The notes under the pieces are model-generated. The model ran no database searches, had not been told where the DNA came from, and saw nothing but the letters and a program-made list of their open reading frames with translations. A stretch of DNA of 34,957 bases, taken from Pseudobdellovibrionaceae bacterium. GTDB taxonomy: Bacteria > Bdellovibrionota > Bdellovibrionia > Bdellovibrionales > Bdellovibrionaceae. Position 1 is the first letter of the stretch. Each line of letters opens with the position of its first letter. Shown here piece by piece: positions 1 to 34,957 of this stretch. The position numbers were made by a program, and so were the translations under genes. Location: the NCBI GenBank assembly GCA_019637875.1, contig JAHBUW010000024.1, positions 1-34,957 on the forward strand, in the 5' to 3' direction.

Positions 1-365
1 ATCGCCTTTTCACAACCGTGGAAGTGCGCGAATTCGGCCGCGTGCTCGAGGGCGAACTCCAAAAGACGCAGATCCCGCTCGAAGCTGATCAGATGCAGAC
101 GCCGCGGCCCCCGGATTTCGCGGGCGAGCGTCAGCGCGGCCAGCGCGTTCGCGGCGGCCCCCAGGCCCACGTCATAGACGACAAGATCCCCGTGGCCTTC
201 GCGCAGCTTTTCCGCCAAACGCGACGGCACGGCGTAAAGCGCGTTCGCCTCGGCCCAGGGACCGACGGGATTGTGCATGATTTCGTTGACCTCGCGGCAC
301 AGGATCGAGACGGCGCCCGCGGTGGTCGTGACAATAGCGAAGGGATCGGCAGGGGTTTGTTCCAC
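1..365 (-). CDS. MnmC/MnmD-like SAM-dependent methyltransferase, 5' part only
   Basis: The reading frame opens at a GTG (365-363) and runs off the left edge, giving about 121 residues. An AAGGGGG ribosome binding site lies about 10 nt upstream, and an in-frame TAA precedes it. The product contains NPVGPWAEANALY followed by LVVYDVGLGAAANALAAL, the nucleotide-binding loop typical of the MnmC N-terminal / DUF752 family. These enzymes methylate the 5-aminomethyl group of tRNA wobble uridine. A later segment, RRLHLISFERD, fits the SAM-binding acidic strand. The family call rests on these motifs. The exact tRNA substrate cannot be judged because the C-terminal half is missing. The gene follows the EamA transporter on the same strand after a 114-bp gap. 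Confidence 0.75.
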   Translation of the reverse strand, partial: MEQTPADPFAIVTTTAGAVSILCREVNEIMHNPVGPWAEANALYAVPSRLAEKLREGHGDLVVYDVGLGAAANALAALTLAREIRGPRRLHLISFERDLRLLEFALEHAAEFAHFHGCEKA

Positions 366-420
366 GGGCGGAGAATCCCCCTTCGAAAGCCGCCGGTCAA
401 CCCGTTATCAGGATCTCTTC

Positions 421-464
421 ATCGTGAAGTCGATCACCCGCAAGACCGTCCGTTGCTTCACGAT
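421..464. repeat. 9-bp perfect inverted repeat upstream of the methyltransferase gene
   Basis: ATCGTGAAG (421-429) and CTTCACGAT (456-464) are exact reverse complements separated by 26 nt. They lie in the 114-bp gap between the transporter stop and the methyltransferase start. There is no T-tract after either arm, so it is not a standard intrinsic terminator. It could be a regulator site or a leader hairpin. Confidence 0.4.
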
Positions 465-479
465 TGACGTGGAGTAGGC

Positions 480-1400
480 TTAGGGTTCAGCGGTGGGCGA
501 AGGTGCGGGCGGGCGTTTCTTGAAGAGAAGCAGCGCGAGGCCCACCAGGACGAGCAACGTCGCGAGCGCGAATTTGAGATCGACGGGCTCGCGGAGGAAC
601 AGCCAGCCCAATCCCACCGCGATGAGCGGATTCACCAGGGCGTAAGTGCTCACCACCGCGGGCGCGAAGTTGCGACTCAGATGAAGATAAGCGCTGAAGC
701 TCACGAGGGATCCGAAAACGATCAAATACCCCAGCGACCACCACGAGACCGCGGGGATCTCGAGCCAAGCGAGGCTCCACGGCTTCTCGAGCGCCAGGCT
801 CAGCAAGCCCGTCGCGATCGCGCCCGAAAACATCTGCCACGCCGAAAAACGGAAAAGCGACGTGAGTCCCTTGGTCCGACGCTGCAGAAGCGTTCCCGAC
901 GCCCACAGCACGCCCGAAAGAAAAAGGAAGAACACGCCGACGATGAGGCCGGGGCCGTCCCCGATGACGGCGGCGTGTCCCGTGCCGGCGATCAGCGCGA
1001 TGCCACCGACACCGATGAGCGCGCCCAGGATCTGGCGCACGGCCGGGCGTCCCTCACCGAAGAAAAACCAACCCATCAGCAAGATCCAGATCGGCATCGC
1101 CCCGATGATGACGGCGACGACGCCCGACGCGACCCAGGCCTCGGTCACGCAGACGAAACCGTTCGCGATGACGAGGAAGGCGCCGCTGATGATCGCGGTT
1201 TTTTTCTCGGCGGGAGTGATTTTGGATTCACGCCGCAAAAGCCCCAGCGCGAGCATGAGGGCGGCGGCGACAAAAAAACGGAGCGATGAGAGCGTCCAAG
1301 GCGGAATCCCGTCGATCGCGTAACGAATGGCCAGATAGGTCGATCCCCAGATCAGGTAGACCGACAGAAAACTCAGAATGTCGACGGACTTTAAGCGCAT
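480..1400 (-). CDS. EamA/DMT-family transporter (YedA/RhaT-like)
   Basis: A 306-residue integral membrane protein with about ten hydrophobic segments arranged as two EamA halves. The first half opens with YLIWGSTYLAIRYAIDGIPP, and the second shows the family-typical pattern ALVNPLIAVGLGWLFLREP near residue 260. DMT-superfamily members of this type are mostly inner-membrane exporters of amino acids, metabolites or drugs. The C-terminus is short and basic/proline-rich. The ATG (1400-1398) overlaps the end of the DUF2917 gene by 10 bp, so the two are probably co-translated. A divergent Lrp/AsnC regulator lies upstream, which fits an amino-acid or related metabolite exporter. The substrate itself is an inference from context. 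Confidence 0.88.
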   Translation of the reverse strand: MRLKSVDILSFLSVYLIWGSTYLAIRYAIDGIPPWTLSSLRFFVAAALMLALGLLRRESKITPAEKKTAIISGAFLVIANGFVCVTEAWVASGVVAVIIGAMPIWILLMGWFFFGEGRPAVRQILGALIGVGGIALIAGTGHAAVIGDGPGLIVGVFFLFLSGVLWASGTLLQRRTKGLTSLFRFSAWQMFSGAIATGLLSLALEKPWSLAWLEIPAVSWWSLGYLIVFGSLVSFSAYLHLSRNFAPAVVSTYALVNPLIAVGLGWLFLREPVDLKFALATLLVLVGLALLLFKKRPPAPSPTAEP

Positions 1401-1636
1401 AGCAGAGCGGAGACGGATTCCTTTCGGCTGACCCCCTGCACGAGGATTTCGGTGCCGGGTTTCTCCAGACGCAGCTCTTCGCCCGCCTGCAGAATATAGT
1501 CACGCGGATCGCCGAGCGAGGTCACCCAAAGCGTGCCTTTCAGGCACTTTAAAACCAAAGGACCACGGCTGAGGGGGCGCAGTTTGCGGAATTCTTGGAT
1601 TTCGAGTTCGAGGGGATAGGTCTTAATCTGGTTCAT
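1391..1636 (-). CDS. DUF2917-like small protein
   Basis: An 81-residue soluble protein starting MNQIKTYPLELE. The ATG at 1636 was chosen because upstream in-frame residues look unlike protein and the family begins close to this point. The core LKCLKGTLWVTSLGDPRDY followed by LQAGEELRLEKPG matches the DUF2917 pattern of a short cupin-like beta fold (G-x-LWVT-x-x-GD, then AGE). The biochemical role of the family is unknown. The gene overlaps the downstream EamA transporter by 10 bp, and its 5' end faces the Lrp-type regulator across 65 bp, so it is the first gene of a probable two-gene transporter operon. No clear Shine-Dalgarno sequence is visible. Confidence 0.7.
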   Translation of the reverse strand: MNQIKTYPLELEIQEFRKLRPLSRGPLVLKCLKGTLWVTSLGDPRDYILQAGEELRLEKPGTEILVQGVSRKESVSALLCA

Positions 1637-1701
1637 GTATTTACAGTATCGGCGATATGTGATTAAGTAAAATAGAGTCTTTGCTTTCCATGGAGAAACG
1701 A
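1637..1701. promoter_or_regulatory. Divergent promoter region with TATC-GGC-GATA dyad
   Basis: This 65-bp AT-richer gap separates the DUF2917/EamA pair from the Lrp/AsnC gene and must hold both promoters. It contains an 11-bp dyad, TATCGGCGATA (1647-1657), inside wider arms TTTAC (1640-1644) and GTAAA (1667-1671). Lrp-family regulators often bind imperfect dyads next to their own gene. No strong -35/-10 pair is evident on either strand. The operator role is inferred from position. Confidence 0.4.
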
Positions 1702-2169
1702 ATGGCATTAATTACAAAGCTCGGGACCGCCGGAATGGACGAGCTGGATCTGAAGATTATTAAGCAATTGTCCACCGACTCAAAGATGAGTTTTCAGGAC
1801 CTGGGACAGCAGGTGGGGCTGACCGCCCCGGCGGTGCATGCGCGCGTGAAGAAGATGGAGAAAAGTGGCGTGATCCAAAACTACGGCGTGAACCTCGACT
1901 ACGCCCGCATCGGCCTGGACGTCACCGCCTTCGTGCGACTGCAAACCGGAAAGATGAGCTGCTCGACGGCGGGGACCGCGCTTTCGAAATACCCCGAAAT
2001 CGAAGAGTGTCATTCCGTCGCGGGCGAAGACGACGTCATTATTAAGACCCGCACGGCGACGCCGCTGGAACTGCAAAACCTGCTGGACCGCCTGCGCACC
2101 GAGGGGCTGGCGGAGAAATCGGTCTCGATTTTCGTGCTGGAAACTCATTTTGAGCGCTCACGGTTGTGA
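1702..2169 (+). CDS. Lrp/AsnC-family transcriptional regulator
   Basis: 155 residues from the ATG at 1702, preferred because GGAG sits six bases upstream. Starts at 1690 and 1735 are also possible. The N-terminal AsnC helix-turn-helix is clear: MDELDLKIIKQLSTDSKMS, then LGQQVGLTAPAVHARVKKME, then GVIQNYGVNLDY. The C-terminal RAM/AsnC ligand domain follows, with IEECHSVAGEDDVIIKTRT near residues 105-125. That segment is the family's effector-binding core (C-x-x-V-x-G-x-x-D). Such proteins form octamers that sense amino acids. The divergent neighbours DUF2917 and EamA are its likely targets, a common regulator-exporter arrangement. Confidence 0.92.
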   Translation: MALITKLGTAGMDELDLKIIKQLSTDSKMSFQDLGQQVGLTAPAVHARVKKMEKSGVIQNYGVNLDYARIGLDVTAFVRLQTGKMSCSTAGTALSKYPEIEECHSVAGEDDVIIKTRTATPLELQNLLDRLRTEGLAEKSVSIFVLETHFERSRL

Positions 2170-2238
2170 TTTGACTCGAAGTGAGTCACCGGGCGCTCCA
2201 AGCTGATTCGCCATTTGCGAGGAATGTCAGGCGTAACT

Positions 2239-2276
2239 CCCCCTTGAAACCGGCACACTGGTTTCACAAGGGGGAA
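2239..2276 (+). promoter_or_regulatory. 5'-UTR hairpin that covers the ribosome binding site
   Basis: CCCCCTTGAAACC (2239-2251) pairs with GGTTT-CA-CAAGGGGG (2260-2274). This gives 13 base pairs with a 2-nt bulge and an 8-nt loop. The 3' arm contains most of the AAGGGGGAA Shine-Dalgarno sequence of the lipoprotein gene whose ATG is at 2283. The RNA could therefore switch between a folded, untranslated form and an open form. There is no T-tract, so it does not look like a terminator. Confidence 0.55.
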
Positions 2277-2282
2277 GTGAAT

Positions 2283-3308
2283 ATGAAAACTCAACTGCGG
2301 AATCTGCTGATCCTGGTTCCCATGAGCATGACACTCATCAACTGCGCGAAGACCGAGTTTCGCGTATTCGATGAAGCGGAAGTCGCCAGCCAAGCGGTGA
2401 ACGGCGACGCGCAAATCCCCGTGATCGATCTGGGCGGCCTGCCGAGCGGAGACGGTGACGAAACGACCGTCGTGCGCGAACCCACGTCCACGCCCCCGGG
2501 CCCGCAGAACCCCGGCACCACGACGCCCGTGCCGACTCCGACCCCGAACACCTCGTCGTCGACCTATCGCTGGTCGGCGGGGGCGTACGGCGCCTGCTCG
2601 GCGCAGTCGCAAGTGTCTGTCGGCGCATGGAGTGAGTGCGAAAACCTGTCTTGCAATGGCGGCGAACAAAAACGCGCGGTCAGCTGCACTCCCCGTTCGG
2701 GCGTGCAATCCCGCTCGGTCACTTGCGTTCGCGGCGACGGATTGATCGTGGCCGACCAGCATTGCCAAGGCCTGAAACCTTCGACAACGGTCGCTTGCTC
2801 GAGCACTTGCGATACGACCGCGTACCCGACCCGCCAGGCTTGCGTGAAGGGAACTCCGTGCCGCTTCTCGTTCACGACTCAGTATTTGGTTTCGGATGCG
2901 AACAACCCCCACCGCAATCACTCGAAGTGCTCCGCGCTGGCCCATGTGAAAACCGGCCTGCACGGTGACCGCTGCTACAACCCCTACAAGAAGGGCGTGG
3001 CCGGCGGGGACGTGAAAGCGGTTGCTTTCAACGGCGGAAATGGCGTCGACACGACAACCTGGAATTTGAAACACCCCGGCGACTGCCGTCAGGGCTACGG
3101 CGTCGAGATCCAGAATGTGTACTCGTGCCTGGGCGTTTGCAAAAGCGGTCAATGGGTGGAAGTGGACAATGCGATCGGCGACTCGAAAGTGAACCCCTTA
3201 ACCGGAGATCTCGAGAGTCCCCTCTCGAATCCCTGGGCTCACCCCGAGAACTCGATCGAAGTCGCTGGCCGCCGGCTTCCCCACTACCGGTGCGTTGGCC
3301 AAGAATAA
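2283..3308 (+). CDS. Lipoprotein with thrombospondin-type-1-like Cys-rich segment
   Basis: 341 residues. The start at 2283 is supported by AAGGGGGAA just upstream and by a proper lipoprotein signal peptide ending in LINC (lipidated Cys21). Residues about 60-95 are a low-complexity Pro/Thr linker (TPPGPQNPG, TPVPTPTPN). Residues about 100-180 have the spacing of a TSP1 repeat: GAWSECENLSCNGGEQKR followed by RSVTC and a CSSTC end. The C-terminal part is a Cys-containing domain that I do not recognise (HRNHSKCSALAH, CRQGYGVEI, VYSCLGVCKSGQWVEV). The protein is likely anchored in the outer membrane with its TSP1-like part exposed, perhaps for binding. It is followed by a strong terminator and is probably monocistronic. 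Confidence 0.75.
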   Translation: MKTQLRNLLILVPMSMTLINCAKTEFRVFDEAEVASQAVNGDAQIPVIDLGGLPSGDGDETTVVREPTSTPPGPQNPGTTTPVPTPTPNTSSSTYRWSAGAYGACSAQSQVSVGAWSECENLSCNGGEQKRAVSCTPRSGVQSRSVTCVRGDGLIVADQHCQGLKPSTTVACSSTCDTTAYPTRQACVKGTPCRFSFTTQYLVSDANNPHRNHSKCSALAHVKTGLHGDRCYNPYKKGVAGGDVKAVAFNGGNGVDTTTWNLKHPGDCRQGYGVEIQNVYSCLGVCKSGQWVEVDNAIGDSKVNPLTGDLESPLSNPWAHPENSIEVAGRRLPHYRCVGQE

Positions 3309-3320
3309 TGTCTCAGAGCG

Positions 3321-3352
3321 AGAGGTCCCCTCCCCCCGGGGGGACCTCTTTC
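3321..3352 (+). terminator. Intrinsic terminator after the TSP1-like lipoprotein gene
   Basis: AGAGGTCCCC (3321-3330) pairs perfectly with GGGGACCTCT (3340-3349) around a C/G loop, followed by TTTC. The stem is very GC-rich and begins 12 bp after the stop codon. The T-tract is short. Confidence 0.75.
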
Positions 3353-3376
3353 GCCGTCTTGAAGTGGGATGAGATT

Positions 3377-3406
3377 TTGAAAGAACCGGGGAAATCGGTG
3401 CATAAT
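3377..3406 (+). promoter_or_regulatory. Candidate sigma70-type promoter for the FQNC lipoprotein gene
   Basis: TTGAAA (3377-3382) and CATAAT (3401-3406) are spaced by 18 bp. They lie after the upstream terminator and about 20 bp before the ATG at 3426. The spacing and match are reasonable, but expression is not shown. Confidence 0.45.
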
Positions 3407-3425
3407 AGAAAGGAAGGGGGAGTCG

Positions 3426-4211
3426 ATGCGCGTTCGCTATTTCTGGCTGTTGCTACTCCCCTCCTTGCTCGTCTTTCAAAACTGCGTTTTGGAAAATGCG
3501 TTTCAAGCCCAACTCCCCGGCATGCAAGAATCCCTCGGTGGCGGCGACGGCTATGACGGAAAACTCTTCGTTAACCGCGTGACCGAAGATCTTTGCCCGG
3601 ATGGATCCGACGTACGCTCCATCATTGGCGTCAAGGCCGATGGCGCGGCGGAAGCTCTGCGCCTGAACTGCCAAGAGCGACGCAACGAGCCCGTGACGCT
3701 CGCGCGTGATGCCTATATGCCCCACAACCCCGAGAACCTGATCTTCGAAGACAAGACCTTCGATCGCGACCCCAAAGAGTCGGGCGATGTGCGCCGCACG
3801 ACCTGGCTGTGTCGCGGCTCCGAGACCTACGACTACTACCGCATCTTCCACCAGATCGAGCTCACCAACTTCCGCGATCGCTGGGGGGATATCATCATCA
3901 AACCCAAAGGCGCGGGACACAGCGCACGCTTCAAGGCGGCTTACTACGAGCGCGGTTCCACGAAAGTGATGACGAGTTCGGTGTTTGACTCGGGCGAATT
4001 CGACGTGAATTTCACGATGGATGGCGTTCCGTGGATCGTCGCCGGCACCCTCCCGGGCGGCGTCGGCGTCAATCTCGCCCTCGTCCAAACCGTCAAGGGT
4101 ACGCTCATCGGCAAATGGCTTTACCTTCCCGGCGAGGGCACGACACCGCCTCCGGGACTGAAGGGCCTTGAGAGTTTCAACCTGAACTTCGAATGCCGAC
4201 CGCAGGAGTAA
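3426..4211 (+). CDS. FQNC-type lipoprotein, function unknown
   Basis: 261 residues, with a purine-rich AAGGAAGGGGG ribosome site just upstream. The signal peptide ends in LLVFQNC (lipidated Cys20). Mature residues about 37-50 read GGGDGYDGKLFVN. A near copy of this motif follows the FQNC lipobox in the lipoprotein at 25331-26209, so the two are paralogues or share an N-terminal domain. The rest has no family I can name. It is rich in beta-type segments and has a C-terminal NLNFECRPQE with a Cys that may pair with an earlier one (RLNCQE or TWLCRG). The next gene begins 4 bp after the stop, so the two form an operon. Confidence 0.8.
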   Translation: MRVRYFWLLLLPSLLVFQNCVLENAFQAQLPGMQESLGGGDGYDGKLFVNRVTEDLCPDGSDVRSIIGVKADGAAEALRLNCQERRNEPVTLARDAYMPHNPENLIFEDKTFDRDPKESGDVRRTTWLCRGSETYDYYRIFHQIELTNFRDRWGDIIIKPKGAGHSARFKAAYYERGSTKVMTSSVFDSGEFDVNFTMDGVPWIVAGTLPGGVGVNLALVQTVKGTLIGKWLYLPGEGTTPPPGLKGLESFNLNFECRPQE

Positions 4212-4215
4212 ACGA

Positions 4216-5694
4216 GTGGTCCTGCACGCCGAACTTTTCGCACAGACCGAATCCTTACTCCGCGCCGGCCGCATCGCCGCCGCGGTGGCGCTTTTACGTG
4301 AAGTCCCCCCGCGCGCGGTGCCGCGCGAACACGCCGCGCGCTTCGCGAATCTGTGCCGCCGCGTGGGCCTCGTCATGCGGGGACTGCGGACCCTCGCCCC
4401 GGTCGTGCGCGGCGAAAGCGGCGTGAAAGACGGTGCCCCCCGCCCTGAAGAGTGGGCCGAGTACGCGGTGCTGCTGCAACGCTCGGGCGCGGTCCAAGAG
4501 GCGCTGCGTATCTGGGGTTCGCGCGAGATGAAAAACGCGCCCGGCTTCGGGCTGCAACGCGCGCTTTGCCACTTCAACATCTGGGAGCACGACCGCGCGA
4601 TCGTCCCGCTGAACGAAGCTTTGCGAGACGCCGCGAAGGACTACGACCGTTTGGTCATCCGCGTGAATCTGACCGCCGCGCATCTTTACGCCGGTGACCA
4701 TCCGCACGCGCTGAAGCTCGCGCGCGAACTGCGCCGCGATCTGCTCGGTACGCCGAACCAACGCCTGCTCGCCAACGCCATGGAACTTGAAGCCCAAGCC
4801 CTGACCGAAGCGGGCGATTTCGCGGCGGCGGGTGAACTTCTGCGCCAAGCCCTGACCTTACTCGCCAGTGCGGCGACGACCGATCAGCTCTTTATCCGCA
4901 AAGGGCTCGCGCACGTCGAGTCGTTCTCGACCGGCGATGAAGCCCCGCTCCTCGCGTTCCGGCGCGAAGCGCTCGCGCGTGAACATTTTGAGAGCGTGCG
5001 CGATACGGATCGGCTTTTGTTGCATCTGCGCTTCGATGAAAAACGTTTTCAGTATTTGTATTTCGGCACGCCCTGGACCGCTTACCGCGAACGCCTGGTG
5101 CGCCAACTGAATTACGAGCCGGAAGAGTCCTTCTTCCAGCGCGGTCCCGATGACGCGGGCGCGGCTTTGGATCTGGGGCGCGGCGAATTCTTCCGCACGA
5201 CCGGCGCGAAACCCGAAATCGTGGCAGGCGGCAAATCCCTGAGCCTGCTCCGCGCGTTGGGCCGCGACTTTTACAAACCCGCCAACGGCATCGGGCTTTT
5301 CTCGGAAGTTTATGTCGACGAGAATTTCGATCCCGAATCCTCGATGAACCGCGTGCATCAGCTGCTGCGACGCACGCGCGAGCTTTTGAGCGAGCAGGAT
5401 CTTCCGCTGTGGATCGAGGCGCGACGTCCCCGCTTCCGGCTGCGCTGGGAAGAAGAGCTCCGGGTCTTCTTTCCGCGCGAAAGCCGCGAGATCGATTGGG
5501 AGGAGCGCCAAATTCGACTGCTACGTGAGCAGTTCGGTGCCGGTCCTTTGATCACGACGGCCGAGGTGCTCGCCGCTTTGCCGCTCACGCCCGCCCAGTT
5601 CCGGCGCGTGCGCGAATGGGGCGAGAATCACGGCTGGATCGAGCGCGTGGGCGCGGGCGCCAAAAGTTTCTACCGTCTTCGCAAAGTCGGTTAA
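4216..5694 (+). CDS. TPR-like protein with C-terminal winged-helix-like segments (possible regulator)
   Basis: 492 residues from a GTG start, with GGAG eight bases upstream and overlapping the stop region of the preceding lipoprotein gene. No signal peptide is seen. Residues 1 to about 230 are Ala/Leu/Arg-rich paired helices of TPR type (for example RVNLTAAHLYAGDHPHALKL and LEAQALTEAGDFAAAGELL). Residues about 330-420 resemble an OmpR-type winged helix: LSLLRALGRDFYK, then LFSEVYVDENFDPESSMNRV, an LLRRTRELL helix, and a RPRFRLRW wing. The last 60 residues look like a second helix-turn-helix (LITTAEVLAALPLTPAQFRRV, GWIERVG). TPR plus winged helix is known in SARP/MalT-like activators. The gene sits just before the maltodextrin operon, but control of that operon is only inferred. 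A cytoplasmic protein co-transcribed with a lipoprotein is unusual. Confidence 0.6.
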   Translation: MVLHAELFAQTESLLRAGRIAAAVALLREVPPRAVPREHAARFANLCRRVGLVMRGLRTLAPVVRGESGVKDGAPRPEEWAEYAVLLQRSGAVQEALRIWGSREMKNAPGFGLQRALCHFNIWEHDRAIVPLNEALRDAAKDYDRLVIRVNLTAAHLYAGDHPHALKLARELRRDLLGTPNQRLLANAMELEAQALTEAGDFAAAGELLRQALTLLASAATTDQLFIRKGLAHVESFSTGDEAPLLAFRREALAREHFESVRDTDRLLLHLRFDEKRFQYLYFGTPWTAYRERLVRQLNYEPEESFFQRGPDDAGAALDLGRGEFFRTTGAKPEIVAGGKSLSLLRALGRDFYKPANGIGLFSEVYVDENFDPESSMNRVHQLLRRTRELLSEQDLPLWIEARRPRFRLRWEEELRVFFPRESREIDWEERQIRLLREQFGAGPLITTAEVLAALPLTPAQFRRVREWGENHGWIERVGAGAKSFYRLRKVG

Positions 5695-5711
5695 TCGCTG
5701 AATTTCACGGC

Positions 5712-5730
5712 AAAATGACGGGGTCATTTT
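5712..5730. promoter_or_regulatory. AAAATGAC/GTCATTTT dyad upstream of the maltodextrin operon
   Basis: AAAATGAC (5712-5719) and GTCATTTT (5723-5730) form a perfect 8-bp inverted repeat around GGG. It could be the terminator of the preceding gene, since TTTT ends the arm, or an operator about 35 bp upstream of the -35 box. The AT-rich stem makes an operator at least as likely. Confidence 0.4.
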
Positions 5731-5752
5731 CGCAAAAATGGCGTGGCGTCAT

Positions 5753-5793
5753 GGGTTTGTGCTGTTGAAACCCTGACCCAACTTCCCTATTCT
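5753..5793 (+). promoter_or_regulatory. Candidate promoter of the maltodextrin operon with overlapping operator dyad
   Basis: TTGAAA (5765-5770) and TATTCT (5788-5793) are separated by exactly 17 bp. GGGTTT (5753-5758) and AAACCC (5768-5773) form an inverted repeat whose right arm overlaps the -35 box, as expected for a repressor site. The predicted transcript start falls at about 5800, immediately before the GTG chosen for the pullulanase gene. Confidence 0.5.
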
Positions 5794-5800
5794 CCGCCGC

Positions 5801-8539
5801 GTGCGAAAACTGAAACTCGAGTCGATGCTCTGGAGTTGGGGAATCCTGTTGGCCACGCTGTGCGGCGTTTCCGCGCCGGCGCGCGCGGCGCTTTCCCCGG
5901 ATCTTAAAAACCTTCCCGCTCTCGCGAAGCTTTACGCCACCGGCCCCTCGCCGAGGGCCCATTGGTTTTCCGAAAAACAGATCCAGCTTCACTACGCGAG
6001 CTTCCGCCCCAGCCAAGATCTGCGCTTCGAGCTGATCTCGGACGCGCCGCTGATGAGTCTGGAGCTCCCGCTGCTTTCGCATCGCGGGGATCTGTGGAAT
6101 CTTTCGGCCGAGGCGCTGCCGGGCACGCTGACGGAGTGGGCGAAACGCCCCCTGTGGGTGCGGATCTTGGACGCCGCCGGGCGCGAGCAATTCCGCACGT
6201 CCGTGCGTCTGACGGGACTTCTCGATCAGCACTTCTTCGATCCGAAACGCCCCGTGGGCCTGCGCTGGCTGAACACCTCGCAGTTCGAGCTGCGGCTGTG
6301 GGCGCCGACCGCGAGCCTTGTGGAACTCCTCGTCTACGACACGGCGACCGGTCCCGCGACGCAAACCCTCGCCATGAACGTGGAACCTCAAGGCTACTGG
6401 AGCTTTCACGGCTACCGCGAGTTCGATCGCAAGTATTATGTTTTCCGGGTCACGCGTTTCAATCCGCGTACCAGTCGCGTGGAAACCGTCGACTCGGCGG
6501 ATCCCGCCTCCTTGAACGTGAGCGCCGAAGCGCTGCGCTCGCAGTTCGTGAATCTGAACGATCCCGACCTGATGCCGATCGGCTGGGCGCAGCTGCAAAA
6601 GCCGCGACTGGATAAGGTCACGGACGCGACCGTTTACGAGATGCATTTGCGCGACCACACAAGCGACGACCCCGGCATCCCCGAAGCCGAGCGCGGCACC
6701 TACGTGGGCCTGGTGAATCCAAAATCGCGCGCGTTTCAACATCTGCGCGACCTTGCCTCCGCGGGACTGACGCACGTGCATTTTCTGCCGCTGATGGACT
6801 TCGCGGGCGTTCCCGAACACGTCGCCAAGCGCGCCCGCCCCCGCATCCCTTCGGGTGAGACGCCCGCCTCGCCCACGCCGCAAGAACGACTGGGCGAAGT
6901 GCGCGAGATCGACGCCTACAACTGGGGTTACAATCCGGTTTTGTGGATGGTGCCGGAAGGAAGCTACTCGCGACACCCCGACGGTCCCGACCGCATTCGT
7001 GAACTCCGCGAGATGATCCAGGGACTCAACCGCGCGGGCCTGCGCGTGGTTCTGGACGTCGTCTACAACCACACCTATTCGGCGTACGAAGAAGAGCACT
7101 CGATCTTCGACCGCGTGGTGCCTTACTACTATCACCGCTACAACGAACGCGGTGAACTCATGTCCAGCTCGTGCTGTGCGGACGTCGCCACCGAAAACCG
7201 CATGGTCGAAAAGCTCATGATCGAAAGTTTGATCGGCCTGGCCAAGGACTACAAAGTCGACGGCTTCCGCTTCGACCTGATGAATCTGCACCCGACGCTG
7301 CAAGTGCCCCGCATCCGCGAGGCGCTCGACGCCATGACGCTGCAGAACTCCGGCGTCGAGGGCTCGAAACTTCTGGTTTACGGCGAGGCGTGGCCCTTCG
7401 GCTCCCTCGAAGAGGTCGTGCCGGGTTCGGCCTTCAACCAGCTGCGCAGTCACGGCCTGGGCGTCGGCGTTTTCAACGACCGGATGCGCGACGCCCTTCG
7501 CGGCGGGACGACGAGCCCTTCGGAAAAATCCGATCCGGGTTTCGCCACGGGGCTTTTCTGGGATCCCAATCACGAGCCCGCGAACCGCAATACGCCCACC
7601 GATCCCGAAGGCCAGCGGCGCAAGCTCCTGCACTTGCAGGACGTGGTGAAGATCGGCCTCGGCGGAAATCTGCGCGATCTGGTGATCCGCGATCAACACA
7701 ACAACGCGGTTCGCGCGGGCGACTACTTCTTCCGCGGCGCGCCCGTGGGTTACGCGGCCGAGCCGACCGAAACGATCAGCTACGTCTCGGCCCACGACGG
7801 CTACGGGCTGTGGGACACGGTGCAGGCGAAGATGCCGTTTCAAGCCTGGGGCCGGCGCCCCGCGACCGCGAACGTTGACGAACGCGTGCGCGTCGCGCGC
7901 CTGATGCTGGGAACCGTACTGCTCAGTCAGGGCATCCCCTTCTTCGAAGGCGGCTCGGAGCTTCTGCGTTCGAAATCCGGCGACGCCGACAGTTACGATT
8001 CGGGCGATCACTTCAACCAGATCGACTGGAGTGGCGCCTCGAACAACTGGGGCGTGGGACTTCCGCCCGCGTGGAAAAACGTCAACGACTGGAACTTCTG
8101 GCGGCCGCGCCTGCTCGACGCCTCTTTGCGCGTGGGTGCCAATGAAATCCAGGGGACGAACGAATACTTCAAGGCGCTTTTGCGTCTGCGCCGGGATTCG
8201 CCGCTTCTTCGCCTTTCTTCGGCGAACGAGATCCGTCGTCTGCTCAGCTTCCCCGCGAATGAACTTTCCGGCAGCGATACCGCAGGTTTGATCGGCATGC
8301 TGATCGAGGACGCCGAGCCCGCCGTCGATCCGACGCGGAAATCACTCCTCGTCTTGATCAACGCCGGCACGCAGTCCCTCGACTTTCAGAACGCGCGCCT
8401 GAAGAATCGCGCGTGGAATTTTCCCGCCGTCTTCGGCCCCGCCGTCGATCGCGATCTCGTGAAGGCCCGTTGGGAGGCCGCGAGCGGACTCTTTTCGGTC
8501 CCCGCGCGCAGCATTCTCGTGCTGGAGGAGAAACGATGA
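5801..8539 (+). CDS. pulA: Secreted type I pullulanase / debranching enzyme (GH13, CBM48)
   Basis: 912 residues. It should hydrolyse alpha-1,6 branches of glycogen or pullulan outside the inner membrane. The N-terminus is a signal peptide ending in SAPARA near residue 29. A CBM48-like segment (LRLWAPTASLVELLVYD) starts near residue 160. The catalytic barrel begins near residue 275 (VYEMHLRDH). The pullulanase-type motif YNWGYNP is present. The four conserved GH13 regions are DVVYNH (419-424), DGFRFD with nucleophile D492, YGEAW with acid/base E529, and YVSAHDG with D666. The start is uncertain. GTG 5801 gives basic residues before the hydrophobic core, while ATG 5825 would not. Neither has a Shine-Dalgarno sequence. 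The stop overlaps the next start as ATGA. It is the first gene of a six-gene operon. Confidence 0.93.
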   Translation: MRKLKLESMLWSWGILLATLCGVSAPARAALSPDLKNLPALAKLYATGPSPRAHWFSEKQIQLHYASFRPSQDLRFELISDAPLMSLELPLLSHRGDLWNLSAEALPGTLTEWAKRPLWVRILDAAGREQFRTSVRLTGLLDQHFFDPKRPVGLRWLNTSQFELRLWAPTASLVELLVYDTATGPATQTLAMNVEPQGYWSFHGYREFDRKYYVFRVTRFNPRTSRVETVDSADPASLNVSAEALRSQFVNLNDPDLMPIGWAQLQKPRLDKVTDATVYEMHLRDHTSDDPGIPEAERGTYVGLVNPKSRAFQHLRDLASAGLTHVHFLPLMDFAGVPEHVAKRARPRIPSGETPASPTPQERLGEVREIDAYNWGYNPVLWMVPEGSYSRHPDGPDRIRELREMIQGLNRAGLRVVLDVVYNHTYSAYEEEHSIFDRVVPYYYHRYNERGELMSSSCCADVATENRMVEKLMIESLIGLAKDYKVDGFRFDLMNLHPTLQVPRIREALDAMTLQNSGVEGSKLLVYGEAWPFGSLEEVVPGSAFNQLRSHGLGVGVFNDRMRDALRGGTTSPSEKSDPGFATGLFWDPNHEPANRNTPTDPEGQRRKLLHLQDVVKIGLGGNLRDLVIRDQHNNAVRAGDYFFRGAPVGYAAEPTETISYVSAHDGYGLWDTVQAKMPFQAWGRRPATANVDERVRVARLMLGTVLLSQGIPFFEGGSELLRSKSGDADSYDSGDHFNQIDWSGASNNWGVGLPPAWKNVNDWNFWRPRLLDASLRVGANEIQGTNEYFKALLRLRRDSPLLRLSSANEIRRLLSFPANELSGSDTAGLIGMLIEDAEPAVDPTRKSLLVLINAGTQSLDFQNARLKNRAWNFPAVFGPAVDRDLVKARWEAASGLFSVPARSILVLEEKR

Positions 8540-10725
8540 AGTCCCTCTTCCTTGCGGGCTGGATGGTGTTTTGGGGCGTCTTCGCGGTCGCGGCCGACGG
8601 GGCGGACGGCGCGCCCGTGCGCGTCCGTTTGTGGCATCAATTGATTTACGCCCACCGCGAGGTGCAGGCGAAACTCATCGCGGAATTTCAAAAAGAAAAT
8701 CCCGACATCGTCATCGAGTCGATCTACCGCGAAACCGAAGCGCTTCGCTCGGGCTTTCAGTCCGCCGCGCTCGTCGGCGGCGGCCCCGAGATCGTCCAGG
8801 GTCCGTCCGATCAGGTGGGTCCGCTTTCGGTCATGGGACTCTTGGCGCCCATGGACGAGTACTTCACGCCCGAGGACCTCACCGACTTCGATTCGTCCGC
8901 CTTGATCCGCGTGCACGATCAGCTCTTGATGGTCGGCGATACGGTCGGGAACCATCTTTCGCTTCTTTATAATAAGAAACTTCTCCCGACGCCGCCCCAG
9001 ACGACCGACGAACTCTTCGCCCAGGGCCGCGCTTACAAGCAGGGCTACTTTCTTGTCTGGCATATGCAGGAGCCCTTCTTCTTCGTGCCGTGGGTGACGG
9101 GCTTCGGTTCGGACTTCGCTTCGATCGAGGGGCAGCCGAATCTGGATACGCCCGCGATGGCGCAGGCCTTCCAACTCATGAAAGATCTGAAGGCGTCGGG
9201 CTTTGTCCCGCGCGATGCCGACTACGAAACCGCGAACGCGCTCTTCAAAGACAGCAAGGTCGCCATGATCGTCAACGGCGATTGGAGCTGGGGCGACTAC
9301 AAAAAGGCCGGCATCGATTTCGGGATCGCGCGTTTGCCGCAGATCTCCTCCACCGGGCTTTGGCCAGCACCTTTGGTCGCGGCCAAAGGCTATTCGGTGA
9401 ACATCAACGTCCCCGTCGAGAAAAAAGACGCCGTTCGCCGCGTCCTGCAGTTTCTGACCTCGGCGAAAACGCAACTCGCCTTCACGAAGGAAGTTTCGAC
9501 TTTGCCGTCGCGGCTGTCGGCCCGCCAAGACCCGGTCGTGTTGAATGACGAGCTGCTGAAGGCCTCGAACACGATCATGGAAGTGGCCAAGCCGATGCCC
9601 GTCACCGCGGAGTTGCGCGCGGTTTGGGACGCCTTGCGGATTCAGTACCAGGCGGTGCTCGGCGGCTCGGTGGAGCCCGCCGTCGCGGCGAAGAACGCGC
9701 AGACCGAAGCGCTTCGCCAGATCCAGATCATGAACGAGGTCCGTCCCGCCGACGCGGGCGCGATCGTGGTGAAAGCCGTGATGGGGATTTTGGTCCTCGC
9801 GCTCCTCGTTTACCTCGCGATGAAGACGCCGGGATTTCTGCGCGATCTGCGCGGACCGAACCGGCTCGCGTACGCGTTTTTGCTGCCGGCGCTTCTTTGC
9901 GTGGGGCTCGTCGTCGTCTTCCCGTTTTTCTACAATATCGCCATCTCGTTTTCGAATCTGTCGCTCCGGACCTTCACGAGCTGGGAGATCATCGGCTTTC
10001 AGAACTACTTCGAAGTGCTGGTCGATCCCGTCTTCTATTCGGTTTTCTTGAAAACACTGATCTGGACGTTTTTGAATCTGCTCTTCCACGTTTCGCTCGG
10101 GGTGATCCTGGCGCTCCTCATCGATCAAACCCTCCCCGCGAAGCCGCTGTGGCGGACGCTTCTCATCATCCCGTGGGCGGTGCCCCAGTACATCACGGCG
10201 CTGACCTGGCGCGGGATGTTCAATCAGGAGTTCGGCGCAATCAATCAGGTGCTCGCGAAGTTTTTCGAGATGTCGCCGATCGAGTGGCTGTCCAAGCCGC
10301 TCGAGATGTTCGCGGCGTGCCTGATCACGAACATCTGGCTGGGCTTTCCGTTCATGATGATGGTCGCCCTCGGCGGACTGCAGGCAATCCCGCGCGAACT
10401 TTACGAGGCCGCGCGCGTCGACGGCGCGAACGCGTGGCAACGTTTCTGGCGGATCACCTGGCCGCTCCTGCAACCCGTGATGATTCCGGCGACCGTTCTG
10501 GGCGCGATCTGGACCTTCAACAACCTGAACGTCGTGTGGCTCGTCTCGAACGGCGGTGAACCCGCGGGGCAGACGCATATTCTGGTGTCCTACGTTTATA
10601 AATCGGCCTTCGATCTGTACCGCTACTCCTCGTCGGCGGCGCTTTCGATGATCATCTTTTTGATTCTGCTCGTGGCGACGGTCTTCTATTTGAAGGTCTC
10701 GGATAAAAAGATCGGGGTGGGGTGA
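8536..10725 (+). CDS. Fused maltodextrin-binding protein and MalF-type permease
   Basis: 729 residues. GGAGGAG precedes the ATG, which overlaps the pulA stop by 4 bp. Residues 1-20 form a signal peptide (ending VFAVAA). Residues about 27-395 are a family 1 extracellular solute-binding domain (VRLWHQL at the start, LIAEFQKENPDIVIE, VAMIVNGDWSW, AKGYSVNINV). A membrane segment at about 410-432 follows. A complete MalF-like permease occupies about 440-729, with the EAA loop EAARVDGANAWQRFWRITWP starting at residue 624 and ending in about six membrane spans. The binding protein is thus tethered to the permease instead of being free in the periplasm. No separate malE gene is present. With MalG and MalK it should form a type I maltodextrin importer. 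Sugar specificity is inferred from the neighbours. Confidence 0.9.
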   Translation: MKSLFLAGWMVFWGVFAVAADGADGAPVRVRLWHQLIYAHREVQAKLIAEFQKENPDIVIESIYRETEALRSGFQSAALVGGGPEIVQGPSDQVGPLSVMGLLAPMDEYFTPEDLTDFDSSALIRVHDQLLMVGDTVGNHLSLLYNKKLLPTPPQTTDELFAQGRAYKQGYFLVWHMQEPFFFVPWVTGFGSDFASIEGQPNLDTPAMAQAFQLMKDLKASGFVPRDADYETANALFKDSKVAMIVNGDWSWGDYKKAGIDFGIARLPQISSTGLWPAPLVAAKGYSVNINVPVEKKDAVRRVLQFLTSAKTQLAFTKEVSTLPSRLSARQDPVVLNDELLKASNTIMEVAKPMPVTAELRAVWDALRIQYQAVLGGSVEPAVAAKNAQTEALRQIQIMNEVRPADAGAIVVKAVMGILVLALLVYLAMKTPGFLRDLRGPNRLAYAFLLPALLCVGLVVVFPFFYNIAISFSNLSLRTFTSWEIIGFQNYFEVLVDPVFYSVFLKTLIWTFLNLLFHVSLGVILALLIDQTLPAKPLWRTLLIIPWAVPQYITALTWRGMFNQEFGAINQVLAKFFEMSPIEWLSKPLEMFAACLITNIWLGFPFMMMVALGGLQAIPRELYEAARVDGANAWQRFWRITWPLLQPVMIPATVLGAIWTFNNLNVVWLVSNGGEPAGQTHILVSYVYKSAFDLYRYSSSAALSMIIFLILLVATVFYLKVSDKKIGVG

Positions 10726-11540
10726 TGAAGAAGTCGGCGAGCCTTCTTTTGGTCATGATCTTTTCGGCCTTCGCGGCCTTCCCCGTCTGGTACGTGATCG
10801 CGGTTTCGCTCCGTAAGGATAACGCCTTCCAGGCGGTGTCCTGGACGCTATGGGGACCGAATACGTCGCTTGCGAACTACCGGCTTCTGTTTACCGATAC
10901 GCTCTTCCCGGTGTGGCTCTGGAACTCGGCGTTCGTCAGCTTCGTGGTGACGCTCTTCGGACTGTCGCTCGCCGCGACCTCGGCTTACGCGCTATCGCGC
11001 TTTCCGATCAAGGGGCGCAAGACCTTCCTAACGATGCTGCTCGCGACGCAGATGTTTCCGGCGACGATGCTCCTGCTTCCGTTCTACATCGTGCTCGCGC
11101 GCTTGGGCCTCGCGAACGATTTCTGGGGACTTCTGATCGTCTATTCGTCGAGCGCGCTGCCGTTCTGCATCTGGCAGATGAAGTCGTGGTTCGACGGTCT
11201 GCCGCGCGAGCTGGAAGAGGCCGCGCGGGTCGACGGTTGCACGCGGCTGCAGACGTTTTTCAAGGTCGTGCTCCCCGTCTCGGGGCCGGCGCTCGCGATC
11301 ACCGCGCTCTTTCAGTTCACGACGGCGTGGACCGAGTACGCGATCGCGGCCGTCATCCTGCAGGATCCCGAATACTATACTTTGCCGGTGGGACTGAAGA
11401 GCTTCCAGGCGAACCTCGCGACCGAGTGGGGACTTTACGCCGCGGCGGCGGTCCTCGTTTCGATTCCGGTCGTGATTTTGTTCACCCTTCTCTCTCGCGC
11501 CCTGATCTCGGGCCTCACTCTGGGCAGTGTGAAAGGATAA
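10725..11540 (+). CDS. malG: MalG-type ABC transporter permease
   Basis: 271 residues with six predicted membrane segments. The ATG at 10725 overlaps the malEF stop by one base (TGATG), and a G-rich GGGGTGG lies just upstream. A GTG one codon earlier is also possible. The cytoplasmic EAA loop LEEAARVDGCTRLQTFFKVV (EAA at residues 165-167) is the contact site for the ATPase. The protein has the MalG ending, with a short tail after the last span (ISGLTLGSVKG). It pairs with the MalF half of the upstream fusion. It is directly followed by the ATPase gene after one base. Confidence 0.92.
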   Translation: MKKSASLLLVMIFSAFAAFPVWYVIAVSLRKDNAFQAVSWTLWGPNTSLANYRLLFTDTLFPVWLWNSAFVSFVVTLFGLSLAATSAYALSRFPIKGRKTFLTMLLATQMFPATMLLLPFYIVLARLGLANDFWGLLIVYSSSALPFCIWQMKSWFDGLPRELEEAARVDGCTRLQTFFKVVLPVSGPALAITALFQFTTAWTEYAIAAVILQDPEYYTLPVGLKSFQANLATEWGLYAAAAVLVSIPVVILFTLLSRALISGLTLGSVKG

Positions 11541-11541
11541 G

Positions 11542-12555
11542 ATGTCATCCGTTGAGCTGAAGAACGTCTCGAAAAGTTTTGGCGAAACCGAGGTCTTGAA
11601 AAACATCTCGCTGAAGGTGGAATCCGGCGAGTTTCTGGTGCTCGTCGGCCCGTCAGGTTGCGGGAAGTCGACGCTTTTGCGGCTGATCGCGGGGCTTGAG
11701 ACCGCGACTTCGGGCGAAATCTGGATCGACGGCAAGAACGTGTCGCAGCTCGATCCCCGGGACCGCAATCTCGCGATGGTGTTTCAAAGCTACGCGCTGT
11801 ATCCGCACTTGAGCGTGCGCGAGAATCTGGCTTTCGGGCTCGCGCTGCAAGGGGTTTCGAAAGAGGAACAGAATCGCCGCGTGCAGGAGGTCGCCGACAC
11901 CTTGCAGATCGGACCACTCCTCGACCGTCGCCCGCGCGCGCTTTCGGGCGGGCAACGTCAGCGCGTGGCCCTGGGGCGCGCTTTGGTTCGCCGCACGAAG
12001 CTGATCTTGTTCGACGAACCTTTGTCGAATCTGGACGCCGCCTTGCGCGCGCAGATGCGTTTTGAAATCAAAAAACTTCACCAGCTGACCGGCGCGACGA
12101 TGGTGTACGTGACGCACGATCAGGTCGAGGCGACGACGCTCGGTGACCGGATCGCGGTGCTGAACAAGGGCGTGGTCGCGCAGATCGGCTCGGCGCACTC
12201 GATTTACGAAAAGCCCGAGTCGCGTTTCGTGGCGTCCTTCATCGGGACGCCCGAGATGAACTTTCTGCCGGGCGAGCTCGTCGGGCAAAACGGCAAGGTC
12301 GTCGGCGTCCGGCCCGAGGACTTCGTGGTCAACGGCCGCGAATCTTCGGGGACCCCGGAGTTCGACGCCACCTTTGAACTTGAAGAGTACCTGGGCTCGC
12401 AATCACTCGTGCACACGAAGGTGGGCGACATGGGCGTGCGTTTCCTGACGCCGGAGTCGCTCGGCAAAAAACCGGGCGCCTCGATCAAACTGGGAACGAA
12501 GCCGGGCCGCCTGCACGTCTTCGATCCGAAGTCGGAAGCGCGGATCAACAGTTAA
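11542..12555 (+). CDS. malK: MalK/UgpC-type ABC transporter ATPase
   Basis: 337 residues. AAGGATAAG overlapping the malG stop serves as ribosome site. All ATPase motifs are intact: Walker A GPSGCGKST (36-44), Q-loop in MVFQSYALYPH, signature LSGGQRQR from residue 134, Walker B LILFDEP (154-160) and H-loop His192 in VTHD. A C-terminal TOBE-type regulatory domain follows from about residue 240 (FIGTPEMNFLPG, VVGVRPEDF). It is somewhat shorter than E. coli MalK (371 residues), so the inhibitory surface may differ. It powers the MalEF/MalG importer. The family's ATPases are sometimes shared by several sugar importers. Confidence 0.93.
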   Translation: MSSVELKNVSKSFGETEVLKNISLKVESGEFLVLVGPSGCGKSTLLRLIAGLETATSGEIWIDGKNVSQLDPRDRNLAMVFQSYALYPHLSVRENLAFGLALQGVSKEEQNRRVQEVADTLQIGPLLDRRPRALSGGQRQRVALGRALVRRTKLILFDEPLSNLDAALRAQMRFEIKKLHQLTGATMVYVTHDQVEATTLGDRIAVLNKGVVAQIGSAHSIYEKPESRFVASFIGTPEMNFLPGELVGQNGKVVGVRPEDFVVNGRESSGTPEFDATFELEEYLGSQSLVHTKVGDMGVRFLTPESLGKKPGASIKLGTKPGRLHVFDPKSEARINS

Positions 12556-12579
12556 TCCGATTCGGGAGGGGGACATCCG

Positions 12580-14130
12580 ATGACGGCCGAATATTCACAT
12601 GACTGGATCCGACGTTGGTGGCGCAAGCTGCGGCCGCAGCCGTTCGCGCCCGCTTTGCTGTGCGCGCTTCTCTTCGCGGGAGAGGTCTTCGCCGGGCCCG
12701 CGCGGTTTGACGTACCGGAATTTTTGAAACGCCCCGTGACCACGCCCGGAATCGGTTCCCAGCCGCGTCCGAGCGGCGGGATCCGCACCGTCATGATCCA
12801 GATGTTCGAGTGGCCGTGGAAGGACCTCGCGCGCGAGTGCGAACAGGTTTTAGGACCCATGGAGATCGCGGCGGTACAGGTGTCGCCTCCGCAAGAGCAT
12901 TTGATGCTGGGTCAGAACTCGTGGTGGGAACGCTATCAGCCCGTCAGCTACAAGTTGGTCTCGCGCGGCGGAACGGAAGCCGAGTTCCGCGACATGGTGA
13001 AGCGCTGCCAGGCCGTGGGCGTCGACGTTTACGTGGACGTCATCTTGAATCACATGGCGGGCATCCGCGAGGGGCGCGGTTTCGCGGGCACCCTGTACAC
13101 GAAGTACAACCACCGGGGTCTCTTCATACCCGGGGACTTCAACGACTGCGGCCTTTACGGCGACAACCAGATCCGCAATTATAAAGACCGTTTCGAGCTT
13201 CAGTACTGCGAGCTTCTGGGTCTCGCCGATCTGAAAACGTCGAGTCCCTCGGTGCGCCGGACGTTGACCACGTACCTGGACGGGCTCGTCGACATGGGCG
13301 TCGCGGGCTTCCGCCTGGACGCCGCGAAACACATGCCGGCCGATGATCTGCGCGCGATCGTGGCGGCGGTGAAAAAGCCCGTCTATTACGTCTCGGAAAC
13401 CCTGATCGGTCCGGGCGACCCCGTCGGCATCTCGGAGTACACGCCGTTCAGCGACGTGAACGTTTTCCCCTACGCTTACGATCTGGCGCGCGTGCTGCGC
13501 GGCGGGTATCTCGCGAGCTGGTTGAACTTCCAACGTATCTATCCCGCGAGCGATCTGTCGGTCGTGTTCGTCGAGAATCACGATACGCAGCGCGAGCAGC
13601 CGCTGCAGTCGCTCTCGCGCACGAATGAACCCGAATATTTCAAGCTCGCCGAAGTCTTCATGCTGACGTGGCCCTTCGGTTATCCGCAGCTCTTCTCGGG
13701 TTACCGGTTCGTCTCTTACGACGAGGGACCGCCCATCGACGGCAAGGGGTACACGACCTCGCCCCTGGGCGCGGCGGGCGACTGCCTGGCGCCGTGGCAG
13801 TGCGAGCACCGGGCGACGCACGTGCGGAACTTGGTGCGCTTCCGTAACCGGACGGCCGGTGTGTTCACAGCGACGAAGACGTGGTCGGCGGGCGGCGAGA
13901 TCTTCGCGTTCAGCCGCGGGCATCTGGGTTTCACGGTGATCAACGGGCGCGCGACGGAGCTTGCGGGCGCGGCGATCCCGACCGACTTGCCCGACGGCGA
14001 CTACTGCGATCAGGTGACGGCGTCCGGGACCCACTGCGCGCGCCGCTACTCGGTGCGGGGTGGCCATTTCCGGGGCGACGTCCCCGCGCGCACCGCGATC
14101 GTTCTTCTGAATGAGGAGTCCTCGAAATGA
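12580..14130 (+). CDS. Secreted animal-type alpha-amylase (GH13)
   Basis: 516 residues, start supported by GGGAGGGGG. The N-terminus is a long signal peptide with basic RRWWRKLR and cleavage after EVFA (residue 38). The sequence follows animal pancreatic-type amylases closely: MFEWPWKDLARECE, VQVSPPQEH, SWWERYQPVSYKL, DVILNHM, GVAGFRLDAAKHM, FVENHDTQR. Catalytic residues are D247, E273 and D335. Of the three chloride ligands of that group, Arg245 and Asn333 are present. The third position, in GYPQLFSGY, is Gln370 instead of Arg or Lys. The enzyme should cut alpha-1,4 bonds in the periplasm or outside. It ends in an ATGA overlap with the kinase gene. Confidence 0.92.
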   Translation: MTAEYSHDWIRRWWRKLRPQPFAPALLCALLFAGEVFAGPARFDVPEFLKRPVTTPGIGSQPRPSGGIRTVMIQMFEWPWKDLARECEQVLGPMEIAAVQVSPPQEHLMLGQNSWWERYQPVSYKLVSRGGTEAEFRDMVKRCQAVGVDVYVDVILNHMAGIREGRGFAGTLYTKYNHRGLFIPGDFNDCGLYGDNQIRNYKDRFELQYCELLGLADLKTSSPSVRRTLTTYLDGLVDMGVAGFRLDAAKHMPADDLRAIVAAVKKPVYYVSETLIGPGDPVGISEYTPFSDVNVFPYAYDLARVLRGGYLASWLNFQRIYPASDLSVVFVENHDTQREQPLQSLSRTNEPEYFKLAEVFMLTWPFGYPQLFSGYRFVSYDEGPPIDGKGYTTSPLGAAGDCLAPWQCEHRATHVRNLVRFRNRTAGVFTATKTWSAGGEIFAFSRGHLGFTVINGRATELAGAAIPTDLPDGDYCDQVTASGTHCARRYSVRGGHFRGDVPARTAIVLLNEESSK

Positions 14131-15218
14131 CGAAGTCCTACAGCATCGGCCTGGATCTGGGCGGAACGAAACTCGCGTGCGCGCTGGTCGACCACACGGG
14201 ACAGATCCTGGCGTTCCAGAAGGAATCGATTTTGTCCTTGAAGGTCGACCCGAAGACCGGTCCGACCAAAATCGTGGGCGTGATGGGCGAGATGGTCGCG
14301 GGGATGAAGAAACGTTTCCCGGAGTGTTTCAAGAAGGGCGTCTTCCGCGGGGTGGGCCTGGCTTCGGCGGGCCCCCTGAACGTGGAACTCGGCGAGATCA
14401 CGCATGCCGCGAACTTTCCGGGCTGGAAGCGCGTGAAGATCCAGCGCCTGCTGGAAGATGAGATGCGCCGTCGCCGGATCTGCGACCGCGTGGAATTCCA
14501 GAACGACGCGATCGCGGCGTCGCGCGCGGAGGGCTGGATCGGCGGCGCGCAGGGACTGCGGAGCTTCGCGGTCGTCACGATCGGAACCGGCATCGGTACG
14601 GGCGTGATCTTCCGCGGTCACCCGCTGCAGGATCGCGGGATGGGCTCCGAGCTTGGCCACCTGATCCTGAACTCGATGAACATCAAAACCGCGAAGGACC
14701 TCGATCACCACACGGTCGAAGGCGTCGCTTCGGGGACGGGAATTTTGCGCCGGGCGCGCACGGAGCTCGGGCTCAAAGTCGCAAGCGTCGAAGAGCTCGT
14801 AGATCTGGCCGAAGCGCAGCCTTTGTTCGACGACGCGGCCGATGCGCTCGCCGCCCTCTGCTATAATCTGTCGATCGGCTTTAATCTGGAGAAGATCCTG
14901 TTTTCGGGCGGCCTCATCAAGGTGCGCCACCTGTACTGGAACCGCCTGAAGGCGCGCTACAAAGCCCTGATCACCGAGTTCAATCCGGAGTTCGGCTGCC
15001 CGCTCGTCGTGGCGAAAGCGATGAACCAGGCGGGCGTCATCGGCGCCGCCCGCCTTCCTTACCATACCGAAACGGACGTCAAACCGGCCCCGAAAAAAGG
15101 TGCCCCGGGCAAAAAAGCCGCCACGCTCACGAAGAAAAAGAAGCCGGCGTCGCCCCGTCGTCGGGCTGCGCGAAATGCCGCTTCGGGCCGCCAGCTCGAA
15201 ATGAGCGGACTCTCATGA
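14127..15218 (+). CDS. ROK-family sugar kinase (probable glucokinase) with basic tail
   Basis: 363 residues. The ATP site DLGGTK is at 10-15, the catalytic base is D127 in EFQNDAIAAS, and the phosphate loop is IGTGIGTGVIF. The ROK signature region GMGSELGHLIL follows. The Cys-rich zinc motif of many ROK glucokinases (CxCGxxGC) is absent, its place being taken by DLDHHTVEGVASGTG. After residue about 315 the chain ends in a Lys/Arg/Ala/Pro-rich tail (KKGAPGKKAATLTKKKKPA, SPRRRAARNA). That tail is not part of the ROK fold and looks nucleic-acid- or polyphosphate-binding. Its place in the operon suggests phosphorylation of glucose set free from maltodextrin. Glucose is the most likely but not the only possible substrate. 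Confidence 0.88.
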   Translation: MTKSYSIGLDLGGTKLACALVDHTGQILAFQKESILSLKVDPKTGPTKIVGVMGEMVAGMKKRFPECFKKGVFRGVGLASAGPLNVELGEITHAANFPGWKRVKIQRLLEDEMRRRRICDRVEFQNDAIAASRAEGWIGGAQGLRSFAVVTIGTGIGTGVIFRGHPLQDRGMGSELGHLILNSMNIKTAKDLDHHTVEGVASGTGILRRARTELGLKVASVEELVDLAEAQPLFDDAADALAALCYNLSIGFNLEKILFSGGLIKVRHLYWNRLKARYKALITEFNPEFGCPLVVAKAMNQAGVIGAARLPYHTETDVKPAPKKGAPGKKAATLTKKKKPASPRRRAARNAASGRQLEMSGLS

Positions 15219-15230
15219 AGAAAAAACCCG

Positions 15231-15297
15231 ATTTACTTCCGGCGCTGGAAGTAAATCTGAACCTTGTCTTAGCGTTACTTCCGGCGCCGGAAGTGAA
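15231..15297. repeat. Two tandem copies of a palindromic TTACTTCCGGCGC element
   Basis: The first copy is ATTTACTTCC-GGCGCT-GGAAGTAAAT (15231-15256). The second is TTACTTCCGGCGCCGGAAGT plus GAA (15275-15297), with a perfect 18-bp palindrome at 15277-15294. The copies differ at two positions. They fill most of the 93-bp gap between the convergent kinase and maltoporin genes. They may act as a bidirectional terminator, although T-tracts are lacking, or be a small REP/BIME-like element. Confidence 0.65.
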
Positions 15298-15311
15298 TTC
15301 CGGCCGGTTCT

Positions 15312-16640
15312 TTAGAACCAAACTTCCGTCTGCACGCCGATGGAGTCGATCTCGGTTTTGCCTTGGGCCGTCGTCCCGTTCGCGGCGCCGACGTTCGCCT
15401 GATTCCAGGCCGTACGCGAATAGTACGCGCGGACGACCGGACGCGACCAGTAGCCTTTCGCCAAGGACAGCTGCGGCGCGATCGTGAAACGCGCGAGGTT
15501 GCGCGAACCCAGGCCGTCGGCCTCGTCCACGATGTGCGACACCCCCGCCTGGAAAATCAGACTGACGTTGTCGGTGAACCAGTACATGGGCCGCACGCCC
15601 GCCGACAGCCAGCGAAAGCGCGTGCCCGTCGAAGTGCCGCGGTCGAGTTCGTCGTACATGAACGCGAGCTGTCCCGACCACTTCGTCGTCTCCCATACGG
15701 TGGCGTTCCAGGCGCGCAGTCGCTGCGCTCCCGGCACCGTGCACGACGCGTCCGTCGTATCTTGGCAGTCCTTCACGAGCTCGCCCCCCGGCCCCATCGT
15801 GCTCATCACGCCTTCACCGTACGCCATCCCGAATTCGTTGTTCACGCCCTCGTAGATGGTGGAGTTCAGCTTCGCGGCGAAAAAGCCGCCCGTGGATTTA
15901 CGATAGTCGGTGCCCGTCGCCGGATCTTTCGCCGGCGGCGTCGTCGCGGCGACGCCCCACAAGGACAACCAGCCCGCCGGCGTCCCCCAGCCCTCGGTGC
16001 GCAGATGAAGACTTGTCTTCGCCGCGATTCCGACCTCGGTGCGCACGTCGCCCGAACCGTTGATCTCGTTCGCCTGCGCATTTTGGATGACCGCCAAGGA
16101 CCAGGTCCCGTAGTCCGTCTTGATGCCGCCGATCCCGCCGCCGGGTCCCGACATCGCGACCGGATAGTAGTCGTTCAGGTGCACGTCGCCCCAGCGGTAG
16201 AAGCGTTTCCCCGCCCAAGCCGTGAAGGGGGCCCCCGCGTAATACCCACCCTCGGAGTAGACCTCCCGCATGACCCACACGTTACCCCCGCGCAGTCCCC
16301 CGCCCGTCGGCACCGAGGGCGCCTCCCAGTCCGTGCGGTTGTCGTACACCACCGCGAAGTTCGCGAAGAAGCGGAAGAAGGGATCGCCGTCCTGCGCGGG
16401 CTTCAGCACCCACGCGCCGAAACCGAATTCCCCGTAGGTCGCGCACTCGTTCCCCAGCCGGAACTCGTTCCCCCACGCGCCGGGATTGTTGATACACTCC
16501 TGCGCGCCCCCGACGCCGTTCGCGCCCGACGACGACCGCAGATACATCTGCAGCTCCGGGGTCAGCGCCGCCCGCGCCCCGCCGCCCGCGAAAACCGAAA
16601 CCATCACCACGCAACCCAACAAAACACGCTTCAATTTCAT
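15312..16640 (-). CDS. lamB: LamB-type maltoporin
   Basis: 442 residues, close to the 446 of the E. coli LamB precursor. The signal peptide ends in GGGARA near residue 24. LamB hallmarks are FRLGNECATYGEFGFG near the N-terminus, KRFYRWGDVHLNDYY, MSGPGGGIGG, the late strand RPVVRAYYSRTAWN, and the outer-membrane C-terminus GVQTEVWF ending in Phe. It forms a trimeric outer-membrane channel for maltodextrins. It is convergent with the maltodextrin operon, not part of it, and therefore has its own promoter in the gap at 16641-16821. The ATG at 16640 has AAGAGA as a weak ribosome site. Confidence 0.93.
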   Translation of the reverse strand: MKLKRVLLGCVVMVSVFAGGGARAALTPELQMYLRSSSGANGVGGAQECINNPGAWGNEFRLGNECATYGEFGFGAWVLKPAQDGDPFFRFFANFAVVYDNRTDWEAPSVPTGGGLRGGNVWVMREVYSEGGYYAGAPFTAWAGKRFYRWGDVHLNDYYPVAMSGPGGGIGGIKTDYGTWSLAVIQNAQANEINGSGDVRTEVGIAAKTSLHLRTEGWGTPAGWLSLWGVAATTPPAKDPATGTDYRKSTGGFFAAKLNSTIYEGVNNEFGMAYGEGVMSTMGPGGELVKDCQDTTDASCTVPGAQRLRAWNATVWETTKWSGQLAFMYDELDRGTSTGTRFRWLSAGVRPMYWFTDNVSLIFQAGVSHIVDEADGLGSRNLARFTIAPQLSLAKGYWSRPVVRAYYSRTAWNQANVGAANGTTAQGKTEIDSIGVQTEVWF

Positions 16641-16689
16641 GGCGCGTTTCTCTTAGAACCCCGCCGCCATTTCAAGATTTATCGCGAGG

Positions 16690-16722
16690 GGTGTCTACCA
16701 ACGCATCGACACCTGTTCAGGT
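16690..16722. promoter_or_regulatory. Overlapping dyads between maltoporin and metalloprotease genes
   Basis: GGTGTC (16690-16695) and GACACC (16708-16713) form one inverted repeat. ACCTG-TT-CAGGT (16711-16722) is a second, sharing ACC with the first. They lie 50-80 bp upstream of the maltoporin start, where a repressor or activator would bind. No matching sequence was found in the pulA promoter, so a shared regulator is not supported. Confidence 0.45.
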
Positions 16723-16821
16723 AAAGGTGGAGAGAGTGTGCACTTGTCTCATTCTGAGAACCCTCCTCGAAAACACGCGCCCCTCGCCGAAACGCCGCAA
16801 GCCCCACCCTTGCAATCTTGA

Positions 16822-18153
16822 ATGCTCGTCATGAAAGCAAAAACGCCGTTCACCACATTTTCGAAAGGGAGTTTTGCCCTGATTCTGGGCGCGCTCACGT
16901 TATCAAGTTTCGCAACAGTCACCGCGACGGCGGCAGCGCAGTGCAGCCCCGACCGGATCGCCGGTCAATGCGACAGCGCGGCCCTCCGTCGCCTGGACAA
17001 CGGCAACCCCGTGAACTCGAAAATCATCGTCACCGAGATCAAAGAACGCGCCCGCGCCCTCATCCTCGCGCGCGGCTCGAAAGACGACCCCGGCACCCAA
17101 GCGATCCTCGCCCGACTCGACTCGCTGAATTTCCGTGAGGCCCCCGAGGACGATCCCTCTTGCCAAGGCCCGAGCAACCGCAAAATCGCCCCCGGCGTCC
17201 GCGCCTACGCCCGTAATCCCATGACGACCTCACTGAAGCCGCCGCGCCCCCATCCCGAGGAAACGCCGAACGCCTTCTACGACGACTCGTCCCACTCGGT
17301 CGTCGCTTGCGCGACCTCACTGCGACTCACGCCCGGCGCCTGGGCCAGCATCTTCGCGCACGAGCTCGGTCACGTCGTCAGCCCCTGCACGCTCGCGAAA
17401 GACACCTACCAAAAAGGCGGCGCCGCCCTCGCGCAAGAACCGCAACAGACCGGCGAAGCGATGGAGAAATGCCTGGGCCGCAGCGCCACCCGCGAGCAAA
17501 AAGAGATCGCCTTTTATCTGCTGGCCGAAACCGGAACGACGACGATGATTTTCCCCACGGCGGTGCTGGACCGAAAAACCGCGCCCGTCGTCAAAAAACT
17601 CGAAGCCTGCGGACTCTTGAAGAAGACCGCCGACGCGCGCACCGAGATCGCCCCCGTCTTCGCGGACGTCCAACGCTGCCTGCAGCATAAGAACACCGAG
17701 ATTTTCGACAAAATGGTCGCGAAGGAATCCTCGAAGAAAGCCAAAAACACCCGCGACAAAAACGCCGCCCCCCACATCCGCGGCTTCGCGGATCCGCAGA
17801 AGTATCCCGCGCAGTGTTTCGGCGCGACCGAAGAGGAGTTCGCCGACGCCTTCGGTTCCGAGGTGTTCGGCTCTTGGCTCGAGGCCCAGCGCAATCCCGA
17901 GACGCGCTCAAGCGAAGCCCTCATCCAGATGCGTAAACTGCAGTGCATGAGCGAAGGCCAACCCCAGCACCCCGAACAAGGCTGGCAGTACCCGAACTTC
18001 AATACGCGACTCCTCGCGATCATGAACTCGAAGGGTTTCCGTCAGGCGCAGAACTGCCAGCTCGACGAGAACACCCGCTGCTACTGGCAGCCCTCAACGA
18101 ACGAAGCCGCCCCGGAGACCGGCGCGGCTTCATCAGAAAACGGTCGTAACTAA
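16822..18153 (+). CDS. Exported putative zinc metalloprotease (HELGH)
   Basis: 443 residues from ATG 16822. ATG 16831 is an equally good start, and neither has a clear ribosome site. A signal peptide runs to about residue 38 (LILGALTLSSFATVTATAAA). IFAHELGHVV carries the HExxH zinc motif (H180, E181, H184). About 155 residues later, EEEFADAFGSEV supplies acidic residues (for example E338 or E339) that could be the third zinc ligand, as in gluzincins. Many Cys residues suggest disulfides and a periplasmic or external location. I do not recognise a named family beyond the motif. It ends 7 bp from the convergent deacetylase gene. Confidence 0.7.
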   Translation: MLVMKAKTPFTTFSKGSFALILGALTLSSFATVTATAAAQCSPDRIAGQCDSAALRRLDNGNPVNSKIIVTEIKERARALILARGSKDDPGTQAILARLDSLNFREAPEDDPSCQGPSNRKIAPGVRAYARNPMTTSLKPPRPHPEETPNAFYDDSSHSVVACATSLRLTPGAWASIFAHELGHVVSPCTLAKDTYQKGGAALAQEPQQTGEAMEKCLGRSATREQKEIAFYLLAETGTTTMIFPTAVLDRKTAPVVKKLEACGLLKKTADARTEIAPVFADVQRCLQHKNTEIFDKMVAKESSKKAKNTRDKNAAPHIRGFADPQKYPAQCFGATEEEFADAFGSEVFGSWLEAQRNPETRSSEALIQMRKLQCMSEGQPQHPEQGWQYPNFNTRLLAIMNSKGFRQAQNCQLDENTRCYWQPSTNEAAPETGAASSENGRN

Positions 18154-18160
18154 CTAAAAA

Positions 18161-19030
18161 CTACTCGTACTTGTCGAGCGAACGAACGTCGTCGAGGTTC
18201 ACGAAAGTGTAACCCGCGTTCAGGAGCATCGGGATCAGCTTCGCGCTGAGCTCGACGGTCTTGATGTTCTTGTCGTGGAGCAGAACCACGCCGCCACCTT
18301 TAGAGGTGATCTCTTTGAAGTAACCCGCGGTGCAAACGTCCACGGGAACGGGACGGATGTTTTTCTTCGGGTTATTCGTCCAGCAGTCCCAGTCCGCCGC
18401 CGTCGTGATTTGCGACGAAGATTGGGGACGTGTGCCGCGCGGAGTGATCTCGCCACCCGCGTTCCAGAAAACGGGTCCGATATAGTCTTTCAGATCTTTC
18501 ATCTGATTCAGCTTCGCCGCGTGCGATGCGGTCCATGCGCCGTACGGAGCACGGAAGTACATGCGGTGCGCGGGATTCATGAAGGGCTGGATCTTGTTGT
18601 TCGAGTCGCGAACTTCATGCAGCAAAGAGTTGATGTCGAGATAATAGATGTTCTTCGACAGATTCGCGTGGCTGTACGAGTGGTTCGCCAGGATGTGACC
18701 GTCGGCCTTCATCCGGCGCAGGGTCGCCTCTTGACCTTTCACCGCTTGGCCCAGCATGAAGAAAGTCGCTTTGATATTGTATTTACGGAGCAGATCGAGC
18801 AAAGGCTCGGTTACGCCGGGCGTGGGACCGTCATCATAAGTCAGGACGATCTTTTTCGTTCCGCGCAGATCGAAGTCCGCGATGCTCTTCGTTTGGAAGA
18901 GTTGGTTCGCGTCCGTACCGACGCTGAGTTCGCCCGCGTTGTTGTCTTGATTGCCGGTACAAGCCGTCAGGCCCAGGGTCATCGCCAGTGAGGCCGCCGC
19001 AATCTTTTTTGTCCAATCCAGTTGAATCAT
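18161..19030 (-). CDS. NodB-type polysaccharide deacetylase lipoprotein (CE4)
   Basis: 289 residues from ATG 19030, with AAGGAG seven bases upstream. The signal peptide ends in LTAC (lipidated Cys24). The CE4 motifs are present in order: TYDDGPTPG with D66/D67, HSYSH with zinc ligands H117 and H121, FRAPYG with R160, and VVLLHD with H252. Such enzymes remove N-acetyl groups from peptidoglycan, chitin or other GlcNAc polymers. Bdellovibrio bacteriovorus is known to use exported deacetylases on prey peptidoglycan. Whether this one does the same is not shown by the sequence. The lipid anchor indicates action at a membrane face, not free in the medium. Cys216 and Cys233 may form a disulfide. Confidence 0.9.
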   Translation of the reverse strand: MIQLDWTKKIAAASLAMTLGLTACTGNQDNNAGELSVGTDANQLFQTKSIADFDLRGTKKIVLTYDDGPTPGVTEPLLDLLRKYNIKATFFMLGQAVKGQEATLRRMKADGHILANHSYSHANLSKNIYYLDINSLLHEVRDSNNKIQPFMNPAHRMYFRAPYGAWTASHAAKLNQMKDLKDYIGPVFWNAGGEITPRGTRPQSSSQITTAADWDCWTNNPKKNIRPVPVDVCTAGYFKEITSKGGGVVLLHDKNIKTVELSAKLIPMLLNAGYTFVNLDDVRSLDKYE

Positions 19031-19181
19031 ATCCAGTCTCCTTGGGTGTAAAAGTCTCCGGGGACCGTCAGAGCAAGTTCGACTCCCCGGCCAAACCCCC
19101 GCCAATGCGTTTTTACGCTGGACAGCTGCTTGCGAGTTCGACACCGGGCCGCGAATTGTCAGCCCGCACCACAAGAACACC

Positions 19182-19496
19182 GGGAGAAATGGGGATCAAC
19201 GCATCTCCAAAGCGGAATTCGAAACCGGCTACACCCAGAAGTTCGAAGCGGCCGACACGAATCGCGACGGCGTCATGAGCACGGACGAACTCGCCGCGAA
19301 GAAGAATAAAAAAGACGGCACCAATAAGGGACTGAAGGCCGACCACAAAATGGCGAAAAAGGACATGAACGCCGACGGTCAGCTTTCGGCCGAGGAGTTC
19401 GCCCGGGCGAAGACCGCGAAATTCGAAAAGATGGACGTGAATAAAGACGGCTATCTCACGGCGCAAGAGATCGAAACCGGCCGACGCGTCAGATAA
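19182..19496 (+). pseudogene. EF-hand protein remnant lacking its 5' end
   Basis: The frame encodes four EF-hand loops. The first is degenerate (GRNGDQRISKAE, Gly instead of Asp at position 1). Three are good: DTNRDGVMSTDE, DMNADGQLSAEE and DVNKDGYLTAQE. The frame is open back to 19026 but contains no ATG, GTG or TTG before ATG 19275, which lies inside the second loop. Upstream codons do not look like a signal peptide or EF-hand. The likely explanation is a 5' deletion or frameshift of a secreted Ca2+-binding protein gene. A short functional product of 73 residues from 19275 is possible but has no ribosome site. Confidence 0.6.
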
Positions 19497-19536
19497 TCGG
19501 CTTCCAGAAAGCGGGTGACGTCAGTCCCCCAAAGCG

Positions 19537-19558
19537 AGGGCGGTCCCAGGACCGCCCT
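19537..19558. terminator. Bidirectional hairpin between convergent genes
   Basis: AGGGCGGTCC (19537-19546) and GGACCGCCCT (19549-19558) pair perfectly over 10 bp with a minimal loop. It lies 40 bp after the EF-hand frame and 11 bp beyond the stop of the minus-strand gene. T-tracts are weak on both sides. Confidence 0.65.
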
Positions 19559-19568
19559 TGGCCGGTGA

Positions 19569-21101
19569 CTAAGGCCAGAGTTTCGAGAGCTCGGCCGCCG
19601 AGGGCAGCTTCACGCTCAACCGGTCCGCCGCGATCACCCGTAGAGACTCCAGCTGCGCGAGCGTCGGCTTGACCGGCTTCACACGTTTCAGATCTTTGAT
19701 CAGCTTGTCGAAGTCCCCGTCGCGGTATTGGTCCTCGAGATCCGCCAAATCCTTTTCGCAAAGAATGAGGGGATTTTTCTTCTCGCTGATCGCTTTCAGA
19801 AGGCACTTCTGCGTGGGCGCCATCCGCTCATCCAAGGTCACGCGGATGCGGTTGACGAGCTCACATTCATCCAAATACCAAGGGCGCTTCCCTTCCACTT
19901 TTGAGCGGCGCACGTCCCAGTAATGCGAATAACAACCCTGCTTGCGTTGATCGGCGTCGTTCAAGAAGAACTGCACTTGAATTTTCGGGGTCAGCAGACA
20001 CAGCATCAAAAGGTCTTTCAGCTCTTGACCTCCTAGTCCCATCTTCGTGACCGAAGCCAAACACGCGGCCTGCGCGGCCTGTTCGATCTGGATTTTACCC
20101 CAGCCGTTTTTCACGAGCTCTTTACGCAAGGTTTTGGACCAATCCTCCACGACCTTCGAGACCTGCGCGTGCTTCACGTAATCACGGAACCACTTCCCGC
20201 TACGCACGTCGTTCAGGGTGACTTTGATCTCTTTGGAAGCCTGTTGTTTGACGGATTTCTGAACTTCCGACGCGATGATTTTTTCGATGTCGTAGCCGAA
20301 CCACTTCAGAAACCCGTTCACGAAGCCCCAGAAGCCGCCGACGTTCGCATTCGCCTTCACCTTGAGTCCCTTGTGGCTCATGCCCGTGAAGCTCGGTTCG
20401 GAAATCTTCGTCAGCGTGATGACGGGCAGCCCCTTCTCGTCCATTTTGGTCAGTAAACTCATGCAGATCTTCGCGCCGTCGAAATCGAAGTTTCCGACCC
20501 CGACGCTCACATTCAGTTTCGCCTTCACGTCGGGAAGCGGCCAGCTCATGTTTTTACGCAAATCCCCACGCATCGTCACGTTCTCGGCGTAACCGCGCAG
20601 ACCGGGGATATTCAGACAGATGTCCTGCACGAGATTGCCCCCGCCCGGCGCCAAACGCAGGAAGATATCGTCCCCGAGTTTGGTACTGGTCGCGCGATCC
20701 GCTTGCTTGCGGTCGTCCAGAAAGCTCAGCGTGATCTCGCCTTTTTTCTGATTGCGGTAGATGTACATCGGGATCTTCTGACCTTTCAGGTCGTACTTCA
20801 CGCTTCCCTTTTTGCCTTTGAAATCCTGCTTGGGGATCGTCAGCACCAGCTTGCGGTCCTTGTCGACGATCTTCCCGAAGGGCATCTCCCCACAGCGGTA
20901 TTCGCTCGATTTGACCTCATGACAGCCCTCACGGCGCACGATCTCGTTCAGGGCGCTATCGAGGTGTTCCTTCAGAATGGATTGAATCTGGCCGTAGCCG
21001 ACGTTCACGTCTTGCTGAAAGACGGTCGTCGAGTCCGCGTAAAGAGGACCCGCCACAAAAAGGGCAAGAACAAATCCGGTGGTGTGCTTCAAGATGCGCA
21101 T
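19569..21101 (-). CDS. Exported protein of unknown family, 510 aa
   Basis: The ATG at 21101 is preferred over an upstream in-frame start because GGGAG lies before it and a signal peptide begins there (MRILKHTTGFVLALFVAGPLYA, cleaved before DST). The mature protein is Lys-rich with mixed alpha/beta character. Two segments, VKAKLNVSVGVGNFDFDGAK and KGLKVKANANVGG, look like amphipathic beta strands. They are followed by a helical region (IIASEVQKSVKQQASKEI) and a Cys-containing C-terminal third (CYSHYWDVRRSK, LDECELVNRIR, KCLLKA, LILCEKD). I do not recognise a family. A periplasmic or outer-membrane location is likely. It is probably transcribed alone from the 154-bp gap upstream. Confidence 0.75.
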   Translation of the reverse strand: MRILKHTTGFVLALFVAGPLYADSTTVFQQDVNVGYGQIQSILKEHLDSALNEIVRREGCHEVKSSEYRCGEMPFGKIVDKDRKLVLTIPKQDFKGKKGSVKYDLKGQKIPMYIYRNQKKGEITLSFLDDRKQADRATSTKLGDDIFLRLAPGGGNLVQDICLNIPGLRGYAENVTMRGDLRKNMSWPLPDVKAKLNVSVGVGNFDFDGAKICMSLLTKMDEKGLPVITLTKISEPSFTGMSHKGLKVKANANVGGFWGFVNGFLKWFGYDIEKIIASEVQKSVKQQASKEIKVTLNDVRSGKWFRDYVKHAQVSKVVEDWSKTLRKELVKNGWGKIQIEQAAQAACLASVTKMGLGGQELKDLLMLCLLTPKIQVQFFLNDADQRKQGCYSHYWDVRRSKVEGKRPWYLDECELVNRIRVTLDERMAPTQKCLLKAISEKKNPLILCEKDLADLEDQYRDGDFDKLIKDLKRVKPVKPTLAQLESLRVIAADRLSVKLPSAAELSKLWP

Positions 21102-21255
21102 ACGCTCTCCCTTTGCATCTTCCACCGAACGAAGCAATGGAGGCTATTGCATGAGCCACGCCGTAAAATCGTCTCGGGTTGAGATGGGAAACGCAACGTA
21201 AGCGCCGCGGGCACACTGCGGCCGCGACTCGTCACCGGGGTCTGACGGGTGTTGG

Positions 21256-21759
21256 TTATTTACACAGATCGTAATTGAAGGTCTGCACGCAAGCGGCCAC
21301 GCCACCTTCGGCGGGAACCTTGCCACCGGAACGGCGGTCATTGCAGCGGAATTCCACGATGGCGCTTTTCAGAAGCTTCTTTTCGCAGCTGAGCTTATTG
21401 CCGGAAAACTCTTTGTCGAATTGCGCTGCGGCCTTGGCGTCGCGCCGCAGGCCTTCGTGCAGCAACTGCGCGCCCTGCGACTCGAAGTCGTAAGGTCCCG
21501 CCGCCGTCACCATCGCGAAGAGATCCGACCACAACCGCGTACGGAGCTTCGAATTCTTCGCGGCCTCGTTCACACCGGCGCGGATCGTTTTCATCATCGG
21601 ATCAATCAACTTACCGCCGGTTTCCTGATCGACGGTCGAGCGCGGATTCAGCGCGCCGAACTCCTTCGTCGTTTTCGCGATCTCGTTACAGCTCACGCAC
21701 GCTTGCGCCTGCGCGATTCCCAAAATCATGGTGACGAGCACGATCGCGATCTTCATCAT
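21256..21759 (-). CDS. Small exported Cys-containing protein, co-translated with the SH3b hydrolase
   Basis: 167 residues starting MMKIAIVLVTMILGIAQA, a clear signal peptide, with ACVSCNE right after it. AGGAAG lies five bases before ATG 21759. ATG 21756 directly follows and is an alternative. The start overlaps the stop of the hydrolase gene as ATGA. The mature protein has about six Cys (ACVSC, LSCEKK, EFRCND, AACVQ, DLCK), suggesting disulfides, and many charged helices. No family is recognised. The tight coupling to a predicted cell-wall hydrolase suggests a partner, chaperone or inhibitor, which is an inference from arrangement only. Confidence 0.75.
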   Translation of the reverse strand: MMKIAIVLVTMILGIAQAQACVSCNEIAKTTKEFGALNPRSTVDQETGGKLIDPMMKTIRAGVNEAAKNSKLRTRLWSDLFAMVTAAGPYDFESQGAQLLHEGLRRDAKAAAQFDKEFSGNKLSCEKKLLKSAIVEFRCNDRRSGGKVPAEGGVAACVQTFNYDLCK

Positions 21760-23015
21760 TGGCACTTCCTGCGGATCTTGGGCGACATCTTCGAAATATC
21801 CTCGGGAACGTAGACTCCGACCAGCTGGCGATTCGCCACCGCGGGGGCCACCGTACGACCATCCGTGTAGTAACGTCCGTCATCACCCTTGATGGTGACG
21901 TGACCGACGTAATTTCCGTAGGGACGGCTCATACGTCCGTTACGCAGATAGTTTGCGGTCAGCGGGCCTTTGAAAACCAAGATCGCTCCCGGGGGTGCGT
22001 TTTGCGCATTGTACTGATTGATACGGTTCACGAAGCCCTTCCGTTTCATCACGCCTTTGGCATGATAGTCAACCGCGTGGCCCAGACCCGCGCCGTTATT
22101 GACGCCCGCTTTGTCCAGTGCCTGCCGCACGCCGAGAGCGCACTGACCGCGCGATGCGGGACGGTTACCGTAGTTATTGCGCACGACCACTTTCGCGGCC
22201 TTCAAGATTTCGTTCCGCACGCAGGCGTTGCCTTTACCGACACCGCGCGCTTGATCCTGCGTCGCCGACAAGATATCCGCCGCATCGTCGCGCGGGTTAC
22301 GTGCTTGATCACGGCAAGTTCCGTCCACGCACGCCGTCCCTTCGGTGGCGCCCTTGTGGACCCAACCGGTTTTGCCGTCGTCCGTGCGGACCTGAACCCA
22401 TTCACCTTCACGTTTCAAGATCGTCATCTTCGAACGGCCACCGCGCAAAGTTGCGATCACCGACTTGTCCGTTCCCGGAGCCGCCCGCAGACGATAATTG
22501 CCGGTCGCCGTGATGGTGCCCAAATCTTTGGGACGCGCGATCGGCACCGGTACATCCGCGACGGGTTTTTCGTCGCCGCCCGTCGCCGGACGCGCTTCAG
22601 GTACGACTCCCGAGCCGGTCAACGCGGGGTCGGCGGCGGGTTTTTCGGCGGCACGCTCTTCCGTCACGGCGGGGAGCGCTTCACGCTCAACACGACCGAT
22701 CGGCGCGACGCCCGCACCGTCCGAAATTTTTTCGGCACCCGACACATTCGCATTATTGGGATTCCACACATAAACTTGGCGACCGTCGCTCAGGCGGACG
22801 TGCAGCCACTTGCCTTGGCGCGAAAGGACTTCGAAGGTCGAGCCCATGGGCAGCGCGCCCAAAACTTTTCCGCTGGGAGCCTCACGAATATTGAGGCCGA
22901 TATCTGATATCACCGTCCCGGTGAGCGCCAGTGCCGGCGAGGCGCTGAACGCACATGCCAACCAGATCCCCAGGATCCGCATCGGGCTTTGTTTGTTCTG
23001 TCCTGCTGAACTCAT
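21756..23015 (-). CDS. Exported cell-wall hydrolase: two SH3b domains and a CHAP/NlpC-like domain
   Basis: 419 residues from ATG 23015, supported by AGGA six bases upstream. A start at 22982 would begin directly at the signal peptide but has no ribosome site. After the signal peptide (ending SPALA, residue 30), SH3b domain 1 covers about 33-86 (GLNIREAPSGKVLGALPMG) and SH3b domain 2 about 165-222 (YRLRAAPGTDKS, GWVHKG). The linker between them is Pro/Ala/Glu-rich. The C-terminal domain has RGQCALGVRQAL with Cys292 and YVGHVTIKG with His372, the Cys-His arrangement of CHAP/NlpC-P60 peptidases. It probably cleaves peptidoglycan cross-links or stems. Assignment to CHAP rather than NlpC/P60 is tentative. 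Confidence 0.8.
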   Translation of the reverse strand: MSSAGQNKQSPMRILGIWLACAFSASPALALTGTVISDIGLNIREAPSGKVLGALPMGSTFEVLSRQGKWLHVRLSDGRQVYVWNPNNANVSGAEKISDGAGVAPIGRVEREALPAVTEERAAEKPAADPALTGSGVVPEARPATGGDEKPVADVPVPIARPKDLGTITATGNYRLRAAPGTDKSVIATLRGGRSKMTILKREGEWVQVRTDDGKTGWVHKGATEGTACVDGTCRDQARNPRDDAADILSATQDQARGVGKGNACVRNEILKAAKVVVRNNYGNRPASRGQCALGVRQALDKAGVNNGAGLGHAVDYHAKGVMKRKGFVNRINQYNAQNAPPGAILVFKGPLTANYLRNGRMSRPYGNYVGHVTIKGDDGRYYTDGRTVAPAVANRQLVGVYVPEDISKMSPKIRRKCQ

Positions 23016-23035
23016 CACTGTCCTGCCTTCATTAA

Positions 23036-23050
23036 CGGCCATCATGGCCG
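23036..23050. promoter_or_regulatory. 15-bp perfect palindrome upstream of the hydrolase gene
   Basis: CGGCCATCATGGCCG is a perfect palindrome (7+1+7) located 21-35 bp upstream of the hydrolase ATG. Its position in the leader or core promoter suggests an operator or a leader hairpin. Confidence 0.45.
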
Positions 23051-23097
23051 GGCCCCAACGGGAGCTCCTGGATCTTGACAGAGGCAAGATTGAATCC

Positions 23098-23124
23098 AAA
23101 AAAATGCCCCCGAAATTCAGGGGC
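23098..23124 (-). terminator. Intrinsic terminator of the small beta-barrel protein gene
   Basis: Read on the minus strand, GCCCC (23124-23120) and GGGGGC (23111-23106) form a hairpin followed by ATTTTTTT. It lies about 75 bp after the stop codon of the 23201-23647 gene. It has the classic GC stem plus T-run form, the best in the window. Confidence 0.8.
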
Positions 23125-23200
23125 TTACAAAGCCATACTTAAAATGAGCCGAAAAAGCGTCACCGCCACTGTCAACTCTTTCGACATCTTCACGAGAGTT

Positions 23201-23647
23201 TTAGAGATCGAAACCGAGTCCCGCCTGCACGGTCGTGCCCCGGCCCGCAGCGACGCCCGCGTAGAAATAGAAAGGCCTTCCCTTCAGAAAAACACCGCCG
23301 CCCAGAAATCCTCCGCCCGCTCCGGCCGAAACTCCGCCCCCTTCTTCGAAGAGTGCGCCCGTCCCGTAACCGACCCCGCCCATCAGGTAGGGGCGAAACC
23401 ATCCCGAACCGAACAGATACTTCATATCGAGGTCGCCGGCGATGGTGACCTTGGAGTCTTGCGCGTTGAAGTAGCCCGCGCCGATTTCAAAGGCCCAGTT
23501 GTTCCAGAAATGCAAAAGATTGAGGCCCACCTCGGCCCCCGCGGGATTGTGGTAACCGATATTCCACGTCCAATCCGCACGCGCGGGAAGGACCGTCATC
23601 ACGACCAACAGCACAGCGAACACGCGCATTTTCATCTGAACCTTCAT
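23201..23647 (-). CDS. Small exported beta-barrel-like outer membrane protein
   Basis: 148 residues from ATG 23647, chosen for the strong GGAGG five bases upstream. In-frame ATGs at 23635 and 23629 are weaker. The signal peptide ends in VLPARA. The mature chain is a series of alternating aromatic/glycine strands (WTWNIGYHNP, WAFEIGAGYF, FRPYLMGGVGYG, PFYFYAGVAAG) and ends GLGFDL, typical of an 8-stranded OmpA/OmpW-like barrel. A Gly/Ala-rich stretch (GGGVSAGAGGGFLGGG) could be a strand pair or loop. The function is unknown. It is divergent from the STAS gene across 46 bp. Confidence 0.7.
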   Translation of the reverse strand: MKVQMKMRVFAVLLVVMTVLPARADWTWNIGYHNPAGAEVGLNLLHFWNNWAFEIGAGYFNAQDSKVTIAGDLDMKYLFGSGWFRPYLMGGVGYGTGALFEEGGGVSAGAGGGFLGGGVFLKGRPFYFYAGVAAGRGTTVQAGLGFDL

Positions 23648-23693
23648 CTGAGCCTCCAGTCGTCCATGATACGCCACACCGCCACCGAATGCG

Positions 23694-24239
23694 ATGTTGC
23701 CTGAAAACGTCGAAGCCATGGACAATCTCTTCATGACTTCGAAAGACGTCCTCTTCCATATTCCGTCTGTCGTCGATGATCGCACGCCCTTGCCGCAATA
23801 CCAAGGCTTCAACCGACAAAAGTTCATTCTCGATTTGCGTGACTTGAAGTTGATGAACTCGGTCGGAATCCGCGCGTGGGTCCACTGGATTCGCAGCTTC
23901 CATTCGCCGAACGAAGTGCGGCTGGTGAACTGCCCCGTCATTTTTTTGAATATCGCGTCGATCGTGAGTGACGTCGTGCCAAACGGTGTTCGTATCGACA
24001 GCATGATCTTACGCTACGTGAATGAAGAATCGGGTGCGACCCTACGCTGCCTTCTGCAGCGCCCGACGACGGACACCTGGCGGATCCCCGAGACCCTCAC
24101 CCATCAGGGCCAGACCTACGAATTTGACGGGATTCTTTCAAAGACCCTCGGTCGTCTGAAAGGCGAAACCGAGCTTCTCGAGACAATGGCGGAGGCCGAC
24201 TTGGCCGCCAGCGGACTCCAGGTCCTCACTCAAGACTAG
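23694..24239 (+). CDS. STAS-domain-like protein
   Basis: 181 residues from ATG 23694. ATG 23718 is an alternative, and neither has a strong ribosome site. It has no signal peptide and is likely cytoplasmic. Residues about 40-100 fit a STAS fold: KFILDLRDLKLMNSVGIRAW, then a helix WVHWIRSF, then VRLVNCPVIFLNIASIVSDV. NSVGIRAW matches the region where anti-sigma factor antagonists carry their phosphorylated serine (Ser56 here). The C-terminal 80 residues include LRCLLQRPTT and an EFDGIL segment and may be a second small domain. The role, possibly partner switching, is inferred. No kinase or phosphatase gene is adjacent. Confidence 0.65.
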   Translation: MLPENVEAMDNLFMTSKDVLFHIPSVVDDRTPLPQYQGFNRQKFILDLRDLKLMNSVGIRAWVHWIRSFHSPNEVRLVNCPVIFLNIASIVSDVVPNGVRIDSMILRYVNEESGATLRCLLQRPTTDTWRIPETLTHQGQTYEFDGILSKTLGRLKGETELLETMAEADLAASGLQVLTQD

Positions 24240-24268
24240 CGGCCCTGGTGATTCGCGCGGCCTTTTGA

Positions 24269-25156
24269 TTAAGGAGCGCGCGGTCCGGCGGTCTGCGACT
24301 TCGCTTTCTCTACCGGCTGCAAAAGATCTTTTTTCGACGGCGCGAATTTGCGTGCCTTCTGCAGGCCCGAGTCCAGAAGCGACGGGGTTTCGGCGACGTA
24401 CTTCTCTACGCTGTGAACCAAAGACTCCAAACGCTTGAGCTGCTGGGCGACCGGTGCGGCGGGCTTCGCGGCGGACTTCACCACCTTCGTCGAGTTCGCC
24501 GCTTTCTGCAGGAACGGATCGCGTCCGCGCTCGTTCTCGATCAAACGCTGGCGCAAACGCTCGGTCTGCATCTGTTCATTCGCGAAACGTTCCGCATCCT
24601 GGACCTCGGACTCGATCCGCGCCATGCGGTCGTCCTCGGTCTCGGCGAATTGAATGAGGGCTTCGGGCTCTTCACTTTTGCTATTCGGACGCAGCACGAT
24701 CGGCGCTTCCGAAGCCTTCACCAACTTCTCGAAAGCGTCGGCGATCATCACCGCGAGTTCGTTTGCGCGATGAGCGTTCGCGGCGGAAGTCCCCGGCGCC
24801 GGTTGGTCCAGGCAAGCACGCCAGTCCCCCGGACGCTGGGGACGCATCCGTACCCAACCCGACCGGCAACCGCTGACCTTGATTTCATGAACGCTGGCAT
24901 CTTTCGCGACCAGCCCCTCGAGGGCCGAAATTTTCGTGATCAACGCCGAGACGTCTTTGCGGTGAACTTGCTTCCAGGTCGATTGGCCGCCGTTCAAACG
25001 CACGGTCATCTCGTAGTGCGCGCCGCGAGGCTTCAGTTCCATGCGCGCGCTCAAGCCACGGCTCCAGACCTCGACCCGCAGGGGCTCGGGCGCGGCGGCC
25101 AGGGACATCATCGGGAAGAAAAATGCCAAGCTGATTTTCACCATGAGGTTTTTCAT
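24269..25156 (-). CDS. Exported coiled-coil protein of unknown function
   Basis: 295 residues from ATG 25156 (MKNLMVKISLAFFFPMMSLAAA, a signal peptide). ATG 25144 would also leave a signal peptide. The ribosome site is weak in both cases. Residues about 25-130 form a compact domain with RVEVWSRGLSARMELKPRG, GCRSGWVRMRP and a second Cys in DWRACLD, probably one disulfide. Residues about 170-220 are a highly charged coiled coil (DDRMARIESEVQDAERFANE). The tail is Lys/Ala/Pro-rich (KSAAKPAAPVAQQLKRLES). It is likely a periplasmic structural protein. The family was not recognised. Upstream lies a divergent promoter region shared with the lipoprotein at 25331. Confidence 0.7.
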   Translation of the reverse strand: MKNLMVKISLAFFFPMMSLAAAPEPLRVEVWSRGLSARMELKPRGAHYEMTVRLNGGQSTWKQVHRKDVSALITKISALEGLVAKDASVHEIKVSGCRSGWVRMRPQRPGDWRACLDQPAPGTSAANAHRANELAVMIADAFEKLVKASEAPIVLRPNSKSEEPEALIQFAETEDDRMARIESEVQDAERFANEQMQTERLRQRLIENERGRDPFLQKAANSTKVVKSAAKPAAPVAQQLKRLESLVHSVEKYVAETPSLLDSGLQKARKFAPSKKDLLQPVEKAKSQTAGPRAP

Positions 25157-25224
25157 GCCCCGGCTATCGTCATTTTCCCAATTTGACTCAAGTCGAGTTC
25201 TTCTCCGCAAATTTGTCAGCCGAA

Positions 25225-25242
25225 CCGGAGACCGAACTCCGG
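25225..25242. promoter_or_regulatory. CCGGAG/CTCCGG dyad in a divergent intergenic region
   Basis: CCGGAG (25225-25230) and CTCCGG (25237-25242) flank ACCGAA. The dyad is central in the 174-bp gap between two divergent exported-protein genes and could serve both. Nothing else clear is seen in this gap apart from the GGGAG ribosome site at 25319-25323. Confidence 0.35.
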
Positions 25243-25330
25243 AATTCTGAAGGTCATCGCCCCCCGTTGAGACCGCTTCATCTTTCCATTCGAAAAAGTC
25301 GGAATGACGGGGGAAACTGGGAGAACGCGG

Positions 25331-26209
25331 ATGATGAAACCTCAATGGTCCTTCTTCATGGTGATGCTCGCCCTTCCGGGCTTGCTCCTCTTTCAGAACT
25401 GCTCCGGGCAGGCGCTGAAGCTGCGCGTGGACGAACTTCAATTCAAATCGGAAAACATCTCTTCCGGAAATGGCGATGGCTACGGGGGTAAGATCTACGC
25501 CTCGGTCGATACGACCGGACAGTGCTCGAGCACCGGTTTCGCGATCAAGGAGCAGTTCGAGTTCCGCGCGGAAGGTATCGTACAGACGATGGAAAACTGC
25601 GTGCGCCTGGCGGTGCCGCTGCCCCGACCGGACCTGATCGCGGACCGCACATCCGTCGACGCGCGCCTCTTGATCGTCGACGGCAAACTTCTGGAAGAGC
25701 GACGCTCGAGCTGGGAAAGCGGCATCGCGGTGAACGACTTCGTCGACGTCTTCTGTCAGGCCGTGAACGCGAACGAACGTTACGAAGTCCAGCTGAGTCG
25801 GGTCTCGGATACGATCATCCTGACGCCCCCTCCGGCGCCACTCGCCTCGGCCCCGACCGATGGTCCGCCCCTACCCACCGGGGCCGCCGCGCCCACCCCT
25901 CCGGATCTGGAAGTGCGGGTCCGCTCGGCCAGAGTTCTCTTGCAGAAAGTCGGGCAAAACGGCGAAATCACGATATTAAAACGATTGCAGTTCCCGAAAA
26001 TTCACGAGCCCGTCTTCCCCATGATGGAAGCCAACGGCACCCGGCTTTTCCATTCAACCGAAGATCCCCGCAACCCCGGAAACATGTTCGTGCGGGCGAA
26101 CATCAATAACCAGCCCGTCAATCCGGGCGCGCCGAAAGACTTCGATATGCGGCTGAAAGACCAGTCCGCGTACCAAGCCGAAAAAGCCACCTGCTGGCAG
26201 GCCCACTAG
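25331..26209 (+). CDS. FQNC-type lipoprotein with proline-rich linker
   Basis: 292 residues from ATG 25331, with GGGAG seven bases upstream. The signal peptide ends in LLLFQNC (Cys24). Shortly after the lipobox comes SSGNGDGYGGKIYASVD, nearly the same motif as in the lipoprotein at 3426-4211. A region with Cys pairs (TGQCSSTG, MENCVRLA, DVFCQAV) follows, then a Pro/Ala/Thr linker at about 170-200 (APTDGPPLPTGAAAPTPPD), then a C-terminal domain (VRVRSARVLLQKVG). It is likely surface- or periplasm-facing on the outer membrane, with unknown function. Its TAG stop is embedded in the stop of the convergent desaturase-like gene (shared CTAG). Confidence 0.78.
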   Translation: MMKPQWSFFMVMLALPGLLLFQNCSGQALKLRVDELQFKSENISSGNGDGYGGKIYASVDTTGQCSSTGFAIKEQFEFRAEGIVQTMENCVRLAVPLPRPDLIADRTSVDARLLIVDGKLLEERRSSWESGIAVNDFVDVFCQAVNANERYEVQLSRVSDTIILTPPPAPLASAPTDGPPLPTGAAAPTPPDLEVRVRSARVLLQKVGQNGEITILKRLQFPKIHEPVFPMMEANGTRLFHSTEDPRNPGNMFVRANINNQPVNPGAPKDFDMRLKDQSAYQAEKATCWQAH

Positions 26210-27036
26210 TTTTTCTTGGGTTGAAAGACGCGCGCGAATTCTTCCTCGAACTTCGCGTGCTCGGTTTTCATCAGCCGATCCCAGACCGACAAGAACAGTC
26301 CGTAATTCGCCCGAAAGTAGCGGTGATGTTGCGCGTGGTGGGTCCCGCTGATGATCCATTTTCCGTAACCGTATTTTAACGCCGTCGACGGCAGGACCTC
26401 GAAGCCCAAATGATTGGTGATCGCCGAGATCGTCATGAACGTCAGGTGAAAGATCAATACGACCGGATGAAGCGGCAAAAACAAGACGACGAGCGGAATC
26501 CAGATCGCATTGATCAACGACTCGACCGGATGAAACGAGAACGACGCCCACGGACTGGGACGCAAAGACTTGTGATGAATCTGATGATAGCGCTCGTAAA
26601 CGCCGGGTCGATGCAGCCAGACGTGCGTCCAGTAAAAATACGTGTCGTGAATCAGTAGAAGCAAAAGCCAACTGACCGGCAAATACCACAAGCCGTATTC
26701 GTCGAACCTCAAATAGAGCTTCGTCCAGCCGAGCTCCCACATCACGCCCAGCAAAACTCCGGTCGCGGCAAAGATGAAAGAGCTCATCAAAGACCACTTC
26801 AGTTCAAAAAGTTGTTCTTTCTTTCCGGGAAGTTGCGGATAGATCTGCCGCGCGCGCGTCGCGGCCGGACGCCAGCGGTAGAAAACCGCGTGAAACGGTA
26901 AAATCATAGCGAAGTAACGAAACACCACGAAACCCAAGATCACGACGAAGGCGAGCGCCGCGACTTTGGGGGAAAGCAGACTGACCGGAATATAGGATTC
27001 CAGCTTTTCGTAATGCTGAACGCTCAACTGGTCCAT
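26206..27036 (-). CDS. Sterol desaturase / fatty acid hydroxylase family membrane protein
   Basis: 276 residues with about five hydrophobic segments. The di-iron histidine boxes are complete: HDTYFYWTHVWLH (His130, His138, His142), HQIHHKS (His151, His154, His155) and THHAQHHRYF (His233, His234, His237, His238), with the family-typical NHLG at about 208-211. Members hydroxylate or desaturate sterols, fatty acids or other lipids in the membrane using O2. The bacterial substrate cannot be told from sequence. The first membrane segment starts at about residue 25. The start at 27036 has a weak ribosome site. The gene shares stop-codon bases with the convergent lipoprotein gene. Confidence 0.88.
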   Translation of the reverse strand: MDQLSVQHYEKLESYIPVSLLSPKVAALAFVVILGFVVFRYFAMILPFHAVFYRWRPAATRARQIYPQLPGKKEQLFELKWSLMSSFIFAATGVLLGVMWELGWTKLYLRFDEYGLWYLPVSWLLLLLIHDTYFYWTHVWLHRPGVYERYHQIHHKSLRPSPWASFSFHPVESLINAIWIPLVVLFLPLHPVVLIFHLTFMTISAITNHLGFEVLPSTALKYGYGKWIISGTHHAQHHRYFRANYGLFLSVWDRLMKTEHAKFEEEFARVFQPKKN

Positions 27037-27104
27037 GAAATCCGGAGCCTATCCCAGTTCGAGACGAGGGGTCCAGGTTTTCCCGAAAGCGCCGATAAGA
27101 AATC

Positions 27105-27407
27105 ATGACATCGCTCACTCGCGCGATTTTCGCGCTCACGGCACTCGCACTTCTCTCTGCCTGTTCGGTCGACGGGCAGATCACCGATGTCACGCGTCGA
27201 ACCTATGTTCCTCGCCTGGGCGAAGCGACCGGACTCATCTCGGGATCACAGCAAAACTTGACGACCCCCGAAGGTTATCAAGTGTCGAGTTCCGTCGGCG
27301 CCCCGTTCTCGGGAAAAACCGACACCGTCACGAGCGAAGGCTACACCATCCACTCCAACGTTCAGGGAAATATCAATTCCGAGACGTTTGACGTCATCAT
27401 CGAGTGA
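27105..27407 (+). CDS. Small lipoprotein preceding the giant surface protein
   Basis: 100 residues with the signal peptide MTSLTRAIFALTALALLSAC (lipidated Cys20). The mature part is short and beta-like, with two similar halves ending in VSSSVG and IHSNVQG (TTPEGYQVSSSVGAPF versus TSEGYTIHSNVQGNIN), which suggests an internal repeat. AAGAAA precedes the ATG. It is divergent from the desaturase-like gene across 68 bp and precedes the giant repeat protein by 144 bp. From this position it may help anchor or assemble that protein, but this is inference. Confidence 0.72.
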   Translation: MTSLTRAIFALTALALLSACSVDGQITDVTRRTYVPRLGEATGLISGSQQNLTTPEGYQVSSSVGAPFSGKTDTVTSEGYTIHSNVQGNINSETFDVIIE

Positions 27408-27456
27408 CGCTCGAGCAAATTCTGTTTCATTCCAGACCAAAATCCAAAACTGAGAC

Positions 27457-27490
27457 ACGAATGTTCGTCTAGAACGACGAAGATTTCGTC
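27457..27490. promoter_or_regulatory. Two dyads with the same half-site upstream of the giant gene
   Basis: ACGAA-TG-TTCGT (27457-27468) and GACGAA-GAT-TTCGTC (27476-27490) share the ACGAA/TTCGT half-site. A TTGACA -35-like hexamer follows at once (27494-27499), though no good -10 box is seen 16-18 bp later. Paired sites with the same core suggest cooperative binding of a regulator in the 144-bp gap before the surface protein gene. Confidence 0.5.
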
Positions 27491-27551
27491 ACGTTGACAT
27501 CTTTTTCACCTCAACCCTCAAGGCGCGACGACCGATAAGTAAGTCGTGAAG

Positions 27552-30500
27552 ATGCTTCAGGGATTTGCACTTCGAAGACTGACGATCGCGATTGCCGTTT
27601 CCACCATGGTGGGAGCGGCTTTGCCGTCATTTGCGGATTCAAATCAGCTGGTCACGTACCAGGGACGCATCCTGCGTCCGGACGGAACTCCCCTCGAAGG
27701 CACGATCGATTTCCAAATCAAGATCTTCAGCCCCGGTCCGTCGAAGTGTCTGCTGTGGTCGGAACGTCAAACGGTCCCGATGCAAGGTTCAAAAGGCGCG
27801 TTCTCGCTCGAGATCGGTAAAGACGTGAACCGTTTGACCGGTCCCACCGGCGGCGGCGCGACTTCGTTCGGTCAAGTGTTCGTCAACCACCCGAACCTCG
27901 TGATCCCGAGCGCGCAGTGTAACACCGGTTATACCGGCTACACCTCGAACTTCGCGGACGATCGCACGATCAGCGTGACGTTCTCGGATGCGGGCCAAGA
28001 AATCCGCGTCGTCGACCTTCCGGTGAAGTCGGTCCCCTTCGCGATGCAAGCCGAGCAAATCTCGGGCTACTCGGTGAACTACCTCTTCAAGGTCGCCGGC
28101 CCCGCACAACCCGGAGTGAAAGCGGCCACGCTCTTCTCGCGCGATGCGGTCGACCTGCTTTGGGAGCTCGCCGAAAACCAGGATCTCGAAGGTAAGCAAC
28201 TGCATAACGTCGGCACTCCCATCGTTGGCGGAGACGCCGCCAACAAAGACTACGTCGACACCCAAATCGCATCGCAAGGTTCGCTGGGGATCGCCACCCT
28301 GACGGGCGACGCGAACATCCTCGTCGGAACCGTCGGCAATGCACGCAACCTGAGCCTCGGCACAACGGGCGTCGCTGCGGGCACGTACGGCGCGGTCGCC
28401 CCCACGGGCGTGCTGATCCCGGTGATTCAAGTCGATATGTGGGGCCGGATCACTTCGGCCAACAACCAGGCCATGCCCGTCGCCGATGGCGCAGGTCAGC
28501 TGGGACTGATCACCGTCGACACCACAAATGGATTGAGTGTTACGAACGGCACCTTGGGTCTGAATTTGACCAACCTGTCAGGAGCGAACTTCGGTGCGCA
28601 AGCGCAGAACGTCGTCTTCGCAGGCCCCGCCAGCGGCGGTTCCGGCCCCGTCTCTTTCCGTCAACTGGTCGAAGAAGATATTCCGGTTCTGGCGGCGACG
28701 GGCAAAGTTCAAAACTCTGCGACCACCGCGACGCCGGCACTGACCAACGACGCGATCATCGCGCGTGACGCCACCGGCGCCTTCACCGCATCCGCCGCGT
28801 TCTTGAACTATCTGGCTTTGGATAACGGTCTGCATGCGGGCACCTCTTCCGCAATCCTGCTGTCCGCGCCGATGGGCGCGAGCTACAGTCTGGTGTTCCC
28901 GAACACCGCGCCCCAAGCCGGCGACATCCTCTCATTTGACGGTTTGGGAAATATGGTGTGGGTCCCGGCCGGATCGATGGGCATGACGGGCCTGGAGCTC
29001 GTCGTACCGGCGGGCGAGATGACCGTTTCCGCCCCCGTCGGTCCCGGCGAAGGGACACTTTCCATCGGCTGGCGCGATCAAAATGCGCGTTTGGTTTTCG
29101 CGGCACCCATCGCGGGTTCGGGTCAACCGACCTTCCGCTCGCTGGATCCGCTCGACATTCCGGATCTCGATGCTTCGAAAATCAATAGCGGCACTTTTGA
29201 TGTCGCCCGCATTCCCGATTTGGATGCCGCGAAGATCACGACCGGAACCCTGGGCGTTCAACGTGGCGGCACGGGTCTCGACGGTTCGGTCGCGACCACC
29301 GGCCAACTCTTGATCGGCACGGGCACGGGTGGCTTCGCCCTCGGAAACCTCTACGGCGGCTCGGGCGTTTTGATCGACAATCAATCGGGCTCGATCGGTA
29401 TCTCGTTCAATCCTTCGATGGCGGGAGTGGTCACTCATGTCGGCGCGGAAGTGCCGAGCTTCATGAGCGTTTCGCCTTCGGGTATCTCGTCTTCGGGCAC
29501 ATTCCAGTTCTCTTATAATAGTCAGGCCCAGAATCTGGTCTTCGCGGCGCCCACGGGCGGCTCGGGCGCACCGGACTTCCGCGCGCTGCACCCCTCGGAT
29601 ATTCCGAACCTCGATGCCGCGAAGATCACCTCGGGGACACTCGACGTCGCACGCATCCCCGATCTGGATGCGGCGAAAATCACGTCGGGCACTCTGCCCG
29701 TCACTCGGGGCGGAACCGGACTCGCGCCGCAGGTTGCGGATGCGAATCGCGTTTACGGCATCAACGCCGCGGGCGACAATTCGGAATTCAAAACGATGGT
29801 CGCCGGCTCCGGCGTGATGATCAATCACACCCAAGGCTCGATCGCTTTCACTTTCGATCCGGCCGCCGCGGGCGTCGTCACCAACGTGGGACTCACCGCG
29901 CCAACTTCGATCTTCAACGTCTCGGGCTCGGCCGTCACCGGCGCGGGCACCCTGGGACTGCATTTGAACTCGCAAAATGCGACGACCGTCCTTGCGGCGC
30001 CCACGGGTGGTTCGGGGGCGCCGGAGTTCCGTGCGCTGACTCCTTACGACATTCCCTATCTTGATACTTCGCATTTGATCACCGGCCTTTTGCCCGTCGA
30101 ACGCGGCGGCACGGGACTGGACGCGACGTTGGCGACCGATGGTCAGCTCTTGATCGCGGACGGCACCGGTGGCTTCGCGCTGAATACTTTGACGGCGCTT
30201 TCGGGCGTCGTGATCCAGAATTCTTCGGGTTCGATCGCGATCGGCTTCGATCCTTCGGCGGCGGGTGTGGTCACAAACGTGGGCCTCAGCGCGCCGACTT
30301 CGGTCTTCACCGTCAGCGGATCGGCCATCACCGGCGCGGGCACCTTGGGTCTGACCTTCAACTCGCAAGACACGGCCACCGTGTTCGCGGCGCCCACGGG
30401 CGCTTCGGGCGTGCCCTCGTTCCGCTCGCTTGTCGCTTCGGATATCACCGCGGGCACTTTGGATGTCGCGCGGATTCCCGATCTCGATGCCGCGAAAATC

Positions 30501-33500
30501 ACTTCGGGAACCTTGCGTGTCGAGCGCGGCGGCACCGGCCTTGACGGTTCGGTCGCCTCTTCGGGACAACTCTTGATCGGAAACGGCACCGGCTTCGCCC
30601 TCAATACCTTGAGTGCGGGTTCGGGCGTGACCATCATCAACGGCGCGGGCTCGATCTCGATCGGTTTCGATCCCTCGGCCGCGGGTGTCGTCACCAACAT
30701 CGGCGCGACCGTGCCGAGTTATATGTCCGTAGCCCCGGGCTCGATCTCTTCGGCCGGCACTTTCGCATTCGATTTCAATGCGCAGAACCAGAACTTGGTC
30801 TTCGCGGCACCCACGGGTGGCTCGGGCGCACCGGGCTTCCGTCAACTGGAGCCTTCGGACATTCCCGCTTTGGACGCTTCGAAGATCACTTCGGGGACAC
30901 TCGACGTCGCACGTATTCCGGACCTGGACGCGGCGAAAATCACGTCGGGCACTCTGCCCGTCACTCGTGGCGGAACCGGACTCGCACCGCAAGTCGCGGA
31001 TGCGAACCGCGTTTACGGCATCAACGCCGCGGGCGACAACTCGGAGTTCAAAACGATGGTCGCCGGCTCCGGCGTCATCATCAATCACTCGCAAGGCTCG
31101 ATCGCGTTTACGTTTGATCCGGCCGCCGCGGGCGTCGTGACCAACGTGGGACTCACCGCGCCGACCGCACTTTTCACCGTGAGTGGATCGGCCGTCACCG
31201 GCGCGGGAACATTGGGACTCACACTGAACTCGCAGAATCAGAACTTGGTCTTCGCCGCACCCACGGGTGGTTCGGGTGCACCCGGCTTCCGTCAGTTGGA
31301 GCCTTCGGATATCCCGGTCTTGGACGCTTCGAAAATCACTTCGGGCACACTGGATGTCGCACGTATTCCCGACCTCGATGCGGCGAAAATTACGAGCGGA
31401 ACTCTGCGCGTTGAGCGCGGCGGCACCGGCCTTGACGGTTCGGTCGCTTCTTCGGGGCAACTCTTGATCGGAAACGGCACCGGCTTCGCGCTCAATACTT
31501 TGAGCGCAGGCTCGGGCGTCACCATCATCAACGGCGCAGGCTCGATCTCGATCGGTTTCGATCCCTCGGCTGCAGGCGTCGTGACCAATGTGGGCGCGAC
31601 CGTGCCGAGCTATATGTCCGTCGCGCCGGGCTCGATCTCTTCGGCTGGCACTTTTGCCTTCGACTTCAATACACAAAATCAGAACTTGGTCTTCGCCGCA
31701 CCCACGGGTGGTTCGGGTGCACCGGGATTCCGTCAGTTGGAACCTTCCGATATCCCGGTCTTGGATGCTTCGAAGATCACTTCGGGCACACTGGATGTCG
31801 CGCGGATTCCGGATCTGGATGCCGCGAAAATCACGAGCGGAACTCTGCGTGTTGAGCGCGGCGGTACCGGTTTGGATGGATCCGCAGCCGCCTCGGGACA
31901 ACTCTTGATCGGAAACGGCACTGGCTTCGCGCTCAATACTTTGAGCGCAGGTTCGGGCGTGACCATCACGAACGGCGCGGGCTCGATCTCGATCGGATTT
32001 AATCCGTCGGCCGCAGGTGTGGTCACCAACGTGGGTTTGACCGCGCCGACATCCGTCTTCGATATCACGGGTTCGGCCGTCACTGGCGCCGGTACTTTGG
32101 GCCTGAGCTTCCTTTCGCAAGAGACCGCGACCGTCCTCGCGGCGCCCACGGGCGCTTCGGGCGTTCCGTTCTTCCGTTCGCTGATCGCTTCGGACATCAC
32201 CGCGGGCATCTTGGATGTCGCACGTATTCCCGATTTGGATGCCGCGAAGATCACGTCGGGCACTCTGCGTGTTGAGCGCGGCGGCACCGGCCTGGACGGA
32301 TCCGCCGCTTCTTCGGGACAACTCTTGATCGGAAATGGCACCGGCTTCGCGCTCAACACTTTGAGCGCGGGTTCAGGCGTGACCATCACCAACGGCGCAG
32401 GCTCGATCTCGATCGGCTTTAATCCCTCGGCCGCGGGTGTCGTCACGAATATCGGCGCAACTGTACCGTCTTATATGTCGGTTTCGCCTTCGTCGATCTC
32501 GTCGGCGGGAACTTTCGCCTTCGACTTCAACTCGCAAAATCAGAATCTCGTGTTCGCGGCGCCCACGGGCGGTTCGGGCGCGCCCGGCTTCCGTCAGTTG
32601 GAGCCTTCGGATATCCCGAACCTCGACGCCGCGAAGATCACTTCGGGCACGCTTGATGTCGCGCGCATTCCCGATCTGGATGCCGCGAAAATCACGAGCG
32701 GAACTCTGCGCGTTGAACGCGGTGGTACCGGCCTGGATGGTTCCGCAGCAGCCTCGGGACAACTCTTGATCGGAAATGGCACCGGCTTCGCCCTCAATAC
32801 TTTGAGCGCAGGTTCGGGCGTGACCATCACGAACGGTGCGGGCTCGATCTCGATCGGCTTTAATCCCTCGGCCGCGGGTGTCGTGACCAACGTGGGTCTG
32901 ACCGCTCCGACCGCTCTGTTCACCGTGAGCGGTTCGGCCGTGACCGGCGCGGGCACTTTGGATCTGTCCTTGAATGCGCAAAATCAGAATCTCGTGTTCG
33001 CGGCGCCCACGGGCGGCTCGGGCGCCCCGGGATTCCGTCAACTTGATCCTTCGGACATCCCGAGCCTCGACGCCGCGAAAATCGCTTCGGGCACGCTCGA
33101 CGTTGCACGTATTCCGGATCTGGATGCGGCGAAAATCACGTCGGGCACTCTGCCCGTTACTCGCGGCGGAACGGGCCTCGCGCCCCAGGTTGCGGACGCG
33201 AATCGTCTGTACGGAATCAACTCGGCGGGCACGAACTCGGAATTCAAAACCGTCGTCGCCGGTTCGGGCGTGACCATCACTCATTCGACGGGTTCGTTGG
33301 CGTTTAGCTTCGATCCGTCGGCGGCGGGCGTCGTCACCAACGTGGGTTTGACCGCGCCGACCTCGGTCTTCGATATCACCGGCTCGGCCGTCACTGGCGC
33401 CGGCACTTTGGGGCTGAGCTTCCTTTCGCAAGAGACCGCGACCGTCCTCGCCGCGCCCACCGGCGCGTCGGGTATCCCCTCGTTCCGTTCACTGATCGCT

Positions 33501-34957
33501 TCGGATATCACCGCGGGCATCTTCGATGTCGCACGCATTCCCGATCTGGATGCCGCGAAGATCACGTCGGGCACTCTGCCCGTCACACGCGGCGGTACCG
33601 GCCTGGATGGTTCGGCCGCGGCTTCGGGACAACTCTTGATCGGAAATGGCTCAGGCTTCGCGCTCAACACTTTGAGTGCGGGTTCGGGCGTGACCATCAC
33701 GAACGGTGCGGGTTCGATTTCGATCGGCTTTAATCCCTCGGCCGCCGGTGTCGTCACGAACGTCGGCCTCACCGCGCCGACCGCCGTCTTCAGCGTGACC
33801 GGTTCGGCCGTCACGGGCGCGGGCACCTTGGGACTGACCTTCAATCCGCAAAACCAAAACCTCGTTTTTGCCGCGCCCACGGGCGGCACCGGCGCTCCGG
33901 AATTCCGTCCGTTGGATCCTTCCGACATTCCCAACCTGGATGCGGCAAAGATCACGAGCGGAACTTTGGATGTCGCGCGGATTCCGGATCTGGATGCCGC
34001 GAAGATCACTTCGGGCACTCTGCGCGTCGAGCGCGGCGGTACCGGTCTTGACGGTTCGACCGCGGCCTCGGGACAACTTTTGATCGGAACCGGCACGGGC
34101 TTCGCGCTGAATACGCTCACCGCGGGTTCGGGCGTCACCATCACGAATGCCGCAGGCTCCATCGCGATCGGCTTTAACGCTCAGGCCGCCGGCGTCGTCA
34201 CGAATATCGGCGCGACGGTGCCGTCTTATATGTCGGTTTCGCCCTCGTCGATTTCCTCGTCGGGCACTTTCGCCTTCGATTTCAACTCGCAGAACACAGC
34301 GACCGTGTTCGCGGCACCCACGGGCGCTTCGGGCGTCCCCTCGTTCCGCTCCCTCGTCGCTTCGGATATCACTGCGGGCACTTTCGATGTGGCACGTATC
34401 CCCGATCTGGATGCGGCGAAGATCACGTCGGGCACCTTGCCCGTCACCCGCGGCGGAACCGGACTCGCGCCCCAGGTTGCGGACGCGAACCGTTTGTACG
34501 GAATCAACGCGGCGGGCACGAATTCCGAATTTAAAACTGTCGTCGCCGGCTCGGGCGTCACCATCACTCATTCGACGGGTTCGTTGGCGTTTAGCTTCGA
34601 TCCGTCGGCCGCGGGCGTCGTCACCAACGTGGGTTTGACCGCTCCGTCGTCGGTGTTCGACGTGACCGGTTCGGCCGTGACCGGCGCGGGCACCTTGGGC
34701 CTGAGCTTCCTTTCGCAAAATACCGCGACCGTTCTCGCGGCACCCACCGGCGCGTCGGGTGTCCCCTCGTTCCGTTCGCTGATCGCGTCGGATATCACTT
34801 CGGGCACTTTCGATGTCGCACGTATCCCCGACCTCGATGCAGCGAAAATCACCACCGGCACACTCCCCGCGTCGCGTGGCGGAACCGGGCTTGATGGTTC
34901 GACGGCGGCCTCGGGACGTCTGCTGATCGGCACCGGTTCGGGCTACGCCCTCGGCAA
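27552..34957 (+). CDS. Giant tail-fibre-like repetitive surface protein, 3' end outside the window
   Basis: The frame is open from ATG 27552 to the right edge, at least 2468 codons. A GTG at 27546 is an alternative start. A signal peptide ends in LPSFA near residue 25. An N-terminal beta domain of about 150 residues follows (LVTYQGRILRPDGTPLEG, VVDLPVKSVPFAMQA). Near residue 228 comes GGDAANKDYVDTQIA, a motif common in phage tail fibres and in large Bdellovibrio surface proteins. From residue about 481 the protein consists of repeats with VARIPDLDAAKITSGTL and RGGTGL. Such chains usually form trimeric beta-rich fibres, sometimes ending in an intramolecular chaperone. Export without an autotransporter domain in view leaves the anchoring route open. 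It is likely a surface adhesin or fibre. Confidence 0.85.
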   Translation, partial: MLQGFALRRLTIAIAVSTMVGAALPSFADSNQLVTYQGRILRPDGTPLEGTIDFQIKIFSPGPSKCLLWSERQTVPMQGSKGAFSLEIGKDVNRLTGPTGGGATSFGQVFVNHPNLVIPSAQCNTGYTGYTSNFADDRTISVTFSDAGQEIRVVDLPVKSVPFAMQAEQISGYSVNYLFKVAGPAQPGVKAATLFSRDAVDLLWELAENQDLEGKQLHNVGTPIVGGDAANKDYVDTQIASQGSLGIATLTGDANILVGTVGNARNLSLGTTGVAAGTYGAVAPTGVLIPVIQVDMWGRITSANNQAMPVADGAGQLGLITVDTTNGLSVTNGTLGLNLTNLSGANFGAQAQNVVFAGPASGGSGPVSFRQLVEEDIPVLAATGKVQNSATTATPALTNDAIIARDATGAFTASAAFLNYLALDNGLHAGTSSAILLSAPMGASYSLVFPNTAPQAGDILSFDGLGNMVWVPAGSMGMTGLELVVPAGEMTVSAPVGPGEGTLSIGWRDQNARLVFAAPIAGSGQPTFRSLDPLDIPDLDASKINSGTFDVARIPDLDAAKITTGTLGVQRGGTGLDGSVATTGQLLIGTGTGGFALGNLYGGSGVLIDNQSGSIGISFNPSMAGVVTHVGAEVPSFMSVSPSGISSSGTFQFSYNSQAQNLVFAAPTGGSGAPDFRALHPSDIPNLDAAKITSGTLDVARIPDLDAAKITSGTLPVTRGGTGLAPQVADANRVYGINAAGDNSEFKTMVAGSGVMINHTQGSIAFTFDPAAAGVVTNVGLTAPTSIFNVSGSAVTGAGTLGLHLNSQNATTVLAAPTGGSGAPEFRALTPYDIPYLDTSHLITGLLPVERGGTGLDATLATDGQLLIADGTGGFALNTLTALSGVVIQNSSGSIAIGFDPSAAGVVTNVGLSAPTSVFTVSGSAITGAGTLGLTFNSQDTATVFAAPTGASGVPSFRSLVASDITAGTLDVARIPDLDAAKITSGTLRVERGGTGLDGSVASSGQLLIGNGTGFALNTLSAGSGVTIINGAGSISIGFDPSAAGVVTNIGATVPSYMSVAPGSISSAGTFAFDFNAQNQNLVFAAPTGGSGAPGFRQLEPSDIPALDASKITSGTLDVARIPDLDAAKITSGTLPVTRGGTGLAPQVADANRVYGINAAGDNSEFKTMVAGSGVIINHSQGSIAFTFDPAAAGVVTNVGLTAPTALFTVSGSAVTGAGTLGLTLNSQNQNLVFAAPTGGSGAPGFRQLEPSDIPVLDASKITSGTLDVARIPDLDAAKITSGTLRVERGGTGLDGSVASSGQLLIGNGTGFALNTLSAGSGVTIINGAGSISIGFDPSAAGVVTNVGATVPSYMSVAPGSISSAGTFAFDFNTQNQNLVFAAPTGGSGAPGFRQLEPSDIPVLDASKITSGTLDVARIPDLDAAKITSGTLRVERGGTGLDGSAAASGQLLIGNGTGFALNTLSAGSGVTITNGAGSISIGFNPSAAGVVTNVGLTAPTSVFDITGSAVTGAGTLGLSFLSQETATVLAAPTGASGVPFFRSLIASDITAGILDVARIPDLDAAKITSGTLRVERGGTGLDGSAASSGQLLIGNGTGFALNTLSAGSGVTITNGAGSISIGFNPSAAGVVTNIGATVPSYMSVSPSSISSAGTFAFDFNSQNQNLVFAAPTGGSGAPGFRQLEPSDIPNLDAAKITSGTLDVARIPDLDAAKITSGTLRVERGGTGLDGSAAASGQLLIGNGTGFALNTLSAGSGVTITNGAGSISIGFNPSAAGVVTNVGLTAPTALFTVSGSAVTGAGTLDLSLNAQNQNLVFAAPTGGSGAPGFRQLDPSDIPSLDAAKIASGTLDVARIPDLDAAKITSGTLPVTRGGTGLAPQVADANRLYGINSAGTNSEFKTVVAGSGVTITHSTGSLAFSFDPSAAGVVTNVGLTAPTSVFDITGSAVTGAGTLGLSFLSQETATVLAAPTGASGIPSFRSLIASDITAGIFDVARIPDLDAAKITSGTLPVTRGGTGLDGSAAASGQLLIGNGSGFALNTLSAGSGVTITNGAGSISIGFNPSAAGVVTNVGLTAPTAVFSVTGSAVTGAGTLGLTFNPQNQNLVFAAPTGGTGAPEFRPLDPSDIPNLDAAKITSGTLDVARIPDLDAAKITSGTLRVERGGTGLDGSTAASGQLLIGTGTGFALNTLTAGSGVTITNAAGSIAIGFNAQAAGVVTNIGATVPSYMSVSPSSISSSGTFAFDFNSQNTATVFAAPTGASGVPSFRSLVASDITAGTFDVARIPDLDAAKITSGTLPVTRGGTGLAPQVADANRLYGINAAGTNSEFKTVVAGSGVTITHSTGSLAFSFDPSAAGVVTNVGLTAPSSVFDVTGSAVTGAGTLGLSFLSQNTATVLAAPTGASGVPSFRSLIASDITSGTFDVARIPDLDAAKITTGTLPASRGGTGLDGSTAASGRLLIGTGSGYALG
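28992..34957 (+). repeat. Array of 14 in-frame 390-450 bp repeats inside the giant gene
   Basis: Repeat units, defined as starting after VTN(V/I)G, begin at 28992 (divergent, unit 0), 29445, 29892, 30285, 30705, 31152, 31596, 32037, 32457, 32898, 33348, 33768, 34212 and 34635 (cut by the edge). All starts keep the reading frame. Most units contain AAPTG, VARIPDLDAAKI and RGGTGL. Units differ by exchange of whole sub-segments rather than by scattered changes, and several share long nearly identical DNA stretches. Unit lengths fall in two main classes, 420-423 and 441-450 bp, plus one of 393 bp. Confidence 0.92.

What the first reader, a model, noticed from the sequence alone, without database searches (positions are those of the whole stretch)
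28992..34957. Combinatorial cassette mosaic in a giant surface protein
Units 1 and 3-13 are made of three segments, each with two alleles, separated by conserved anchors. Front: S (ATVPSYMSVSP) or L (LTAPTSVFDITGSAVTGAG). Middle: N (QNQNLVFAAPTGGSG, longer) or T (TATVLAAPTGASG with SLIASDITAG, 7-8 residues shorter). End: R (RVERGGTGLDGS with SGQLLIGNG) or P (PVTRGGTGLAPQVADANR). Read in order, units 1 to 13 are SNP, L-divergent-R, LTR, SNP, LNR, SNR, LTR, SNR, LNP, LTR (chimeric), LNR, STP, LTR. Six of the eight possible combinations occur, and only STR and LTP are missing. The anchors AAGVVTN, AAPTG and KITSGTL are the same in nearly all units, so crossovers there keep the frame. This looks like a system that shuffles surface modules by homologous recombination, changing both length and order.
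Basis: partly seen in the sequence, partly recalled or inferred. Interest (0 to 1): 0.82.

Follow-up and report, generated by a model that had tools for sequence, protein, structure and literature searches.

The report
Bdellovibrio-type fibre with mosaic shaft
A predatory bacterium of the Bdellovibrio family carries a giant phage-tail-like surface fibre whose repeated shaft was pieced together by old exchanges between its own repeats, but the diverged DNA gives no sign that it is still being shuffled as a variation system.

Summary
Thirteen shaft units (29418-34955), plus a diverged unit 0 (28992-29417), are mosaics of front (S/L), middle (N/T) and end (R/P) types. Segment trees reject one another (AU p<0.001), the PHI test is significant even on third positions, and exchange tracts are visible at synonymous sites.

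The interpretation as a shuffling system is only partly supported. Codons are close to saturation: dS medians are 0.5-1.1 while dN medians are 0.03-0.14, codon identity never exceeds 0.85, and the longest exact repeat is 50 bp. The exchanges are old, confined to this gene, and under purifying selection. Six of eight combinations is what independence predicts.

All six types occur in related fibres elsewhere, and the 'missing' LTP occurs in another genus. N/T is the count of an 18-aa sub-repeat.

The gene is a mosaic adhesive trimer (MAT) fibre of Bdellovibrionaceae: NCBIfam Bdello_MAT_N scores 88 bits against a cut-off of 60. The window is cut at a contig end, so the tip is missing. Orthologous MATs in sister species keep nearly the same length despite diverged codons. 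This is a new, giant member of a known family; variation between isolates could not be tested.

The parts
27546..34957 (+). MAT-family fibre gene, 5' part (2470 codons, no stop; cut by contig end). GTG 27546 or ATG 27552 start
   Evidence: window is one end of G000:C24
27552..27638 (+). signal peptide (MLQGFALRRLTIAIAVSTMVGAALPSFAD), read by eye
   Evidence: sequence inspection
27615..28058 (+). Bdello_MAT_N domain (residues 24-171)
   Evidence: NCBIfam NF053851.1, 88.2 bits, cut-off 60, E 4.9e-25; homologous to the N-domain of Bd2133, 34% over 143 aa
28059..28991 (+). neck between N-domain and array (ANKDYVDTQI; fibre-like, partly unit-like)
   Evidence: weak unit-like match (residues 354-385)
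29418..29864 (+). unit 1, S-N-P
29865..30257 (+). unit 2, L-divergent-R (single 18-aa sub-repeat)
30258..30677 (+). unit 3, L-T-R
30678..31124 (+). unit 4, S-N-P
31125..31568 (+). unit 5, L-N-R
31569..32009 (+). unit 6, S-N-R
32010..32429 (+). unit 7, L-T-R
32430..32870 (+). unit 8, S-N-R
32871..33320 (+). unit 9, L-N-P
33321..33740 (+). unit 10, L-T-R with P-type PVT before RGGTGL (junction inside the end segment)
33741..34184 (+). unit 11, L-N-R
34185..34607 (+). unit 12, S-T-P
34608..34955 (+). unit 13, L-T-R, incomplete at the contig end

Best explanation
[quoted passage not shown] The array arose by tandem duplication and by exchange of unit segments within the same gene (unequal crossing-over or gene conversion). 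Breakpoints lie in the anchors AAGVVTN, QN..FAAPTG, DVARIPDLDAAKITSGTL and RGGTGL, using segment types that already existed in the wider fibre superfamily. These exchanges are old. Since then purifying selection has kept the protein units nearly constant while synonymous sites drifted to near saturation, which itself now hinders recombination. The mosaic is a record of how a long shaft was built and its length set; it is not a present-day variation switch. Shown: N-domain membership, mosaic, intragenic old tracts, purifying selection, shared segment vocabulary. Inferred: trimer, surface display, prey contact by a tip outside the window, spacer role of the shaft.
For: MAT N-domain above the curated cut-off and homology to Bd2133. 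The family is Bdellovibrionaceae: a B. bacteriovorus Bd2133 fragment is 100% identical in G003. The domain is present in most genomes of the family. Full-length paralogue C19 (5498 aa) has the same N-domain and related units, an S74 tail, and matches to solved MAT structures 8OL4, 8ON4, 8OML and 8OJN. Units match tail-fibre PHROG 31660, E 1.6e-48. Mosaic: PHI, AU and tract tests. Age and selection: median dS 0.54-1.12, dN 0.03-0.14; codon identity 0.61 against a saturation baseline of 0.45, max 0.85; the same in other MAT genes (1 of 78 near-identical window pairs at >=0.95 codon identity). Exchange within the gene only: 16 tracts inside C24, none with C15, C19 or C2. Segment types elsewhere. 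Length stable between sister species: 1976/1957 aa with only an N-terminal gap, 1850/1851 aa (94.6% identity), 1573/1541 aa.
Against: The gene is cut at a contig end, and so is the C15 paralogue; 3' MAT halves lie at the ends of C3 and C21. Repeats too alike to assemble may sit in the missing part, so recent copies could be under-counted. Exact repeats of 30-50 bp do exist (21 pairs), about the reported bacterial minimum for RecA pairing (<=30 bp, PMC8918686), so rare exchange remains possible. One HD100 MAT gene has a 149-bp exact repeat (L227), so recent duplication does occur in the family. Monomer structure models were useless (pLDDT 41 and 54), so fold and trimer are not shown here.
Confidence: 0.82

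Rival explanations
1. An active shuffling (contingency) system: homologous recombination at the anchors changes unit order and number in populations to alter the exposed surface.
For: Tract ends coincide with anchors; segment types are combined freely; several of the longest exact matches lie at anchors; the frame is kept at every junction.
Against: No recent tract; best codon identity 0.85; 21 exact repeats of 30 bp or more, none above 50 bp. Protein units are under purifying, not diversifying, selection. No donor cassettes shared with paralogues; no RT/DGR. Orthologous MATs keep their length and order.
Confidence: 0.08
2. Simple tandem duplication with divergence, the segment pattern being due to parallel change under structural constraint.
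For: Units obviously arose by duplication; neighbours are slightly more alike (Spearman -0.20, p=0.01).
Against: Segment trees reject each other (AU p<0.001); PHI is significant on third positions; synonymous tracts with different partners for different segments of one unit.
Confidence: 0.05
3. An assembly artefact: short reads joined wrongly between repeats.
For: The contig breaks inside the array; 30-contig assembly.
Against: The longest exact repeat is 50 bp, shorter than usual reads and assembly k-mers; the reading frame is intact over 2470 codons; some 15-50% of codons differ between units, which anchors reads.
Confidence: 0.03
4. Synonymous divergence between units is itself selected, to stop the giant gene from collapsing by recombination.
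For: Same pattern in many MAT genes.
Against: Codon identity between units is above, not below, the random level (0.575 against about 0.45), and close units are not more diverged than distant ones. Time alone suffices.
Confidence: 0.05

Closest known systems
Mosaic adhesive trimer (MAT) fibres of Bdellovibrio bacteriovorus (Bd2133, Bd1334, Bd2439, Bd3182 and others; PMC10769870; NCBIfam NF053851)
   Same: Signal peptide, MAT N-domain (88 bits, cut-off 60), phage-like fibre region; paralogue C19 ends in an S74 domain as 13 of 21 HD100 MATs do.
   Different: Far longer (>=2470 aa; paralogue 5498 aa; HD100 MATs typically about 1,000 aa); shaft is a 13-14-unit array with two types per segment. The parts of the paper read describe mosaicism of tips, not of shaft units. 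The tip is not in the window.
Phage tail-fibre proteins with GGTG-type units (PHROG 31660, 9625)
   Same: Units match tail-fibre families; the middle segment is found in 78 viral loci.
   Different: Bacterial gene with signal peptide among ordinary chromosomal genes (sugar ABC ATPase, amylase, ROK, LamB), not a prophage.
Phase or antigenic variation by gene conversion (pilE/pilS type; recalled from general knowledge)
   Same: Segment-wise mosaic with conserved anchors.
   Different: No donor cassettes, no recent identical tracts, purifying selection.
Polymorphic intragenic tandem repeats, e.g. Legionella pneumophila (PMC2639597)
   Same: In-frame repeat arrays in bacterial proteins.
   Different: Several of those vary in copy number between strains; here the DNA of the repeats is diverged and no strain comparison exists.

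Membership tests
MAT superfamily | signal peptide followed by the conserved ~130-aa N-terminal beta domain | tested here: met
   NF053851.1 at residues 24-171, 88.2 bits over cut-off 60; 34% identity to the Bd2133 N-domain; signal peptide by eye
MAT superfamily | phage-tail-fibre-like shaft | tested here: met
   phrog_31660 tail fiber protein, 1.6e-48, 9 stretches
MAT superfamily | C-terminal tip: S74 chaperone/protease or non-S74 adhesive fold | tested here: inconclusive
   Gene cut by the contig end. Met in paralogue C19 (PF13884, 56.6 bits; PDB 8OL4, 8ON4, 8OML, 8OJN). 3' MAT halves lie at the ends of C3 and C21.
MAT superfamily | homotrimer, displayed on the predator surface | not testable with these tools
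   Monomer models pLDDT 41 and 54
MAT superfamily | occurs as a multigene family in Bdellovibrionaceae | tested here: met
   Own genome 8 N-domain matches; 120 of 369 phylum genomes over cut-off, no control genome; HD100-like G003 identified by a 100% Bd2133 fragment
Recombination-driven antigenic variation system | long, nearly identical tracts between expressed copy and donors | tested here: not met
   Longest exact match 50 bp in the gene, 31 bp to C15 and 29 bp to C19; codon identity <=0.85
Recombination-driven antigenic variation system | diversifying selection on exposed segments | tested here: not met
   dN/dS about 0.03-0.22 within every segment type (ratio of medians)
Recombination-driven antigenic variation system | unit order or number differs between close isolates | not testable with these tools
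   Only genome of its genus held; MATs of sister species have stable length
Diversity-generating retroelement target | reverse transcriptase in the genome | tested here: not met
   PF00078: no match in own genome; found in 3 of 14 control genomes

The most novel reading that the evidence does not exclude
MAT shafts evolve by slow, frame-preserving segment exchange at shared anchors across Bdellovibrionota, so that fibre length and shaft surface are tuned over species time from a common vocabulary of alternative segments. In the unassembled part of this gene the same exchange may still be running.
Probability: 0.15. Interest if true: 0.6.

Novelty: new member of a known kind. Interest (0 to 1): 0.36.

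Why it matters
MAT fibres are leading candidates for how predatory bacteria recognise many kinds of prey. Work so far has looked mainly at the tips. This gene shows how a very long shaft is built: alternative segments, exchanged within the gene at fixed anchors, then frozen at the protein level. It also gives a simple test, protein identity against codon identity between repeats, that separates an old mosaic from a live variation system.

Tried and rejected
Structure prediction of three units and of one unit: pLDDT 41 and 54, so no fold search was made. Active shuffling: rejected on synonymous divergence. Assembly chimaera: rejected on the 50-bp longest repeat. DGR: no reverse transcriptase. 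Selection for codon divergence between neighbours: no sign. Exchange with paralogues C15, C19 or C2: no tract. Pfam has no model for the units. The PDB has no sequence relative of the units. One scan of genome contigs found only distant Verrucomicrobia, Harrisonbacteria and similar MAGs. Literature searches for selected synonymous divergence in repeat proteins gave nothing useful.

Full report
WHAT IS THERE. The window is one end of contig C24 of a 30-contig, 3.98-Mb genome. On the + strand an ORF opens at 27546 (GTG; ATG at 27552) and runs without a stop for 2470 codons to the contig end. It has a signal peptide, a MAT N-domain (below), a neck, a diverged unit 0 (28992-29417), and 13 units of 131-150 aa, the last one cut. 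Three details are added. The N/T difference is the number of an 18-aa sub-repeat, IPxLDAxKITSGTLxVxR: two in N, one and a half in T, one in unit 2; paralogue C19 has a run of four. RGGTGL is a further junction, because units 10 and 13 have P-like residues before it and R-type sequence after it. The number of combinations seen, six of eight, is what free combination gives (mean 6.6), and no pair of segments is associated.

IS THE MOSAIC REAL? Yes. Trees of the front, middle and end segments reject one another (AU p <= 3e-4). PHI is far below its permutations for all sites and for third positions alone (p = 0.0005, the floor of 2000 permutations). With the protein held fixed and codons redrawn as a null, 16 tracts of excess codon identity remain, each joining a stretch of one unit to the matching stretch of another. 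Partners change at the anchors: unit 5 shares its middle with unit 6 but its end with unit 3; unit 12 shares its front with 8, its middle with 3 and its end with 9. Some tracts cross unit borders, and one spans a whole unit (7 = 10). This is what duplication of blocks plus intragenic exchange leaves behind. No such tract joins the gene to its paralogues on C15, C19 or C2.

HOW OLD IS IT? Old. Within a segment type, median dN is 0.03-0.14 and median dS 0.54-1.12. Where amino acids agree, codons agree in 0.58-0.61 of cases, against about 0.45 for random synonymous choice. The closest 40-codon pair reaches 0.85 and none reaches 0.95. The longest exact repeat is 50 bp; redrawn codons give 29 on average and 47 at most in 100 trials. 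Paralogues and other MAT genes look the same. In 40 MAT genes, most from single-contig genomes, 1 of 78 near-identical window pairs reaches 0.95 codon identity. Recent copying is therefore possible in the family (L227 has a 149-bp exact repeat) but rare. As a yardstick, orthologous MATs of sister species whose codons mostly agree in only 0.4-0.75 of cases still align end to end: 1976 and 1957 aa with only an N-terminal gap, 1850 and 1851 aa, and 1573 and 1541 aa with 32 gap positions. Shaft length and order are thus stable over species time in the cases examined. These MATs have fewer repeats than the window gene, so the comparison is indirect.

WHAT IT IS. Residues 24-171 match NCBIfam NF053851.1, Bdello_MAT_N, at 88.2 bits against a cut-off of 60, and align with the N-domain of Bd2133, a founding MAT (34% over 143 aa; profile E 7e-15 against that one sequence). 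The taxonomic family is Bdellovibrionaceae, because genome G003 holds the Bd2133 fragment at 100%. MAT_N is found in 120 of 369 genomes of the phylum over cut-off and in none of 14 control genomes; the window's genome has eight matches. The full-length paralogue on C19 (5498 aa) has the same plan, carries an S74 domain (PF13884), and matches the solved MAT structures 8OL4, 8ON4, 8OML and 8OJN (codes). The array units match tail-fibre PHROGs. The published MAT work (PMC10769870) describes surface display, trimeric fibres and exchange of tips; it does not describe mosaic shaft units in the passages read. All six segment types have relatives in fibres of other genera and families; the middle segment is also found in 78 viral loci. 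LTP, one of the two combinations absent from the window, is present in genome G042. The segment vocabulary therefore predates this gene.

HOW IT LIKELY WORKS. Shown: a MAT-type N-terminus, a fibre shaft of repeated units, old intragenic segment exchange, purifying selection. Inferred from the MAT family: export, trimerisation, anchoring by the N-domain, a tip beyond the contig end that touches prey, and a shaft that mainly sets reach and flexibility, so that unit number and the 18-aa sub-repeat count matter more than which type is used. Strong constraint on the units (dN/dS about 0.03-0.22) fits a structural shaft better than a diversifying surface.

LIMITS. The gene is cut by the contig end. 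The C15 paralogue is cut in the same way, and 3' MAT halves begin or end contigs C3 and C21, so the assembly fails inside these genes and more similar repeats may be hidden there. Only one genome of the genus is held, so variation between isolates is untested. Structure models were too poor to use. Exact blocks of 30-50 bp (21 pairs) are at or above the reported bacterial minimum for RecA pairing (PMC8918686), so rare exchange is not excluded.

Noticed in passing
L025 (G000:C15:1-2824, minus strand): 5' half of a second MAT gene (941 aa, MAT_N 82 bits) running off the contig start, with four shaft units (one L-N-R, three L-T-R; the last reaches the contig end).
   Followed up: partly
L219 (G000:C3:1-4920 +) and L220 (G000:C21, minus strand, at contig end): Two 3' halves of MAT-like fibres with S74 tails begin at contig ends; they are candidate continuations of the C24 and C15 genes.
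   Followed up: partly
L026:2446-18939 (G000:C19, minus strand): A 5498-aa open frame for a complete MAT with a run of four 18-aa sub-repeats, super-units of about 385 aa and an S74 tail; far longer than the MATs described in HD100.
   Followed up: partly
L118 (G000:C2, 2100-aa MAT-like ORF): A 100-bp exact self-match at an offset of 18 bp, so a recent short tandem array lies in another MAT-like gene of the same genome.
   Followed up: no
L227 (G003, HD100-like genome): A MAT gene with a 149-bp exact internal repeat, a candidate for recent intragenic duplication in Bdellovibrio.
   Followed up: no
window 28932-32321, minus strand: A 1129-aa open frame antisense to the array, probably an effect of codon bias in the GC-rich repeat.
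   Followed up: no
window 11542-16640: Sugar locus: ABC ATPase with TOBE domain, alpha-amylase-type enzyme, ROK protein, and LamB porin on the other strand, in a predatory-bacterium family.
   Followed up: no
window 28137-28277 (ORF residues 198-244): Weak sequence match (E 0.002) to a solved phage tail-spike chain, 9m4d, just after the MAT N-domain.
   Followed up: no
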